Source: Ideonella aquatica (GTDB lineage Bacteria; Pseudomonadota; Gammaproteobacteria; Burkholderiales; Burkholderiaceae_C). Taken from it: a stretch of 64,000 nucleotides of DNA. Location: positions 1 through 64,000 of the forward strand of contig NZ_JAGQDE010000017.1 in the NCBI RefSeq assembly GCF_018069755.1. Direction: 5' to 3'. This document shows, piece after piece, positions 1-64,000 of the stretch (its first letter is position 1; each line of letters opens with the position of its first letter). A program made the translations under genes and the position numbers. The notes beneath the pieces are model-generated. The model worked only from the letters and a program-made list of their open reading frames with translations. It did no database searches and was not told the origin of the DNA.

Positions 1-71
1 ATCTTCACCGCCCGGCGCCTGCGCTCGTTGAGGGCCTCCAGCGGCAGCGTTCGAGAGTCGATCTTGTCCAT
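1..71 (-). CDS. IS630-like transposase, N-terminal fragment (runs off left edge)
   Basis: Reading leftward from an ATG at 71-69, the frame is open to the window edge and gives MDKIDSRTLPLEALNERR followed by a basic stretch. A short acidic start, then a helix rich in Arg just before the helix-turn-helix, resembles the opening of IS630-family transposases. Only about 23 residues are visible, so the family call rests on a short similarity that I recall rather than on a search. It lies next to a decayed IS5-family copy, which suits an insertion hot spot. Confidence 0.4.
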   Translation of the reverse strand, partial: MDKIDSRTLPLEALNERRRRAVK

Positions 72-94
72 GCAGGGTCAGACTCTACGCGTCC

Positions 95-1254
95 GGAAAA
101 GTTCAACATTTCAATGCCGGATCAATAGTCCCTGGGGCGATAGGGACCATGTAGCAGCGGAGCCTGGGCCTGGGTGTGAAGGCCAAGCGAGCGTGGTGTG
201 GGTAAATTCTGGTGGAGGTGGAGAACGTTTTGGCGTTGGCCTATCTGTTGGCGTTGCTGTCGCCGTACCTCCCTGAAGCCTAGTGCGGTCGCCTGCTGTT
301 CTCGCCCGAGGCCATACTGTGCGTCGATTTTATGCGACAGTGTTTCGCGCTGAGAGGCCCGGCGGTGGAAGATGCGTTGAACGATATGCCAGTGTTTCGA
401 CAGTTCGTAGGCTTGCAAGGCTGTGACGAGCCACTGCCTGACGAGCGCGCGATCCTGCGCTTCCAGCATGAGCTGAAGATCCACCAGCTGGCCGCCAAGA
501 TCCTTCAGACCGTCAACGACCCGCTGAAAGCCGAGCGCCTGATGCTCAGGGGCGGCACGGTCGTGGACGCCACCCTGATCGCTGCGCCCAGCTCGACCAA
601 GAACAGCAGCGGTGAGCTCGACCCGGAGATGAAGCAAAGCTGCAAATTCCAGCAGTGGTACTTAGGCATGAAGTGCCACATCGGGTTGGACATCGGGCCG
701 GATCTGGTCCACACGGTAAAGGGTACCAATGGCTCGGTCAACGACATGATTGCGGCCAACAGTGCGCAGCAGCGACGGCGAAGTCTTCTAAGTCGCGGGA
801 TACCAACGGCCGGCAAACGGGCGGACGCCCGCGACGTCGCAACCTGGCACATCCCCGTGCGACTGGACTTACACACGACGCTGGACCCCAGCGATCCGAT
901 GGATCGACTGGTCGAGCAACTGAAGCGGCTCAGAGCCACGATCTGGGCTCGGGTGGAACACCCGCTCCGGGTGGGTCAAACGCTATTTCGGCGAAGCCAA
1001 GGAACGCTGCTGAAGTCTGATCAAGAACACGGCGCAACTGCACACGCTGTTCGTCCTGGCCAATCTGTGGCTGGCTCGGCGCAATCTCATCGGGGCGATT
1101 GCATGTGTGCTTCCGCTTTTCGCGAAAGGAGCCAAGCCGATGCTTCATTCGGGGCTGATGACCTGCGATAGCGGGTGAATTCGGGATCGGCAGCGTCGCA
1201 CTCCGATCAGATCAGGGCATCAGCACGCTCTTTGGTGTGTTGTGAAAACCTTCC
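95..1254 (+). mobile_element. Decayed IS5-family element (older copy of the element at 3560)
   Basis: This stretch is alignable by eye over nearly its full length to the intact element at 3560-4743, in the same orientation, but carries many substitutions and small indels. The right end keeps CCTTCC at 1249-1254 and is followed by TTAG, which fits the YTAR target preference of the IS5 group. The left end is degraded: GGAAAAG at 95 is the best candidate, and the leader is about 14 bp shorter than in the intact copy. The left boundary is therefore approximate. The copy should be immobile by itself. Confidence 0.8.
149..1104 (+). pseudogene. IS5-family transposase pseudogene
   Basis: This matches the intact transposase at 3633-4595. 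The start ATG at 149 is followed at once by TAG (152-154) where the intact copy has a Lys codon. The first ~60 codons are then scrambled by indels. From about 332 a long frame resumes and retains recognisable blocks (GTVVDATLIAAPSSTKNSSG, GMKCHIGLDI, ARVEHP). Further frameshifts occur near 760-800, where the second catalytic Asp region (FADAGYQ in the intact copy) is lost, and again near 970. It is not functional. Confidence 0.85.
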
Positions 1255-1822
1255 TTAGGTGTCTAATGTCAGCCAATTTTGGACGTATGCGCAATACATC
1301 GGCGAACTTCATGCCCCACCTTTCATCAGTTCGAGTCGAACTTGCCACAGTGGTCCTGAGCCCGGATGAAATGCGCAGTCTCGTCCCCTCCTCGTACAGA
1401 ACATAACCGCTTGTACTCAGATGACAGATGTGCTGGACCCTTGTTGGTGGAACAAGAGCACCTGAGAGCTTGCGAAACCAGAACTTCAAGATTGATTATT
1501 TTTCAGTTTCTATTCTATTTGCCAACCTTAAACAGGCAGCGATCCCAAATTATATATCTCATCACTAGAAAATCAGCCTTACGCATGGGAGCTTTGGTTT
1601 TCTTTCGGGCGCGTTCATAATGATAGCAACTCGCCTAGAAAATTTTTCTATAGACAATGACTTCAAGCGAACCAAATGTTATCTACCTGTATCGGTCGTT
1701 ACGGAATTTCTCAGCCTATAAAGCAGCCCAAATGAAAATCTATAGCCTATGCCAATCGCAGCACCCTACGCCGATGCGCATAGCCGCAAGGAAATGATTT
1801 CCATCGCCAAACGGAGAAGCAG
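1255..1822. other. AT-richer gap with no supported gene
   Basis: 568 bases between the decayed IS and the receiver-kinase gene. Composition is clearly more AT-rich than the chromosome to the right. Short open frames exist on both strands (for example 1366-1620 plus), but none has a convincing ribosome binding site, a recognisable domain or codon use typical of the window. The last ~100 bases must hold the promoter and leader of the gene at 1823; I could not identify a clear -35/-10 pair. Confidence 0.5.
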
Positions 1823-3574
1823 ATGAAGACAGTCAGATTCATAATTCTTGAGGATGAGGTTGCCGTTATCCACAAGTATCGAAACTACCTTATCCACGGA
1901 GGGGTAGAGCACGATAATATTTGGCCAGATGGCTCGCAAATAACTACCCTTCGCAATGCGCGTTGGATGAATGTAATGCATACCCTTGCGGAGCTCCAGC
2001 AGAAAGGATGGGACCCTACAGCATTCATGACGGTGCTCATACTCGATCTAGCGCTGAATGAAGAGGGTAATCCTTTACTTGGGATAGAGGAGATTCGAAA
2101 GAGCGTCGATTTTCTGGACCAATACGTTATTCTCGTGGTATCCAATTCAGCAGACGCCGCCACCGACAAGCTTGAGGACAAGGTTGATGGGCTTCTAGCA
2201 AAGAGAGATCTCACTGATATTGACCCCAAGGAGGAAGGACCCTACGGTTCTCATAGGTTTTGGACATCAATACGTTCGGCCTGCCAAAGCTGGAGTCGAC
2301 GCACGGGAAGAAAGTCTACACTACCACTCCTACCGTGCGCTCCAGTTGATTCGGACAACATTAGTCTGACGGTGTTTCGTGCCCGCTTCGGTATGCATGC
2401 AATTGACGAGATTGCAAGTTACATAAGTGAGAAGTTTGAAGCCAATCAGCCTCCACATATTTTTATTTCAAATGGAGGATTTTCAGGAGCGGCTGTACTT
2501 CTGATCTTCTTTAGCACAGATAAGGGAGTGCGGGAGATCGCACTCAAGCTTTCGGAGTCGCGTTCTGCGCTCGAGAAGGAGGCTTCCGCCGCTGCTGAGG
2601 CCATTAACGCTGCCGGAAAGTTCGACTACGCCTTTCAGTCCATCAAGGGACCATACCGATTGCCATTAGGAGGCAGAACGGTTTATGGAATGCATCAGAT
2701 ATATTTAAAGGGCACCACTCTTGAACACTCCTTCCTCGATGCGTCAGACAACGATTTCAAGACATCGTTAGCCGAACTAAATCTTATGCTCAACCGAATA
2801 TCCAGATCCGGCATAAGAGATTCCAGACGACTACCAGCAAGCCGCATTCTAGGTGTATCAGAAGAGCAAGTTGAAAGATGCTGCTCGAACGCAGCGGACC
2901 TCCATGGCCTCCATAAGGTTTTCGTTAAGCATGTCGGACACTCTCCATTGGTGGGCGAGATATCCCAGGGCAAACTTGAGGAACTCTGCACCGCCTTAAG
3001 AAATTGGAGTGATTTTTGCGACACGTGTTTTCCGGAGGGTGTAGCCGCATATGAACAGCATGGCGACTTCCACGCCAGAAATATTATGGTTTGCCCATCA
3101 GGGGGCGGGGCACAAATTAAGTTCATTGATTCCGCGAGGTTTGGCAACTGGCCCGCGTTTTATGATATTACAAGACTTAGACTGAACCTCGCTATTCGTA
3201 TGCTAGATCCTGCAAAGTCTCAAATGGAATTTATGCCGGACAGAGTATGGAAGTGGGAGCAAGCGTGGACATCTCGCACCTCTTCTGCAGATCGCATTTC
3301 TAAGCCAGACAAGTATTTGTCTAGGTACAACACCTTTCAGGATGTGATCCTGAAAATCATAGCAAATGTAAAAAGGGAGGAGCCCCAGATAAAGGACTTT
3401 GACTTGACTATTCTTTTGAATGAGTGCTTTGATCTAATTAAAATGATAGGCTATGTCGACATTTCCCCGTTTAGACGGCTTTGGTTATTTTATCGATTGA
3501 TTGATTCTTTTCAAAATATCAAGAGACGTCGTACCGGGCGTCGGATGAAAGTCCGTCAAGGAAGGTTTGCATAA
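1823..3574 (+). CDS. Receiver-like domain fused to aminoglycoside-kinase-fold phosphotransferase; 3' end replaced by IS
   Basis: 583 residues. The N-terminal ~130 residues look like a response-regulator receiver: acidic pair E10-D11-E12 after a beta strand, phospho-acceptor candidate D75 in LILDLAL, S107 in VVSNS and K127 in LLAKRD. The C-terminal part has a Brenner-type catalytic motif of APH/choline kinases, HGDFHARN at 413-420, and the metal-binding Asp D436 in KFIDSARFG. GGAG at 1813 with 6-nt spacing supports the ATG at 1823. The last four codons and the TAA (3560-3574) lie in the inverted repeat of the adjacent IS, so the native C-terminus is missing or altered. Codon use is AT-richer than in the core genes, which suggests transfer. 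The role is unknown; a phospho-relay-controlled kinase in a conflict or signalling system is my inference. Confidence 0.75.
   Translation: MKTVRFIILEDEVAVIHKYRNYLIHGGVEHDNIWPDGSQITTLRNARWMNVMHTLAELQQKGWDPTAFMTVLILDLALNEEGNPLLGIEEIRKSVDFLDQYVILVVSNSADAATDKLEDKVDGLLAKRDLTDIDPKEEGPYGSHRFWTSIRSACQSWSRRTGRKSTLPLLPCAPVDSDNISLTVFRARFGMHAIDEIASYISEKFEANQPPHIFISNGGFSGAAVLLIFFSTDKGVREIALKLSESRSALEKEASAAAEAINAAGKFDYAFQSIKGPYRLPLGGRTVYGMHQIYLKGTTLEHSFLDASDNDFKTSLAELNLMLNRISRSGIRDSRRLPASRILGVSEEQVERCCSNAADLHGLHKVFVKHVGHSPLVGEISQGKLEELCTALRNWSDFCDTCFPEGVAAYEQHGDFHARNIMVCPSGGGAQIKFIDSARFGNWPAFYDITRLRLNLAIRMLDPAKSQMEFMPDRVWKWEQAWTSRTSSADRISKPDKYLSRYNTFQDVILKIIANVKREEPQIKDFDLTILLNECFDLIKMIGYVDISPFRRLWLFYRLIDSFQNIKRRRTGRRMKVRQGRFA
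3560..3574 (+). repeat. Left terminal inverted repeat of IS5-family element
   Basis: GGAAGGTTTGCATAA; pairs with 4729-4743 at 13 of 15 positions. It also supplies the last four codons and the stop codon of the upstream receiver-kinase frame. Confidence 0.85.
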
Positions 3575-3632
3575 GTCGCGCTATGCAATGCTTGGCGGCA
3601 ACGTGAAGCCCTGAGACGATAGGGTAGGGTCC

Positions 3633-4595
3633 ATGAAGCAGCACAGCCTGGGCCTGGGACAGACGGCCAAGCTAACGCGGCACCGGGAGTTCCTGGACGA
3701 GATGGAGAAGGTCGTGCCCTGGGCTGATCTGGTGGCATTGGTGTCGCCGTACCTGCCGGAGGGCAAGCGCGGCCGTCCGCCGTTCTCGCCCGAGACCATG
3801 CTGCGTATTCACTTCATGCAGCAGTGGTTCGCGCTGAGCGACCCGGCGATGGAAGAAGCGCTGCACGACATGCCGGTGTTTCGCGAGTTCGCAGGCCTGG
3901 AAGGCTGGGACGAGCGGCTGCCCGACGAGAGCACAATCCTGCGCTTCCGGCATGTGCTGGAGAAGCATAAGCTGGCTGCCCAGATCCTGCAGACCGTCAA
4001 CGACCTGCTCAGCGTCAAGGGCGTGATGCTCAAGAGCGGCACCGTGGTGGACGCCACCTTGATCGCTGCACCCAGCTCGACCAAGAACAGCAGCGGTGAG
4101 CGCGACCCGGAGATGAAGCAAAGCCGCAAGGGCCAGCAGTGGTACTTCGGCATGAAGTGCCACATCGGCGTGGACATCGAGTCGGGCTTGGTCCACACAG
4201 TCAAGGGCACCAGCGGCGCGGTCAACGATGTGATCGAGGCCAACAGCCTGGTGCGCAGCAGCGACCACGAAGTCTTTGCAGACGCTGGATACCAAGGCGC
4301 AGGCAAACGGCACGACGCCCGCGACGACGTGACCTGGCACATCGCTATGCGGCCGGGCTTGCGCAAGACGCTGGACCTCAGCTATCCGATGGATCGTCTG
4401 GTCGAGCAACTGGAGCGGGTCAAGGCCGGAATCCGGGCTCGGGTTGAACATCCCTTCCGGGTGGTCAAACGCCAGTTCGGACATGCCAGGGTGCGCTACC
4501 GCGGCCTGGCCAAGAACACGGCGCAACTGCACACGCTGTTCGCGTTGGCCAACCTGTGGCTGGTGCGTCGCAAACTCCTCGGAGCGATGGCATGA
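3633..4595 (+). CDS. IS5-family transposase (DDE type)
   Basis: 320 residues, a normal length for the IS5 group. The N-terminal part (LPEGKRGRPPFSPETMLRIH..., about 40-110) is the family's DNA-binding region. The DDE catalytic residues can be assigned: D140 in GTVVDATLI, D217 in FADAGYQG and E272 in RARVEHPFRV, followed by the basic KRQFG tail. The enzyme cuts and joins the element ends during transposition. The reading frame is uninterrupted, so this copy may be active. The ATG at 3633 corresponds to the ATG that is followed by a stop in the decayed copy. Confidence 0.95.
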   Translation: MKQHSLGLGQTAKLTRHREFLDEMEKVVPWADLVALVSPYLPEGKRGRPPFSPETMLRIHFMQQWFALSDPAMEEALHDMPVFREFAGLEGWDERLPDESTILRFRHVLEKHKLAAQILQTVNDLLSVKGVMLKSGTVVDATLIAAPSSTKNSSGERDPEMKQSRKGQQWYFGMKCHIGVDIESGLVHTVKGTSGAVNDVIEANSLVRSSDHEVFADAGYQGAGKRHDARDDVTWHIAMRPGLRKTLDLSYPMDRLVEQLERVKAGIRARVEHPFRVVKRQFGHARVRYRGLAKNTAQLHTLFALANLWLVRRKLLGAMA

Positions 4596-4728
4596 GTGCG
4601 TCCGCAGTTCGCGAAGACAGCCATGCCGGTGCTTCATTCGGGGCTGATGGCCTGCGAGAGCGGGTGAATTCGGGACCGGCAGCATCACATGCCGATCAGT
4701 TCAGCGCATCAGCACGCCGCTCGGTGTG

Positions 4729-4743
4729 TTGTGCAGACCTTCC
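4729..4743 (-). repeat. Right terminal inverted repeat of IS5-family element
   Basis: TTGTGCAGACCTTCC, the inverted partner of 3560-3574. It is followed by CTAA, which matches the YTAR target consensus of IS5-group elements. Confidence 0.85.
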
Positions 4744-4808
4744 CTAATCGTACCGTTGGGTCTGGCAGAAGATACGAGGGTCGATTGCAATTCAGGAAAT
4801 TGGCTCAA

Positions 4809-5291
4809 ATGAAAGCACAAGATTTAATAGGATTTTTTTCCAAATTTGACTATAAGACTCTAGGTGCGGGTATTGCCCTCATTAGCTCCTTAATTTTGAA
4901 CGTGACGCAGTTCATACAAATGAAGGATGACGGCGCGAGGAAAGACAGAGAACTAGAAATAAGGGAAGTCGAGATTGCCACCCTAAAGAAAAAAGTGGAC
5001 AAGGGCAATGAGATCAAAGAGGAAGATAGAAACGAAACCAATCGCTCTATAAGAGAATCCAGACTAAGGTTGGAGGCTCTTGAAAGAAGGATTTCTGAAC
5101 TAGAATGGCGTCGAGACAATATTCTACGAAATCAGGGCGATAGCAAGAAAAATGCTAGTGCACAAGATCATGCCTCAATATCTTTGCTCGATGAAGTTAA
5201 AGCAGATTTAGCGAACGCAAGGTCGCAGGTCTCATCAGAGCGCGATAGACTGGTAAGTCTTGGGAAAATTCTAAAGTGTGGAGACAACTGA
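4809..5291 (+). CDS. Small membrane-anchored coiled-coil protein, unknown function
   Basis: 160 residues. AGGAA at 4794-4798 about 10 nt upstream supports the ATG at 4809; the frame is also open upstream into the IS but has no reason to start there. Residues ~18-36 (TLGAGIALISSLILNVTQF) form one hydrophobic segment. They are followed by a long, highly charged Glu/Lys/Arg stretch (~40-100) with coiled-coil character and a Ser/Asn-rich linker to a second short helix. AT-rich codon use matches the receiver-kinase gene, not the chromosome. Before the IS inserted, the two genes were probably adjacent or overlapping, so it may be the membrane partner of that kinase. I recognise no family. Confidence 0.6.
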   Translation: MKAQDLIGFFSKFDYKTLGAGIALISSLILNVTQFIQMKDDGARKDRELEIREVEIATLKKKVDKGNEIKEEDRNETNRSIRESRLRLEALERRISELEWRRDNILRNQGDSKKNASAQDHASISLLDEVKADLANARSQVSSERDRLVSLGKILKCGDN

Positions 5292-5431
5292 CGGGAGGAG
5301 AGATCTCAATCGTATGGTCAAGTTGCACCAGTCGATGGTTTTCCGATGACCACTAAGTGACGGCAGCCTTGGGCTCTGCGTCCTTTATCAGTTGCATTCA
5401 GTCTGCAATCTTGCGATTTTCTGGGACGCGC

Positions 5432-6811
5432 TTATCGGTCAATGCCAAAGCCGTCCAGCATGACCCTCGTAAGGCTTCGCTCGGCAAGAGACGTATCTGC
5501 CCGAGAGAACACTAATCGTACGCGGCCTAATCCGGCGAGGGCACCAGGCATCCCGCCGTCATCCAACTCCCCAGCATGCTCCAGCGCCAACCGCTGCTGC
5601 AGCGTCCCGCGCTCCCAGAATCGCTCCACCCACGGTGCCAGCCGTTCGGCCCAGTTGGGCGCATCGCCCGCGCCCAGTTGCATCACCAAGCGCCCCTCCG
5701 GCGCCAGCAGCCGCAGCGCGCTGTCCAGCAGCGGCGCGGTGGCAGGATCATCCAGCCGGCGCTCGCCCACATCGATCACGGTCCACTGCCCATCGCCTCG
5801 CGGCAGCGCAGCGGTATCCAGAGGGCCGACAGCATCACCGCCCTCCCCCACGTTGAACCAGCCCGGCCGGTAGCCTGAGCGGCCGTCGTCCAGGTGCAGT
5901 CGATCGGGCAACGGTGGCGCGCTGCCGGCCTGCTGTGCAGCCGCCCGCACCTGTTGGCCCAGTTGCCACGCGGCGCGTGCACCGTCCAGCCGGTCGTCGG
6001 ACAAGCGGCTGCGCCAGTCGCGCTCGGCGATGCCGGCGAACTCCGGCCCGCCCAGGCCGTCGGCCAAGGCACGCAACAGGTCATCCGCCCGCGCCTCGAA
6101 CCAGCGGATGTGCGCGTGGGCGGCATCGTTGGGCAGTGCGACACGGTTGCTGACCTCAGCCAGCACGGGCACGCCGTGGCGCTGGGCCAGGCGCAGGGCC
6201 ATCAGGTCGGGCGTGGCGTCGTCGCGCGGCAGCAGGGCCAGCCAGGCCTGGGCCTGGCTGAGCAGGGCGCGGCGCTCGGGGCCGGCCAGGGGGACGTCGA
6301 TGCGGTGCACGGGCAGGCCCAGGCGTTGCAGGCCGGCCAGCACGGCGTGCTGGCGGTCGTTCAGCGGGCCTTCGACCACCAGGCCCAGCGGGCGTTGGGG
6401 GGTGGGCTGAAAGGGGGTGGCGGGGTCGGGGGCGGGCTGCCACAGCGCGTAGGGCGGCGCCTCGGGCGCGTCGGCGCGGTAGGCGGTCACGGCGGCGGGG
6501 TCGGCGTCCAGCACGGGCCAGCGCTTGAGCAGGCGGCGGGCCTGGGTGGACAGGGCGCTGGCCTCGCCGGTGCCGCGCACCAGCACGCAGGCGTGGCCTT
6601 GCGCGGCAGCGGCATCAAAGCCGTGTTCCACGCCGATCACGTAGTTGATGGCGCCGGGCTGCAGGCGGCGGCGGGCCAGCGTGGGTGCCAGGCCCAGGGC
6701 GCGCAGGTCGTCGCGCAGGGCCAGGGCCAGTTCCAGGTCGTGCAGGCCGGCCCAGGCGCCGGCGGGGGCGGTCACGCACAGGTGGACGGCGGGGGTGGTG
6801 TCTTGGCTCAT
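5432..6811 (-). CDS. Hypothetical protein with glycosyltransferase-like and methyltransferase-like regions
   Basis: 459 residues, 13 bp downstream of the glycosyltransferase-like gene, so co-transcribed. The N-terminal ~250 residues alternate strands and helices in a pattern like a retaining glycosyltransferase (PLGLVVEGPLNDRQHAVLAG..., ...LRLAQRHGVPVLAEVSN...). The last ~140 residues (GRSGYRPGWFNVGEGG, then VIDVGERRLDDP and LRLLAPEGRLVMQLG) recall the second half of a SAM-dependent methyltransferase but lack an obvious glycine-rich SAM loop. Neither activity is certain. Position suggests a role in decorating or processing the giant repeat protein encoded upstream; that is inference. Confidence 0.6.
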   Translation of the reverse strand: MSQDTTPAVHLCVTAPAGAWAGLHDLELALALRDDLRALGLAPTLARRRLQPGAINYVIGVEHGFDAAAAQGHACVLVRGTGEASALSTQARRLLKRWPVLDADPAAVTAYRADAPEAPPYALWQPAPDPATPFQPTPQRPLGLVVEGPLNDRQHAVLAGLQRLGLPVHRIDVPLAGPERRALLSQAQAWLALLPRDDATPDLMALRLAQRHGVPVLAEVSNRVALPNDAAHAHIRWFEARADDLLRALADGLGGPEFAGIAERDWRSRLSDDRLDGARAAWQLGQQVRAAAQQAGSAPPLPDRLHLDDGRSGYRPGWFNVGEGGDAVGPLDTAALPRGDGQWTVIDVGERRLDDPATAPLLDSALRLLAPEGRLVMQLGAGDAPNWAERLAPWVERFWERGTLQQRLALEHAGELDDGGMPGALAGLGRVRLVFSRADTSLAERSLTRVMLDGFGIDR

Positions 6812-6824
6812 GCTCGGGCCTCGC

Positions 6825-7811
6825 TCAGGCAGGAAGACCGTCGCGCAGGCGCGCGCGCTGGCGGGCCTCCACCGTGGCCAGGAAGGTGAACACCTCCTCG
6901 GTGAACAGGCGGCGCTGGTCCTCGATCCACTGCACGTAGGGCGCCAGGCGCTGGGCGTGGGTGGCGTGGTCGGCCATGGCTTCGGCGATTCGCTGCATCA
7001 CCAGCGGCACGGTCAGCGGGTGGCGCTCGTCGAACTTGTAGCCTTCGGGCAGGGGCACGTCCACCGCGTTGCCGGCGCTGCCCTGGGTGTTGGTGATGAC
7101 CACGCAGCCGCACAGCGCGGCCTCGCGCGGGATGCGGTCGCGGCCGGGGTGGGGGCCGAAGTCCACATACACCTTGGCGCGGCCCAGCAACTGGGCCACC
7201 TCGGCGGGGCTCATGTTTTCAATCGCCACCCACTGCACCTCGGGCGGTGAGGCCGCCATCAGCTGCTGGGTGAAGGCCAGGCCCTTCTTGGGGTTGTAGG
7301 CCACGATGTTCTGGCGCGCACCGCCGCGCAGCGCGCGGCTGCGGTCCAGGATCTCGTCGCGGATGAAGTCAGTCAGCATCAGCGCGCTGGGGCCGCGGGC
7401 GGCCACCCACTGGCGGGCGTATTCGCTTTGCGCCAGGTGGACGATCTCGAAGCGGGGGTCGAAGACGAAGTCCAGCGGGCTGCGCGCGGCGCCGCGTCGC
7501 AGGGCTTCGGCGCGCGAAAAGTAGTGCTCCACGCTCAGCCACCACAGCGCGCGGGTGGCGTGCTTCAGCTCCAGCAGCTGCAGGGTGCCGGTCTCGGGCA
7601 CCACCACCACGCTGTCGGGGCTGTCGACGATCTCCTTGACCACGCGCGGCTGGTACATGCGAAAGACGGCCGGCGTGGGGTCCGGGTCGTCCTCGGGCAG
7701 GTAGAGCATGGCCATGTCGTAGCCCAGGCGCTGCCCGGCGTAGACCAGTTGATGCAGCGCCTCGGGGCCGCCGGTGACCGAGGAGGCCGGGCACAGAACG
7801 TGGACTTTCAT
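6825..7811 (-). CDS. Glycosyltransferase-like protein (GT4-type fold)
   Basis: 328 residues starting MKVHVLCPASSVTGGPEALH, a strand plus glycine-rich loop typical of GT-B glycosyltransferases. The C-terminal half has YVDFGPHPGRDRIPREAALCGCVVITN, the nucleotide-sugar binding segment in which 'E-A-A-x-x-G' recalls the E-x7-E type motif of GT4 enzymes. It lies about 100 bp downstream of the giant repeat gene, beyond a strong hairpin terminator, and just before a second GT-like gene. Acceptor and donor are unknown; the Ser/Thr-rich repeats of the neighbouring giant protein are a plausible acceptor. Confidence 0.65.
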   Translation of the reverse strand: MKVHVLCPASSVTGGPEALHQLVYAGQRLGYDMAMLYLPEDDPDPTPAVFRMYQPRVVKEIVDSPDSVVVVPETGTLQLLELKHATRALWWLSVEHYFSRAEALRRGAARSPLDFVFDPRFEIVHLAQSEYARQWVAARGPSALMLTDFIRDEILDRSRALRGGARQNIVAYNPKKGLAFTQQLMAASPPEVQWVAIENMSPAEVAQLLGRAKVYVDFGPHPGRDRIPREAALCGCVVITNTQGSAGNAVDVPLPEGYKFDERHPLTVPLVMQRIAEAMADHATHAQRLAPYVQWIEDQRRLFTEEVFTFLATVEARQRARLRDGLPA

Positions 7812-7850
7812 CCGGGCAGTCTAGGCAGCGCCCGGCGCGGCTGAAGCCAT

Positions 7851-7892
7851 GAAAAAGGGCCCGCTGGCGGACTTCTGTCCGCCAGCGGGCCC
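7851..7892 (-). terminator. Rho-independent terminator after the giant repeat gene
   Basis: Perfect 16-bp inverted repeat GGGCCCGCTGGCGGAC (7857-7872) and its complement (7877-7892) with a 4-nt loop. On the minus strand it is followed by CTTTTTC. It should stop most transcripts of the giant gene before the glycosyltransferase-like pair, which would then need read-through or its own promoter. Confidence 0.9.
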
Positions 7893-7911
7893 TCTCCGGT
7901 TCAGCGCCGGA

Positions 7912-10900
7912 TCAGAGCAGCGGCGTGTGGCGCTGCAGGTCGTCGTTCTCCGGGCGGAAGACGGCGGCCAGCAGGGCCGGCTGCGACGCGGTGGCCGCGG
8001 CGTGCTCGGTCAGCGCCGCCGGCAGGGCCTGGCTGGGCGCCACCAGCAGCTCGCCCAGGCTGGGCGGGGTGCTGTCAGCCGCGGGCTGCTGCTTGGCGAA
8101 CCAGACGTCGGCCATGGCGTGGGTCTGGCCGTCGGTGCTGGTGTAGCTCGACACCAGGCCCAGCAGGTTGCCGTTGTCGACGTCGCTGCCCTTCTGCGCG
8201 GCCAGGTCCAGGCTGGCGATGCCCAGGCTGTCCAGGCTGCGCAGCTCGCCGGCGTCGGTGACGCCGTCGTGGTTGCCGTCCACCCAGACCTGCAGCTTGC
8301 TCCAGTGCGCATCGGCCGCGTTCAGCACGCCGTCGTGGTTGCTGTCTTCCAGGGCCATGGCCTGGTAGCCGTTGCCCACGTGGTGGCCGTTGGCGTCGCG
8401 GGTGCCGGTGCCGAACAGCTCGGTGCCGTCGTTGATGCGGCCGTCACCGTTGCGGTCCATCACCAGCAGGCCGTCGTTGCCGCCCACCCAGCCCACCTGG
8501 TGGGTGGTGCCGGTGCCGGCCAGGTCGAAGTTCACGCCCTGGGCCGCAGACACGGTCTGGATGCCGTTGCCGTCCAGGTCCAGCACCATCGGGGTGACCA
8601 GGTAGAGCGCGTCCAGTTGCTCGGCGCTCATCACGGCCACGTCCTCGGCCTCGAAGGCGCCGACCTGGTCGGAGGTCATCGCGGCGATGTCGGCGGTCTG
8701 CAGCGCAACGATCTGGTCGGTGGTGAAGGCCGCCACCTGGTCGGTGGTCAGTGCCCGCACCTGGGCCGTCGTCAGAGCCACCACCTCGGCGGTGGACAGG
8801 GCGGCGAACTGCGTGGTGCTCAGCGCAGCCACCTGGGCGGTGGTCAGCGCCGAGAACTGGCTGGCGCCGATGGCCTGCAGGTCCTCGGTGGCGATGGCGG
8901 CGATCTGGTCGGTGGTCAGGCGGGCCAGTTGCTGGGTGCCCAGCTCGGCGAACTGGGTGGTGGTCAGCGCCTCGATCTGCGCGGTGCCCAGGGCCTGCAG
9001 GGCGGCACTGCTCAGGGCGCGCAGGTCAGCCGACTCCATCACCGCCACCTGGGCGGTGGTGAGGGCGGCGGCCTGGGTGGCCGTGAGGGCAGCCGCCTGG
9101 ACAGCGGTCAGCGCCACGATGTCCTGGGTCTCCAGGGCCTCGATGGCCGCGGTGTCCAGGGCACGCAGGCCGGCGGTGGCCAGGGCCACGATGTCGGCGG
9201 TGCCCAGGGCCACGATCTGCTCGGTGGTCAGCGCGTCCACCTGGGCGGTGGTCAGCGCACCCACCTGGGTGGCGCTCAGCGCATCGACCTGGGCGGTGGT
9301 CAGGGCCGCCACCTGGTCGGTGGTCAGGGCGCGCAGGTTGACGGTGCCCAGCGCGGCCATGTCGGCGGTTTCCAGCGCGGCGATCTGGGCGGTGTCCAGA
9401 CCGGCCACCTGGGCGGTGCTGAGCGCGGCCACCTGGGCGGTGGTCAGCGCCTGCACGGCCTCGGTGGCGAGGGCGGCCAGCTGGGTGGTGCTGAGGGCGC
9501 GCAGCGAGGCGGTGGCCAGCGACGGCAGATCAGCGGTGTCAAAGGCGGCGATCTGCTCGGTGGTCAGCGCCGCGGCCTGGGCCGAGGTCAGCGCGGCCAC
9601 CTGGGCCGAGCCCAGGGCCACCCACTGGTCGGTGTCCAGCGCGGCCACCTGGGTGGTGGTCAGCGCGGCCACCTGGGCGGTGCCCAGGGCAGCGACCTGT
9701 TCGGTGCTGAGCGCGCCGATCTGGTCGGTGGTCAGGGCCCGCAGCGCGGTGCTGCCCAGGGCGTGCAGGTCGGCGGTCTCCAGCGCCGCCACCTGGTCGG
9801 TGGTCAGGGCGGCGGCCTGGGTGGCGCTGAGGCTGGCAAAGGCGGCCGTGCCGAGGGCATTGAGCAGGTCGGTGGTCAGCGCCGACAGCTGGGCTGTGCT
9901 CATGGCCGCGGCCTGCGCGGTGCTCACCGCAGCCAGCTGGGCGGTGCCCATGGCGTTGAGCTGGTCGGTGCCCAGGGCCTGCCACTGGCTGGTGCTGAGC
10001 GCGGCCAGGTCCACGGTCTCGATGACCGCCATTTGCGTGGTGGTCAGCGCGGCCACCTGGGCGGTGGTCAGCGCGGCGACGTGGGCGGTGGACAGGGCCA
10101 CCACGTCGTCAGTGTCCATGGCGGCGATCTGGCCGGTGGTCAGGCTGCGCAGCTGCGCGGTGCTGAGCGCGGCCACCTGGGTGGTGGTCAGCGCCTCAAC
10201 CTGGTCGGTGCCCAGGGTGCTGATCTGCGCGGTGGTCATCGAGCGCAGGTCTGCCGTTTGCAGGGCCTGGATCTGGGTGGTGGTCAGCGCAGCGGTCTGC
10301 GACGTTGTCAGGCCGGCCACCTGGGCCGTGGTGAGCGCCACCACCTGGGCGGTGGACAGCTCGGCCAGGGCCTCGGTGCCCAGCGCGGCCAGCGAGGCGG
10401 TGGCGATCAGCGCCAGGTCAGCGGTCTCCAGGCCGGCCACCTGGTCGCTGGTCAGCGCGGCCAGTTGGGCGCTGGTCAGGGCCGAGGCCTGGTCGCTGGT
10501 CAGCGCGGTGATCTGCTCGGTGGTCAGCGCAGCAAAGGCCGCTGTGCCCAGCGAGCGCAGCGCGGTGCTGCCGATGGACGCCAGGTCAGCGGTGTCCAGC
10601 GCGGCGGCCTGGGCTGAGTCGAGCGCCCCCACCTGGGCGGCGGTCAGCGCGGCGAACTGGGTGGTGGTCAGCGCGTTCAGGGCGTCGGTGGCCAGCGCGG
10701 CGATCTGGGCGGTGCCCAGGCCGGCGACCTGGGTGGTGCTGAGTGCAGCCCACTGGTCGGTGGTCAGCGCGTTGAGCTGGTCGGTGCCCAGCGCTCGCAG
10801 CGAGGTGACCGACAAGGCGCGCAGGTCGGCGGTCTCGATCGCGGCCACCTGGTCCGAGCCCAGCGCGGCCAGGTTGGTGGTGGTCAGCGTCAGCCACTGC

Positions 10901-13900
10901 GAGGTGCCCATGGCAGCGATCGCATCGGTGGACAGCGCGGCCAGGTTGGCGGTGCCCAGCGCGTTGAGCGTGGCGCTGCTGAGCGCGGCCACGTCAGCAG
11001 CCTCCAGGGCCGCCGCTTGCGCGGTGTCCAGCGCTGCGGCCTGGCTGCTGGTCAGCGCGGCAAACTGCGCGGTGGTCAGCGCGGCCAGCTGGGCGGTGTC
11101 CAGACCGGCCATCTGGGCCGTGGTCAGGCCGGCCACCTGGGTGGTGGTCAGCGCGGCCACCTGGGCGCTGCCCAGGGCGTTGAGCTGGTCGGTGGACAGC
11201 GTGCGCAGCGAGGCCACGCTCAGCGCGCGCAGGTCGGCGGTTTCCAGCGCCGCCACCTGGTCGGTGCTGAGCGCGGCGAGCTGGTCGGTCGACAGCGCGG
11301 CGGCCTGGGCGGTGGTCAGCGCGATGATCTGGTCGGAGGTCAGCGCGGCCACCGCATCGGTGACCAGGCTGCGCAGCGCCAGCGTGCTGAGCGCGGCCAG
11401 GTCGGCGGTCTCCAGCGCGGCGGCCTGGTCAGAGCCCAGGGCGGCGGCCTGCGCCGAGCTGAGCAGCGCGTAGTGCGCGGTGGTCAGCGCGGTCAGCACG
11501 TCGGTGCTGAGGGCGGCGATCTGCGCGGTGGTCAGGGCGGCCGACTGGGTGGTGGTCAGCGCCGCGACCTGGGCGGTGCCCAGCGCGTTGAGCTGCTCGC
11601 TGCCCATGGCAGCGATCTGGGTGGCGCCCAGGCGCTGCAGGTCGGCGGTTTCCAGCGCGGCCACCTGGTCGGTGGTCAGCGCGGCCACCTGGGTGGCGCT
11701 CAGCGCGCCGGCCTGGGCGGTGGTCAGGGCCACCACGTGGTCGGTGCTCAGGGCGGCCACCTGGTCGGTGCCCAGGCCACGCACGGCGGCGGTGCTGAGG
11801 GCCGCCACATCGGCGGTCTCCAGCGCGGCCAGCTGGGTGGTGCTGAGCGCGGCAGCCTGGGCGGTGGTCAGCGCGGCGAACTGGGCGGTGCCCAGCGCAT
11901 TGAGCTGGGTGGTGTCCAGGCCGGCCACCTGGGCGGTGGTCAGCGCGGCCACCTGGGTCACGGTCAGCGCGGCGATCTGCTCGGTGCCCAGGGCATTGAG
12001 CTGGTCGGTGCCCAGGGCGTTGATCTGCACATTGCTCATGGCGCGCAGGTCATCGGTCTCCAGGGCGGGCAGTTGGTCGCTGGTCAGCGCGGCCACCTGG
12101 GCGGTGCCCAGGGCCATCACCTGGGCCGAGCCCAGGGCAGCGATGGCGTCGGTGCTGAGCGCGGCCACCTGGTCGGTGGACAGGCGCACCAGTTGCGCGG
12201 TGGACAGCGCAGCGGCTTGCAGCGTGGTCAGGGCAGCGACCTGGTCGGTGCCCAGCGCGGCCAGCGCGGCCGAGCCCAGTTGGCGCAGGTCGGCGGTTTC
12301 CAACGCCTGGATCTGGTCGGTGGTGAGCGCAGCCACCTGCGCGGTGGTCAGGGCGGCGACCTGAGCGGCGCCCAAGGCCGCCACCTGGGCGGTGGTCAGC
12401 GCGGCCAGCGTGTCGGTGGTCAGTGCGGCCAGGGCGGCGGTGGTCAGTGCGGCCAGGGCGCCGGTGCTCAGGCTGTCGATCTGGGTGCTGCCGAGGGCGG
12501 CCGACTGCGTGGCGCTCAGCGACGCGGCCTGGGCCGAGGTCAACGCGGCCATGGCGTCGGTGGACAGGGCGGCCACCTGGTCGGTGCCCAGGCCGCGCAG
12601 CGCGGCGGTGCTCAGTGCCGCCACATCGGCGGCTTCCAGCGCACTCACCTGGTCGGTGTCCAGCGCGGCCAGCTGGGCCGAGCTGATCTGGGCGAACTGG
12701 GCGGTGGTCAGCGCATTGAGCGCATCGGTGCCCAGCGCAGCCACCTGGTCGGTGCCCAGCGCGCGCACTTGGGCGGCGGTGAGCACGGCGATCTGGTCAG
12801 AGCCCAGCGCGTTGAGCGCGTCGGTGGCCAGTGCGGCCACCTGGGCGGTACCCAGATGGACCAGGTCAGCGGTCTCGAACGCAGCGAGCTGGTCGCTGGT
12901 CAGCGCGGCGGCCTGGGCCGAGGTCAGCACCGCGGCCTGGGCGGTGGTCAGCGCCACGATCTGGTCGCTGGTCAGCGCGGTGGCCTGGTCGGTGGTGAGC
13001 GCGGCCACCTGGGTGGTGGTGAGGGCTTCCACCTGCGCGGCGGTGAGCTCGACCACCTGGTCGGTGCTCAGGGCCTGCAGCGCGGCGGTGCCCAGGGCGC
13101 GCAGGTCGGCGGTTTCCAGCGCGGCGACCTGGTCGGTCGTCAGGGCGGCGACCTGGTCGGTGGTCAGGGCCGCCACCTGGGCGGTGCCCAGCGCGGCCAC
13201 CTGGGCGGTGTCCAGCGCGGCCAGGGCGTCGGTGGCCAGGGCCGCCACCTGGGCGGTGCCCAGCGCGGCCACCTGGGCGGTGCTCAGCCCGGCCATCTGG
13301 TCGCTGGCCAGTGCGGCGGCCTGGGCCGTGGCCAGGGCGGCCACCTGGGCGGTGGTGAGGGCAGCGATCTGGTCGGTGCCCAGCGCAGCCAGCTGGGCGG
13401 TGCCCAGGCCACGCAGGGCGGCGGTGGTCAGCGCGGCCAGGTCAGCGGTCTCCAGCGCGGCGGCGTGGTCGGTGCCCAGCGCGGCCACCTGGGCGCTGCC
13501 CAGGGCGGCGAACTGGGCGGTGCCCAGGGCCACCAGGTTGTCGGTGCTCAGGCCGGCGATCTGTGCGGTGCCCATGGCGGCGACCTGGCTGGCCAGCAGC
13601 GCGGCCATCTGGTCGGTGGCCAGGGCGTTGAGCTGGGCGGTGCCCAGCGCCGCCACCTGGGTGGTGGTCAGCGCCACCAGGTCGGCGGTTTCCAGCGCGG
13701 CGGCCTGCTCGGTGCCCAGCGCGGCGATCTGCGCGGTGGTCAGGGCGGCGGCCTGTGCGGTGGTCAGGGCGGCGATCTGGTCGGTGCCCAGCGCGGCCAC
13801 CTGGTCGGTGCCCAGGAAGCGCAGTTGGGCGGTGCTGAGCGCGGCCACCTGGTCGGTGCCCAGCGCGCTCACCTGGTCGGTCGACAGGCTTTGCAGCGCG

Positions 13901-16900
13901 GCACTGCCCAGGGCCCGCAGGTCGGCGGTTTCCAGCGCCTGGACCTGGTCGGTGCCCAGTGCGGCCACCTGGGCGGTGGTCAGCGCAGCGGCCTGGGCGG
14001 TGGTGAGGGCGGCCACCTGGTCGGTGCCCAAGGCGGCCAGCGCAGCGGTTTCCAGCGCGGCGACCTGCGCCGTGCCCAGTTGCACCAGGTCAGCGGTTTC
14101 CAGACCGGCGACCTGGTCGCTGGTCAGGGCGGCGGCCTGGGCAGTGGTCAGGGCGGCGGCATGGGCGGTGGTGAGGGCCGCCACCTGCTCGGTGGTGAGG
14201 GCGGCCACCTGGCTGGCGTCCAGGCCGCGCAGGGCCGTGGTGCTCAGCAGGGCCAGGTCTTCGGTCTCAAAGGCGGCCACCTGGTCGGTGCCCATCGCAG
14301 CCACCTGGGCCGAGCCCAGCGCGCCCACCTGGGCGGTGGTCAGGGCGTTGAGCAGGCTGGTGTCCAGCGCGGCGATCTGCGCGGTGGTCAGGCCGGCCAC
14401 CTGGGCCGTCGTCAGTGCAGCGATCTGGTCGGTGGACAGCGCGTTGATCTGGTCGGTGTCCAGCGCCACCAGGCCGGTGCGGCCGATGGCGCGCAGGTCG
14501 GCGGTTTCCAGCGCGGCCACCTGGTCGGTGGTCAGCGCGGCCAGCTGGGCGGTGGTCAAAGCCAGGGCCTGGGCGGTGCCCAGGGCGACGATGTGGCTGG
14601 TGCCCAGGGCCTGGATCTGGTCGGTGGACAGGTGGGCCAGTTGCTGCGTGGCCAGCGCGCTGACCTGGGCGTCACCCAGGGCGGCGATCTGGTCGGTGGT
14701 CAGTGCGCCGATGGCGGCATTGCCCAGGGCCAGCAGGTCGGCGGTTTCAAGGGCCTGGATCTGGTCGGTGGTCAGGCCGGCGATCTGGGCGCTGGTCAGC
14801 GAAGCCACCTGGGCCGAGCCCAGCGCGGCCACCTGGGCGGTGCCCAGGGCGGCCAGGGCCTCGGTCTGCAGCGCGGCCAGCGCGGCCGTGCTCAGGCGGG
14901 AGGCGGCGGCGGTGGTCAGCGCGGCCACCTGGTCGCTGCTCAGCGCCGCCGACTGCGTGGCCGACAGCGCGGCGGCCTGGCCATTGGTCAGGACGGCGAT
15001 GGCGTCGGTGGTCAGCGCGGCGATCTGGGCGGTGCTGAGCTGGCGCAGCGCGGCGGTGCCCAGCGCAGCGACGTCAGCGGTTTCCAGGGCGGCGATCTGG
15101 TCGGTGGTGAGGGCGGCGGCCTGCAGCGCGCTCAGCGCGGCGAACTGGGTGGTGGTCAGCGCATTGATCTGCGCGGTGTCCATGGCGGCCAGCTGGGCGG
15201 TGGTCAGCGCGGCGGTTTGCACGGTGCTGAGCGCGGCCAGCTGGGCGCTGTCCAGGGCATTGAGCTGGTCGCTGCCCAGGCGCACGATCTGCTGGGTGCT
15301 GAGCACCGCCAGGTCGGCGGTTTCCAGCGCGGCCACTTGCTCGGTGGTCAGCGCGGCCACCTGGGCGGTGGTGAGCTGGGCGGCCTGGGCGGTGGTCAGG
15401 GCCTGGATGGCGTCGGTCGACAGCGCAGCGATCTGGTCGGTGTCCAGCGCTCGCAGCGTGGCCACCTTCAGCGCGGCGACGTCGGCGGTTTCGAGGGCAG
15501 CGATCTGGTCGGTGGTGAGTGCCGCGGCCTGGGTGGCGCTGAGGGTGGCCACCTGCTCGGTGCCCAGGGCGTTGAGGGTGTCGCTGCTCAGGCCGGCGAT
15601 CTGCGCGGTGGTGAGCGCGGCCACCTGCACGGTGGACAGCGCGGCCACCTGGGCGCTGCCCAGGGCATTGAGCTGGTCGCTGCCCAGCGCCACCACCTGG
15701 GTGGTGGCCAGCGCGGCGAGGTCAGCGGTTTCCAGCGCGGCCACCTGCTCGGTGCCCAGCGCGGCGATCTGGGTGGTCGACAGGCCGGCGATCTGGGTGG
15801 TGCTGAGGGCGCGCAGGTTGTCGGTGGACAGCGCACCGATCTGGTCGGTGTCCAGCGCGCGCAGCTGCGTGACGCTGAGCGCCAGGGCCTGGTCGGTGGT
15901 CAGTGCGGCGACCTGGTCGGTGCCCAGCGCGGCCATCTGGGCGGTGCCCAGGGCGCGCAGGTCGGCGGTCTGGATGGCGGCCACCTGGTCGGTGGTCAGC
16001 GCGGCGATCTGGGCGGTGGTCAGGGCGGCCACCTGCAGGCTGCTCAGGCCGGCGATCTGCGCGGTGTCCAGGGCGGCGGCCACCTCGGTGCTCAGCGCGG
16101 CGACGGCGGCGGTGCTCAGCGCGGCCAAGTCGGCGGTCTCGAAGCCGGCCACCTGGTCGGTGGTCAGCGCAGCGGCCTGGGTGGCGGTCAGGGCCAGGGC
16201 CTGGTCGGTGGTGAAGGCGGCGAGCTGGTCGGTGCCCAGCGCGGCCACCTGGGCCGTGCCCAGGCCGGCGATCGCGGCGGTGCCGAGGTGGGCGATGTCG
16301 CCGGTCTCCAGGGCGGCGAGCTGGTCGGTGTCGAGCGCCGCCACCTGGCTGGCACGCAGCGCGGCCACCTGGGCGGTGGTCAGGGCCTCGACCTGAGTGG
16401 TCGACAGACCGGCCACCTGGGCGGTGCCCAGCGCGGCGATCTGCGCGGTGCGCAGGGCCTGCCACTGGGCGGTGTCGAGCGCATTGAGCTGGTCGGTGCC
16501 CAGCGCCGCAATCTGCGCGGTGCTGAGGCTGACCAGGTCGGCGGTCTGCAGCGCGGCGATCTGCTCGGTGCCCAGCGCAGCCACCTGGGCGGTGCTGAGC
16601 GCGGCGTATTGGGCGGTGCCCAGGGCCTGCAGGTCGTCGGTGGCCAAGGCCGCCACCTGGTCGGTCGACAAGGCGGCGATCTGGGCGGTGGTCAACGCGG
16701 CGGCCTGGGCCGTGGTCAGGGCGTCGATCTGGCTGCTGTCGAGTGTGCGGATGGCGGCACTGCCCAGGGCCACCAGGTCGGCGGTCTCCAGGGCAGCGAT
16801 CTGGTCAGTGGTGAGTGCGGCGACCTGAGCGGTGCCCAGCGCGGCCACCTGGGCACTGCCGAGTGCCGCGACCTGGGCGGTATCGAGCGCGGCCACGGTC

Positions 16901-18948
16901 TCAGCGGCCAGCGCACGGATGGCAGCGGTGCTCAGGCGCGCCAGGTCGGCGGTCTGCAGGCCGGCCATCTGGTCGCTGCCCAGCGCGGCGGCCTGGGCGG
17001 TGGTCAGGGCGGCGGCCTGGGCCAGGGTGATCGCGGCCAATTGGTCGGTGCCCAGCGCGGCGATTTGGGCGGTGGTCAGGGCGGCAAACGCGGCGGTGGC
17101 CAGCGCAGCCACGTCGGCGGTCTGCAGGGCCGCGACCTGGTCGGTGGTCAGTGCCGCCGCCTGGGTGGCGCTGAGCCAGCTGAACTGGGTGGTGGTCAGG
17201 GCGTTCAGGTTGTCGGTGCTCAGGGCCGAGAGCTGGGCGGTGCTGAGCTTTTGCACCTGCTCGCTGGTCATGGCCACCAGCTGGGCGGTGCCCAGCGCAT
17301 TGAGCTGGGCCGAGCCCAGGGCCAGCACCTGTGAGGTGCTGAGGGCGGCCACATCAGCGGCCTCCATGGCGGCCACCTGGTCGCTGGTGAGTGCGGCGAC
17401 CTGGGCGTTGGTCAGGGCGCGCACCTGGGCGGTGGTCAGGGCTGCGACGTCGGCGGTCTCCAGCGCGGCGATGCGGTCGGTGGCCAGGGCGCGGACCTGG
17501 GCCGTCTGCAGCGAGGCCACCTGGGCGGTCGACAGGGCGGCCACCTGGTCGGTGGTCAGCGCCGCCGTCTGGGCGGTGGTGAGCTGGCGCAGCTGGGCGG
17601 TGCTCAGGGCGCTGAGGCCCTCGGTGCCCATGGCCACCATCGCCGCGGTGCTGATGGCACGCAGCGCGCCGGTGCCCAGTGCGGCGATGTCGGCGGTTTC
17701 CATGGCCGCAGCCTGGGCCGTGGTCAGCGCGGCGGCCTGGGCGGTGGTCAGCGCCTGGATCTGGGCCGAGCCCAGAGCGTTCAGCTGGGTGCTGCCGAGG
17801 TTGGCGAACTGGCCGGTGCTCAGTGCAGCGACCTGGCCGGTGCTCAGTGCGGCGACCTGGGCCGTGGTCAGCGCATTGAGCTGGGCGCTGCCCATGGACA
17901 GCATGTTGCGGGTGGTGATGGCGCGCAGGTCAGCCGTCTCCAGCGCCGCCACCTGGGCGGTGGTCATGGCGGTGATGCGGCTGGCGCTCATCGCAGCGTA
18001 CTGGGTGGTGCTCAGCGCACGCAGGTCGTCGGTGCTGAGCGCCGCCACCTGGGCGGTGGTCAGCGCATTCAGATTGGCGGTCTTCAGCGCCGCCCATTGG
18101 CTGCTGGTCAGCGCGTCGAGCTGGTCGGAGGTCAGCGCGGCCAGCGCGGCGGTCTTCAGGGCATTGAGCTGGGCGGTGCCCAGGGCTGCCATCTGGTCCG
18201 TGCTCAGCGCACGTGCCTGGGCGGTGGACAGGGCATAGATCTGGGCCGTGCTCAGGGCCTGCACCTGGGCCGTGGTCAGTGCTTCCACGGCGGCGGTGCC
18301 CAGCGCCGCCATCTGGGCGGTGGTCAGGGTGCGCAGGTCAGCGGTCTGCATCGCGGCGATCTGGTCGGTGGCCAAGGCCGCGATCTGCCGGGTGGTCAGC
18401 GCCAGGTACTGCGCGGTGGTCATGGCCTGGATCGCATCGGTCGACAGCGCGGCCAGGGCAGCGGTCGACAGGCTGCGCAGCGCGGCCGTGCCGATGGCGG
18501 CCGCGTCAGCCGACTGCAGCGCGGCGGCCTGGGCGGTGCCCAGCGCGGCGATCTGGGCCGAGCTGAGCGCGGCAAACTGCGCCGTGCTCAGGGCGTTGAG
18601 GTTGCCGGTGTCCAGCGCGGCAACCTGGGCGGTGCTGAGCTTGCCCAATTGCAGATTGCTGAGTGCAGCCATCTGGGCATCGGTCATGGCATTGAGCTGC
18701 GCCGTGGTCAGCGCGGCGATGCCGGCGGTGGTGATGGCCCGCACGTCGGCGGTTTCCATCGCCGCGATCTGGGTGGTCGACAGGCCGGACAGGCGGGCCG
18801 CCGGGATGGCCGCGATCTGCGCCGTCGTCAGCGCCACGATCTGCGCGGTCGAGAAGGCGGCCCAGTCTTCAGTGGTCAGACGCGCGATCGTCGCGGTCGA
18901 CAGGGCAGCAATCTGGGCCGTCGTCAGGTTCGGGATGTAGGTGGCCAT
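7912..18948 (-). CDS. Giant octapeptide-repeat protein with C-terminal calcium-binding domain; putative type I secreted surface protein
   Basis: 3678 residues from the ATG at 18948 (MATYIPNLTTAQ), chosen because CTGGAG sits 6 nt upstream; an earlier in-frame ATG at 18996 lacks this. There is no signal peptide. About residues 8-3445 are some 430 near-perfect octads, consensus A-L-[TSG]-T-x-Q-[VIA]-A. These group into blocks of 7 or 10, each opened by an E/Q-T-A-D octad. The last ~230 residues are unique: VLDLDGNGIQT, then Ca-binding loops DRNGDGRIND, DSNHDGVLN and DGNHDGVTD, a domain seen at the C-terminus of large RTX-like/type I secreted proteins. No T1SS genes are in the window. Role inferred: surface adhesin, coat or matrix protein. 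Similar repeats are often auto-annotated 'heme utilization', which nothing here supports. Confidence 0.85.
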   Translation of the reverse strand: MATYIPNLTTAQIAALSTATIARLTTEDWAAFSTAQIVALTTAQIAAIPAARLSGLSTTQIAAMETADVRAITTAGIAALTTAQLNAMTDAQMAALSNLQLGKLSTAQVAALDTGNLNALSTAQFAALSSAQIAALGTAQAAALQSADAAAIGTAALRSLSTAALAALSTDAIQAMTTAQYLALTTRQIAALATDQIAAMQTADLRTLTTAQMAALGTAAVEALTTAQVQALSTAQIYALSTAQARALSTDQMAALGTAQLNALKTAALAALTSDQLDALTSSQWAALKTANLNALTTAQVAALSTDDLRALSTTQYAAMSASRITAMTTAQVAALETADLRAITTRNMLSMGSAQLNALTTAQVAALSTGQVAALSTGQFANLGSTQLNALGSAQIQALTTAQAAALTTAQAAAMETADIAALGTGALRAISTAAMVAMGTEGLSALSTAQLRQLTTAQTAALTTDQVAALSTAQVASLQTAQVRALATDRIAALETADVAALTTAQVRALTNAQVAALTSDQVAAMEAADVAALSTSQVLALGSAQLNALGTAQLVAMTSEQVQKLSTAQLSALSTDNLNALTTTQFSWLSATQAAALTTDQVAALQTADVAALATAAFAALTTAQIAALGTDQLAAITLAQAAALTTAQAAALGSDQMAGLQTADLARLSTAAIRALAAETVAALDTAQVAALGSAQVAALGTAQVAALTTDQIAALETADLVALGSAAIRTLDSSQIDALTTAQAAALTTAQIAALSTDQVAALATDDLQALGTAQYAALSTAQVAALGTEQIAALQTADLVSLSTAQIAALGTDQLNALDTAQWQALRTAQIAALGTAQVAGLSTTQVEALTTAQVAALRASQVAALDTDQLAALETGDIAHLGTAAIAGLGTAQVAALGTDQLAAFTTDQALALTATQAAALTTDQVAGFETADLAALSTAAVAALSTEVAAALDTAQIAGLSSLQVAALTTAQIAALTTDQVAAIQTADLRALGTAQMAALGTDQVAALTTDQALALSVTQLRALDTDQIGALSTDNLRALSTTQIAGLSTTQIAALGTEQVAALETADLAALATTQVVALGSDQLNALGSAQVAALSTVQVAALTTAQIAGLSSDTLNALGTEQVATLSATQAAALTTDQIAALETADVAALKVATLRALDTDQIAALSTDAIQALTTAQAAQLTTAQVAALTTEQVAALETADLAVLSTQQIVRLGSDQLNALDSAQLAALSTVQTAALTTAQLAAMDTAQINALTTTQFAALSALQAAALTTDQIAALETADVAALGTAALRQLSTAQIAALTTDAIAVLTNGQAAALSATQSAALSSDQVAALTTAAASRLSTAALAALQTEALAALGTAQVAALGSAQVASLTSAQIAGLTTDQIQALETADLLALGNAAIGALTTDQIAALGDAQVSALATQQLAHLSTDQIQALGTSHIVALGTAQALALTTAQLAALTTDQVAALETADLRAIGRTGLVALDTDQINALSTDQIAALTTAQVAGLTTAQIAALDTSLLNALTTAQVGALGSAQVAAMGTDQVAAFETEDLALLSTTALRGLDASQVAALTTEQVAALTTAHAAALTTAQAAALTSDQVAGLETADLVQLGTAQVAALETAALAALGTDQVAALTTAQAAALTTAQVAALGTDQVQALETADLRALGSAALQSLSTDQVSALGTDQVAALSTAQLRFLGTDQVAALGTDQIAALTTAQAAALTTAQIAALGTEQAAALETADLVALTTTQVAALGTAQLNALATDQMAALLASQVAAMGTAQIAGLSTDNLVALGTAQFAALGSAQVAALGTDHAAALETADLAALTTAALRGLGTAQLAALGTDQIAALTTAQVAALATAQAAALASDQMAGLSTAQVAALGTAQVAALATDALAALDTAQVAALGTAQVAALTTDQVAALTTDQVAALETADLRALGTAALQALSTDQVVELTAAQVEALTTTQVAALTTDQATALTSDQIVALTTAQAAVLTSAQAAALTSDQLAAFETADLVHLGTAQVAALATDALNALGSDQIAVLTAAQVRALGTDQVAALGTDALNALTTAQFAQISSAQLAALDTDQVSALEAADVAALSTAALRGLGTDQVAALSTDAMAALTSAQAASLSATQSAALGSTQIDSLSTGALAALTTAALAALTTDTLAALTTAQVAALGAAQVAALTTAQVAALTTDQIQALETADLRQLGSAALAALGTDQVAALTTLQAAALSTAQLVRLSTDQVAALSTDAIAALGSAQVMALGTAQVAALTSDQLPALETDDLRAMSNVQINALGTDQLNALGTEQIAALTVTQVAALTTAQVAGLDTTQLNALGTAQFAALTTAQAAALSTTQLAALETADVAALSTAAVRGLGTDQVAALSTDHVVALTTAQAGALSATQVAALTTDQVAALETADLQRLGATQIAAMGSEQLNALGTAQVAALTTTQSAALTTAQIAALSTDVLTALTTAHYALLSSAQAAALGSDQAAALETADLAALSTLALRSLVTDAVAALTSDQIIALTTAQAAALSTDQLAALSTDQVAALETADLRALSVASLRTLSTDQLNALGSAQVAALTTTQVAGLTTAQMAGLDTAQLAALTTAQFAALTSSQAAALDTAQAAALEAADVAALSSATLNALGTANLAALSTDAIAAMGTSQWLTLTTTNLAALGSDQVAAIETADLRALSVTSLRALGTDQLNALTTDQWAALSTTQVAGLGTAQIAALATDALNALTTTQFAALTAAQVGALDSAQAAALDTADLASIGSTALRSLGTAAFAALTTEQITALTSDQASALTSAQLAALTSDQVAGLETADLALIATASLAALGTEALAELSTAQVVALTTAQVAGLTTSQTAALTTTQIQALQTADLRSMTTAQISTLGTDQVEALTTTQVAALSTAQLRSLTTGQIAAMDTDDVVALSTAHVAALTTAQVAALTTTQMAVIETVDLAALSTSQWQALGTDQLNAMGTAQLAAVSTAQAAAMSTAQLSALTTDLLNALGTAAFASLSATQAAALTTDQVAALETADLHALGSTALRALTTDQIGALSTEQVAALGTAQVAALTTTQVAALDTDQWVALGSAQVAALTSAQAAALTTEQIAAFDTADLPSLATASLRALSTTQLAALATEAVQALTTAQVAALSTAQVAGLDTAQIAALETADMAALGTVNLRALTTDQVAALTTAQVDALSATQVGALTTAQVDALTTEQIVALGTADIVALATAGLRALDTAAIEALETQDIVALTAVQAAALTATQAAALTTAQVAVMESADLRALSSAALQALGTAQIEALTTTQFAELGTQQLARLTTDQIAAIATEDLQAIGASQFSALTTAQVAALSTTQFAALSTAEVVALTTAQVRALTTDQVAAFTTDQIVALQTADIAAMTSDQVGAFEAEDVAVMSAEQLDALYLVTPMVLDLDGNGIQTVSAAQGVNFDLAGTGTTHQVGWVGGNDGLLVMDRNGDGRINDGTELFGTGTRDANGHHVGNGYQAMALEDSNHDGVLNAADAHWSKLQVWVDGNHDGVTDAGELRSLDSLGIASLDLAAQKGSDVDNGNLLGLVSSYTSTDGQTHAMADVWFAKQQPAADSTPPSLGELLVAPSQALPAALTEHAAATASQPALLAAVFRPENDDLQRHTPLL
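8605..18936 (-). repeat. 10.3-kb array of 24-bp (octapeptide) repeats in 168-bp and 240-bp super-units
   Basis: The coding sequence repeats every 24 bp with almost no phase breaks. Super-blocks are visible: 7-octad blocks (168 bp) with an x-T-A-A-L-R-x-L octad in second place, and 10-octad blocks (240 bp) with GTDQLNAL in third place, an LNAL octad in seventh and a TxxQFAAL octad in eighth. In the middle of the array the two often alternate, giving a 408-bp period. The 24-bp phase, free of stop codons in other frames, creates very long but meaningless antisense frames. Confidence 0.9.
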
Positions 18949-19172
18949 CGAGCACTCCAGGGTGTTGGGTTGGAACCCCTGGATCGGTGCGCACAATGGT
19001 CATGCAGCCCGGCCCGAGGGTCCCCGTCGCTCGTGGTTTCGGCTCGGGGCTGCATGGAGTTAAGCGTTTTCCAGAACTGGCCGGATTTGTCCTGCTCTTC
19101 GGTGACGAACGCCACAGGACGGCCGGACGCCCCCGGCCCCACTCTCACATCACGGAATGTGGAGTGCGTTTT
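18949..19172. other. Leader region of the giant repeat gene
   Basis: 224 bp between the giant gene's ATG and the 3' end of the upstream DUF599 gene. It contains the CTGGAG ribosome binding site just before the ATG. No small gene is convincing, and no consensus -35/-10 pair could be fixed. If the giant gene has its own promoter it must lie here. Confidence 0.4.
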
Positions 19173-19883
19173 TCACGGCTGGGCGAGCAGCCGCAGCACG
19201 TCGGAGTGGAACTCGCGCCGGTAGAGCAGCGCGACGATCGCGGCCGTGGCGGCCATGAAGGCCCAGGGCGCGATGAACCAGGCCACGGCGGCAAAGGCCA
19301 TGTAGTAGGCGCGCAGGCCGTCGTTGAAGCTCTCGGCAGCCAGGCCCATGACGCCGCCAGCGCGGTCGGCAAAGGCCTGGCGCTCGGGCTCGGTCCAGGC
19401 CTCGTCGCGCTGCGGCGCGGCGGCCAGCAGCAGCGCGCCAAAGCTGTACTGGCGGATGCTCCAGGTGAAGCGGAAAAAGGCGAAGACGAACACGCCGGTC
19501 AGCAGCACCACCTTGAGGTCAAAGACCAGCGCCGAGGTGCGCGCGGCAAACGGGAGTTCGCGCGCCAGCTCGGCCGCCTTGTCGGCGGTGCCCAGCACCG
19601 CCAGCAGGCCGCCGATGATCAGGATGGTGGTGGAGGCGAAGAAGGCCGGGCTGGACGACAGGTTCTGCGTGACCACGCCATCAAACACCCGGTTGTCGCG
19701 CGCGGTGGCGCGCAGCATCCAGGCGTGGCGGGCGCGGTTGGTCAGACCCAGGATCGACGGCCGTGTGGCGGCGCGCCGCCGTGCGAAGGCGGCGTAACCG
19801 ACCCAGCCGACGAAGAACAGCGCCAGCGCCAGCCAGTCGGCCAGCGGCAGCAGGGACAGGGCGTCGACACTGAAGATGCGCAT
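19173..19883 (-). CDS. DUF599 family integral membrane protein
   Basis: 236 residues with about four hydrophobic segments: N-terminal (~12-32), ~85-100 (FFASTTILIIGGLLAVLG), ~120-140 and ~190-220. The block DNRVFDGVVTQNLSSSPAFFASTT is the family signature. Function is unknown. Its stop lies 224 bp upstream of the giant repeat gene on the same strand; pirin lies 27 bp upstream, so the two may share a transcript. Confidence 0.85.
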   Translation of the reverse strand: MRIFSVDALSLLPLADWLALALFFVGWVGYAAFARRRAATRPSILGLTNRARHAWMLRATARDNRVFDGVVTQNLSSSPAFFASTTILIIGGLLAVLGTADKAAELARELPFAARTSALVFDLKVVLLTGVFVFAFFRFTWSIRQYSFGALLLAAAPQRDEAWTEPERQAFADRAGGVMGLAAESFNDGLRAYYMAFAAVAWFIAPWAFMAATAAIVALLYRREFHSDVLRLLAQP

Positions 19884-19910
19884 CGGCCCGATTGTCGCGG
19901 CTTGAGCGGA

Positions 19911-20612
19911 TCAGCGGGCCAGGTCGAAGACCAGCACCAGCGCGTTCTCACCGCCGTCCAGGCGCAGCTCGGGCTCGCCGTCCAGCGTGGCGGCATCGCC
20001 TTGGGCCAGGCGCTGGCCATTGACCTGCACCGAGCCCTCGGCCACGAAGACATAGCCCAGCCGGCGCGGGTTCAGCGCCACGGTGGCCGACTCGGCGCCG
20101 TCGAAGCGGCCCAGCGACAGCGCGGCGTCGGCGTTCAGGCGGATCGCACCGTCCTGCGCATCGGGCGCGGCCACGCGCTGCAGCCGGCCGCGCTGCTCGG
20201 CCGGGTCGAAGGCCTTTTGCTCGTAGCCGGGCGCCAGGCCGGTGGCCTCGGGCAGCAGCCAGATCTGCAGGAAGTGCGTGGTCTGGCCCTGGGCATGGTT
20301 GAACTCGGAGTGGCGCACCCCCGTGCCGGCGGTCATGCGCTGGATCTCGCCAGGGCGGATGGCGCTCTCGTTGCCCATGCTGTCGCGGTGGGCCAGCTCG
20401 CCCGAAAGCACCACGCTGACGATCTCCATGTCGCGGTGGCCATGGGTGCCGAAGCCGGTGCCCGCGGCGATGCGGTCCTCGTTGATCACCCGCAGGTTGC
20501 CCACGCCCATGTGGGCCGGGTCCAGGTAGTCGGCAAACGAGAAGCTGTGGTGGCTCTTGAGCCAGCCGTGGTCGGCGTAGCCTCGGTCTTCGGAGCGGCG
20601 CAGGGTGATCAT
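19911..20612 (-). CDS. Pirin family protein (cupin)
   Basis: 233 residues starting MITLRRSEDRGYADHGWL, with AAGGAG 7 nt before the ATG; a longer upstream frame has no such site. The N-terminal cupin carries the metal-binding motif HMGVGNLRVINEDRIAAGTGFGTHGHRDMEI (His residues near 42 and in GTHGHRDME) and VRHSEFNH. Bacterial pirins of this YhhW type bind a metal, and some show quercetinase-like activity in vitro. The gene is divergent from a LysR regulator 97 bp away, the usual arrangement for a regulator and its target. Confidence 0.9.
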   Translation of the reverse strand: MITLRRSEDRGYADHGWLKSHHSFSFADYLDPAHMGVGNLRVINEDRIAAGTGFGTHGHRDMEIVSVVLSGELAHRDSMGNESAIRPGEIQRMTAGTGVRHSEFNHAQGQTTHFLQIWLLPEATGLAPGYEQKAFDPAEQRGRLQRVAAPDAQDGAIRLNADAALSLGRFDGAESATVALNPRRLGYVFVAEGSVQVNGQRLAQGDAATLDGEPELRLDGGENALVLVFDLAR

Positions 20613-20709
20613 CTCGGGACTCCTTTCGTGCAGTGGACTCCACTGTAGGGCGCGGGGCCGTGCGGCGGGGTGTGCCGTGTTGGAGGGATCTTTCAAATAA
20701 GATGAACCC

Positions 20710-21699
20710 ATGCCCGACCGCCGCACCGCCCTGACCCCCGACGCGCTGCTGATGATGGACGCGATCGCCCGCACCGGCAGCTTTGCCGCCGCGGCGCGCG
20801 AGCTGGGCAAGGTGCCCTCGGCGCTGACCTACAGCGTGCGCCAGCTGGAAGACGCGCTGGACGTGCTGCTCTTTGACCGCCGCTCGCGCCAGGCCAAGCC
20901 CACCGCGGCCGGCGAGGAGTTGCTGGCGGAGGGCCGGCGCCTGCTGGCCGAGATGGACGCGGTGGCCAACCGCGTGCGCCGCGTGGCCACCGGCTGGGAA
21001 ACCCAGCTGACCGTGGCGGCCGATGGCGTGCTCTCGCGCCTCACGCTGCTGGAGCTGTGCGAGGCCTTCTACGCGCTGCGCCCGGACGAGGCCGAGCAGG
21101 GCCCCGGCACGCGGCTGCGCCTGCGCACCGAGGTGCTGGCCGGCACCTGGGAGGCGCTGGTCTCGGGCCAGGCCGACCTCGCGCTGGGCGTGCCGCTGGA
21201 ATCGGCCGCGCCAGGCATCGAGATCGCGCCGCTGGGCGACCTGCCCTTCGTCTTTGCGGTGGCGCCGCACCACCCGCTGGCCGCCCTGCCCGAGCCGCTG
21301 CCCGATGACGCCATCCTGCGCCACCGCGCGGTGGCGGTGGCCGACTCGGCGCAGCGCCTGTCGCCGATCACCGTGAACCTGCTGCCGGGCCAGGACGTGC
21401 TGACCGTCTCCAGCATGCAGGCCAAGATCGAGGCCCAGCTGCGCTGCCTGGGCTGCGGCTTCGTGCCCGAGCCGCTGGTGCGCGACCACCTGCGCGGCGG
21501 CCGCCTGGTGGCCAAGACGGTGCAGCGCCAGCGCCGCCAGGTGCGCCTGGGCTATGCCTGGCGCGCCGGTGCGGTGGGCAGCCGGCGCCAGGCGCCGCAG
21601 GGCCTGGCGCTGCAGTGGTGGCTGCAGCAGCTGGAGAGTCCGGCCACGCGCCGGGCTCTGCTGGAGCGCCACTGCGGCCTGCCCTCCGACGTCGATTGA
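20710..21699 (+). CDS. LysR-family transcriptional regulator
   Basis: 329 residues. The N-terminal winged helix-turn-helix (~10-70: [43 protein letters not shown]) is canonical LysR, and the C-terminal ~230 residues form the inducer-binding domain (DLALGVP..., [10 protein letters not shown]). Divergent placement from the pirin gene, with a 97-bp shared control region, suggests it regulates pirin. It ends in TGA overlapping the TTG start of gluQ, so the two are probably translationally coupled. Confidence 0.92.
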
Positions 21700-22583
21700 G
21701 CTACCGCGGCCGCTTCGCCCCCTCGCCCACCGGCGTGCTGCACGCCGGCTCGCTGGTGGCGGCGCTGGCCAGCTGGCTGGACGCGCGCGCCCATGGCGGC
21801 GTCTGGCTGCTGCGCATCGAGGATGTCGACACGCCCCGCTGCGTGCCCGGTGCCGACCACGAGATCCTGCGCCAGCTGGCTGTCTGTGGGCTGCACGCTG
21901 ACGAGCCGCCGGTCTGGCAATCGGCGCGCGCCGCCCACTACCAGCAGGCGCTGGACGCGCTGGCCGCTGCCGGCCGCGCCTACCCCTGTGCCTGCAGCCG
22001 CAAGGACATCGAGGCCGCGCAGGCCGCCGCCGGCCTGCTGCGCGAGCGCCATGCCGAGCTGCCCTACCCCGGCACCTGCCGCCCGGAGCGCGGTGGCCTG
22101 GCCGGTCGCCCTGGCCGCGCCTGGCGGCTGCATACCGGGGACGCGGCCCGCATCGACTGGACCGACCGCCGCCTGGGCGCCCAGCAGCAGGACGTGGCCA
22201 GTGCCGTGGGCGACGTCGTGCTGCGCCGCGCCGACGGCCTGTGGGCCTACCAGCTGGCGGTGGTGGTGGACGATGCCGCCCAAGGCATAACCCACGTCGT
22301 GCGCGGCGAGGACCTGGCCGACAACACGCCGCGCCAGATCCTGCTGCAGCGCGCGCTGGGCGTGCCCACGCCCGCCTACCTGCACACACCGCTGGTGCTG
22401 GCGGCCGATGGCTGCAAGCTCAGCAAGCAGAACGGCGCCGCGCCGCTGGACCTGAGCGACCCGCTGGCGGCGCTGCGCGCGGCGGCCTCGGTGCTGGGGC
22501 TGCCGCCGCTGCCCGGCAGCGCCCTGCCCGACTGGCTGGCCAGCGCCGTGGCCGCCTGGCCGTGGCGTGCTTCGGTGGCATGA
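21696..22583 (+). CDS. gluQ: Glutamyl-Q tRNA(Asp) synthetase
   Basis: 295 residues from a TTG at 21696 that overlaps the lysR stop (TTGA). The only other in-frame start is an ATG at 21615 inside lysR. The protein then begins right before the class I synthetase 'HIGH-like' block [27 protein letters not shown] follows, and later a KLSKQN ('KMSKS'-like) motif near 240. The anticodon-binding domain of GluRS is absent, as expected for GluQ. It attaches glutamate to the queuosine base of tRNA(Asp). Cysteines in YPCACSRKD and GTC fit the zinc site. Confidence 0.9.
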
Positions 22584-22618
22584 TCACTGCCTTTGCCTGA
22601 ACCATTCCAAGGATGTCC

Positions 22619-23323
22619 ATGAGCACCACCCCGAGCGGCCTGCAGATCGATGACGTCAAGATCGGCGACGGCGCCGAGGCCACCGCCGGCCAGAGCGTCA
22701 CCGTGCACTACACCGGCTGGCTGTACGACGAGAACGCGCCCGACAAGCGCGGCCAGAAGTTCGACTCCAGCAAGGACCGCGACGAGGCCTTCGAGTTCGA
22801 CCTGGGTGCCGGCATGGTGATCCGCGGCTGGGACGAAGGCGTGCAGGGCATGAAGGTGGGCGGCCAGCGCATCCTGACGATCCCGCCCGAGCTGGGCTAC
22901 GGCGCGCGCGGCGCCGGCGGCGTGATCCCGCCCAACGCCACGCTGGTGTTCGAGGTGGAGCTGCTGCCGCAGCCGGTGCTGGCACCGCTGCAGATGATCG
23001 ACGTGACGGTGGGCGACGGCGCCGAGGCCACCGCCGGCCGCCAGGTCACGGTGCACTACACCGGCTGGCTGTTCGATGAAAGCGCTCCCGACAACCGCGG
23101 CCGCAAGTTCGACTCCAGCAAGGACCGCAACGACCCCTTCCGCTTCCCGCTGGGCGGCGGCCGGGTGATCCGCGGCTGGGACGACGGCGTGCAGGGCATG
23201 AAGGTGGGCGGCACCCGCGTGCTGGTGATCCCGCCGCACCTGGGCTATGGCCCGCGCGGCGCCGGCGGCGTGATCCCGCCCAACGCCACGCTGGTCTTCG
23301 AGGTGCAGCTGCTGGGCGTCTGA
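22619..23323 (+). CDS. Tandem FKBP-type peptidyl-prolyl isomerase
   Basis: 234 residues from ATG 22619 (AAGG 6 nt upstream; the ATG at 22613 is too close to it). Two FKBP domains lie head to tail, about 1-118 and 119-234. Both have [23 protein letters not shown](E/D)GVQGMKVGG and [16 protein letters not shown], so both look catalytically competent. The usual relative is a single ~115-residue cytoplasmic FKBP, so this is an internal duplication. No signal peptide is present. It catalyses cis-trans isomerisation of prolyl bonds and acts as a folding helper. Confidence 0.93.
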
Positions 23324-23435
23324 GGGCTCCCTGGGCCGGGCTGCGCCCTGCCCGCCCTCAGAGGGGGTCAAGTCGTCCTGGGGCCGCCCTGCGACGACTG
23401 GTGAGCGACGCAGCGGGCCCGATAAGTGGGCCCGA

Positions 23436-25796
23436 TCAGCGAGCCACGCCGTGCAGCGTCCAGACGTGCAGCGCGCAGTAGCCGCCGCTGCTGGTCGCGA
23501 TCGCGCTGCCCACGCTGCGTGCGCGGTCCATGGCCTCCAGGCGCAGGTCATTCAGGCCGAGTGCATCGCTGTCTGTGCCGCTGCAGCCATTGACGGCCTG
23601 TTTGATCACCGGCCGGTAGGCGCCCAGGTAGGCGCCGTCGGTCAGGTTCAGGTGCACGTAATACGGCGGCTCGTAGCTCAGACCGGAGAACAGCTCGCAG
23701 AACACCCCGGTGCTGCCCTGGCGCCGGCAGCCCTGCAGCGACCAGGGGCTGATGTCGAGCTGACCCTGAGACACCAGCGTGGCGGCGCTCAGGAGGCGGC
23801 CACGATCGGTCAGCACCAGGCCATCCTGCTCCTCGAAGCCCACGTCATCCACGCGCTCCAGTGCCGCCCGCTCGACGACCGACGTGGCGCCCAGGCCCAT
23901 CCGGTACATGTTCTCGGGTGAGGTGGCGGTCTTCAGCATGAACTCATCCCGGGTGCTGGTCCAGAGGATCCGGTCGGTGCTGTAGGCGTCCCAGCCATAG
24001 TGCAAGGAAGTGGGATTGTTCGGCCCGTCGCGCATCTCCAGCACCCCTGCGCGGTAGATCAGCACCGGGCCGGGTGCACCAAAGCTTGTGGGATCACCGG
24101 CCCGCACCAGGACCCGGTCGTTGTCGAAGGGGTCGACGGCCAGGTCGTAGACCTCGTAGGCATCGTTGTTGCGATCCCGGATCAGCGTGGTCGTGCGCAA
24201 CACCGTCATCGTGCCGAGGTTGACCTCGACCAGCGTGCTATTGGCCAGGCCGGCATACAGGCGCGTGCCGTCCTGGCTCACGGCCAGCCGGGTCGGGGCG
24301 GCCGCCAGCGCCAGTTGCCGGCTGATCGCCAGCGAATCGGGGTTCATCTCGAGCAGCTTGTTGCCGTCGCTGTCCACCGCCACGTACACGCGGTTGCGCG
24401 CCGCCGAGCCCACCGCATGGCGGTGGCGCAGCGGCAGCGACACCACGTCGATCACACCAGCAAAGGGCAGCCCCTGGGGCTTGAAGATGTCACCGCTCAG
24501 GCTGTCAGCGCGCAAAAAGCCCTCGGAGCGGACGATCTTGCCGCCGCTGCGCACGAGGCCCAGCAATTCGCTGCGCACCCGCCCGCCGCTGGGTGCAAAC
24601 CAGCGGCGCTCGCGGGCCAGCACGTCGGTCTGCACACCCGTGCTGGTGTCGAGGACCGCCAGTTCGTAGTCGAGGTCGACCTGGACAGCCCGGACCGTCT
24701 TCGACAGTGCCGTCACCGCCGCCGACGGATAGACCCGCCGCGTGACCTTGGCACTGGCATGGTACTGGGGCAGGGTGGTCAGGTTGATCTTGGCGTTTTC
24801 GAACAGCACCTTGGTGCCCACCGTCAGCGGGAAGTCCACCAGGGGCAGCTCGCCTATCTGGGTGACGAGTGCATCGATCGGATCGTCAGTGCCCTCCCCG
24901 TTGGTCAGCCGCAGACCATCCTGGTAGCGCTGCAGCGAATCGCTGAACGCGGCATTGGCCGTGTTGCCCACCCCACAGGACCTGCTTCCGGGCTGGAGGC
25001 GGTCGTGGCAATCATGGGTGATCTGGCCGACCAGGTTGCGGCCGTCCAGAACGGCCGTGGCCTGGCCGTTGGTCGGGTTGCGCGGAAACAGGCCGCTGAT
25101 GTCGCCGGTGCCTGCCTCGGGCTTGGCCAAGGCCAGATTGTCCAACTGGCTGTTCCAGGGCTCGTGGTAGCGCAGGAAGCTGAGCAGGCTGCTGCGGGCC
25201 GCCGCGGGCGCCAGACTGCCGAAGCGCGACTCCCACAGCAGGCCGACCTGGTCCTGCAGGCCCCCCAGCTCATCGCGGGTCAGGGTGTGCGCGGTGAAGG
25301 CACCGGCCAGACGCAGGCGCGCCACCTCGCTGAGCGCGGATTCGCTTGCCGGCGTGAGGTCGGTCCAGCCCGCCGCGAAGGCCCGGATCACATCGCCACT
25401 GCTCAGCTGGGCGCGCAGCCAGCGCGACGGGGCCGGCACGCTCGAGCCGTCAGCGGCGATATCGAAGCGGCCGTCGGCCCCAGTACGGGCACTGCCCAGC
25501 ACCACCGGCGCGGCGGGATTGCGGGCGTCCAGCAACTCGACCAGCACACCGGCGCCCACCGTGGCCGACGCGTTGGCGCGCACCTGACCCATTTGGTGCC
25601 CGGCCATGGGTGCGCGCGATGGCGGCGACACCGCCGCCGGCAGCTGGAAATCGGCCGTGGTGACCAGAACGGGGTAGCCATTCTGGGTGCCGCCATCGGG
25701 GGGATTGTCGGGCGTGCCGCCGCCACCGCCGCCGCCACAGCCGCCCACGACAAGCGCAAGCAAGCCCAGCGCGCAGGCGCTTGTGATCCTCCACAT
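23436..25796 (-). CDS. Large lipoprotein, unknown function, probable beta-propeller region
   Basis: 786 residues. The signal peptide MWRITSACALGLLALVVGGC ends in a lipobox with Cys20, followed by a run of seven glycines and a Pro/Gly linker. Residues ~55-140 resemble an Ig-like/carboxypeptidase-regulatory fold (ASATVGAGVLVELLDARNPAAPV...GADGRFDI). Residues ~470-620 (VAVDSDGNKLLEMNPDSL..., VSQDGTRLYAGLANSTLVEVN) have the strand pattern of YVTN/WD-type propeller blades. The protein probably sits on the outer or inner membrane facing the periplasm. It lies 69 bp downstream of the HtrA-like protease on the same strand; the function is unknown. Confidence 0.75.
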   Translation of the reverse strand: MWRITSACALGLLALVVGGCGGGGGGGTPDNPPDGGTQNGYPVLVTTADFQLPAAVSPPSRAPMAGHQMGQVRANASATVGAGVLVELLDARNPAAPVVLGSARTGADGRFDIAADGSSVPAPSRWLRAQLSSGDVIRAFAAGWTDLTPASESALSEVARLRLAGAFTAHTLTRDELGGLQDQVGLLWESRFGSLAPAAARSSLLSFLRYHEPWNSQLDNLALAKPEAGTGDISGLFPRNPTNGQATAVLDGRNLVGQITHDCHDRLQPGSRSCGVGNTANAAFSDSLQRYQDGLRLTNGEGTDDPIDALVTQIGELPLVDFPLTVGTKVLFENAKINLTTLPQYHASAKVTRRVYPSAAVTALSKTVRAVQVDLDYELAVLDTSTGVQTDVLARERRWFAPSGGRVRSELLGLVRSGGKIVRSEGFLRADSLSGDIFKPQGLPFAGVIDVVSLPLRHRHAVGSAARNRVYVAVDSDGNKLLEMNPDSLAISRQLALAAAPTRLAVSQDGTRLYAGLANSTLVEVNLGTMTVLRTTTLIRDRNNDAYEVYDLAVDPFDNDRVLVRAGDPTSFGAPGPVLIYRAGVLEMRDGPNNPTSLHYGWDAYSTDRILWTSTRDEFMLKTATSPENMYRMGLGATSVVERAALERVDDVGFEEQDGLVLTDRGRLLSAATLVSQGQLDISPWSLQGCRRQGSTGVFCELFSGLSYEPPYYVHLNLTDGAYLGAYRPVIKQAVNGCSGTDSDALGLNDLRLEAMDRARSVGSAIATSSGGYCALHVWTLHGVAR

Positions 25797-25865
25797 GACA
25801 TTTCCCCCTGATTGCGGTCGACGGGGTGCTGGACGACCGGGCAGGCGAGTCGGCGGGTGAGCCAG

Positions 25866-26933
25866 TCACCGAACGCCGTCCACCACCTTGACCTTGAGCT
25901 TGCGCTCTTGTTCGCCGCGAAGCACCGATATTTCAGCGATGTTATCCACGCCCGACTTGTCGAGTTCTGCCACAAACCCTGACAGCGAGGTGATCCGCTT
26001 GCCGTTGACTGCGACGATGATGTCGCCCACCTCGCCGGTGCGGCGATCCAGCCCCTTGAGGCCAGCCTCGTGCGCGGGACTGCCGCGCACCACGTCGGCG
26101 ATCACCACCCCGCTCAGGCCGGCGCGCGCCACCAGATCGGGCCGCACCGGCGCGATGCCGATGCTGGGCAGCGGCGCGCGGCCGCGGCTGATCAGCGCCG
26201 GCACCACGCGGTTGACCAGGTCGGCCGGGATGGCAAAGCCGATGCCCGCCGACGAGCCCGAGGCCGAGCGGATCGCGGTGTTCACGCCGATCAGCCGGCC
26301 GGCGCTGTCGAGCAGCGGGCCGCCGGAGTTGCCGGGGTTGATGGCCGCATCGGTCTGGATCACGCCGGCCACCTCGCGGTAGTCGGTGGTGGGCAGTTCG
26401 CGGTCGAGCGCGCTGATCAGGCCTTGCGTCAGCGTGCGCTGCAGGCCGAAGGGATTGCCGATCGCGTAGACCGTCTGGCCCGGGCGCAACTCGCGCGAGC
26501 TGCCCAGCGGGATCGGCCGCAGGTCCTTGGGCACGCGGCTGAGCTTGACCACCGCCAGGTCGTACTCGGGCGAGCGGCCGACCAGCGTGGCCTCGATCGG
26601 GTTGCCGGCATCCAGCTGCACGAAGACCCGGCGCGCATCCTCGACCACATGGTTGTTGGTCACCACATGGCCGCTGGCGTCCCAGACGAAGCCGCTGCCC
26701 GCACCCTGGCTGACCTCGGGCCGCAGGAAGAAGCCGTTCATCTGCACCACCTCGGTGGTGATGTAGGCCACCGAGGGCGCGGTGGACTCGAACAGGTTGA
26801 CCACCTGCTGCTCCTGCGCCAGCAGCGGCCCGCGCGGGCTGACGGCGCGCGGCGCGGCGGGCTCGCGGGCCCAGGCGGGGGTCAGGGCCAGCAGTCCGGC
26901 GGTCAGCAGAGGCACCAGCGAGCGAGGGTTCAT
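25866..26933 (-). CDS. HtrA/DegP-like periplasmic serine protease (S1C, one PDZ)
   Basis: 355 residues from ATG 26933; an upstream TTG would only lengthen the leader. The signal peptide is residues 1-22 (LLTAGLLALTPAWA). The trypsin-like triad is visible: H95 in VTNNHVVED, D125 in EYDLAVVK and S203 in INPGNSGGPLL. One PDZ domain follows (~255-350, GLSGVVIADVVRGSPAHEAGLKG). This single-PDZ layout resembles DegS or plant Deg1-type proteases, which degrade or sense misfolded envelope proteins. It lies upstream of, and may be transcribed with, the large lipoprotein. Confidence 0.9.
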   Translation of the reverse strand: MNPRSLVPLLTAGLLALTPAWAREPAAPRAVSPRGPLLAQEQQVVNLFESTAPSVAYITTEVVQMNGFFLRPEVSQGAGSGFVWDASGHVVTNNHVVEDARRVFVQLDAGNPIEATLVGRSPEYDLAVVKLSRVPKDLRPIPLGSSRELRPGQTVYAIGNPFGLQRTLTQGLISALDRELPTTDYREVAGVIQTDAAINPGNSGGPLLDSAGRLIGVNTAIRSASGSSAGIGFAIPADLVNRVVPALISRGRAPLPSIGIAPVRPDLVARAGLSGVVIADVVRGSPAHEAGLKGLDRRTGEVGDIIVAVNGKRITSLSGFVAELDKSGVDNIAEISVLRGEQERKLKVKVVDGVR

Positions 26934-27006
26934 GGCAAGGTCGGGTAGCAGCAGACCCCGGCAGATCGTGGCAGCCCGGCGCGGTTTCAAGGGGCTGCCC
27001 CCTTGT

Positions 27007-27573
27007 TCAGACCTTCAGGAAGGTGCTGCGGTAGTGCGCCAGCTCGTCGATGGATTCGTGGATGTCGGCCAGCGCGGTGTGCTTGTTGGCCTTGACCAGG
27101 CCCTCCAGCGCCGCCGGGTTCCAGCGCTTGGCCAGCTCCTTGAGCGTGGAGACATCCAGGTTGCGGTAGTGGAAGTAGGCCTCCAGGCCCTTCATGTCCT
27201 TGGCCAGGAAACGGCGGTCCTGGCAGATGCTGTTGCCGCACATCGGGCTCTTGCCGGCGGGCACGTACTGGGCCAGGAACTCGATCACGCGGGCCTCGGC
27301 GTCGGCCTCGGAGACCTCGCTGGCCTTGACGCGGTCGATCAGGCCGCTCTTGCCGTGGGTGCCCTTGTTCCAGGCGTCCATGCCGTCGAGCACGGCATCG
27401 CTCTGGTGGATGGCGAACACCGGGCCCTCGACACGGATGCTCAGGCTGGGGTCGGTGACGACCACCGCGATCTCGATGATGCGGTCGGATTCCGGCTTCA
27501 GGCCGGTCATTTCCAGGTCGATCCAGATCAGGTTCTGCTCGCTCTTGGCAAGCACGGCGGCGGTGTCGGTCAT
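27007..27573 (-). CDS. orn: Oligoribonuclease
   Basis: 188 residues. DEDDh exonuclease motifs: [10 protein letters not shown] (Exo I, D and E), the central [17 protein letters not shown] near the C-terminus (Exo III H and D) and [13 protein letters not shown] in the middle. It removes nucleotides from 2-5 nt RNAs, including pGpG. GAG lies 6 nt upstream of ATG 27573; an ATG two codons earlier is also possible. It diverges from the M48 protease gene, an order common in betaproteobacteria. Confidence 0.95.
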
Positions 27574-27626
27574 GGTCATCTCGTGGCAACGATGCCCGTC
27601 ATTGTCCGACAACATACACTGCCGGG

Positions 27627-28907
27627 ATGACCCTGTCTCTGCACGCCGGCACCGTCACCGCACTGTTCTGCGCCTTCCTGCTCGCCTCGCTCAGCGTGGG
27701 TTTCTGGCTGACCACGCGGCAGATCCGCCACGTGGCCACGCACCGCGACCGCGTGCCCGAGGCCTTTGCCGGGCGCATCACGCCCGAGGCCCACCAGAAG
27801 GCCGCCGACTACACCATCGCCAAGGCCCGCTTCAGCCTGCTGGTGGATGGCTTCGGCGGCGTGGTGCTGCTGGGCTGGACGCTGCTGGGCGGGCTGGACG
27901 CCTTGAACACCCTGGTGCGCGACGCGGTGCAGCCGCGCTGGGGCGACCTGGCCTACCAGTTGGCCCTGTTCGCCGGTTTCAGCCTGATCGGCGGCCTGCT
28001 GGACCTGCCGCTGGCCTGGTGGCGAACCTTCCGGCTGGAGCAGCGCTTTGGCTTCAACCGCAGCAGCCTGGGCCTGTGGCTGGCCGACCAGGCCAAGGGG
28101 GTGCTGGTGGGCGTGCTGATCGGCGGCCCGCTGCTGGCTGCGGTGCTGTGGGTGATGGGCGCCTCGGGCGGCTGGTGGTGGCTGTGGGCCTGGTGCCTGT
28201 GGACCGGCTTTGCGCTGCTGATGCAGGTGATCTACCCGATCTGGATCGCGCCGCTGTTCAACCAGTTCAAGCCGCTGGACGACACCGGCCTGGCCGAGCG
28301 CGTGCAGTCGCTGATGCAGCGCTGCGGCTTCCAGAGCAAGGGCTTTTTCGTGATGGACGGCAGCCGGCGCAGCGCGCATGGCAACGCCTATTTCGGCGGC
28401 CTGGGCAAGTCCAAGCGCGTGGTCTTTTATGACACGCTGCTGGCGCGCCTGAACACCGACGAGATCGAGGCGGTGCTGGCCCATGAGCTGGGACACTTCC
28501 ACCACCGCCACATCCAGCAGCGCATGTTCATGCTGTTCGGCCTGTCCTTCATGGCGCTGGCGCTGCTGGGCTGGCTGGCCGGCCAGACCGGGTTCTACGT
28601 CGGCCTGGGCGTGCAGCCCAACCTGGCCGCGCCCAATGATGCGCTGGCGCTGCTGCTGTTCCTGCTGGCCTCGCCCTGCTTCAGCTTCTTCATCGGGCCG
28701 CTGATGGCGGTCCATTCGCGCGGCGCCGAGTTCCAGGCCGACGCCTACGCCTGTCGGCAGACCAGCGCGCGCGAGCTGTCTTCGGCGCTGCTCAAGCTCT
28801 ACCAGGACAACGCCAGCACGCTGACGCCCGATCCGCTGTACGTGCGCTTCCACTACTCGCACCCGCCCGCCAGCGAGCGCCTGGCCGCGATGAAAGCCCA
28901 GGCCTGA
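27627..28907 (+). CDS. M48 family (Ste24-type) membrane metalloprotease
   Basis: 426 residues with about six membrane segments, the N-terminal M48_N/CAAX-protease region (~5-200), then zinc motif HELGH (H286, E287, H290) and third ligand E368 in [10 protein letters not shown]. It is the usual length for bacterial Ste24-like proteases, which cleave membrane proteins in quality control. Its TGA overlaps the ATG of rsgA by one base (TGATG), so the two are co-translated. Confidence 0.93.
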
Positions 28908-29833
28908 TGGCGGCCCGGCCCGAGCTGGACCTGGCGTTGGTGGTGGGCAGCCACGGCCGCCACGTGATGATCGAGACGCCCGAGGGCCGGCGCCTGCTGG
29001 CCCATCCGCGCGGCAAGAAAAGCCAGTGCGTGGTGGGCGACCGGGTGCGCTGGCAGATTGCCGGCGATGAGGGCGTGATCGAGGCGATCGAGCCGCGCCG
29101 CAACCTGCTGATGCGCCAGGACGAGTGGCGCCACAAGAGCTTCGCCGCCAACATCGACCAGCTGCTGGTGGTGCTGGCCGGCGAGCCGATGTTCAGCGAG
29201 AGCCAGCTCACCCGCGCGCTGATCGCCACCGAGGACGCCGGCATCCCCGCCACGCTGCTGCTCAACAAGGTGGACGTGCCGCAGGCTGCCGCTGCCCGCG
29301 AGCGCCTGCGTCCCTATGCCGCGATGGGCTACGCGCTGCACGAGACCGCGCTGAAGACCCGCCCCGACGAGGCCCGCGCCACGCTGGCGCCACTGCTGGC
29401 CGGCCGCGCCACGCTGGTGCTGGGCGCCAGCGGCATGGGCAAGAGCACGCTGATCAACCTGGTGGTGCCCAGCGCGCAGGCCGAGACGCAGGAGGTCTCG
29501 CAGGCGCTGAACTCGGGCAAGCACACCACCACCACCACGCGCTGGTACTGGCTCGACGACAGCGCATCAGGCCTGGACGGCCGCGGGGCCATCCTTGATT
29601 CGCCCGGCTTCCAGGAGTTCGGCCTGATGCACCTCACGCCGCAGCGCCTGGCCGAGCTGATGCCCGACCTGCGCCAGCACCTGGGCGCGTGCCGTTTCTA
29701 CAACTGCACCCACCGGCACGAGCCGGGCTGCGGCGTGCGCGACGCCGCCGAGCGCGGCGAGATCTCGGCCAACCGCTACCGGCTGTATGCCGGGCTGTGG
29801 GACGAGTTGGAAGCGGGGCAGCGCAAGGGGTAG
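28907..29833 (+). CDS. rsgA: Ribosome small-subunit-dependent GTPase A
   Basis: 308 residues. N-terminal OB-fold, then a circularly permuted GTPase with motifs in the order G4 (LLNKVDV), G1 (GASGMGKST from residue 173) and G3 (DSPGF). The C-terminal zinc knuckle is built from CRFYNCTHRHEPGC. It helps late 30S maturation. The start overlaps the M48 stop, so it is co-expressed with it. Confidence 0.95.
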   Translation: MAARPELDLALVVGSHGRHVMIETPEGRRLLAHPRGKKSQCVVGDRVRWQIAGDEGVIEAIEPRRNLLMRQDEWRHKSFAANIDQLLVVLAGEPMFSESQLTRALIATEDAGIPATLLLNKVDVPQAAAARERLRPYAAMGYALHETALKTRPDEARATLAPLLAGRATLVLGASGMGKSTLINLVVPSAQAETQEVSQALNSGKHTTTTTRWYWLDDSASGLDGRGAILDSPGFQEFGLMHLTPQRLAELMPDLRQHLGACRFYNCTHRHEPGCGVRDAAERGEISANRYRLYAGLWDELEAGQRKG

Positions 29834-30148
29834 GCGAAGACCGTCAGGCCGATCGCCAGGCCCGCGCCCGGAGCGGGCGTGGGCGAACCGGCCGCGGCCG
29901 TGTCGTCGCCGGCCGGGCGGCTGGCGGTCATGGCGGCATAGGCGTTGCGCGCAGCCTGGACCAGCGCGTGCATGAAGTCGTGCAGGTCCAAGCGCACGGT
30001 GCGCACGGTGCGCACGGTGACCGGGCTGGCGGGTGCGCTGGCCTGCATGCCCTCGGTGGCGGACTCGCTGGCCTCAGCGGCGACCGGGGTCGACACGCTG
30101 ACGCCCTGGTGCGGCGATGCCCTTGTCGACGCCGCCCCCGCGGGATGG
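29834..30148. other. 315-bp gap between convergent rsgA and P-type ATPase; possible gene remnant
   Basis: The minus strand has an open frame over 29776-30165 (129 codons) that overlaps the ends of both neighbours. A central part, VRLDLHDFMHALVQAARNAYAA, looks like a natural amphipathic helix and may be a remnant of a degraded gene, but there is no ribosome binding site or family I recognise. A 9-bp unit (GCGCACGGT) is repeated three times in a row near 29993-30019. No clear terminator hairpin is seen. Confidence 0.35.
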
Positions 30149-32845
30149 TCAGGCGCGCATCCCATGCTTGCGCAGCTCTTCCACCGCCAGCACCACCGCA
30201 GCCAGCGCCATCAGCACCAGCAGCGTGCGGCCGTCCAGCGGGACTGTGTGGAACAAGGCGTTCATGGCGGGCCAGTACAGCACCGCCGCCTGCAGCAGCA
30301 CGCTGACGACCAGCCCCCCGACCAGCCAGCGGTTGCGCAGGCTGCGGCGTTGAAAGACGCTGGTCGTGGCGCTGCGGCAGTTCAGCATGTTGAACCACTG
30401 GGTCAGTGCCACCAGCGTGAAGACCTCGGTGCGGGCCTGGTCCAGCGCCACGCCCGATTGCAGGCGCCATTGGAACCAGACGAAGGCCACGGCCGCGGCG
30501 CTGAGCGCCATCAGCGCGGCGCGCAGCAGCATCGTTCGGTCGAACAGGGCCTCGTTGCGCGCGGTGGGTTGGCGGCGCATCTCGTCGCCATCGGCCGGGT
30601 CCATCACCAGGTTCACGGTCAGCGTGCCTTCGGTGACGATGTTGATCCACAGGATCTGCACCGCCAGCAGCGGCAGCGGCAGGCCAGCCAGCAGGCACAG
30701 CAGCAGCAGGATGACCTCATCGACCGAGGTGGCGAACAGGTAGAGGATGACCTTCTTCAGGTTGGCATAGACCACGCGGCCCTGCTCCACCGCATGCACC
30801 AGCGTGGCGAAGTCGTCGTCGGTGATGACGATGCGCGCAGCGCTCTTGGCCACCTCGGTGCCGCTGCGGCCCATGGCCACGCCAACGTCGGCGCGGGCCA
30901 GTGCAGGCGCGTCATTGACACCGTCGCCGGTCATCGCCACCACCTCGCCACGCGATTGCAGCGCCTCGACGATGCGCAGTTTCTGCGCTGGCTGGACGCG
31001 GGCAAAGACGGCGATGCCGGGCAAGGCGTCCAGCAGCTCAGCCTCGCCCATGCGCTCCAGCTCGGGGCCATCCACCGCGCGGTCGTCGGCCCCGGCGATC
31101 CCCAGTTGGCGGGCAATGGCCAGGCCGGTGAGCTTGTGGTCGCCGGTGACCATCACCGGTCGGATACCCGCGGCCTGGCAGGCGGCCACCGCGGCAGCGG
31201 CCGCCTCGCGCGGCGGATCGATCTGACCGACCAGACCCAGCAGGCGGCCGCGGGCGGCCAGCGTCGGATCGTCGGGGGCAGGCGCTGACGCGGGATCGAC
31301 GCCGTCCACCACCGCCAATGCCAGCACCCGCAGCGCCTGCGCGGCCAGTGCCTCGGCCTGCGACCGTGCGGCTTGCAGCGTGTCGGGCTGCTCGGCACCG
31401 CACAGACGCAGCACGGCCTCGGGCGAGCCCTTCACCAACCACTGAGCACGGCTGTGCGCGCAGCGGTGCAGCGTGGCCATGCGCTGGGTGTCGGCATCAA
31501 AGGGCTGTTCGGCCAGCCGGGGAGCCGCGGCGCGGGTGGCGTCCAGGTCCAGGCCAAGCTTGGCCGCCAGCGTCAGCAGCGCGCCCTCGGTGGGATCGCC
31601 CACCATCTGCCAGGCGCCGCCGTCGGCGGGGGGCAGCAGCTGGGCGTCGTTGCACAGCACGGCGGCTCGGGCCAGCGCCTGCAGGCCCGCCAGGTCGGGC
31701 GCCGCCGCGCGGCCATCGGCATGCTGCAGTGCGCCCAGCGGTGCGTAGCCGCTGCCCTGCACGTCCAGGCGATGGCCACCGCCGTCGCCAGGCAGCCACA
31801 GGGCCACCACCGTCATCTCATTGCGCGTCAAGGTGCCGGTCTTGTCGCTGCAGATCACGGTGGTCGAGCCCAGCGTCTCCACCGCTGCCAGCCGGCAGAT
31901 GATGGCCCCGCGCGCCGCCATGCGCTGCATGCCCACCGCCAGCGCAATGGTCATGGCCACCGGCAGACCCTCGGGCACCATCGAGACCATCTGGCTGATC
32001 GCCACCATCAGCACCTCGGCCAGCGGCATGCCGCGCCACAGGCCCAGCGCCATCACCAGCGCGAACAGACCCAGCGCCGCCAGCGTCAGCGTGCGGCCGA
32101 AGCGTTCCAGGCGCTGTTCGAGCGGCGTGGGCGGCTCCTGGGCGCGTTCGGTCAGGCCGGCGATGCGGCCGATCTCGGTGTGCCGTCCGGTGGCCACCAC
32201 CACCGCGCGCGCGCGGCCGGCGGTGACCAGGGTGCCAGCGTGCAGCAGGCAGTGCCTGTCGGCCAGCGCGCTGGCCTCGGGCACCGCGGCCACGGTCTTG
32301 GTCACCGGCACCGATTCGCCGGTCAACGCGGCCTCGGCCACCTGCAGGCGCACGGCTTCCAGCAGCCGGGCGTCGGCAACCACCGCATCGCCGGCGGCCA
32401 GCAGCAGCAGGTCGCCCGGGACCAGCGTGTGGGCCGACACCCGTTGTTCGGCACCATCGCGCCAGACCCGCACCTGCACAGCCGAGAGCTGGCGCAGCGC
32501 CGCCATCGACCGCTCGGCGCGGCCCTCCTGCAAGCTGCCCAGCACCCCGTTGACCAGCACCACGACGACGATCACCGCCGCGTCGCCCAGGTGCCCCATG
32601 GCCAGCGCCAGCCCGGCGGCCACGCCCAGGATCGCAATCAGCGGGCTGCGCAACTGGTGCAGAAAGATCGACCACAGAGGCCGCGAGGGCGGCTCGGGCA
32701 AGGCGTTGGGGCCGTGCTGCGCCAGGCGACGGGCGGCCTCGCCCGCCGGCAGGCCGCACAGGGCATCAGTGTTCAGGCGGCGCAGTGCCTCACCAGGCGG
32801 CAGCGCGTGCCAGTCGATGGCCGTGGCGGGCTGGGTGGACACCAC
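30149..32845 (-). CDS. Cation-transporting P-type ATPase (P2-like)
   Basis: 898 residues starting at GTG. An N-terminal cation-ATPase domain (~10-75) is followed by the actuator loop LTGESVPV, the phosphorylation site CSDKTGTLTRNE and the hinge GDGVNDAPALARADVGVAMG. About ten membrane helices are present, with MVPEGLPVAMTIALAVGMQRMA in M4 and NIVTEGTLTVNLVMDP in M6. PEGLP fits P2-type pumps (calcium or other cations), but the M6 sequence is not the classic SERCA NxxTD, so the ion is uncertain. It lies 43 bp downstream of the CobD/CbiB-like gene. Confidence 0.9.
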   Translation of the reverse strand: MVSTQPATAIDWHALPPGEALRRLNTDALCGLPAGEAARRLAQHGPNALPEPPSRPLWSIFLHQLRSPLIAILGVAAGLALAMGHLGDAAVIVVVVLVNGVLGSLQEGRAERSMAALRQLSAVQVRVWRDGAEQRVSAHTLVPGDLLLLAAGDAVVADARLLEAVRLQVAEAALTGESVPVTKTVAAVPEASALADRHCLLHAGTLVTAGRARAVVVATGRHTEIGRIAGLTERAQEPPTPLEQRLERFGRTLTLAALGLFALVMALGLWRGMPLAEVLMVAISQMVSMVPEGLPVAMTIALAVGMQRMAARGAIICRLAAVETLGSTTVICSDKTGTLTRNEMTVVALWLPGDGGGHRLDVQGSGYAPLGALQHADGRAAAPDLAGLQALARAAVLCNDAQLLPPADGGAWQMVGDPTEGALLTLAAKLGLDLDATRAAAPRLAEQPFDADTQRMATLHRCAHSRAQWLVKGSPEAVLRLCGAEQPDTLQAARSQAEALAAQALRVLALAVVDGVDPASAPAPDDPTLAARGRLLGLVGQIDPPREAAAAAVAACQAAGIRPVMVTGDHKLTGLAIARQLGIAGADDRAVDGPELERMGEAELLDALPGIAVFARVQPAQKLRIVEALQSRGEVVAMTGDGVNDAPALARADVGVAMGRSGTEVAKSAARIVITDDDFATLVHAVEQGRVVYANLKKVILYLFATSVDEVILLLLCLLAGLPLPLLAVQILWINIVTEGTLTVNLVMDPADGDEMRRQPTARNEALFDRTMLLRAALMALSAAAVAFVWFQWRLQSGVALDQARTEVFTLVALTQWFNMLNCRSATTSVFQRRSLRNRWLVGGLVVSVLLQAAVLYWPAMNALFHTVPLDGRTLLVLMALAAVVLAVEELRKHGMRA

Positions 32846-32888
32846 GCGTGGTCCGGTGACGCTCAGCCGGGGGGGCCCTGCCGCGCGG

Positions 32889-33878
32889 TCATCCCAGCAG
32901 GTTGGCCAGCTTCAGCAGCGCCAGCAGCAGCATCCACAGCACCACCGAGCGCCAGACCAGGCCCACCACGCTGCCCAGATGGCCCAGCTCCGGGGGCAGG
33001 CCGGGGGTGGAGCCGGTGGCGTCGGTGGCCTCGGCGTCGCCACTGGCAAAGGTGCGGCTGCGGTCGGGCGTCACGCCCGGGGCGGCGGCGCCGCCCAGCT
33101 GCACCCCCACCGCGCCGGCGGCGGCGGCCAGGATGATGCCCTCGTTGGCATGCTTCCACAGACCCGCATCGCGGCGCCAGCCGGCCACCGCGTCCTCGAA
33201 ATTGCCCACCACCGCAAAGCCAAAGGCGGTGAGGCGCGCAGGCACGTGGTCAATCAGGTTGAAAGCGCGCTGTGACAGCGCGCGCAGGTTGTCATTGACC
33301 GGCACGCCCAAGTGGTGGCTCTTGAAAGCCCAGTAGCGGCTGGCGAACTCGGCCATGCGGTAGAGCACCGCGCCGGCCGGGCCCAGGCCCAGCGCCGCCA
33401 GCACCACATAGCAGAAGAAGACGCCGAAGACATGGCGGTGTGCAGCCAGCAGCGCGTGTTCCAGCACGTGGCGCAGCAACTCGGTACGCGGCAGCTCCGA
33501 CGCGTCCAGGTGGCGCCACTCGGCCAGCAGGCGGCGGGCGCCGTCCTCGTCGCCTTTCTCCAGCGCCTCGCGGATGTCGGTGAAGTAGTGGCTGAACTGG
33601 CGAAAACCCAAGGTCAGGTAGATCACCAGCACATCGATGGCCAGCGCCAGGAAGAAGCTGATGTAGGTGGCCAGCACCCAGTGCAGCGCCCAGGCCAGCA
33701 GGGCCGGCACGATGACCGTCACCACCCAGACGATGCGCGCATGCTGGGGCTGGCCGGCGTCAAAGTTGCGGCCAGTCCAGCCGACCCAGTCGGCCAGCGT
33801 GTCATGGACCCAGTTGTCGCGCGGCAGCGGCTTGATCTGCTCAAGCACCAGCGCGAAGAGGACGGCGAAGAAACTCAC
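32889..33878 (-). CDS. CobD/CbiB family membrane protein
   Basis: 329 residues with about five hydrophobic segments, starting MSFFAVLFALVLEQIKPLP. The blocks FRQFSHYFTDIREALEKGD, ASRYWAFKSHH and NLIDHVPARLTAFGFAVVGNFEDAVAGWR match the CobD/CbiB (adenosylcobinamide-phosphate synthase)/AmpE superfamily. No other cobalamin genes are nearby, so a role in B12 synthesis is doubtful; an AmpE-like envelope function is an alternative. It is 28 bp downstream of the Nudix gene. Confidence 0.8.
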   Translation of the reverse strand: MSFFAVLFALVLEQIKPLPRDNWVHDTLADWVGWTGRNFDAGQPQHARIVWVVTVIVPALLAWALHWVLATYISFFLALAIDVLVIYLTLGFRQFSHYFTDIREALEKGDEDGARRLLAEWRHLDASELPRTELLRHVLEHALLAAHRHVFGVFFCYVVLAALGLGPAGAVLYRMAEFASRYWAFKSHHLGVPVNDNLRALSQRAFNLIDHVPARLTAFGFAVVGNFEDAVAGWRRDAGLWKHANEGIILAAAAGAVGVQLGGAAAPGVTPDRSRTFASGDAEATDATGSTPGLPPELGHLGSVVGLVWRSVVLWMLLLALLKLANLLG

Positions 33879-33906
33879 GCTGGTGATGATACCCAGCGTT
33901 GGCGGC

Positions 33907-34632
33907 TCAATCGTCGGCCAGCAGGTGGTAGAGATTGCGCAGCATCGCGGCTGTGGCGCCCCAGATGAAGAAGCGGTCGGGCTGGCCCGCCGGGTCGGGT
34001 GACCAGGGCATGGAGAGGAACTCGCGCCAGACGCCTGGCGCCGCCTCGAAGCGGTGGCGCCGGTGGTGCGCCGGGTCCATCAGAAAGGCCAGCGGCACCT
34101 CGAAGGCCTCGGCCACCTCGAAGCTGTCCAGCGCCAGCGTGTGCTGCGGGTCGACCAGGCCGACCACCGGCGTCACGACATAGCGGGTGACGGTGGTGTA
34201 GCTGGGCAGGCGGGCGATGACCTCGATGCGGTCGGCGGCCAGGCCCACTTCCTCGTGGGCCTCGCGCAGCGCGGTGGCCACCGCGTCGGCGTCCTCGGGG
34301 TCGGTGCGGCCGCCAGGAAAGCTGATCTGGCCGGCGTGGTCGTGCAGGTGGGCGGTGCGCTCGGTCAGCAGCACCGACAGGCCGCCGGGCCGCTGTACCA
34401 GCGGCACCAGCACCGCGGCGGGCGTGGGCTCGCGGTCGAAGTGCAGGTCGTGGCGGTTGCCGTCACCGGCGATCGGGGCGGTGCGGACGTGGGCCTCAGC
34501 CAGTTGGCGGCGAATGCGCTCGGGCTGCAGCGCCTGGGCAGGAATCGCCGGCAGATGGGCGTCGGTGGCGATGACCGGGATGGCGCGGGGATCGCGGATC
34601 AGGCGGCTGGGACGGGGTGGCGGCGCGTTCAT
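33907..34632 (-). CDS. Nudix hydrolase, CoA pyrophosphatase type
   Basis: 241 residues. The Nudix box runs GGRTDPEDADAVATALREAH then EEVGL, preceded by HAGQISFPGG, the UPF0035/NUDT7-8/YeaB signature typical of CoA diphosphatases. The reaction is hydrolysis of CoA to 3',5'-ADP and phosphopantetheine, with Mg2+ bound by the box glutamates. Followed at 28 bp by the CobD/CbiB-like gene. Confidence 0.9.
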   Translation of the reverse strand: MNAPPPRPSRLIRDPRAIPVIATDAHLPAIPAQALQPERIRRQLAEAHVRTAPIAGDGNRHDLHFDREPTPAAVLVPLVQRPGGLSVLLTERTAHLHDHAGQISFPGGRTDPEDADAVATALREAHEEVGLAADRIEVIARLPSYTTVTRYVVTPVVGLVDPQHTLALDSFEVAEAFEVPLAFLMDPAHHRRHRFEAAPGVWREFLSMPWSPDPAGQPDRFFIWGATAAMLRNLYHLLADD

Positions 34633-34660
34633 GCTCGGCCATGATAGGCGCCGCGCCCGC

Positions 34661-34948
34661 TCAGCGCAGGCTGCCCACGTAGCGCCGCATCGCCGAGCCC
34701 AGCGTGGCGGCGGGCGAGGCCGGTGCCAGGGCCGGCGGCGGCGCGGGCGGTGCCGGGAACAGCGCCTCGGCCAGCCGGTCGGCGCGCGCGATGCAGTCGC
34801 GCTGGCCGCTGGCGCGTGCCACGCCGATGATCTCGCGCGCGTAGGCCGGATCCTTGATCAGCCACTCGACGTCGGTGACGCGGCCGACATGGCGTCGCAG
34901 CAGCACGTGCAGATGCGCGGCCAGGGCCAGCTTCTCACTCTCCAGCAT
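34661..34948 (-). CDS. Conserved small protein, unknown function, downstream of ammonium transporter
   Basis: 95 residues with AAGGAG 9 nt before ATG 34948. The N-terminal ~60 residues are helical (MLESEKLALAAHLHVLLRRHVGRVTDVEWLI...), followed by a Pro/Ala-rich linker and a basic C-terminus. There is no signal peptide or cysteine motif. It begins 18 bp after amtB, so the two form one transcript. The slot often holds a PII gene next to amtB, but this is not PII. Function unknown. Confidence 0.7.
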   Translation of the reverse strand: MLESEKLALAAHLHVLLRRHVGRVTDVEWLIKDPAYAREIIGVARASGQRDCIARADRLAEALFPAPPAPPPALAPASPAATLGSAMRRYVGSLR

Positions 34949-34966
34949 GGTGGTTTGCTCCTTGGG

Positions 34967-36214
34967 TCACTCAATGCGTTCACCGTGCTGCGCCAGGTCC
35001 AGGCCCAGGCGCTCCTGATCCGGGCTGAGGCGCAGGCCCACCAGCGCGTCGACCAGCCACAGCAGCAAGGCCGTGCCCAGACCGCTGAACAGCACGGTGG
35101 CAGCAGCAGCCAGGGCCTGGGCTGGCAGCGAGCCGGCGACGCCGCCCACCAGCGGCTCGGCCAGCAGTCCGGTCAGCAACGCTCCCACCAGACCGCCAAT
35201 GCCATGCACACCAAACACGTCCAGCGAGTCGTCCACGCCCAGCAGGCGCTTCAGGCCGGTGGCGCCCCACAGACCCGCCACGCCAGCAATGGCGCCGATC
35301 AGCACCGCGTTGCCGGGGCCCACAAAGCCCGAAGCCGGCGTCACCGCCACCAGCCCCGCCACCACGCCGCTGCACAGGCCCAGCAGCGTGGGTGTGCGGC
35401 GCAGCGTCCACTCGGCCAGCATCCAGCCCAGCGCGCCAGCAGCGCCAGCCAGCTGGGTGGCCAGCATGGCCATCGCGGCGCGCGCATCGGCGGCCCCGGC
35501 CGAGCCGGCATTGAAGCCGATCCAGCCCACCCACAGCAGCGCCGCGCCAGTCATCGTGTGACCCAGGTGCGACGGGGTCAGCGCCTCGCGACCCCAGCCC
35601 TGGCGCGGACCCAGCCACCAGGCCGCCACCAGGCCAGCCACGCCGGCATTGAGATGCACCACGGTGCCACCGGCAAAGTCGAGCGCGCCGCGCTGCGCCA
35701 GCCAGCCCTCGGGCGACCAGACCCAGTGGGCCAGCGGCGCATACACGCCCAGCGACCACAGCGCGCTGAACCACAACAGGGCGGCAAAGCGCATGCGTTC
35801 GGCCACCGCGCCCACGATCAGTGCGGGCGTGATGATGGCGAAGCTGAGCTGGAACATCGCGAACACCGCCTCGGGCACCGTGGGCATCAGCGGGTGCACG
35901 CTGGCCAGGCCCTGCGGCTTGTCCACGCGCAGGCCGGCCATCCAGGGGTGGCGCCAGTCGCCGATCCAGCCATCACCGGGGCCGAAGGCCAGGCCATAGC
36001 CGATCGCGAACCACAGCAGGCTCACCAGGGCGGCGATGGCCAGCACCTGCGCCAGTGTGCCCAGCACGTTCTTGCGCCGCACCATGCCGGCATAGAACAG
36101 CGCCAGGCCAGGCAGGCTCATCAGCAGCACCAGTGTGGTGGCGCTGATCATCCAGGCGGTGTCGCCGGCGCTGAGCTGCGCGATCGGCACCAGAGCTGGC
36201 AAAGGGGTGGCCAT
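34967..36214 (-). CDS. amtB: Ammonium transporter
   Basis: 415 residues, about eleven membrane helices. Amt signatures: DTAWMISATTLVLLMSLPGLALFYAGMVRRKN at the start, the twin-His pore (GGTVVHLNAGVAGLVAAWW for the first; FGVHGIGGLVGALLTG for the second), and FVGPGNAVLIG. It conducts NH4+/NH3 through the inner membrane. It lacks a neighbouring glnK and is followed by a 95-residue unknown protein. No signal peptide is evident, unlike E. coli AmtB. Confidence 0.95.
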   Translation of the reverse strand: MATPLPALVPIAQLSAGDTAWMISATTLVLLMSLPGLALFYAGMVRRKNVLGTLAQVLAIAALVSLLWFAIGYGLAFGPGDGWIGDWRHPWMAGLRVDKPQGLASVHPLMPTVPEAVFAMFQLSFAIITPALIVGAVAERMRFAALLWFSALWSLGVYAPLAHWVWSPEGWLAQRGALDFAGGTVVHLNAGVAGLVAAWWLGPRQGWGREALTPSHLGHTMTGAALLWVGWIGFNAGSAGAADARAAMAMLATQLAGAAGALGWMLAEWTLRRTPTLLGLCSGVVAGLVAVTPASGFVGPGNAVLIGAIAGVAGLWGATGLKRLLGVDDSLDVFGVHGIGGLVGALLTGLLAEPLVGGVAGSLPAQALAAAATVLFSGLGTALLLWLVDALVGLRLSPDQERLGLDLAQHGERIE

Positions 36215-36282
36215 CGACGTCCTCTTGTTCTGTACTGCCCCCTGGACTCAGCAAGAACCCTGCCCAGCAGCGCCAGGCCGGG

Positions 36283-36312
36283 ACGAAAAAAAACCGCCCC
36301 GGTTGGGGCGGC
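36283..36312 (-). terminator. Rho-independent terminator of the rpsP-rimM-trmD-rplS operon
   Basis: On the minus strand GCCGCCCC-AACC-GGGGCGG is followed by eight T residues, 30 bases after the rplS stop. Classic shape. Confidence 0.95.
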
Positions 36313-36341
36313 TTTCTTGGGGGCAGGCGCGAGGCCGGCGA

Positions 36342-36695
36342 TCAGGACAGCTTTTCCTTGATGCGCGCCGACTTGCCCGAGCGCTGGCGCAGGTAGTACA
36401 GCTTGGCGCGGCGGACGTCACCGCGGCGCTTGACTTCGATCGAGGCGATCAGCGGGCTGTAGAGCTGGAAGGTCCGCTCGACGCCTTCGCCGCTGGAGAT
36501 CTTGCGCACGATGAAGCTGCTGTTCAGGCCGCGGTTGCGCTTGGCGATCACGACGCCTTCGTAGGCCTGCACGCGCTTGCGGGTGCCTTCAACGACGTTG
36601 ACGCTGACGATCACGGTGTCGCCGGGGGCAAAGGCCGGAATGGTCTTGCCAAGACGAGCAATTTCTTCCTGCTCGAGGGTCTGGATCAGGTTCAC
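36342..36695 (-). CDS. rplS: 50S ribosomal protein L19
   Basis: 117 residues from GTG at 36695, with GGAG upstream; the longer frame to 36743 covers the leader. Motifs: [46 protein letters not shown] and the basic C-terminal RRAKLYYLR. Last gene of the conserved operon rpsP-rimM-trmD-rplS. A possible private promoter lies in the trmD 3' end. Confidence 0.97.
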
Positions 36696-36793
36696 TGACT
36701 TCTCCGAAGTGATCGTGCCGGGGCTGGTTGAAAGATGGTGCATCCCTGGCGGTGCATGGATGCGTCCCTCGGCAGAGGATCGAAAAGCCGCTG

Positions 36794-36823
36794 ATTATAG
36801 CGCGGCGTCGCCCTGTGCGCCAA
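36794..36823 (-). promoter_or_regulatory. Candidate internal promoter for rplS
   Basis: On the minus strand TTGGCG (36823-36818), an 18-bp spacer and TATAAT (36799-36794), overlapping the trmD stop and about 100 bp before the rplS start. A perfect -10 in GC-rich DNA is unlikely by chance but is not proof. Confidence 0.5.
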
Positions 36824-37571
36824 GCGCGGCCAGGAAGCGCTCGTCGGCGGGGCTGAGGCGACCCGCCGCGCGGGCGGCGGCGATCAGGTCCGGGCGCCGG
36901 CGGGCCGTGAGTTCCAGTGAGCGTTCGCGGCGCCAGCGCTCAATCTGCGCGTGGTGGCCCGACAGCAGCACCGGCGGCACCGGCTGCACCGGCTCGCCCG
37001 GCGCTGGCGTCCACTGCTCGGGGCGGCTGAAGTGCGGGCAGTCAAGCAGGCCGTCCTCGAAGCTGTCCTGCTGGTGCGAGCGTGCATCGGCCAGCACGCC
37101 GTCCTGCAGCCGGGCAATGCCGTCCAGCAAGGCCAGCGCCGGCAGTTCGCCGCCGGACAGCACGAAGTCGCCCAGGCTCAGCTCCAGGTCCACATGGCGA
37201 TCCAGCAGGCGCTGATCAATCCCCTCGTAGCGGCCGCACAGCAGCACAGCGCCCGGGCCGCCAGCCATCTCGCGCAACAGGGCCTGGTCGATGCGCTGTC
37301 CTGTGGGGCTGAAGTGGATGACGGGTGCGGCGGCGGCGCGGTCAGCGCGCACCGCGGCCAGCGCGCGCTCCAGCGGCTCGGCCAGCATCACCATGCCGGG
37401 GCCACCGCCGTAGGGGCGGTCGTCGACACGACGGTAGTTGTCGTCGGCGAAGTCGCGCAGCGGCCAGCAGCGCACATCCACCTGGCCGGATTCAAAGGCG
37501 CGGCGCGTCACGCCCTGGGTCAGAAAGGGCGTGAACAGCTCAGGGAACAGCGTGACGACGTCAAAGCGCAT
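36795..37571 (-). CDS. trmD: tRNA (guanine-37-N1)-methyltransferase
   Basis: 258 residues. [17 protein letters not shown] at the start, YGGGPGMVM, and the trefoil-knot SAM site [12 protein letters not shown]...[12 protein letters not shown]. It methylates G37 of tRNAs and so prevents frameshifting. It starts 15 bp after rimM. Confidence 0.97.
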
Positions 37572-37586
37572 GGCGCGGCCCGGTCG

Positions 37587-38192
37587 TCAGTAGTCCAGGC
37601 CCCAGTCGACAAGCAGGCGCTTGCCTGGCAGGTCGACCTCGTCGACATAGGCGTTCACGAAGGGGATCAGGCGTTCGGCCTCGTCGGGCGTGGCATCGGC
37701 CGCCGCATCCGGGCGGCGCACCCGCAGCACGCAGTGAGCGCCCGTCTCGAGCAGGTCGGTCACCGTGCCCAGCAGCGCGCCATCGCGGTTGAACACGCTC
37801 AGGCCGATCAGATCGACCCAGTAGAACTCGTCGGGGTCGGCGGTGGGAAAGCTCTGGCGCGAGATGAACACGCGCGCGCCCTTGAGGGACTCGGCGGCAG
37901 TGCGGTCGGCCACGTCCTGGGCGGTCGCAACCACGACCTCGCCGTGTTCCTTGGCGCTGGTGATCTTCAGCAGCGGTGGCAGCGGCGCCGGCTTGGCGGC
38001 ACGCACTGCGGCTGCCCCTTTGCCGGGCAGCGCGTCCGCCGGCTTGAGATACCAGCGGCGGGAGGAAAACAGGGCCTGGGGATCGGCGGAAAAAGGCTGG
38101 ACCTTGAATCCGCCCTTGATGCCCCAGGCGTCGAGGATGCGGCCGACTTCGACCGCGTCCTCGGGCCAGCTCACCGCATCAGGCGACGTCAT
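37587..38192 (-). CDS. rimM: 16S rRNA processing protein RimM
   Basis: 201 residues. N-terminal RimM domain (EVGRILDAWGIKGGFKVQPFS) and C-terminal PRC-barrel (DEFYWVDLIGLSVFN...LLVDWGLDY). It assists maturation of the 30S head together with S19. About 40 residues are inserted between strands of the N-terminal domain (PLPPLLKITSAKEHGE), slightly longer than E. coli RimM (~182). Confidence 0.95.
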   Translation of the reverse strand: MTSPDAVSWPEDAVEVGRILDAWGIKGGFKVQPFSADPQALFSSRRWYLKPADALPGKGAAAVRAAKPAPLPPLLKITSAKEHGEVVVATAQDVADRTAAESLKGARVFISRQSFPTADPDEFYWVDLIGLSVFNRDGALLGTVTDLLETGAHCVLRVRRPDAAADATPDEAERLIPFVNAYVDEVDLPGKRLLVDWGLDY

Positions 38193-38220
38193 GCGCGGAT
38201 GGGCGGGCCGGCCGGGCCGG

Positions 38221-38481
38221 TCAGGCGGCCGGAGCGACCTTGGCCTTGGCCTGGCCGATCAGGCGCGAGACGGTGTCCGACGGCTGGGCACCGACGCCGA
38301 TCCAGTAGGTCACGCGGTCCTGGGCCACGCGCAGGGCTTCTTCGCCCTCGGAGGCCACCGGGTTGTAGAAGCCGAGCTTCTCGATGAAGCGGCCATCACG
38401 GCGCTCGCGCGAATCGGCGACGACGATGTTGTAGAAGGGGCGCTTCTTGGAGCCACCACGGGCCAGACGAATCACGACCAT
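38221..38481 (-). CDS. rpsP: 30S ribosomal protein S16
   Basis: 86 residues: [21 protein letters not shown], then the signature [19 protein letters not shown]. First gene of the operon with rimM, trmD and rplS. Confidence 0.98.
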
Positions 38482-38670
38482 TTGTCGTTCCTTGAGTTCA
38501 GTTCGTGTGGACCGCCGCGCCTGGGAGACACTGCCGGGATTGGCTGATCCGGTTGTCCAGGCCCCATGTCATGGAAGTCACGGGCCTGAACGCTGATCCA
38601 GCCCCGTAGATACGCCTGCTCGGTGCCCACGCTGGGCACGCACCGTCAGGCCGACGCTGGAAAACGTGGG

Positions 38671-38700
38671 ATTATAGGGGCTCTGCAGCGAATCAGACAA
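38671..38700 (-). promoter_or_regulatory. Promoter of the rpsP operon
   Basis: Minus strand: TTGTCT (38700-38695), 18-bp spacer, TATAAT (38676-38671), about 190 bp before the rpsP start. The long leader leaves room for regulation. The -35 abuts the start of the divergent GNAT gene at 38707. Confidence 0.7.
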
Positions 38701-38706
38701 ACCGCG

Positions 38707-39240
38707 ATGCCCGAGTTGCTCATCCGCCCCAGCACCGACGCCGACCTGCCGGCCATCACCGCGATCTACGGCCAGGCCGTGCTGCACGGCACCGGCACCT
38801 TCGAGCTGGAGCCGCCCGACCTGGCCGAGATGGCCCGCCGCCGCGCCGACGTGCTGGGCAAGCAACTGCCCTGGCTGGTGGCGCAGGGCAGCGACGGCGC
38901 GGTGCTGGGCTATGCCTACGCCAACCACTTCCGGCCGCGCCTGGCCTACCGCTTCTGCCTGGAAGACTCGATCTACCTGGCGCCCGCGGCCCAGGGCCGC
39001 GGTGTCGGCACCGCGCTGCTGGCTGAACTGATCGGGCAGTGCGAAGCCCGTGGCGCGCGGCAGATGCTGGCGGTGATCGGCGACAGCGCCAATGCCGGCT
39101 CGATCGGCGTGCACCGGCGACTGGGTTTCGAGCACACCGGGGTGCTCAAGGCCTCGGGCTGGAAGTTCGGCCGCTGGCTGGACGTGGTGCTGATGCAGCG
39201 CGCGCTGGGCGTGGGGGACAGCCTGCCCGCCACCGACTGA
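38707..39240 (+). CDS. GNAT N-acetyltransferase, phosphinothricin-acetyltransferase-like
   Basis: 177 residues from ATG 38707. Motifs of the Pat/YncA-type GNAT group: IRPSTDADLPAITAIYGQAVLHGTGTFE, acetyl-CoA loop APAAQGRGVGTALL and NAGSIGVHRRLGFEHTGVLKASGWKFGRW. It transfers acetyl from acetyl-CoA to an amino group; members act on methionine sulfone/sulfoximine or phosphinothricin. The substrate here is not known. No strong ribosome binding site; the start lies next to the rpsP promoter. Confidence 0.9.
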   Translation: MPELLIRPSTDADLPAITAIYGQAVLHGTGTFELEPPDLAEMARRRADVLGKQLPWLVAQGSDGAVLGYAYANHFRPRLAYRFCLEDSIYLAPAAQGRGVGTALLAELIGQCEARGARQMLAVIGDSANAGSIGVHRRLGFEHTGVLKASGWKFGRWLDVVLMQRALGVGDSLPATD

Positions 39241-39246
39241 GACGAC

Positions 39247-39268
39247 GAAGGGCCCCGCAGGGCCCTTC
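39247..39268. terminator. Hairpin between convergent GNAT and phosphate-transporter genes
   Basis: Perfect 9-bp arms GAAGGGCCC / GGGCCCTTC with a 4-nt loop, 6 bases after the GNAT stop and 20 bases after the transporter stop. It lacks a strong T-tract on either side, so efficiency is uncertain. Confidence 0.55.
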
Positions 39269-39288
39269 GGGGTGGCGCTGGCCGGTGC

Positions 39289-40299
39289 TCAGAACAGCAT
39301 CGTGCTGATCCAGTAGAACACCCCGGCCACGAAGGCCGCCGCCGGGATCGTGAAGATCCAGGCCCAGACGATGTTGCCGGCCAGGCCCCAGCGCACCGCC
39401 GACGGGTTGCGCACCGAGCCCACGCCCAGGATGGCGCCGGTGATGGTGTGGGTGGTGGACACCGGAATGCCCATCGAGGTGGCCAGGAACAGCGTCAGTG
39501 CGCCGCCGGTTTCGGCACAGAAGCCGCCCACCGGCTTGAGCTTGGTCAGGCGCTGACCCATGGTCTTGACGATGCGCCAGCCGCCAAACATGGTGCCCAG
39601 GCCGATCGCCATGTAGCAGGACCAGATCACCCAGTCGGGCGGCGCCTTGGCATCGATCGCCACATAGCCCGAGGCCACCAGCAGCATCCAGATGATGCCG
39701 ATGGTCTTTTGCGCGTCATTGCCGCCGTGGCCCAGCGAGTACAGGCCGGCAGAGACCAGCTGGAAGCGCCGGAACCAGCGGTCCACCCGCATCGGCGCGG
39801 TGCGCCTGAACACCCAGGACACACCCACCATCATCAGCGAGCCCAGCACGAAGCCCAGGAACGGCGAGACGAAGATGAAGACCACCGTCTTGGCGATGCC
39901 CGCACCAATCAGCTTGGACAGGCCGGCCTTGGTGATCACCGCGCCGATGATGCCGCCGATCAGCGCGTGCGAGCTGGACGAGGGAATGCCATACCACCAG
40001 GTGATGACGTTCCAGGTGATGGCGCCGATCAGCGCACCGAACACCACGTGGTGGTCCACCACGCCGGGCTCGACGATGCCCTTGCCAATCGTCTTGGCCA
40101 CACTGAGGTGGAAGACCGAGATGGCAATGACATTGAAGAAGGCGGCGAACAGCACCGCCTGCTGCGGCTTGAGCACGCCGGTGGAGACGACGGTGGCGAT
40201 CGAGTTGGCCGCGTCGTGGAAACCGTTCATGAAGTCGAATGCCAGGGCCAGCGCCACCAGCAGGACGACGAACCAGAACGCGATCTGGGCTGCTTCCAT
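39289..40299 (-). CDS. PiT-family inorganic phosphate transporter
   Basis: 336 residues, about ten membrane helices. The inverted-repeat signature appears twice: GFHDAANSIATVVSTGVLKPQQA near 30 and a later GGNDAQKTIGIIW. It is a low-affinity phosphate (metal-phosphate) symporter of the inner membrane. The gene starts 22 bp after the DUF47/PhoU-like gene, the standard pit accessory-pit operon. Confidence 0.95.
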   Translation of the reverse strand: MEAAQIAFWFVVLLVALALAFDFMNGFHDAANSIATVVSTGVLKPQQAVLFAAFFNVIAISVFHLSVAKTIGKGIVEPGVVDHHVVFGALIGAITWNVITWWYGIPSSSSHALIGGIIGAVITKAGLSKLIGAGIAKTVVFIFVSPFLGFVLGSLMMVGVSWVFRRTAPMRVDRWFRRFQLVSAGLYSLGHGGNDAQKTIGIIWMLLVASGYVAIDAKAPPDWVIWSCYMAIGLGTMFGGWRIVKTMGQRLTKLKPVGGFCAETGGALTLFLATSMGIPVSTTHTITGAILGVGSVRNPSAVRWGLAGNIVWAWIFTIPAAAFVAGVFYWISTMLF

Positions 40300-40321
40300 G
40301 AGAAGTCGGGGCCGCAGCGGC

Positions 40322-40969
40322 TCAGGAATTTTCGAGGACGACGCCCTCGATCAGGTTGGCCACATCCTCACAGCGGTCGGAGATCGACTCCATGTGCTCG
40401 TAGATGGCCTTCAGCTTGATCAGCTCCTTGACGTCGATGTCGTCTCGGAAGAGCTTGGACATGGCGCTGCGCATCACGCGGTCGGCGTCGCTTTCCAGAC
40501 GATCGATCTCCTCGCAGGTCTTGAGCGCGGCCTCGGCCACCTCGGGCTGCGACAGCTTGGGCAGCAGCGACACCGCGTGCTGCACGCGCTCGCAGCATTT
40601 GAGCGAGATGTCGCCCAGGCGGATCACGTCCTCGTTGACGTTTTGCACGTTGTACAGCGCCATCACCTCGGAGGAGTCCTGCAGCAGGTCCAGGATGTCG
40701 TCCATGGCATTGATCAGGCCGTGGATCTGTTCGCGGTCGATCGGCGTGATGAAGCTGCGGTGCAGCAGGCGGTTGACCTCGGCGGTGACCTTGTCGGCGG
40801 CGCGCTCGGCGTTGTCCACCTCGGCGGCGTACTTTTCACGCAGATCGGCCGTGCTGTAGTACTGGATCATCGAGGTGAAGGAACGGGCCCCTTCGGCGAT
40901 GTACTTGCCGTGCTCGTTGAAGAGTTCGAAAAAGTTGCCCTCTTTGGGCAACAGCTTGCCGAAAAACAT
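40322..40969 (-). CDS. DUF47 PhoU-like Pit accessory protein
   Basis: 215 residues from ATG 40969, with AGGAG 7 nt upstream. All-helical; MFFGKLLPKEGNFFELFNEH start, REQIHGLINAMDDILDLLQDSSEVMALY, and CEEIDRLESDADRVMRSAM. DUF47 proteins resemble PhoU and modulate the adjacent PiT transporter. No phosphate-starvation box could be identified. Confidence 0.93.
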   Translation of the reverse strand: MFFGKLLPKEGNFFELFNEHGKYIAEGARSFTSMIQYYSTADLREKYAAEVDNAERAADKVTAEVNRLLHRSFITPIDREQIHGLINAMDDILDLLQDSSEVMALYNVQNVNEDVIRLGDISLKCCERVQHAVSLLPKLSQPEVAEAALKTCEEIDRLESDADRVMRSAMSKLFRDDIDVKELIKLKAIYEHMESISDRCEDVANLIEGVVLENS

Positions 40970-41062
40970 CCGGTTCTCCTCCGGCCCGGTACGGGCGCAA
41001 AAAGGGGCGGTGACTGTCACACAACAGTCATCGCCCTGTCATGGGCGCATTCTAGCGGCCCG

Positions 41063-41425
41063 TCAGGACCGGAAGATGAAGTAGACCGCGCCCAACAGGC
41101 ACAGGCCGGCCCACAGGTAATCCAGCTTCAGCGGCTGCCCCATGTAGAACACCGCGAAGGGCACGAAGACCGCCAGGGTGATCACCTCCTGGGCGATCTT
41201 CAGCTGGGCCAGGCTGTAACCGCCGGCGTAGCCGATGCGGTTGGCGGGCACCTGCAGCAGGTACTCGAACAGCGCAATGCCCCAGCTGACCAAGGCTGCC
41301 ACATACCAGGCCTGGGTGGACTGGTGGCGCAGGTGGCCATACCAGGCCATGGTCATGAACAGGTTGGACAGGGTGAGCAGGCCAAAGGTCTGCACCCACA
41401 GCGGCAGGCTGGTCAGCCAGGTCAT
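41063..41425 (-). CDS. DUF486 small DMT-type membrane protein
   Basis: 120 residues from ATG 41425, four membrane helices. SNLFMTMAWYGHLRH, WGIALFEYLLQVPANRIGY and LKIAQEVITL are the DUF486 signature. It may be a small drug/metabolite transporter that works as a dimer; the substrate is unknown. It follows folK by 10 bp. Confidence 0.9.
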   Translation of the reverse strand: MTWLTSLPLWVQTFGLLTLSNLFMTMAWYGHLRHQSTQAWYVAALVSWGIALFEYLLQVPANRIGYAGGYSLAQLKIAQEVITLAVFVPFAVFYMGQPLKLDYLWAGLCLLGAVYFIFRS

Positions 41426-41435
41426 GCCAGGGCCC

Positions 41436-41909
41436 TTACAGGGGTTCGAGACGCTGGTCGGCCACGGCCGCCAGCAGCGTGGGCCAGTCGCCCTGTGGCA
41501 GCACCAGCGTCGGCGCCAGCTGGGCCAATGGGTGCAGCACAAAGGCGCGCTGGTGCATGCGCGGGTGCGGCAGCGTCAGCACCGGGTCGTCCTGGGACCG
41601 CTGGCCGTACAGCAGCAGGTCCAGGTCCAGCGTGCGCGGCGCGTTGCGGTAGGGACGCTCGCGGCCGTGGTGCAGCTCGATGTCCTGCAGCACGGCCAGC
41701 AGCTCGTAGGCGCCCAATGTGGTGCGCACGCGGCCGACGGCGTTGATGTAGTCGGGGCCGCCGGCATCGACCGGGGCGCTGCGCCACAGGCCGGACAAGC
41801 CATCGGCCTGCACACCGGCCCTGCCCGTCAGCGCCCGCCAGGACTGCAGCAGCGTGTCCCGGGCGTCGCCCAGGTTGGCGCCCAGGCCGATGTAGGCGAG
41901 CTCGGCCAT
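41436..41909 (-). CDS. folK: 2-amino-4-hydroxy-6-hydroxymethyldihydropteridine pyrophosphokinase
   Basis: 157 residues. YIGLGANLGD at the N-terminus, then RPYRNAPRTLDLDLLLYG (the HPPK signature with catalytic Asp pair) and LPHPRMHQRAFVLHPL. It transfers pyrophosphate from ATP to the pterin in folate synthesis. It is 5 bp after pcnB, a pairing conserved in many proteobacteria. Confidence 0.97.
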   Translation of the reverse strand: MAELAYIGLGANLGDARDTLLQSWRALTGRAGVQADGLSGLWRSAPVDAGGPDYINAVGRVRTTLGAYELLAVLQDIELHHGRERPYRNAPRTLDLDLLLYGQRSQDDPVLTLPHPRMHQRAFVLHPLAQLAPTLVLPQGDWPTLLAAVADQRLEPL

Positions 41910-41914
41910 GGTGA

Positions 41915-43501
41915 TCAGGCGGCGGCCGGCGGCGCGCCATCGCCACCACCCGAGGGCTTGCGACGACGGCGACGGCGGCGCTTGCGGGCCGGGGTGGCGT
42001 CTGCGCCCTCCTGCGGCCCATCGGCCGGGTCGGACTCATCGCCCTCGTCGTCGGCCTCGGCCTCGCGGGGCGCCTCAGTGGCCGCTGGCGCCGGCCGGGC
42101 CGGCTTGGGCGCACGCCGCGGCTTGTGCTGGCTTTCGCGCACCGCCTCGAGCAGGGCCTCGCGGTCCTCAGGGCTGCCCAGCGAGAAATCCTCCCACCAC
42201 TCGGCCAGCTCCGCCGGGATCTCGCCCACATCGGCGCGCAGGCGCAGGAAGTCAAAGCCGGCGCGAAAGCGCGGCTGCTCGACCAGGCCGAAGGCGCCAT
42301 TGGGCGTGCGGCGCTCGAAGCGCGGCTGCATCATCCAGATGTCGCGCATGTCGGCGGCCAGCTTGCCGCGGCCGGAGATGTCGCCGATGCGGGCATCGAA
42401 GACCGCGTCGATCGCCTGCTGCAGTGCGGGCGACGGGTGCTCGCCAGCGGCGCGGCGCTCGGCCCAACCGGCCTGCACGTCGTGCCACAGCATGCAGGCC
42501 AGCATGAAGCTGGGCGCCACCGCCTTGCCCTCGCCCACGCGGCGATCGGTGTCAGCCAGTGCCAGCTTGATGAACTTCTGGCGCGCGCTGCCGGACGGGG
42601 CGTTGAGCAGCGCGGCGTCGAGAATGGGGAAGACGCCGCGGCCCAGGCCCTGGGCCTGGATCTGCTCCAGGCTGGCCAGCGCATGGCCGGTCTGCAGCAG
42701 CTTGATCATCTCGTCGAACATGCGCGAGGCCGGCACATTGGCGAGCAGCGGGATGGCGGCGGCGATCGCCTTGTGCGTCTTGGGCTCGATCTTGAAGCCC
42801 AGCTTGGCGGCAAAGCGCACCACGCGCAGGATGCGCACCGGGTCTTCGCGGTAGCGGGTGGCCGGATCGCCAATCATGCGCAGCGTCTGCGCCCGCACGT
42901 CCTTGAAGCCATGGTGGTAGTCCACCACCAGCTGGCGCCGCGGGTCGTAGTACATCGCGTTGATCGTGAAGTCGCGGCGCGCAGCGTCCTCGATCTGCGG
43001 GCCCCAGACGTTGTCGCGCAGCACGCGGCCGTCGGCATCGACCACGTGGCTCTTGTTCTCGATCTCTTTCTTGGAGGTCTTCTCGTTGCCGGCCACCTGC
43101 TCGGCGGCGCTGGCGTCCATGTAGGCCCGGAAGGTGGAGACCTCGATCACCTCGTGGTCGCGGCCGCGGCCGTGGATCACGTGGACGATGCGAAAGCGCC
43201 GGCCGATGATGAAGGCACGGCGGAACAGGCCCTTGACCTGCTCCGGCGTGGCGTTGGTGGCGACGTCGAAATCCTTGGGCCGGCGGCCCACCAGCAGGTC
43301 GCGCACCGCGCCGCCGACGATGTAGGCCTCGAAACCGGCGTCTTGCAGCGTGGTGACCACGCGCACTGCGCGCTCATCCAGCAAAGAGGCGTCGATGCCA
43401 TGCTCGGCGGCCGGAATCTCCAGGCGCTTGCCCAGCGGAACGGCGGCGGGCTGTGTCGCTGCGGGCTTGCCCAGCAGCTTGTCGATGAATTTGCGGATCA
43501 T
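41915..43501 (-). CDS. pcnB: Poly(A) polymerase I
   Basis: 528 residues. The nucleotidyltransferase head has GGAVRDLLVGRRPKDFDVATNATPEQV (two catalytic Asp). The tRNA-NT/PAP neck follows (ARRDFTINAMYYDP, DPVRILRVVRFAAKLGF). The tail is long and very basic (RKRRRRRRRKP near the C-terminus), as is common in betaproteobacterial PcnB. It adds poly(A) to RNA 3' ends to aid decay. The start overlaps the HAD phosphatase stop by 4 nt (ATGA). Confidence 0.95.
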   Translation of the reverse strand: MIRKFIDKLLGKPAATQPAAVPLGKRLEIPAAEHGIDASLLDERAVRVVTTLQDAGFEAYIVGGAVRDLLVGRRPKDFDVATNATPEQVKGLFRRAFIIGRRFRIVHVIHGRGRDHEVIEVSTFRAYMDASAAEQVAGNEKTSKKEIENKSHVVDADGRVLRDNVWGPQIEDAARRDFTINAMYYDPRRQLVVDYHHGFKDVRAQTLRMIGDPATRYREDPVRILRVVRFAAKLGFKIEPKTHKAIAAAIPLLANVPASRMFDEMIKLLQTGHALASLEQIQAQGLGRGVFPILDAALLNAPSGSARQKFIKLALADTDRRVGEGKAVAPSFMLACMLWHDVQAGWAERRAAGEHPSPALQQAIDAVFDARIGDISGRGKLAADMRDIWMMQPRFERRTPNGAFGLVEQPRFRAGFDFLRLRADVGEIPAELAEWWEDFSLGSPEDREALLEAVRESQHKPRRAPKPARPAPAATEAPREAEADDEGDESDPADGPQEGADATPARKRRRRRRRKPSGGGDGAPPAAA

Positions 43502-44172
43502 GTCGCGTCGAAGAGGTCGATGACGCGCCAGCCGCGCTCGAGCGCGATCTGACGCAGGGCTGGCGTCGGGTTGGTGGCCACCGGGGTGGGCACCGCCTCG
43601 AGCAGCGGAAGGTCGTTGGTGGAGTCGCTGTAGAACAGCACGTCGTCAAAGTCAGCGAAGGACTGGCCCTGGCTGTGCAGCCAGGCCTGGACGCGCGCCA
43701 CCTTGCCTTCGCGGAAGGTGGGGGTGCCGCGGATGGCGCCGGTGGCGCGGCCGTCGGCGCCGCGCTCCAGCTCCACCGCCAGCAGGGTCTCGACGCCAAA
43801 GGCGGTGGCGATCGGCCGGGTGACGAACTCGTTGGTGGCGGTGACCACCGCCACCTGGTCGCCGCTCCGCTGGTGGGCGCGCACCAGCTCGATCGCCTCG
43901 AAGCGCAGCGCGGGGCTGATCACCTCCTGCATGAAGCGCTCGCGCGCGGCCTCGGCGTCGGCCAGCGGGCGATGGCGCCAGGCCGAGGTGGCGAAGTCCA
44001 CGTAGTCGGCCAGCACCAGCGTGCCGGCCTGGTACTGCTCGAAGAACTGCTGGTTGCGCGCGCGCCAGGCCTGGCCATCGGTCCAGCCGATGGCGCACAT
44101 GAACTCGCCAAAGGCGTGGTCGGAATCGGTGGGCAGCAGGGTGCCGTCCAGGTCGAACAGGGCCAGCTTCAT
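43498..44172 (-). CDS. HAD-IB family hydrolase (SerB-like phosphatase)
   Basis: 224 residues. HAD motif I FDLDGTLLPTDSDH, motif II VAVVTATNEF, motif III Lys in FREGKV and motif IV FYSDSTNDLPLLE. The cap and spacing fit HAD-IB hydrolases annotated as phosphoserine-phosphatase-like; the substrate is not known. It is tightly packed: overlaps hda by 4 nt upstream and pcnB by 4 nt downstream. Confidence 0.93.
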   Translation of the reverse strand: MKLALFDLDGTLLPTDSDHAFGEFMCAIGWTDGQAWRARNQQFFEQYQAGTLVLADYVDFATSAWRHRPLADAEAARERFMQEVISPALRFEAIELVRAHQRSGDQVAVVTATNEFVTRPIATAFGVETLLAVELERGADGRATGAIRGTPTFREGKVARVQAWLHSQGQSFADFDDVLFYSDSTNDLPLLEAVPTPVATNPTPALRQIALERGWRVIDLFDAT

Positions 44173-44843
44173 GCGGCCACCTCGCCTTCGGTGAGCATTT
44201 TCTTGAGCAGGGGCACGGTGACGGCGCGGCGCTCGGCCAGCGAGAAGCGGTCGAGCCGGTGCAGCAGGCTTTTCAGCGAGCCCAGGTCGCGCTCGAAGCG
44301 GGTCAGCAGGTAGTCCATCACCTCGTCGGACAGCATCAGGCCGCGCGCGTCGGCCTCGCGGCGCAGCACGGCGCGGGTGGCGGCTTCGTCCAGCGGCTGC
44401 AGCTCGAACACCGGGCCCCAGCCGAAGCGGGTGCGCAGGTCCTCGCGCAGCGGCAGGTCCACCGGCGGCAGGCGGGCGGCAGCAGCCATTTGCGTGCCAT
44501 GGGTGGCCGCCTCGACGAAGAGCGTGAAGGCGGCATGCTGGCGCGCCTCGTCCAGGTCCTGGGCGTCGTCGATGATGACCAGGCTCCAGGCCTCGTCAAA
44601 CTGCCAGGGCAGCGGTGTCGTGGCGTGGAACCAGGCCACCTGACCGCCCTGCCCCCGCACCCGCGCCGCCCAGGCCGCCAGCAGGTGCGACTTGCCGGTG
44701 CCGGCCCGCCCGTGCAGGAACACCGGCGGTCCCGGCTGGCGCCACTGCGTGAGCGCGTGCAGGGCCACGCCATTGGGGCCGGTGACGAAGTTGTCGAAGC
44801 CGGGCTCGGGACCCAGTCCGATGGCCAGCGGGATCTGCTTCAT
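44169..44843 (-). CDS. hda: DnaA regulatory inactivator Hda
   Basis: 224 residues from ATG 44843. DnaA-like AAA+ core: KQIPLAIGLGPEPGFDNFVTGPN, Walker A GRAGTGKSHLL, Walker B LVIIDDAQ, sensor-2 region at the C-terminus; no DNA-binding domain IV. With the sliding clamp it stimulates ATP hydrolysis by DnaA after initiation. The N-terminal MKQIPL is a clamp-binding-like peptide. Overlaps the permease stop by ATGA. Confidence 0.95.
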   Translation of the reverse strand: MKQIPLAIGLGPEPGFDNFVTGPNGVALHALTQWRQPGPPVFLHGRAGTGKSHLLAAWAARVRGQGGQVAWFHATTPLPWQFDEAWSLVIIDDAQDLDEARQHAAFTLFVEAATHGTQMAAAARLPPVDLPLREDLRTRFGWGPVFELQPLDEAATRAVLRREADARGLMLSDEVMDYLLTRFERDLGSLKSLLHRLDRFSLAERRAVTVPLLKKMLTEGEVAA

Positions 44844-45901
44844 CCGCGGTACAGCTCGCTTTGCAGGTAGGCAGCCAGCACGCGCCGCGCCGCCACCAGG
44901 GCCACCGCCGACAGCGGCAGCGCCGCCAGCACGCCGACGAAGCCGAACAGCTGGCCAAAGGCCATCAGCGCGAAGATCACCGCCAGCGGGTTCAGGCCAA
45001 TGCGCTCGCCCACCAGGCGGGGCGTCAGCACGAAACTCTCCAGCAACTGGCCCAGGCCGTAGACCACGGCCACCGCGCCCAGCCCGTACCAGCTGCCGAA
45101 CTGCAGCACCGCGCTCAGCAGCGCCAGCACCAGGCCCAGGCCAAAGCCCAGATAGGGGATGAAGACCAGCATGCCGGTGAACACGCCCACCGGCAGCGCC
45201 AGCTCGAAACCCGCCAGCGCCAGCGCGCCGGCATACCAGACGGACAGCACCAACATCACCATCAACTGGCCGCGCAGGTACTGGCCCAGCAGCTCGTCGC
45301 ACTCGCCCAGAAAGCTGTCGACCGAGGTGCGCATGCGCGGCGGCACCAACTGGCGCAGCCGCTCCATCATCTGCGGCCAGTCCAGCAGCAGGTAAAACAG
45401 CACCAGCGGCACCAGCACCAGGTTGCCCAGCACGGTGAGCACCACGCTGCCGCCCAGGCGGGCCGAGCTGAGCAGCGCCGCCAGGCCGTCCTCGAGGTTG
45501 CCACCCAGGCCCTTGAGCACCATGTCCTTGATGCCGGCCACGTCCAGACGCACCTCCAGGCCCAGCCTGGCCAGCGCCGGCGCCAGCACCTGGTTGGCCC
45601 ATTCGGCGCCGCGCGGGATCTGCTCGCGCAAGATGGGCAGTTCGCGGGCGATGATGGGCACTACCAGCAACGCCATCGCCAGCACCGACACACCCGCCAG
45701 CAGCACCGCCAGCGTGGCCGCCACCGAACGCGGCCAGCCGCGCCGCACCAGCGCCTCGGCCAGCGGCTGCAGCGCATAGGCCAGCACCGCGGCGATCAGA
45801 AAAGGCGTCAGCACCGGCGCGAGCAGCCACAGCAACGCCAGCACGACTGCGGCGATCAGCAGCCAGCTCAGCGACTGTCTCTGGGCAGGGGATAGGTTCA
45901 T
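44840..45901 (-). CDS. AI-2E/PerM family membrane transporter
   Basis: 353 residues from ATG 45901; a GTG seven codons earlier (45922) is possible. About seven or eight membrane helices, with the family blocks LAPVLTPFLIAAVLAYALQPL, VLVPLVLFYLLLDW and FIPYLGFGLGLVLALL. Members export diverse small molecules or ions (TqsA for AI-2, PerM unknown). Gene order permease-hda is widely conserved. Confidence 0.92.
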   Translation of the reverse strand: MNLSPAQRQSLSWLLIAAVVLALLWLLAPVLTPFLIAAVLAYALQPLAEALVRRGWPRSVAATLAVLLAGVSVLAMALLVVPIIARELPILREQIPRGAEWANQVLAPALARLGLEVRLDVAGIKDMVLKGLGGNLEDGLAALLSSARLGGSVVLTVLGNLVLVPLVLFYLLLDWPQMMERLRQLVPPRMRTSVDSFLGECDELLGQYLRGQLMVMLVLSVWYAGALALAGFELALPVGVFTGMLVFIPYLGFGLGLVLALLSAVLQFGSWYGLGAVAVVYGLGQLLESFVLTPRLVGERIGLNPLAVIFALMAFGQLFGFVGVLAALPLSAVALVAARRVLAAYLQSELYRG

Positions 45902-46052
45902 CGGTACACGGATCGACGGCACGCCTGTCCCGGCGGGGACACTGGCGGCGGCGGGGCTGTGCGGGTCACGGTCTCGGGGCCGGTGGCCCGCGTGGCCCAG
46001 TCAGGGCGACCGGCAGGAAGCAACACGATTGTACGGCGCGCGCCCATGTCGA

Positions 46053-46913
46053 TCAGGGCCGGGGCCGCCCGCGCAGCTCGGCCATGCGCTGGCGCAGCAG
46101 CTCGGCCTGCGGGCCCTCGGGGCGCTGGTCCAGACAGGTCTGCAGGTCGACCAGGGCCTCCCCTGGGCTGCCCAGTTCGGCCAGCAGCAGGCCGCGGTCG
46201 CGGCGCTCGTCCCAGTCGCCCGGCAGCAGGCGCACCAGACGCTGCTGCACCGCCAGCTGGCGCGCCAGGTCGCCCTGGCGCTCATGCACCGCCTTGAGGT
46301 TGCGCAGCATGCGCGCCAGCACCTCGCGCGGCTCGGCGGTCTGCAGAAACAGCCCCAGCGGCAGCTCGTCGTCGCCGGGCAGCCCCAGCTGCTGACGCCA
46401 GGGCGCCAGACGCTGCGCCAAGCGATCGCGCGACAGCGACTCGCCGGTGAAAGGGTCAACCACCACCTCGCCGGCCGGCAGCCGCAGCTTGACCAGGAAA
46501 TGGCCCGGGAACGAGATGCCGCGCGCGGTCAGGCCGATCTGCTGGGCGATCTCGATGTACAGCAGCGCCAGCGAGATCGGGATGCCCCGCCTCGTCTGCA
46601 GCACCCGGTGCAGGTAGCTGTTGTCGGCATGGTGGTAGTCGTTGACATTGCCGGCAAAGCCCAGCTCACGGAAGAAGAAACGGTTGAGCATGCGCAGCCG
46701 GTGGGCTGGCGGCGCATCGGCGGGCAGGCGCTGGCGCAGGCGGTCGGCAAGCTGGTCGATCTCGTCGAGCACGGCCTGCACATCCAGCGTCGGGTGATCG
46801 TCCTGGGCCAGCAGGATCGCGGCTTCAAGCAGCGCGATCTCGCTGCCCTCAGCCACCAGCGACGAGAAGTAGTCCAGCGGATGGGCCGGCGCGAAGCGCG
46901 GCGTCTGGGCCAT
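46053..46913 (-). CDS. SirB1-type transglutaminase-like/TPR protein
   Basis: 286 residues from ATG 46913. The N-terminal transglutaminase-like fold has NDYHHADNSYLHRVLQTRRGIPISLALLY and GISFPGHFLVKL, the SirB1 signature. The C-terminal ~80 residues form tetratricopeptide-like helices (LRNLKAVHERQGDLARQLAVQQRLVRLL). Activity is unknown and the catalytic Cys of true transglutaminases is not evident. It starts 5 bp after murJ. Confidence 0.9.
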   Translation of the reverse strand: MAQTPRFAPAHPLDYFSSLVAEGSEIALLEAAILLAQDDHPTLDVQAVLDEIDQLADRLRQRLPADAPPAHRLRMLNRFFFRELGFAGNVNDYHHADNSYLHRVLQTRRGIPISLALLYIEIAQQIGLTARGISFPGHFLVKLRLPAGEVVVDPFTGESLSRDRLAQRLAPWRQQLGLPGDDELPLGLFLQTAEPREVLARMLRNLKAVHERQGDLARQLAVQQRLVRLLPGDWDERRDRGLLLAELGSPGEALVDLQTCLDQRPEGPQAELLRQRMAELRGRPRP

Positions 46914-46918
46914 TCCGC

Positions 46919-48475
46919 TCAGCCCCGGCGCGCGAACTGGCGCAGGTTCAGGCCCAGCGCCCACAGCACACCAAAGTACAGCAGCGCGGCCACCGCCAGT
47001 GCCCCGAACAGCAGGCCGGCGCGCAGCAGCCACTGGGCCTGCAAGGCGACCCAATCCAGCCGCCAGGCCACCCAGCCCAGCCAGCCGGCCAGCACCGCCG
47101 AAGCCACCACCACCCGCGCAATGAAGCCGCCCCAACCGGGCTCGGGCATGTAGATGCCGCGCTCGCGCAGACCGCGCAGCAGCCAGCCGGCATTGACCAT
47201 GGCCCCCAGGCTCGTCGCCAGCGCCAAGCCGGCATGGCCCAGCCAGGGCACGAAGGCGGCGTTCATGACCTGGGTGGCCAGCAGCACCACGATGGCGATG
47301 CGCACCGGCGTGCGGATGTCCTGCTGGGCGTAGAAGCCCGGCGCCAGCACCTTGACGCCGATCAGGCCGATCAGGCCCACGCCGTAGCCCTGCACCGCCA
47401 GCGTGCTCATGCGCAGCGCCCGCTCGTCGAAGGCGCCGTGGTGGAACAGCACCGCCATCAGCGGCAGGCCGAACACCAGCATCGCCAGCGCACAGGGCCA
47501 GGCCAGCATCAGCGCAAGCCGCAGGCCCCAGTCGAGGTGGCCCGAGTAGCCCTGCGCGTCGCCGCGCGCCTTCAGCGCCGACAGGCCCGGTGTGAGCACC
47601 ACGCCCAGCGCCACACCCAGCAGCGCCGTGGGGAACTCCATCAACCGGTCGGCGTAGGTCAGCCAGGACACCGCACCCGCACCCAGGTGCGAGGCGATCT
47701 GGCTGTTGATCAGCAGCGAGATCTGCGCCACCGACACACCCAGCAGCGCCGGCGCCATCTGCGACAGCACGCGGCGCACGCCCGGGTGGTGCCAGGCGCT
47801 GCGCAGCCGCGCCGGCGTCAGGCCGATGCGCGGCAGGCAGCCAATGCGCGCCAGCGCCGGCACCTGCACCGCCAGCTGCAGCACGCCACCCAGCACCACG
47901 CCCACCGACAGCGCATGGATCGGCCGGATGCCGTGGCGCTCCAGCAGTGGCGTCAGGCCCCAGGCACAAGCGATCACCGACAGGTTCAGCAGCACCGGCG
48001 TGGCCGCCGGCACGACGAAGCGCTTCCAGGTGTTCAGGATGCCGGCCGCCAGCGCCACCATCGACATGAAGCCGATGTAGGGGAACATCCAGCGCGTCAT
48101 CAGGACCGCCAGATCCAGCTCTTCGAGGCCGGCGCCGAACAGCCAGACAATCAGCGGCGCGCCGGCCACACCGATCACGCAGGTCGCCAGCAGCGCCCAG
48201 GCCAGCATGGTGGCGACGGCGTCGATCAGGCGGCGCGTGGCCTCGTCGCCGTCGGTCTCGCGGCTGGCGGCCAGGATGGGCACGAAGGCGGCCGAGAACG
48301 CGCCCTCGGCAAACAGCCGACGCAGCAGATTGGGGATGCGAAACGCGATGTTGAACGCGTCGGTCATGGCGCTGGCGCCGAAGGCGTGCGCCACCAGTTG
48401 CTCGCGCACCAGGCCGGTGACGCGCGACAACAGGGTCCAGAGAGAGACGGTGGTGGCCGCCTTGAGCAGGTTCAT
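46919..48475 (-). CDS. murJ: Lipid II flippase MurJ
   Basis: 518 residues, about fourteen membrane helices. [33 protein letters not shown], then [22 protein letters not shown], the MOP-superfamily signature. It flips lipid II across the inner membrane for peptidoglycan synthesis. Divergent from rpsT. Confidence 0.97.
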
Positions 48476-48525
48476 GCGGTGGGCCGCCCGGGGTGCGGGC
48501 CGCCATGCCAGGGCAAAGCCGCGGG

Positions 48526-48531
48526 ATTATA
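48526..48531 (-). promoter_or_regulatory. Candidate -10 of murJ
   Basis: TATAAT on the minus strand, 50 bp before the murJ start; no good -35 is visible 17-18 bp upstream. It lies back to back with the rpsT promoter. Confidence 0.45.
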
Positions 48532-48552
48532 GGGACGGCTCCCGGCTTTGGC

Positions 48553-48582
48553 TTGCCATGCTGACTCCGAAAATGCTATACT
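48553..48582 (+). promoter_or_regulatory. Promoter of rpsT
   Basis: TTGCCA (48553-48558), 18-bp spacer, TGC-TATACT (-10 at 48577-48582 with an extended TGn). The rpsT ATG is 36 bp downstream. Confidence 0.7.
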
Positions 48583-48617
48583 CGACAGTCTTTACCACCT
48601 GGACCCAATTCCAAGCA

Positions 48618-48914
48618 ATGGCCACTTCCTCCAAAGCCAAGAAGAAGACCGTTCGTCTCGCGTCGGGCCGCAAGCGCGCCCGCCAGGACGTCAACCTGAA
48701 CGCCGCCAACACCTCGCTGCGTTCGAAGTTCCGCACCTCGATCAAGAACGTGCTCAAGGCCGTCGCCGCTGGTGACAAGGGCCAGGCCACCGACCTGTTC
48801 AAGACTGCCCAGAGCGTGATCGACTCGATCGCCGACAAGGGCATCTTCCACAAGAACAAGGCTGCTCGCCACAAGAGCCGCCTGTCCGCCAAGATCAAGG
48901 CGCTCGCTGCCTGA
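48618..48914 (+). CDS. rpsT: 30S ribosomal protein S20
   Basis: 98 residues starting [42 protein letters not shown] and the basic C-terminus [18 protein letters not shown] are typical. Single-gene unit with its own promoter and terminator, divergent from murJ. Confidence 0.98.
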
Positions 48915-48936
48915 CAGCACTCTCCAGGTGGAAGAC

Positions 48937-48964
48937 AAAAGGCCCCGCACTGCGGGGCCTTTTT
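48937..48964 (+). terminator. Rho-independent terminator of rpsT
   Basis: Stem AAAAGGCCCCGC / GCGGGGCCTTTT with a 3-nt loop and a run of T residues, 22 bases after the rpsT stop. The A-run also gives a T-run on the other strand, so it can serve the convergent DUF3579 gene. Confidence 0.95.
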
Positions 48965-49019
48965 CATGTCCGCGCCACGGCGGGCCACGCCACAGGATGT
49001 GGCGTTGTCGGCGCAAGCC

Positions 49020-49343
49020 TCATGCGGACGGGGGATCGGGCAGCAGGCAGGCCTCGGACACCTGCAGGTGGTTGTCCTTGGCAAAGTTCATCACGAAGTC
49101 CCAGGCCATGGGCTCAAGGTCGCGCAGCTTCTCGTTGACGATCACGCACTTCACGCCGTTGATCACCCGCGGCACACAGTAGGGCGAGTAGCCAATGAAG
49201 GCGCCAATGCCGCCCGCGCCGCCCCCGGGGCGGAAGCAGGACATCGCGCCGGCCAGGCGCTCGGCCCAGTCGCTGGGGCGGAAGGTACGGCCCTCCAGCG
49301 TGATGCCTTGGATGAAGAACTCGCGGGGCTTGGTGACGGACAT
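49020..49343 (-). CDS. DUF3579 family protein
   Basis: 107 residues starting MSVTKPREFFIQGITLEGRTFRPSDWAERL, with SYSPYCVPRVINGVKCVIVNE-type strands. It belongs to a betaproteobacterial family of unknown function normally found just before argD, as here (divergent, 273 bp apart). Confidence 0.9.
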   Translation of the reverse strand: MSVTKPREFFIQGITLEGRTFRPSDWAERLAGAMSCFRPGGGAGGIGAFIGYSPYCVPRVINGVKCVIVNEKLRDLEPMAWDFVMNFAKDNHLQVSEACLLPDPPSA

Positions 49344-49530
49344 GGGCGCAGGATGTGGCGGCAGCGGCGAGCGTACGGGAACAAGCTGGCACGGCGCTGT
49401 CGCGAGGTGCCGTTTGTTTTCAGGATGCGGAAGAGAAGCACGTATTGTGCCCCGATCGTGTTGCAACGCAGCATGCATGGCGACTCCTGTGCGGTCTTTC
49501 GACCTTGTCGCCCGTTTCAGGTGCGGGCTT

Positions 49531-49536
49531 TAGAAT
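49531..49536 (+). promoter_or_regulatory. Candidate -10 of argD-argF
   Basis: TAGAAT, 80 bp before the argD ATG. The best -35 (TTGTCG at 49505) is 20 bp away, longer than ideal. No ArgR box was identified by eye. Confidence 0.35.
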
Positions 49537-49616
49537 CCCATCAGGCCGGTGCGTGAAATGAGGCGCTGCCGGCCTTTCTATTTGTGCCCCCACATATCGA
49601 CTGGAGTCCCCCGGAA

Positions 49617-50807
49617 ATGACCGCCTCGATGCCCCACGTGATGAACACCTATGGCCGGCTGCCGATCGCGCTGTCGCACGGCCGAGGCTGCCGCGTCTGG
49701 GACACCGAGGGCCGACGCTACCTGGACGGCCTGGGCGGCATCGCCGTCAACACCCTGGGCCATGCCCATCCCAAGCTGCTGGCCGAGCTGACCGACCAGA
49801 TGGGCAAGCTCATCCACTGCAGCAACTACTACGAGAACCCGCTGCAGGAGGCGCTGGGCGCCAAGCTGGCCGAGCTCTCGGGCCTGTCGGCCGCTTTCTT
49901 CTGCTCCACCGGCCTGGAAGCCAATGAGGCCGCGCTGAAGATCGCCCGCAAGTTCGGTCATGACCAGGGCATCGAGCGCCCGGAGGTGATCGTCTTCGAG
50001 AAGGCCTTCCATGGCCGCTCGATCGCCACCCTCAGCGCCACCGGCAACCCCAAGGTGCAGGAAGGCTTCGGGCCGCTGGTCGAGGGTTTCATCCGCGTGC
50101 CCTTCAACGACATCGCCGCGCTGCGCGCCCACAGCGCCAACCGCAACATCACCGCGGTCTTCCTGGAGACGATCCAGGGCGAGGGCGGCATCAACCCGGC
50201 GCGCTGGGACTACCTGCGCGAGGTGCGCGCGCTGTGCGATGCCAATGGCTGGCTGCTGATGCTCGACGAGGTGCAGTGCGGCATCGGTCGCACCGGCAAG
50301 TGGTTTGCCCACCAGTGGGCGGGCATCGTCCCCGATGTGATGCCGCTGGCCAAGGGCCTGGGCTCGGGCGTGCCGATCGGCGCAGTGGTGGTGGGCCCGA
50401 AGGCACTGAACGTCTTCGGCCCCGGCAACCACGGCACCACCTTCGGCGGCAACCCGCTGTCGATGCGCGCCGGCATCGCCACGCTGAAGATCATGGAAGA
50501 AGACGGCGTGATGGCCAACGCCGCCGCCGTGGGCGCCCACCTGAAGGCCGCGCTGCAGCGCGAGCTGTCCGGGCTGCCCGGTGTGAAGGAGGTGCGCGGT
50601 GAAGGTCTGATGCTGGGCATCGAGCTGACGCGCCCCTGCGGTGTGATCCTCACCCGTGCCATGGAAGCCGGCCTGCTGCTGTCGGTCACCGCCGACACCG
50701 TGGTGCGCCTGGTGCCGCCGCTGATCCTCACGCAGGACGAGGCCGACGAGATCGTCAGCCTGCTGGTGCCGGTGATCAAGACCTTCCTGGCCGAGCAGAG
50801 CGCATGA
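49617..50807 (+). CDS. argD: Acetylornithine aminotransferase
   Basis: 396 residues from ATG 49617. Class III aminotransferase: DTEGRRYLDGLGGIAVNTLGH, FCSTGLEANEAALKIARK, LMLDEVQCGIGRTGKW and the PLP lysine in PLAKGLGSGVPIG. It converts N-acetylglutamate semialdehyde to acetylornithine in arginine synthesis. The end overlaps or abuts argF. Confidence 0.97.
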   Translation: MTASMPHVMNTYGRLPIALSHGRGCRVWDTEGRRYLDGLGGIAVNTLGHAHPKLLAELTDQMGKLIHCSNYYENPLQEALGAKLAELSGLSAAFFCSTGLEANEAALKIARKFGHDQGIERPEVIVFEKAFHGRSIATLSATGNPKVQEGFGPLVEGFIRVPFNDIAALRAHSANRNITAVFLETIQGEGGINPARWDYLREVRALCDANGWLLMLDEVQCGIGRTGKWFAHQWAGIVPDVMPLAKGLGSGVPIGAVVVGPKALNVFGPGNHGTTFGGNPLSMRAGIATLKIMEEDGVMANAAAVGAHLKAALQRELSGLPGVKEVRGEGLMLGIELTRPCGVILTRAMEAGLLLSVTADTVVRLVPPLILTQDEADEIVSLLVPVIKTFLAEQSA

Positions 50808-50824
50808 AACCCGGAGACACGCTG

Positions 50825-51766
50825 ATGAAGCACTACCTGCAGTTCAAGGATTTCCGGGCCGAGGAATACGCCTACCTGTTCGAGCGCGCCCGCATCATCA
50901 AGAGCCGCTTCAAGAATTACGAGAAATACCAGCCGCTGGCCGACCGCACACTGGCGATGATCTTCGAGAAGGCCAGCACCCGCACCCGCGTCAGCTTCGA
51001 GGCCGGCATGTACCAGATGGGCGGCTCGGTGGTGCACCTGACCACCGGCGACAGCCAGCTGGGCCGCGCCGAGCCGGTGGAGGACAGTGCACGGGTGATC
51101 AGCCGCATGGTCGACATCGTGATGATCCGCACCTTCGGCCAGGACAAGCTCAACACCTTTGCCGCGCACAGCCGGGTGCCGGTGATCAACGGCCTGACCA
51201 ACGAGTTCCACCCCTGCCAGATCCTGGCCGACCTGTTCACCTACCTGGAGCACCGCGCCCCGGTGGGCGCGCGCGGCTACGACCTGGGCTGCCTGCAGGG
51301 CAAGGTGGTGGCCTGGGTGGGTGACGGCAACAACATGGCCAACACCTGGCTGCAGGCCGCCGAGATCCTGGGCTTCACGGTGCATGTCAGCACGCCCGGC
51401 GGCTACGAGGTGGATCCGGCCGTGGCCGGCATCAGCGACCGCGCCTGCTACAAGGTCTTCGACAACCCGCTCGAAGCCTGCCGCGGCGCCCACCTGGTGA
51501 CCACCGACGTCTGGACCAGCATGGGCTACGAGGCGGAGAACGAGGCCCGCATCAAGGCCTTTGCCGACTGGTGCGTCGATGCCGAGATGATGGCCGTGGC
51601 CCAGCCCGACGCGCTGTTCATGCACTGCCTGCCGGCGCACCGCGGCGAGGAGGTCACCGCCGAGGTGATCGACGGGCCGCAGTCGGTGGTCTGGGACGAA
51701 GCGGAGAACAGGATGCACGTGCAGAAGGCACTCATGGAGTACCTTCTGCTCGGCCGGATCGGCTGA
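50825..51766 (+). CDS. argF: Ornithine carbamoyltransferase
   Basis: 313 residues from ATG 50825, chosen because CGGAG lies 8 nt upstream and MKHYLQFKDF aligns with family N-termini; an ATG at 50804 overlapping the argD stop (ATGA) is the alternative. Motifs: carbamoyl-phosphate loop KASTRTR, HPCQILAD, TDVWTSMG, and ornithine-binding HCLPAHRGEEV. It makes citrulline from ornithine and carbamoyl phosphate. A second, silent copy of the last ~20 codons lies downstream at 51844-51909. Confidence 0.97.
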   Translation: MKHYLQFKDFRAEEYAYLFERARIIKSRFKNYEKYQPLADRTLAMIFEKASTRTRVSFEAGMYQMGGSVVHLTTGDSQLGRAEPVEDSARVISRMVDIVMIRTFGQDKLNTFAAHSRVPVINGLTNEFHPCQILADLFTYLEHRAPVGARGYDLGCLQGKVVAWVGDGNNMANTWLQAAEILGFTVHVSTPGGYEVDPAVAGISDRACYKVFDNPLEACRGAHLVTTDVWTSMGYEAENEARIKAFADWCVDAEMMAVAQPDALFMHCLPAHRGEEVTAEVIDGPQSVVWDEAENRMHVQKALMEYLLLGRIG

Positions 51767-51843
51767 AGGCCGGGCCGGCGGCCCGCCAGGGCCGGCAGCC
51801 TGTTTCGGCGCAGGGTCATGTCCGCGCAGCGGACGTGAGCCGT

Positions 51844-51909
51844 AGCCAAAATCGCATGCATGTCCAGAAGGCGCTGATGGAGTACCTCTTGCTGGGCCGA
51901 ATTGGCTAG
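51844..51909 (+). pseudogene. Relic of a second argF 3' end
   Basis: 22 codons, SQ then NRMHVQKALMEYLLLGRIG and TAG. The last 19 residues are identical to the C-terminus of ArgF at 51710-51763, but 11 of the 19 codons differ synonymously and the stop is TAG instead of TGA. There is no upstream argF sequence. The most likely reading is the remnant of a former argF allele left when the gene was replaced by a diverged homologue through recombination. Confidence 0.8.
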
Positions 51910-52010
51910 GCCTGTCGCCCACCCTTGACCTGAGACAAGCTGCCGATCAGCGTCCTGTCAGGCGCCCGGCGCAAGCTGCTTGACAGGAGACAACAAGGGG
52001 TCACAAGACC

Positions 52011-52754
52011 ATGAAACTCGCCCTGATCACCGACCTGCACGCCAACCGAGAGGCGGTGCAGGCGGTGCTGGACCATGCCAAGGCCGCGGGCGCGCAGCGC
52101 TACGCCTTTCTCGGTGACTATGTCGGCTACGGTGCCGACCCCGGCTGGGTGATCGACACCGTGCGCGAGTACGTGGCCGCCGGGGCGATCGCCGTCAATG
52201 GCAACCACGATGCCGGCTGCGTGCAGGACATCTCGCCCAACATGCGGCCCGAGGCACGCCAGGTGGTGGAGTGGACGCGGGCGCAACTGAACCCCGAGCA
52301 GCTGGCCTTCCTGGCCGAGCGGCCGATGTCGCACACCGAGGGCGACATGCTCTTCGTGCACGCCAACGCCTTTGCGCCGGCCGAGTGGGAGTACATCCAG
52401 GGCCGGATCGAGGCGGTGCGCAGCCTGCACGCCACGACCTGCCACTACACCTTCTGCGGCCACATGCACGAGCCCAAGCTGTTCCACCTGTCGGGCACCG
52501 GCAAGGCGGGCGATTTTGTGCCCACGCCCGGCGTGCCGATTCCAGTGCCGCCGCACCGCCAATGGCTGATCGTGCCCGGCTCGGCCGGCCAGCCGCGTGA
52601 TGGCAACCCGGCCGCCTGCTACGCGATGTTCGATCTGCGCGAGCAGACCCTGAGCTTCCAGCGCGTGCCCTACGACCACGAACTGGCGGCCGCCAAGATC
52701 CGCGCCGCCGGCCTGCCCGAGCGACTCGCCGACCGCCTGGCCCATGGACAGTAG
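52011..52754 (+). CDS. Metallophosphoesterase (YfcE/diadenosine-tetraphosphatase-like)
   Basis: 247 residues. Calcineurin-type motifs DLHAN (7-11 region), GDYVGYGADP, GNHD, and C-terminal CGHMHEPKLF; two-metal active site complete. AGGAG lies about 25 nt upstream and a second AAGG closer to the ATG. Members hydrolyse phosphodiesters or phosphoprotein; the substrate is unknown. Its end overlaps the kinase-Usp gene by 11 nt, suggesting a functional pair. Confidence 0.92.
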   Translation: MKLALITDLHANREAVQAVLDHAKAAGAQRYAFLGDYVGYGADPGWVIDTVREYVAAGAIAVNGNHDAGCVQDISPNMRPEARQVVEWTRAQLNPEQLAFLAERPMSHTEGDMLFVHANAFAPAEWEYIQGRIEAVRSLHATTCHYTFCGHMHEPKLFHLSGTGKAGDFVPTPGVPIPVPPHRQWLIVPGSAGQPRDGNPAACYAMFDLREQTLSFQRVPYDHELAAAKIRAAGLPERLADRLAHGQ

Positions 52755-54255
52755 CAGCAGCTTTGCCGGCGGCAAGGGGCCGGCGCCGGATGCCGGCCAG
52801 CGGGTGCTGCAGGTGGGCGAGGTGATCGACGGCTTCCGCCTCGAAGAGCGTCTGCACCAGGGCGGCATGGCCACGCTGTGGCGCGTGCAGCGCGTCGACG
52901 ACCAGGGCCGGCCGCTGGCCGACACCCCGCCGATGCCGCTGATCATGAAGGTGCCACGCATCAAGGGCGGCGAGGACCCGGCCACGATCGTCGGCTTCGA
53001 GGTCGAGCGCATGATCATGCCGATGCTCTCGGGCCCGCACGTGCCAAGGTTCGTCGCCAAGGGCGACTTCACGCGCCAGCCCCACATCGTCATGGAGCAC
53101 ATCCCGGGCGAGACCCTGCGTCCGCGCCTGGACCAGGCGCCGCTGGCGCTGGACGAGGTGGTCGAGATCGGCTCGCGCGTGGCGCAGGCGCTGCACGAGC
53201 TGCACCGGCAGAACGTGGTGCACCTGGACATCAAGCCCAGCAACATCCTGTTCCGCCCGGACGGCACCGCGGTGCTGGTCGACTTCGGCCTGTCGCGCCA
53301 CGACCACCTGCCCGACCTGCTGGACGAGGAGTTCACGCTGCCGATGGGCACCGGGCCCTACATGTCGCCCGAGCAGGTGCAGTTCGTGCGCAATGACCCG
53401 CGCAGCGACATCTTCGCGCTGGGCGTGATGCTCTACCACTTCACCACCGGCGAGCGGCCCTTCGGCGCGCCAACGTCCGTGGGTGGGCTGCGCAAGCGCC
53501 TCTACATCGACCCGGTGCCGCCGCGCGCGCTGCGCAGCGACTGCCCGCCCTGGCTGCAAGAGCTGATCCTGAAGTGCCTGGAGGTCAAGCCCGAGCAGCG
53601 CTACCAGAGCGCCGCGCAGCTCTCACTCGACCTGCAAAATCCCACGCAGATCGCGCTGACGCGGCGCGCCGAGCGCCTGCAGCAGTCCAGCGCCTTCAAG
53701 CGCATGAAGCGCTGGTTCTTCGCGCTGGGCAGCGAGCCCGACAACCGCGCCGTCAGCGCGGCCGAGCTGGTCAAGAAGAGCCCGATCATCATGGCCGCGG
53801 TCGACATCGACTCGGCCTCCAGCCAGTTGCTGGAGCAACTGCGCGAGACCGTGCGCCGCATCGTGCTGACCGAGCCCGGCGCGCGCCTGGCCTGCGTCAG
53901 CGTCATGAAGACGGCGCGCATCGGCATGGACGAGCTGGTCGATGCGCAGGGCCACAGCGTGCACGTCAAGCAGCTGGTCAACCTCAAGCACTGGGCGCGG
54001 CCGATCAGCAAGTCGCTGAACCTGGACGACGGTCGGCTGACCTTTCATGTGCTCGAGGCGCCGGACCCGGCCGCTGCCATCATCGACTTCGCCAAGCGCA
54101 ACCACGTCGATCACATCGTCATGGGCGCGCGCGGCCAGTCGGCACTGCGGCGCTACCTGGGCAGCGTGTCCTCGCAGGTGGTGGCCGAGTCGGACTGCAC
54201 CGTCACCGTGGTGCGCGCCGAGACCCCGGCCGACGACGACTACGTGCCCTTCTGA
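52744..54255 (+). CDS. Ser/Thr protein kinase fused to universal stress protein domain
   Basis: 503 residues. Residues ~25-300 are a Hanks-type kinase: loop LHQGGMATLWRV, Lys in LIMKVPRIKG, catalytic HLDIKPSNILF, VDFGLSRHD and MSPEQV. Residues ~335-500 are a UspA domain with ATP-binding G-x2-G-x9-G-S (MGARGQSALRRYLGS). No membrane segment or PASTA sensor. The Usp part may sense ATP or stress and steer the kinase; inference. Overlap with the phosphoesterase gene suggests co-translation of opposing activities. Confidence 0.93.
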   Translation: MDSSSSFAGGKGPAPDAGQRVLQVGEVIDGFRLEERLHQGGMATLWRVQRVDDQGRPLADTPPMPLIMKVPRIKGGEDPATIVGFEVERMIMPMLSGPHVPRFVAKGDFTRQPHIVMEHIPGETLRPRLDQAPLALDEVVEIGSRVAQALHELHRQNVVHLDIKPSNILFRPDGTAVLVDFGLSRHDHLPDLLDEEFTLPMGTGPYMSPEQVQFVRNDPRSDIFALGVMLYHFTTGERPFGAPTSVGGLRKRLYIDPVPPRALRSDCPPWLQELILKCLEVKPEQRYQSAAQLSLDLQNPTQIALTRRAERLQQSSAFKRMKRWFFALGSEPDNRAVSAAELVKKSPIIMAAVDIDSASSQLLEQLRETVRRIVLTEPGARLACVSVMKTARIGMDELVDAQGHSVHVKQLVNLKHWARPISKSLNLDDGRLTFHVLEAPDPAAAIIDFAKRNHVDHIVMGARGQSALRRYLGSVSSQVVAESDCTVTVVRAETPADDDYVPF

Positions 54256-54258
54256 GAC

Positions 54259-54594
54259 GTGGCCGAGGCCGACAACCCCTGCGTCCGCTGCGGCGCCTGC
54301 TGCGCCGCCTTCCGGGTGGACTTCTCGGTGGAGGAGCTGGACAGCCGCTTTGGCCGTGTGCCCGACGGCCTGACGGTCGAGCTCACCGACAGCACCTGCC
54401 GCATGCGCGGCACCGACCACGCCCAGCCGCGCTGCGCGGCCCTGGTGGGCACAGTGGGCGTGAAAGCCCACTGCGGCATCTACGAGTGGCGCCCCTCGCC
54501 CTGCCGGGAGTTCGGCCTGCTGGCACCGCTGGGCCGTGGCGACGAGGCCTGCAGCCGCGCCCGGGCGCGGCATGGCCTGCCTCCCCTTGACTAG
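54259..54594 (+). CDS. YkgJ family cysteine cluster protein
   Basis: 111 residues from GTG 54259, three bases after the kinase stop. Cysteine pattern CVRCGACCAAF, then CRM, CAAL, CGIYEWRPSPCREF, as in YkgJ/UPF0153 proteins, which are thought to bind zinc or an Fe-S cluster. Ends converge with, and overlap by 4 nt, the SDR gene. Confidence 0.9.
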   Translation: MAEADNPCVRCGACCAAFRVDFSVEELDSRFGRVPDGLTVELTDSTCRMRGTDHAQPRCAALVGTVGVKAHCGIYEWRPSPCREFGLLAPLGRGDEACSRARARHGLPPLD

Positions 54595-55379
54595 AAGCTG
54601 CCCGGGTAGGCGCCGCCGTCGATCAGCAGGTTCTGGCCGGTGAGAAAACCGGCCTGCGCGCTGCAGACAAAGGCGCACAGCGCCCCGAACTCCTCGGGCG
54701 TGCCAAAGCGCCGCGCCGGGGCGCCCTGCTTGCGCTGCGCCATCACCACCTCCAGCGGCTGCCCCGTCTTGGCCGCCGCACCTTGCAGCGTGGTGCGCAG
54801 GCGGTCGGTGTCGAAGGCGCCGGGCAGCAGGTTGTTGATCGTGACGTTGCGGCTGGCCAGACGCGGCTGGCGCGACAGGCCGGCGACGAAGCCGGTCAAG
54901 CCGCTGCGCGCGCCGTTGGACAGACCCAGGATGTCGATCGGCGCCTTCACCGCACCCGAGGTGATGTTGACGATGCGCCCGAAGCCGCGCCCGGCCATGC
55001 CATCCACCACCGCCTTGATCAGCTCGATCGGCGTGAGCATGTTGGCGTCCAGCGCGGCGATCCAGGCGGCGCGGTCCCAGTCGCGGAAATCGCCCGGCGG
55101 CGGTCCGCCGGCGTTGTTGACCAGGATGTCGATCTGCGGGCAGGCGGCCAGCGCGGCGGCGCGGCCCTCCGGCGTGGTGATGTCGCCGGCCACCGTGCGC
55201 ACCTCGATCGCCGGATGGGCGGCGCGCAGCTCGGCCGCGGTGGCTTCCAGCGCCTGGGTGCCACGCGCGGTGATCACCAGACGCACACCCTCAGCCGCCA
55301 GGGCCTGCGCGCAACCCTTGCCCAGGCCCTTGCTGGCCGCACACACCAGGGCCCAGCGGCCCGCAAGTCCCATGTCCAT
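54591..55379 (-). CDS. SDR-family protein with atypical active site
   Basis: 262 residues from ATG 55379 (AGGAG 8 nt upstream). Rossmann loop CAASKGLGKG, NNAG at ~90, and C-terminal GQNLLIDGG. The catalytic Ser is present in NITSG, but the canonical Tyr-x3-Lys 13 residues on is SNGAR (Tyr to Ser, Lys to Arg). Related SDRs with LGLSNGARSGLTG exist. It probably binds NAD(P) but may not use the standard mechanism. Last gene of a five-gene minus-strand operon. Confidence 0.88.
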   Translation of the reverse strand: MDMGLAGRWALVCAASKGLGKGCAQALAAEGVRLVITARGTQALEATAAELRAAHPAIEVRTVAGDITTPEGRAAALAACPQIDILVNNAGGPPPGDFRDWDRAAWIAALDANMLTPIELIKAVVDGMAGRGFGRIVNITSGAVKAPIDILGLSNGARSGLTGFVAGLSRQPRLASRNVTINNLLPGAFDTDRLRTTLQGAAAKTGQPLEVVMAQRKQGAPARRFGTPEEFGALCAFVCSAQAGFLTGQNLLIDGGAYPGSF

Positions 55380-55390
55380 GTCGGTTTCTC

Positions 55391-56311
55391 CTATCGCCAA
55401 CGGGCGAGCAACCACACCCCGCTCATCACCAGCACCGTGCCGGCCAGCAGCCAGGGCGTGAAGGGCTCGTCCAGCAGCAGCACGCCCATCGCGATCGTCG
55501 ACAGCGGGCCGATCATGCCCACCTGGGCGGTCATGGCCGAGCCGATGCGCTCGATCGCCATCATCACCATCAGCACCGGCGCAAAGGTGCAGGCCACCGC
55601 GTTCAGCGCCGACAAGGCCATCACCGGCGCGGGCACCGCTGCGGCGCTCCAGGGCTTGAACAGCGCGAAGTGCAGCAGACACAGCACGCAGGCGGCGCTG
55701 CTGGCCAGACCGGTCAGGCGCATCGAGCCCAGGCGTCCCACCACCTCGCCGCTGGCCACCAGGTAGACCGAGTAGCTGACCGCGCTGCCGAAGACCAGCG
55801 CCGCACCCAGCGCCACCGCGCCACCCTGCAGCGTCAGCTCATGGCCGAAGACCACCAGTGCGCCCGAGTAGCTGATGGCGGCCGCCAGCCACTGGCGCGT
55901 GCTGACATGCCGCTTGAACCACAGCACCGAGATCACCATCACGATCGTCGGGCCCAGGTACAGGATCAGCCGCTCCAGGCTGGCGCTGATGTACTGCAGA
56001 CCGGCGAAGTCCAGCATGCTGGCGGCGTAGTAGCCCGAGAAGCCCAGGCCCCACACCGCCACCCAATCACGCCGTGTCAGCGCAGCGCGGCCCCGGCTGG
56101 CCCACCAGGCCAGCGCCAGGAACATCGGCAGCGCCAACGCCATGCGCCAGGCCACCACGGTCACCGCATCCACGCCATGGCGGTACATCAGCTTGGCCAG
56201 GATGGCCTTGCCCGAGAAGGCCACCGCGCCCGCCGCCGCCAGCACAATGCCCGGCCACAGCTGCTCGCCGCGGGCCGAGGCAAAGGCCGAAATGCGTGCG
56301 CTGCCGCTCAT
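55391..56311 (-). CDS. EamA/DMT family transporter
   Basis: 306 residues, ten membrane helices in two EamA repeats (~20-150 and ~165-300), with AVAFSGKAILAKLMYRHGVDAVTVVAWRM and GPLSTIAMGVLLLDEPFTPWLLAG. It is an inner-membrane exporter or importer of metabolites; the substrate is unknown. Its ATG directly abuts the stop of the gamma-glutamyltransferase, and it is 11 bp before the SDR gene. Confidence 0.92.
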   Translation of the reverse strand: MSGSARISAFASARGEQLWPGIVLAAAGAVAFSGKAILAKLMYRHGVDAVTVVAWRMALALPMFLALAWWASRGRAALTRRDWVAVWGLGFSGYYAASMLDFAGLQYISASLERLILYLGPTIVMVISVLWFKRHVSTRQWLAAAISYSGALVVFGHELTLQGGAVALGAALVFGSAVSYSVYLVASGEVVGRLGSMRLTGLASSAACVLCLLHFALFKPWSAAAVPAPVMALSALNAVACTFAPVLMVMMAIERIGSAMTAQVGMIGPLSTIAMGVLLLDEPFTPWLLAGTVLVMSGVWLLARWR

Positions 56312-57949
56312 TCAGAAGCCCACCGCGGCGCCGTCGCGTCGCGGGTCGCTGGCCGCCACGTAGCCGTCCACCGCCGCATCGCCCAGGCGCCAGATGAACT
56401 GGCCGGCGCCGAAGTCCTGGTAGCTGTCGCTGATCGGCTCGACCTGGTGGCCGCGCTCGGCCAGGCCGGCCACGGTAGCCACCGGCCAGTGCGCCTCGGT
56501 GTTGATGGACAGGCCCTGGTTGAAGCGCCAGCGCGGCGCATCACAGGCGGCCTGCGGTTGCTGGCGGTGCGCCAGCATGCGCACCAGGGTCTGCACATGG
56601 CCCTGCGGCTGCATGTTGGCGCCCATCACGCCGAAGGCCATGCGTGGCGCGCCATCGGCATCGGTGAGGAAGCCGGGGATGATGGTGTGGAAGGGCCGGT
56701 GGCCCGGCGCCACCTGGTTGGGATGGCCATCGACCAGGCTGAAGCCATGGCCGCGGTTCTGCAAGCTGATGCCCCAGTCCGGCAGGCACACGCCCGAGCC
56801 GAAGCCCATGTAGTTGCTCTGGATCCAGCTGACCATCCTGCCCTGCTCGTCGGCCGCGCAGAGGTAGATCGTGCCGCCACGGCGGTGCACGTCGCCCGGC
56901 GTGCCGGCCTGGAAGACCTGCGCACGGCGCGGGTCGATCAGGCGCGCGCGCGCAGCCAGGTAGTCCTCGTCCAGCAGGTCCTGCACACCCACCGTCATGG
57001 CCGAGGGCTCGGCGACGAAGCGGTAGACATCGGCAAAGGCCAGCTTGATCGCCTCGATCTGCAGGTGCGCGGCCTCGGGGCCGTCGGGGTCCAGCGCGCC
57101 CAGGTCAAAGCGGCGCAGGATGCCCAGCGCGATCAGCGCGGTGATGCCCTGGCCGTTGGGCGGGATCTCGTGCAGGCGGTGGCCCAGCGCGTCGACCGCG
57201 ATCGGCTCGACCCACTGCGCCGCCATGCCGGCCAGGTCGGCGGTACTCATCGAGCCGCCCTGCGCCGCCGAGGCGGCAGCCAGCGCGGCAGCCACCTCGC
57301 CGCGGTAGAAGGCCTCGCCACCACTGCGGGCGATCGCGCGCAGCGTTCGCGCAGCGCCCGGCATCGCAAAGCGCTCGCCCACGTCCGGCGCGCGTCCGCG
57401 GGGCAGGAACAGGTCGGCAAAGCCCGGCTGGCGCACCAACGACTCGACCTGCGCCGCCGCCGCCCATTTCTGCTGCACCACCACCGGCACCGCATAGCCG
57501 CGCTCGGCGATGTCGATGGCCGGAGCCATCAGCCGCTCAAACGGCAACCGGCCCAGCCGCTGATGCAGCGCCATCCAGCCGGCCACCATGCCGGGCACGG
57601 TCACCGCGTCCCAGCCACGGGCTGGGGGCGCCACCGCCTCGCCGTGGCGCTGCCGGAAATAGGCCGGCGTCCAGGCGGCCGGTGCGCGCCCCGAGGCATT
57701 CAGGCCCTGCAGGCGCTGGCCGTCCCAGACGATGCCGAAGGCGTCCGAGCCCAGGCCGTTGCTGCAGGGTTCGACCAGGGTCATGACCGCGGCCGCAGCC
57801 ACCACGGCATCCGCGGCACTGCCGCCCTCGGCCAGCATGCGCAAGCCGGCCTGCGCGGCCAGCGGGTGCGAGGTGGCCACCATGTTGCGTGCGAACACCG
57901 GCAGGCGCGCGCTGGGGTAGTGGCAGTGGTAGTTGAAGGAATGGTTCAC
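56312..57949 (-). CDS. Gamma-glutamyltransferase family protein
   Basis: 545 residues from GTG 57949, which overlaps the lipoprotein stop (GTGA). N-terminal NMVATSHPLAAQAGLRMLAEGGSAADAVVAAA and GLGSDAFGIVWDG, and the autoprocessing site with Thr nucleophile in RRGGTIYLCAADEQGRMVS, then QSNYMGFGSGV. No signal peptide is apparent, so this GGT-like enzyme is probably cytoplasmic. It may act on glutathione-like or other gamma-glutamyl/amide substrates. Two transporters flank it in the operon. Confidence 0.92.
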   Translation of the reverse strand: MNHSFNYHCHYPSARLPVFARNMVATSHPLAAQAGLRMLAEGGSAADAVVAAAAVMTLVEPCSNGLGSDAFGIVWDGQRLQGLNASGRAPAAWTPAYFRQRHGEAVAPPARGWDAVTVPGMVAGWMALHQRLGRLPFERLMAPAIDIAERGYAVPVVVQQKWAAAAQVESLVRQPGFADLFLPRGRAPDVGERFAMPGAARTLRAIARSGGEAFYRGEVAAALAAASAAQGGSMSTADLAGMAAQWVEPIAVDALGHRLHEIPPNGQGITALIALGILRRFDLGALDPDGPEAAHLQIEAIKLAFADVYRFVAEPSAMTVGVQDLLDEDYLAARARLIDPRRAQVFQAGTPGDVHRRGGTIYLCAADEQGRMVSWIQSNYMGFGSGVCLPDWGISLQNRGHGFSLVDGHPNQVAPGHRPFHTIIPGFLTDADGAPRMAFGVMGANMQPQGHVQTLVRMLAHRQQPQAACDAPRWRFNQGLSINTEAHWPVATVAGLAERGHQVEPISDSYQDFGAGQFIWRLGDAAVDGYVAASDPRRDGAAVGF

Positions 57950-58641
57950 AGCGGCTCCAGGGTCAGTCGGCCATCGACCAGGATCAGCTCGGACGCGGCC
58001 TCGTAGCCCGAGTCGAAACCCACCCACACCCAGGCCGATCCATCGGCCGCGGCCACCAGCGGGGTGGGCTGCACGCCGGACAGGGGCTTGAGTTCGGGCG
58101 GCACGGCCACGCAGTCGCGGCCGCTGCTGCTGAGATTGCCCAGCACGATGGATTCGCTGCCACCCTGGGTCTGATCGCCCTTGTCCAGGTTGAAGCGCCA
58201 CTCGGCGCCCTCGCGCACACGCGCCGGCGCACGACCGGCCGCGCCGGCCTTGACGGTGACGCCCTCGCCGGGCGCGCCGCCCACGCCGATGCAGCCACCG
58301 GGCACCGTGGCCACCATGCGCAGCGCCCAGCGCACTCGGTAGCGCGCCCCAGGCTGCAGGCCGTCGATGCGGCGGGCGGTGAAGACGAACAGGTCATCGC
58401 TGTGGTTGTGGCCGGCCAGGCGCAGGCCCTGACCGGTCAGCGGCGCAGACAGGCTCACCACGGACTGCGACAGTTCGGAGGGCGCGGTGTCGTCGCTGTA
58501 GTCGGCCGAGCCCAGCTGCCACTGCGTGGCCTCGGCCGCGAAGCCGATGGCCAGCCCGTCGTCGCCACCCCCGCAGGAGGCCAGGGCGGCACCAACCGCC
58601 ATCAGTGCGAGGGGTCGAAGCGTGCCATGCATGCGCGGCAT
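57946..58641 (-). CDS. Small lipoprotein, unknown function
   Basis: 231 residues from ATG 58641 (alternatives at 58644 and 58632). Signal peptide LRPLALMAVGAALASC with lipobox L-A-S-C, then GGGDDG. The rest is beta-rich (WQLGSADYSDDTAP, RYRVRWALRMVATVPGGCIGVGG, GSAWVWVGFDSGYEA) and looks like a carbohydrate-binding-like jelly roll. Six bases or so separate it from the MFS gene. Role unknown. Confidence 0.75.
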   Translation of the reverse strand: MPRMHGTLRPLALMAVGAALASCGGGDDGLAIGFAAEATQWQLGSADYSDDTAPSELSQSVVSLSAPLTGQGLRLAGHNHSDDLFVFTARRIDGLQPGARYRVRWALRMVATVPGGCIGVGGAPGEGVTVKAGAAGRAPARVREGAEWRFNLDKGDQTQGGSESIVLGNLSSSGRDCVAVPPELKPLSGVQPTPLVAAADGSAWVWVGFDSGYEAASELILVDGRLTLEPL

Positions 58642-58648
58642 CATAGGG

Positions 58649-60250
58649 TCAGGGCTCGGCCTGGGCATCGATGTAGCGGCGCACGCGGGGCGGCTCTTCG
58701 CCCAGATGGAAGGCCAGGCGCTGCTCGCGCAGGCCGATGTCGCCGGCGGTGAAGCGTTCGTGGCGACGCAGGTGCTCGACCCAGCTCTCGTCCACAAAGT
58801 ACTCGATGTAACGGCCCGGCGCAGAGGTATCCTGGAACAGGCCCCAGGACAGCGCGCCCTGGCGCAGCCGGGCTTGGCGGGTCTGCTGCATCACGGCCTT
58901 GAACGCAGCCTCGCGGGTGGGGTCGATCTGGTATTCCACGGTCACCATCACCGGCCCGGCCTCGGAATCGATCGGCGCCGCGGGTTCCGGCAGGCCGCCA
59001 GTGGGCTGGGCCGGGCTTGGGTCGGGCGCGCTGTCGCTGATCAGGGGCCAGCGGCGCAGCAGCAGTTGCACCGCCACGCCCGCCGCCACCGAGGCCACCA
59101 GCGCATGCCGCACGCTGCTGTGCCCGGCCACCTGGCCCCACAGCGCCGCGCCGGCCGCCGTGCCACCCATCAGGCACATCTGGTAGATCGACATGCCGCG
59201 CGCCCGCACCCAGCCGGGCAGCACCATCTGCGCCGACACGGTCAGGGTGTTGGCCGCCGAGATCCAGGCCATGCCGGCCAGCACCATCGCCACCGCCGCC
59301 ACCGCGGGGTGCGGGGCGAAGGCGATCAGCAGCGTCAGTGCGGAGTGCACCAGCGGCCCCACGGTGACGAAGAAGCCGGGCCGGAAACGTTGGCGCCAGC
59401 GCGGGAAGAACATCACAGCGGTCACCGCGCCGGCGCCCTGGCAGGCCAGCAGCAGCGTGAACAGGTGGGCGCCTTGCTGCGGCCCCGCCAGGCCGCGCGC
59501 GATCAACGGCAACAGCGCGGTGAGCGCCGCGGTCTGCAGGAAGAACAGAAAGATACGCGCCAGCACCCGCCGCATCGGCGGCGACTGCCGCACATGCTGC
59601 AGGCCCACCCGCATCGCGCCCACGAAGCGCTCGCCCGGCAAGGCGCTGGTGCGCCGCTGCTGCGAGCGCCAGCGCAGGATGATCACGAAGGCCACCAGCG
59701 ACAGCAGCGCGTTGAGCACGAACACCCAGCCCGGCCCTGCGCTGGCCAGCACCACCCCCGCCAGCACCGGCCCGACGATGCGCGAGAGGTTCATCGCCAC
59801 GCCATTGAGCGCCAGCGCCTGCGACAGGTGCACCTTGGGCACGATGTCGGGCACGATGGCCGCGAACACGGGCCAGCGCAGCGCCAGCCCGATGCCATTG
59901 GCAAAGGTCAGCCCCAGCAGCAGCGGCGCAGTCATCGCCCCCGAGAGCGAGACCGCCGCCAGCACGCAGGCCACCACCGCCACCCACAGCTGGGTGCTGG
60001 CAAAGTACAGGCGCCTGTCCAGCAGATCGGCCAGCGCGCCGCTGGGCAGGCCCAGCATGAACACCGGCAGCGTGGATGCCGCGGCCACCAGCGCCACCAT
60101 CGTGGTGCTGTCGGTCAGCGTGGTCATCAGCCAGGCCGCCGCCGCGTCGTTCGTCCACATGGTGATGTTGGCGGCCAACCAAGCCAGCCACAGCATGCGG
60201 AAAACGCGGCCCTGCAAGGGGGCCAGGGCGGAAGCGCTGGAGTCACTCAT
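58649..60250 (-). CDS. MFS transporter with C-terminal ABM-like domain
   Basis: 533 residues. Residues ~10-410 are an MFS_3/EntS-like transporter with twelve helices (FRMLWLAWLAANITMWTNDAAAAWLMTTL, SGALADLLDRR). Residues ~430-530 are a soluble ferredoxin-like fold (VMVTVEYQIDPTREAAFKAVMQQTRQARLRQGALSWGLFQD, YIEYFVDESWVEHLRRHER) like antibiotic-biosynthesis-monooxygenase domains. Such fusions are widespread; the added domain may sense substrate. First gene of the five-gene operon. Confidence 0.9.
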   Translation of the reverse strand: MSDSSASALAPLQGRVFRMLWLAWLAANITMWTNDAAAAWLMTTLTDSTTMVALVAAASTLPVFMLGLPSGALADLLDRRLYFASTQLWVAVVACVLAAVSLSGAMTAPLLLGLTFANGIGLALRWPVFAAIVPDIVPKVHLSQALALNGVAMNLSRIVGPVLAGVVLASAGPGWVFVLNALLSLVAFVIILRWRSQQRRTSALPGERFVGAMRVGLQHVRQSPPMRRVLARIFLFFLQTAALTALLPLIARGLAGPQQGAHLFTLLLACQGAGAVTAVMFFPRWRQRFRPGFFVTVGPLVHSALTLLIAFAPHPAVAAVAMVLAGMAWISAANTLTVSAQMVLPGWVRARGMSIYQMCLMGGTAAGAALWGQVAGHSSVRHALVASVAAGVAVQLLLRRWPLISDSAPDPSPAQPTGGLPEPAAPIDSEAGPVMVTVEYQIDPTREAAFKAVMQQTRQARLRQGALSWGLFQDTSAPGRYIEYFVDESWVEHLRRHERFTAGDIGLREQRLAFHLGEEPPRVRRYIDAQAEP

Positions 60251-60277
60251 CGGCAGCCGGACAGTGTCGCCTGGAAA

Positions 60278-60302
60278 CGAAAAGCCCCGCGCAAGGCGGG
60301 GC
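60278..60302 (-). terminator. Terminator downstream of tctA
   Basis: Minus strand GCCCCGC-CTTGC-GCGGGGC followed by TTTTCG. It lies between the 66-bp repeats and the MFS start, and so separates tctBA from the MFS operon. Confidence 0.8.
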
Positions 60303-60333
60303 GAGTGTCATGGGAGCTCAGCGCCCTGTTCAA

Positions 60334-60514
60334 CCGGCTCCGGGACGGCTTGCAAGCCGTCCCGGCTTCGCCAGGCACTCGGGTTGCCGCCCTGGTCCGC
60401 CGGCTCCGGGACGGCTTGCAAGCCGTCCCGGCTTCGCCAGGCACTCGGGTTGCCGCCCTGGTCCGCCGGCTCCGGGACGGCTTGCAAGCCGTCCCGGCTT
60501 CGCCAGGCACTCGG
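60334..60514. repeat. Three tandem 66-bp repeats, each with a perfect palindrome
   Basis: Units start at 60334, 60400 and 60466; the third is partial. Each has arms GGGACGGCTTG and CAAGCCGTCCC joined without a loop, so each can fold into a strong hairpin, followed by a GCTTCGCCAGGCACTCGG stretch. A further inverted pair of GGACGTCC follows at about 60513-60531. The three units are identical by eye, so they are recent. They lie just after the tctA stop. Confidence 0.95.
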
Positions 60515-60543
60515 ACGTCCGCAGGGACGTCCTCGGTCCGGGC

Positions 60544-62055
60544 TCAGTCCTCCTGGAACGCTTCCTCGCGCTTGCTCTGGATCGACGGCAGCATCACCAC
60601 CACGATCAGCAGCGCTGCCGCGACCAGCAGGCCCGCCGACAGCGGCCGGGTCAGGAAGGTGGCCCAGTCGCCGCGCGACAGCAGCAGCGCGCGGCGCAGG
60701 TTCTCTTCCATCATCGGACCCAGGATGAAACCCAGCAGCAGCGGCGCGGGCTCGCAACCCAGCTTGTAGAACACGTAGCCGGCGATGCCGAACAGCGTGG
60801 CCATGTAGACGTCGAAGTTGTTGTTGTTCAGCGTGTACAGGCCGATGCAGCAAAAGCTCAGGATGGCCGGGAACAGCAGCTTGTAGGGCACGGTCAGCAG
60901 CTTGATCCAGATGCCGATCAGCGGCAGGTTCAGGATCACCAGCATCAGGTTGCCGATCCACATCGAGGCGATCAGGCCCCAGAACAGCTCGGGGTTGCTG
61001 CTCATCACCTGCGGGCCGGGCTGGATGCCCTTGATGGTCATCGCACCCACCATCAGCGCCATCACCGCGTTGGGCGGGATGCCCAGCGTCAGCATCGGGA
61101 TGAAGCTGGTCTGCGCACCGGCGTTGTTGGCCGACTCGGGGCCCGCCACGCCGCGGATGTTGCCCTGGCCAAAGGGCACTTCGCCCGGACGCCCCTTGGT
61201 CTTCTTCTCGACCGTGTAGGCCGCGAACGAGGCCAGCAGCGCGCCGCCGCCCGGCAGCACGCCCAGGATCGATCCCAGCGAGGTGCCGCGCAGCACTGCC
61301 GGGAAGGCATCAGCGAAGTCCTGCTTGGTGGGCCACAGGCCGGAGACGTGCTTGGTGAACACCTCGCGGTGCTCGGCCGGACGGCCCAGGTTGGCGATGA
61401 TCTCGCCAAAGCCGAACACGCCCATCGCGATCGTCACGAAGCCGATGCCATCGGTCAGCTCGGGGATATCGAAGCTGTAGCGCGGCGTGCCCGAGATGAC
61501 GTCGGTGTTGATCTGGCCCAGCAGCAGGCCCAGCAGGATCATCGCGATGGCCTTGACCAGCGAGCCCGAAGCCAGCACCACCGCGCCGATCAGGCCCAGG
61601 GTCATCAGGCTGAAGTACTCGGCCGGGCCGAACTGGAACGCCAGCTCGGTCAGCGGCGGTGCGAAGGCGGCGATGATGATGGTGCCCACGCAGCCGGCGA
61701 AGAACGAGCCCAGGCCGGCCGCCGCCAGTGCGGCACCGGCGCGGCCCTTGCGGGCCATCTGGTAGCCGTCGATGGCGGTGACCACCGAGCTGGACTCGCC
61801 GGGCACGTTGATCAGGATGGCGGTGGTCGAGCCACCGTACTGCGCGCCGTAGTAGATGCCGGCCAGCATGATCAGCGCCGGCGTGGCGTCCAGCGCATAG
61901 ATGCTGGGCAGCAGCATCGCGATCGTGGCCACCGGGCCCAGCCCGGGCAGCACGCCGATCAGGGTACCGAGCACCGCACCGCCAAAGGCGTAGAGCAGGT
62001 TGGTGACGGTGAAGGCCGTGGCAAAGCCCAGGCTGAGGTTGTTGAGCAGATCCAT
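60544..62055 (-). CDS. tctA: Tripartite tricarboxylate transporter, large permease
   Basis: 503 residues, about twelve membrane helices: GVLPGLGPVATIAMLLPSIYALDATPALIMLAGIYYGAQYGGSTTAILINVPGE is the TctA signature. With TctB and a periplasmic TctC it imports tricarboxylates or other carboxylates by proton/sodium symport. It is 11 bp after tctB. No tctC is in this window. Confidence 0.95.
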   Translation of the reverse strand: MDLLNNLSLGFATAFTVTNLLYAFGGAVLGTLIGVLPGLGPVATIAMLLPSIYALDATPALIMLAGIYYGAQYGGSTTAILINVPGESSSVVTAIDGYQMARKGRAGAALAAAGLGSFFAGCVGTIIIAAFAPPLTELAFQFGPAEYFSLMTLGLIGAVVLASGSLVKAIAMILLGLLLGQINTDVISGTPRYSFDIPELTDGIGFVTIAMGVFGFGEIIANLGRPAEHREVFTKHVSGLWPTKQDFADAFPAVLRGTSLGSILGVLPGGGALLASFAAYTVEKKTKGRPGEVPFGQGNIRGVAGPESANNAGAQTSFIPMLTLGIPPNAVMALMVGAMTIKGIQPGPQVMSSNPELFWGLIASMWIGNLMLVILNLPLIGIWIKLLTVPYKLLFPAILSFCCIGLYTLNNNNFDVYMATLFGIAGYVFYKLGCEPAPLLLGFILGPMMEENLRRALLLSRGDWATFLTRPLSAGLLVAAALLIVVVMLPSIQSKREEAFQED

Positions 62056-62066
62056 GGTGTGTGTCC

Positions 62067-62522
62067 TCAGGCGCCCGGCAGCAGCGGAATGGTCAGCGAC
62101 AGGCCCTTGATGAAGACCACCCAGGACAGCGCGGTCAGCACCACGGCATTGATGAGGGAACCCTTCCAGGTGAACTCATCGGATGCCAGGCTGGACAGCA
62201 CCACCAGCAGCGGCAGCGCGATCAGCATGCCGACGCGCGGCAGCAGCACGCCGAACAGGGCGACCGAGCCCAGGATGACGAACAGCGGCCGCCAGGCGAA
62301 GGCGCCCACGGGCTCGCCGTCATGGGTCTCGATGGTCAGGGCCTTGAACAGCACCATGCCACCCAGGATGGCCAGCAGAATGCCCAGACCGAACGGGAAG
62401 TAGCCGGGACCCGGGCGGGCCGAGCTGCCGAAGCTGTATTCGGTGGCACCCCAGGCGAAACCGACGCCAACGGCCACGAACATCAGCCCCGACCAGAAAT
62501 CTTTCTGGCTCTTGATATGCAT
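62067..62522 (-). CDS. tctB: Tripartite tricarboxylate transporter, small subunit
   Basis: 151 residues, four membrane helices: KDFWSGLMFVAVGVGFAWGATEYSFGSSARPGPGYFPFGLGILLAILGG, a typical TctB. GGAGAG lies before the ATG at 62522. Pairs with tctA. Confidence 0.93.
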   Translation of the reverse strand: MHIKSQKDFWSGLMFVAVGVGFAWGATEYSFGSSARPGPGYFPFGLGILLAILGGMVLFKALTIETHDGEPVGAFAWRPLFVILGSVALFGVLLPRVGMLIALPLLVVLSSLASDEFTWKGSLINAVVLTALSWVVFIKGLSLTIPLLPGA

Positions 62523-62621
62523 GGGGACACTCTCCTCGAAGATGGGTTTGCCAGCATTCTAGGAAGCGCCCTGCCGGGCCCACCTGCGGTCAACACGTAG
62601 CTCCGCCTGGGGAAAACCCGG

Positions 62622-64000
62622 TCAGACCTCCCAGCGCGGCGTGCTTCTCAGGACTTCTTCGAGCGTGGTCTCGCCGCGTCCCACCTTGTCCAGGCCCACC
62701 ATGCGCAGTGGCCGCAGACCGGCCTGCACGGCGGCGCGGCGCAGCGCGGGCTCGTCGAGCTGCGGATGCATCGTGCTGCGCAAGGACTCGGACAGCTCCA
62801 TCAGTTCATACAGCGCGGTGCGGCCACGGTAACCAGTCTGGCGACAGGCTGGACAACCCACCGGCCGCCAGGCCCGCGGCTCGGCCAGGGGCCGCCAGGG
62901 CGCGGCGTACTCGGTGGCCAGCTCGGCGCTGACCGTGGGATCCGGCTGCCGGCATTCGCGGCACAGCGAGCGGGTCAGGCGCTGGGCCAGCACGCCGATC
63001 ACCGTGGCCGAGATCAGGTAGGGCGGCACGCCCAGGTCGACCAGCCGCGTGATCGCCGACGGTGCATCGTTGGTGTGCAGGGTGCTGAACACCAGGTGGC
63101 CGGTCAGCGCGGCCTGGATGGCCATCTCGGCGGTTTCCAGGTCGCGGATCTCGCCCACCATGATGATGTCCGGGTCCTGGCGCATCAGGGCGCGCAGGCC
63201 CTCGGCAAAGCCCAGCTCGACCACCGGCTGCACCTGGGTCTGGTTGAAGCTGGGCTCGATCATCTCGATCGGGTCCTCCACCGTGCAGACGTTGACCTCC
63301 TCGGTGGCCAGCTTCTTCAGCGTGGAGTACAGCGTGGTGGTCTTGCCCGAGCCGGTGGGACCGGTGACCAGCACGATGCCGTGCGGCCGCGCGATCAGCG
63401 CGTTCCAGCGCCGCGCCTCGTCGGCGCTGAAGCCCAGCGCATCAAAGGGCTTGTCCACTGTGCCGGGATCGAAGATGCGCATCACCACCTTCTCGCCGAA
63501 GGCGGTGGGCAGTGTGGACAGGCGCATCTCCACCTCGCCGCCACCGGCGCCGTCAGGCCGGCGCGTCTTGATGCGGCCGTCCTGCGGCCGGCGCCGCTCG
63601 ATCACGTCCATGCGGCCCAGCAGCTTGATGCGCGCGGTCATCGCCGCCATCACCGCGGCCGGCACCTGGTGCACCGGGTGCAGCACCCCGTCAATGCGAA
63701 AGCGCACCACGCCGATGTCGCGCCGCGGCTCGAGGTGGATGTCGCTGGCCCGCTGCTCGAAGGCGTACTGCCACAGCCAGTCGACGAGCTGGATCACGCC
63801 CTGGTCGTTGGCGTCCAGGTTGTCACGCGCCTTCAGGTCGACCAGTTGCTCGAAGGTGTGGGTGCCGCCCACGCCCTCGCCGCTCTTGCGCGCCACGTGC
63901 ACGTTCTGCGCCACTCGGTAGAACTCGCTCGTATAGCGCGACAGGTCTTCGGGCGTGCACACCACCAGCGTCAAACGGCGGCGGGTGTGGGCCTCGATTT
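62622..64000 (-). CDS. GspE/PulE-type secretion ATPase (N-terminal end beyond window)
   Basis: At least 459 residues; the frame stays open through the right edge (IEAHTRRRLTLVV...), so the start lies beyond 64000. Visible: QRASDIHLEPR, Walker A GPTGSGKTTTLYSTL, Asp box VCTVEDPIE, Walker B RQDPDIIMVGEIRD, His box STLHTNDAPSAITRL, and the zinc tetracysteine CREC...CPAC. It powers type II secretion or type IV pilus assembly. Other genes of that system are not in view. Confidence 0.93.
   Translation of the reverse strand, partial: IEAHTRRRLTLVVCTPEDLSRYTSEFYRVAQNVHVARKSGEGVGGTHTFEQLVDLKARDNLDANDQGVIQLVDWLWQYAFEQRASDIHLEPRRDIGVVRFRIDGVLHPVHQVPAAVMAAMTARIKLLGRMDVIERRRPQDGRIKTRRPDGAGGGEVEMRLSTLPTAFGEKVVMRIFDPGTVDKPFDALGFSADEARRWNALIARPHGIVLVTGPTGSGKTTTLYSTLKKLATEEVNVCTVEDPIEMIEPSFNQTQVQPVVELGFAEGLRALMRQDPDIIMVGEIRDLETAEMAIQAALTGHLVFSTLHTNDAPSAITRLVDLGVPPYLISATVIGVLAQRLTRSLCRECRQPDPTVSAELATEYAAPWRPLAEPRAWRPVGCPACRQTGYRGRTALYELMELSESLRSTMHPQLDEPALRRAAVQAGLRPLRMVGLDKVGRGETTLEEVLRSTPRWEV

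Follow-up and report, generated by a model that had tools for sequence, protein, structure and literature searches.

An octapeptide-repeat protein of 3678 residues in Ideonella aquatica with a period of 3.4 octads, a predicted helix per octad and glycosyltransferase and type I secretion genes near the genes of some relatives

The giant repeat protein of Ideonella aquatica can be compared with several known systems. As judged from its profile match, its eight-residue repeat is already a named family, the ALTTAQ repeat of Pfam (PF20080), which shares the repeat of the array and, as a Pfam family, is a sequence model of 38 positions. In the PDB, a similar series of octads appears in 9zem ('HeliScrew4'), the name of which hints at a screw of helices, although this chain is short (120 residues) and, judged from its name, apparently designed. 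TPR-GT41 enzymes resembling O-GlcNAc transferases (PF13844) combine TPR repeats with a GT41 domain, and one of them, FlmG, modifies flagellin. The self-processing module of FrpC (6sjw and 6sjx) is reported to cleave at Asp414-Pro415 (PMC7078468). In the open-access literature, no paper was found containing the string ALTTAQ or under the name HeliScrew4, nor anything on the repeat, on a screw, or on glycosylation combined with type I secretion, and no mention of a glycan on any such protein was met; the papers mentioning PF20080 were unrelated, judged by their titles, and neither 'HeliScrew' nor 'octapeptide' was found in PMC7618410. The initial annotation had presented the structural register or duplication unit as not known to be described, which is only partly right, as the repeat is PF20080 and 9zem has similar octads.

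The window, that is, the whole stretch of 64,000 nucleotides analysed, contains the gene at the ends and with the approximate length (about 3678 residues) that the initial annotation had given, on the minus strand (Table 1). The octads form a single run without any insertion or deletion. Against PF20080, whose Pfam gathering cut-off is 26.4 bits, the protein scored 2736.5 bits over 127 stretches, which places the array in this family. No paralogue was found in the same genome, as all 116 PF20080 matches fell inside the repeat open reading frame (150 of 163 candidates scored). A link to viruses was considered but not adopted; it consisted of two records of one mycobacteriophage at 32% identity and the three BFVD folds given below.

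Table 1. Position of the features described in the text, numbered along the window.
Feature	Position	Strand	Details
Giant ALTTAQ-repeat protein gene	7912..18948	-	3678 aa, from the ATG at 18948 to the stop at 7912
Octad array	8605..18924	-	430 octads sharing one register (residues 9-3448), with a dominant period of 3.40 octads
34-octad unit modelled with AlphaFold2	13117..13932	-	residues 1673-1944; pLDDT 96.2, pTM 0.86
Domain resembling the FrpC self-processing module	8095..8592	-	residues 3453-3618; EF-hand-like loops; Thr-Pro at the cleaved Asp-Pro site
C-terminal tail	7915..8091	-	residues 3620-3678; pLDDT below 50
P0002, downstream neighbour	6825..7811	-	328 aa; weak WsaF_C match, E 0.028, below cut-off
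P0003, second downstream neighbour	5432..6811	-	459 aa; no family match
IS5-family transposase	3633..4595	+	near contig start, past the end of the Ideonella alba synteny (window 5473)

Residue autocorrelation peaked at each multiple of 8 in the range 8 to 296, including the lags of 8, 56, 80 and 136 residues at which the initial annotation had suggested looking. The highest value was found at lag 272 (0.576), followed by lags 136 (0.545), 192 (0.500), 80 (0.498) and 56 (0.498), the baseline expected from composition being 0.150. Octads whose position 1 is E or Q and whose position 4 is D accounted for 43 of the 424 octads tested, and the 42 gaps between these E/Q-x-x-D octads measured 10 (22 gaps), 7 (12), 17 (3), 14 (3) or 4 octads (2). 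A total of 34 gaps were therefore of 7 or 10 octads, while 10,000 octad shuffles gave 3.9 on average and never more than 12, so that block lengths do peak at 7 and 10 rather than being evenly spread. On the other hand, the proposed alternation of 7- and 10-blocks into a 136-residue unit was seen, in strict form, only in local stretches and is not supported as a general rule, as the predominant block order was 10-10-7-7 (34 octads, 272 residues). The variants assigned to particular octads of each block proved to be tendencies and not rules. In the ten-blocks (n=22), L-N appeared in octad 3 in 12 blocks, N6 in octad 7 in 9 blocks and F5 in octad 8 in 8 blocks (backgrounds of 28/430 for N6 and 15/430 for F5), while 6 of the 12 seven-blocks had R6 in octad 2 (background of 42/430). 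Furthermore, the spectrum of the array had a single dominant peak at 3.401 octads, with a power of 342, whereas none of 200 shuffles went above 88. With this one dominant period, lengths of 7, 10, 17 and 34 octads correspond to about 2, 3, 5 and 10 turns, which supports the structural register suspected behind the fixed blocks.

The same period was present in most of the relatives examined. Out of 67 arrays, 11 with fewer than 60 octads per run were set aside, and 56, this protein included, were used for the period count; six of the 48 chromosomal loci had no open reading frame above the array score (L063, L064, L065, L067, L070 and L071). A period of 3.35-3.45 octads was within the top three peaks and exceeded all 100 shuffles in 48 of the 56 arrays, which came from Beta-, Alpha- and Gammaproteobacteria, and it was the top peak in 33. 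Among the eight arrays without it in the top three were both from Sphaerotilus (4.66) and that of Duganella (3.19). Highly identical arrays gave several harmonics of similar heights (e.g. L027). At the residue level, D4, D3 and R6 were periodic in all seven proteins examined and E1 in four, with phases that varied from protein to protein.

The blocks might also record a history of duplication only, in which a unit of 17 or 34 octads was copied, its internal order being accidental and without any register. The highest autocorrelation does lie at 34 octads and some relatives consist of near-identical units (17-octad identity of 0.94 in L046.1); besides, octad shuffles disrupt duplicated units and so do not test structure against duplication. 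However, relatives with best units of 27, 44, 48, 54 and 61 octads mostly share the 3.4-octad period, and the residue periodicities given above point the same way. Moreover, among the 54 arrays with at least 80 octads, the best internal repeat length was 10, 14, 17, 27, 34, 44, 48, 54 or 61 octads in 52. Each of these nine lengths is the integer nearest to some multiple of 3.4, a property that by chance belongs to 18 of the 61 possible lags, and when sets of distinct lags were drawn at random, 12 out of 5000 matched equally well. Duplication as the sole cause is considered quite improbable.

With an input alignment made of copies from this protein alone, AlphaFold2 predicted the 34-octad unit as 34 helices, one per octad, in line with the short helices that the initial annotation had offered as one possible fold; one of the five models had a pLDDT of 73.5. 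The array would accordingly be a helix of helices, the winding of which may follow the period of about 3.4 octads per turn. A profile search of the PDB returned 9zem with an E value of 3.7e-26, leucine-rich-repeat chains being weaker (best E of 3.2e-7). A beta solenoid, offered as the alternative in the initial annotation and here taken as one like that of ice-nucleation proteins, or a leucine-rich-repeat fold could be read into the eight-residue periodicity, the annotation of relatives as 'ICE nucleation protein' or 'heme utilization protein', those weaker PDB matches and the score of the protein against the Pfam leucine-rich repeat LRR_EndoS (74 bits vs. a cut-off of 27.9). However, both the solenoid and the strand-plus-turn arrangement of leucine-rich repeats were discarded on the all-helical model (pLDDT 96), no ice-nucleation family was found among the Pfam matches of the protein up to an E value of 10, and PF20080 and 9zem scored far better than the leucine-rich-repeat matches; folds of this sort are extremely improbable. 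Foldseek searches with the octad parts gave weak matches, including the short-helix structures of mesothelin (TM ≤ 0.38) and MgtE (TM ≤ 0.21), with which no sequence relation was seen, and 9zem was not among the 50 matches listed. In BFVD, three folds were found at E < 0.001, with TM ≤ 0.27.

The C-terminal domain is homologous to the FrpC module (E value of 2.3e-36; TM of 0.77 by target length, for a model with a pLDDT of 70.5), with which it shares a common fold over about 170 residues, the EF-hand-like loops and both tryptophan positions. Both tryptophans and several Asp, Asn or Glu residues of the Ca loops were invariant in 14 of 14 sequences. The homology to the FrpC module supports the C-terminal Ca-type loops noticed from the sequence. 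The RTX Ca-binding nonapeptides GGxGxDxxx (PF00353) were absent from the repeat protein according to Pfam, and none of their 43 matches genome-wide fell on contig C8. FrpC has Asp-Pro at the scissile site, whereas the Ideonella protein has Thr-Pro there; self-cleavage is not expected because Thr replaces Asp. Among 41 pattern-matched sequences of relatives, 27 had Thr-Pro and 14 had Ser-Pro at this site, and a less strict inspection of 67 sequences turned up a single Asp-Pro (L054.0). The tail that follows, whose last residues are hydrophobic across 14 aligned sequences, is perhaps a type I secretion signal.

Type I export had been suggested from the sequence, together with a search for a secretion locus elsewhere in the genome, and secretion genes were found close to the gene in some of the relatives, as well as on another contig of this genome, which agrees with that reading. 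In particular, contig C32 of I. aquatica carries an OGT-ABC-HlyD-TolC block separate from the repeat gene, in which the ABC transporter matched TIGR03375 (778 vs. a cut-off of 693 bits), HlyD matched TIGR01843 above its cut-off and TolC matched TIGR01844 below it. In Ideonella alba, this block lies together with counterparts of P0002 and P0003 about 11 kb or less downstream of the repeat gene. A strong HlyD was found near 10 of the 48 chromosomal repeat loci. Furthermore, plasmid pA of Cereibacter sphaeroides 2.4.1 has a repeat gene (its product annotated as an ice nucleation protein), a GT41 gene, an ABC gene and an HlyD gene together, with no TolC listed there. Export by the linked type I system would bring the protein to the cell surface. 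A giant adhesin of the LapA/BapA type, held at the outer membrane and acting via a binding domain with the octads as a spacer, would fit the TIGR03375 match of the C32 transporter, this ABC subfamily being the one that presumably serves giant adhesins. However, the octads begin at residue 9 and so leave no room for the N-terminal retention module of LapA or BapA, and no adhesin family was found on the repeat protein at the Pfam cut-off, which makes such an adhesin unlikely.

TPR-GT41 genes were found near the repeat gene in six of the eight plasmid records (by Pfam in five and by a profile match in the sixth) and near 10 of the 48 chromosomal loci, many of which were truncated; the flanks retrieved for the other 38 chromosomal and two plasmid loci contained none. 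Among ten whole genomes with the repeat protein, six had a GT41 of one clade, the partner clade, on the same contig and within 25 kb of the listed matches. Within the genus, this clade, which branches separately from the remaining GT41s, was present in eight of eight genomes with the repeat protein and in one of eight without it (Fisher one-sided P-value of 0.0007), in a tree from which two short fragments were dropped and which did not include the GT41s on contig C38 of G020 or those from several genomes at the family and order level. Members of the partner clade were close to the repeat gene in alpha-, beta- and gammaproteobacterial records, and in several loci also to type I secretion genes. 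In I. aquatica, the partner gene is on another contig; likewise, it is on a separate contig from the repeat gene in genome G004, and in G020 a second GT41 near the repeat matches (contig C9) lies outside the clade. A glycosyltransferase linked to the repeat gene was not among the predictions of the initial annotation.

This linkage suggests, although it does not prove, that the repeat protein may be O-glycosylated by the linked GT41. The rod might instead be real without being a GT41 substrate, a glycosylation locus of the surface-polysaccharide or flagellin type merely being co-localised with a type-I-secreted protein. Sugar-nucleotide, sulfotransferase and methyltransferase genes do occur in some repeat loci, one of which adjoins flagellar genes, other GT41 genes occur in genomes without the repeat protein, and genome G002 has the partner clade with no repeat protein detected. 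Nevertheless, the partner clade tracks the repeat protein within the genus and across the three classes, and the array is rich in Ser and Thr (731 of 3440 residues), so a mere co-localisation is rather doubtful.

The reading preferred as a whole, held to be somewhat probable, is that of a glycosylated rod of helices wound at about 3.4 octads per turn and exported by a type I system. Each octad would be one short alpha helix, its N-terminus capped between position 1 and position 4, and successive helices would wind round an axis with about 3.4 units per turn, so that acidic octads 7 or 10 apart would align along one side of the rod. The Ser/Thr-rich octads may be O-glycosylated in the cytoplasm by the dedicated TPR-GT41, after which the chain would be exported C-terminus first and the domain resembling the FrpC module would fold at its C-terminal end outside the cell. 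A rod coated with glycans would result, with a length of roughly 0.1 micrometre on the assumption of a pitch near 1 nm, a value estimated from usual helix packing.

More broadly, the chances are about even that Proteobacteria possess an undescribed three-part system, with an octapeptide screw, its own TPR-GT41 and its own type I exporter, that builds such rods by a counting rule of about 3.4 short helices per turn. Under this rule, whole turns (17, 27, 34, 44 and 48 octads) would be the steps in which the sequence evolves, much like the heptads and hendecads of coiled coils. The oddity of the 7- and 10-blocks would thereby be reduced to a simple geometric rule testable by structure, and, if the rule is true, rod length could be designed by octad count. 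Moreover, the genes point to a set of enzyme, substrate and exporter for the O-glycosylation of giant secreted bacterial proteins, an idea made testable by the pA gene cluster of C. sphaeroides 2.4.1, a laboratory strain.

Finally, the two genes downstream of the repeat gene (Table 1) were considered as glycosyltransferases and rejected, since neither matched a family at the cut-off and P0002 retrieved a single PDB match, at an E value of 0.26; by eye, P0002 looks glycosyltransferase-like, while P0003 stays unassigned. In I. alba, the counterparts adjoining the repeat gene were 99% (P0002) and 90% identical (P0003), and the linkage of these genes to the repeat gene was seen there and, through one weak P0002 match, in locus L026.

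The long octapeptide-repeat reading frame proposed in the initial annotation was found with the same limits, lying on the minus strand (see the table). Its octads (eight-residue repeat units) start after the first eight residues and continue for 430 units without any insertion or deletion, with the consensus T/G/S-T-A-Q-V/L/I-A-A-L, in which position 8 was L, I, M, F or V in all 430 units and position 2 was T or S in 388 of them. The repeat corresponds to a family that is already named, Pfam PF20080 (ALTTAQ_rpt, 2736.5 bits), and the LRR_EndoS Pfam model was also above its cut-off in this protein (74 bits). The closest named relative found was a protein of Ideonella alba, with 91% identity in the best segment and a match spanning residues 1-3678, and no second octad array was found in the same genome. 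Moreover, RTX repeats (PF00353) occur in several other large open frames of this genome (contigs C23, C40, C43 and C44; up to 3205 aa), and a DUF599 gene with matches in I. alba and I. paludis lies directly upstream of the repeat gene in the same orientation.

Coordinates of the repeat gene and surrounding features (window positions unless a locus is named)
Feature	Position	Strand	Length
Giant ALTTAQ-repeat ORF	ATG 18948, stop 7912	minus	3678 aa
DUF599 gene	19173-19883	minus	
Downstream neighbour P0002	6825-7811	minus	
Downstream neighbour P0003	5432-6811	minus	
IS5-family element	3633-4595		
IS5-family transposase genes and ORF with weak TCAD9 match, contig start	332-1171, 1823-3574, 3633-4595		
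ORF on contig C32, near IS5 copy	L073:14042-19018		1658 aa

A Fourier analysis over the octads (common residues, all positions) gave one dominant peak at 3.401 octads, or 27.2 residues, with a power of 342, whereas none of 200 shuffles exceeded 88. At this period, 7 octads make 2.06 turns, 10 make 2.94, 17 make 5 and 34 make 10; therefore, marks 7 or 10 octads apart return to the same side of the screw, comparable to the 3-, 4- or 7-residue spacing along one face of an alpha helix. Octads with E or Q at position 1 and D at position 4 accounted for 43 out of 424, and the 42 gaps between them measured 10 octads in 22 cases and 7 in 12, the remainder being 14, 17 or 4. The 34 gaps of 7 or 10 compare with a mean of 3.9 and a maximum of 12 in 10,000 octad shuffles, and the 14-octad gaps look like two 7s lacking one mark. 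The alternation of 7- and 10-octad blocks suggested initially was seen in stretches but not as the main order, which was mostly 10-10-7-7 (34 octads, 272 residues), in agreement with the autocorrelation at 272 (0.576) and 136 residues (0.545), while the position-specific octad variants described along with it were real, as tendencies. On the 3.4-octad wheel, E1 and D4 coincide in the giant repeat protein, with D at position 3 preceding them by about 98 degrees and R6 following by about 71. In seven proteins examined, D4, D3 and R6 were periodic in all and E1 in four, with phases varying from protein to protein.

A single 34-octad unit was modelled with AlphaFold2, using an alignment to ten further in-register copies within the giant repeat protein; the prediction (pLDDT 96.2, pTM 0.86) contained 34 short helices for 34 octads, every helix beginning at position 2. 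Such a start would make position 1, occupied by S, T, D, G or N in 356/430 octads, the N-cap, and position 4, which is Q, D or E in 348/430, its capping-box partner, close to the N-cap guessed at the outset. Foldseek matches to the model were weak, mesothelin being the best. The best PDB sequence match to the repeat was 9zem, 'HeliScrew4' (120 residues of similar octads, E 3.7e-26), a name that fits a screw of helices; no paper using it was found in searches of open-access papers, and the fold may be known to protein designers. The simplest account would be that the octads fold as short helices wound about 3.4 per turn into a rod, which, with about 126 turns at an assumed pitch of roughly 1 nm, would be near 0.1 micrometre long.

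The period was also assessed in 56 arrays whose run reached 60 octads or more, comprising the giant repeat protein, its chromosomal-locus relatives and 8 plasmid loci (6 of the 48 chromosomal loci had no array ORF, and 11 shorter arrays were left out); some of these proteins are closely related, so counts over arrays are not independent events. A period of 3.35-3.45 was the top peak in 33 arrays and among the top three in 48, in all of which it exceeded every one of 100 shuffles. As octad shuffling destroys duplications too, and nearly identical arrays gave several harmonics of similar height, the unit lengths are the better argument for structure over duplication history. In 54 arrays, the best internal repeat length was 17 octads in 18, 34 in 10, 27 in 9 and 44 in 7, with 48 in 3, 14 in 2, and 10, 54 and 61 once each. 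It was the integer nearest a multiple of 3.4 in 52 out of 54 arrays, a property of 18 of the 61 possible lags, the two misses being 26 and 16; when the 11 distinct lengths (counting both misses) were compared with random sets, 12 out of 5000 fitted a period of 3.2-3.6 equally well. Exceptions were found in Duganella (peak at 3.19), in locus L049 (3.28) and in four others without 3.4 in their top three, the clearest being the Sphaerotilus arrays (L029 and L066), with a main period of 4.66 octads and a 14-octad unit, marked at 4-4-6 in L029. Furthermore, some relatives showed one to three spacings of 10 (L030.0, L034.0) or 11 residues (L033, L042, L046, L052, L060) in otherwise perfect arrays, perhaps register corrections in units that do not amount to a whole number of turns.

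In I. alba (locus L025), P0002 and P0003 come after the repeat gene, and then, on the opposite strand, genes for TolC, HlyD, an ABC transporter and a TPR-GT41 O-glycosyltransferase (OGT), whose sequence is incomplete at the end of the 10-kb flank. The same OGT-ABC-HlyD-TolC block was located in I. aquatica on contig C32, at about 12.1-18.9 kb (95% match to L025). In Pfam and NCBIfam searches of the block, its GT41 was identified at 5.6e-74, its type I ABC transporter (TIGR03375) and HlyD (TIGR01843) were above cut-off, and its TolC passed the cut-off of Pfam OEP but not that of NCBIfam. Within the window, synteny with I. alba breaks off at position 5473, and C32 carries a copy of the IS5-family element (80% identical) past the end of synteny there; the simplest reading is that an insertion and a contig break would have separated the repeat gene from the C32 block. 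The 1658-aa ORF near that copy gave no hit in Pfam or NCBIfam at E 0.001.

Regarding other lineages, a TPR-GT41 gene was found next to or near the repeat gene in plasmid records of Pseudomonas, Rhodovastum, Cereibacter, Rhizobium daejeonense and Pseudoroseomonas, and by profile in the R. anhuiense plasmid locus (6/8 in total; the profile was built from the five former records, which therefore rest on Pfam), while none appeared in the fetched stretch of the Shinella and Sinorhizobium plasmid loci. Type I secretion genes were annotated near the repeat gene in Pseudomonas, Cereibacter and Pseudoroseomonas. A GT41 occurred in the flank of 10 of the 48 chromosomal loci, and a strong HlyD match (E 1e-40 or better) likewise in 10; many of these loci are shortened by contig ends. 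Phylogenetic analysis of 51 GT41 domains placed the linked ones in a single 28-member clade (support 1.0), apart from two exceptions: the clade also held two GT41s of a genome that lacks the repeat protein (G018), and it did not include a second GT41 of genome G020, which lies about 8 kb from repeat matches on contig C9. A total of 40 genomes were searched, I. aquatica included, and the repeat protein appeared in 10, a GT41 of this clade being on the same contig within 25 kb of the listed repeat matches in six (G005, G006, G011, G013, G020 and G022) and on another contig in I. aquatica, G003, G004 and G010. Within the genus, a clade member was present in 8/8 genomes with the repeat protein and 1/8 without it (Fisher one-sided p 0.0007), the latter being G002, about 80% complete.

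At the C-terminus, residues 3453-3618 matched the FrpC self-processing module (E 2.3e-36), to which a moderate-confidence model gave a TM of 0.77; the last 59 residues had pLDDT below 50. The FrpC module is described as binding Ca, breaking Asp414-Pro415 and forming an anhydride on that Asp (PMC7078468). In contrast to the Asp before the scissile Pro of FrpC, the giant repeat protein has Thr, so self-cleavage would be unexpected from its sequence. The residue before Pro was Thr (27) or Ser (14) in 41/41 pattern-matched sequences, and a looser look at 67 sequences gave Asp-Pro in one relative, L054.0 (Scleromatobacter humisilvae), at residue 3763 of a diverged module; this Asp-Pro is at the start of the FrpC-like module, whose first Ca loop looks degenerate in L054.0. 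The module pattern had no match in any of the seven alphaproteobacterial plasmid relatives, the printed C-termini of these relatives differ, and the FrpC-like module is not universal among relatives.

For the glycosylation, route and location of the rod protein, we infer that the partner GT41 would glycosylate octad Ser/Thr (731 in the 3440 residues of the array) before export, that a type I system would export the chain, and that the Ca-type domain would then fold outside. Neither the 3.4-octad rule nor the repeat-transferase-exporter set was found in the open-access listings searched. Finally, public records call such plasmid relatives (e.g. L077) 'ICE nucleation protein', 'heme utilization protein' or 'hypothetical protein', the first two of which look like misannotation.
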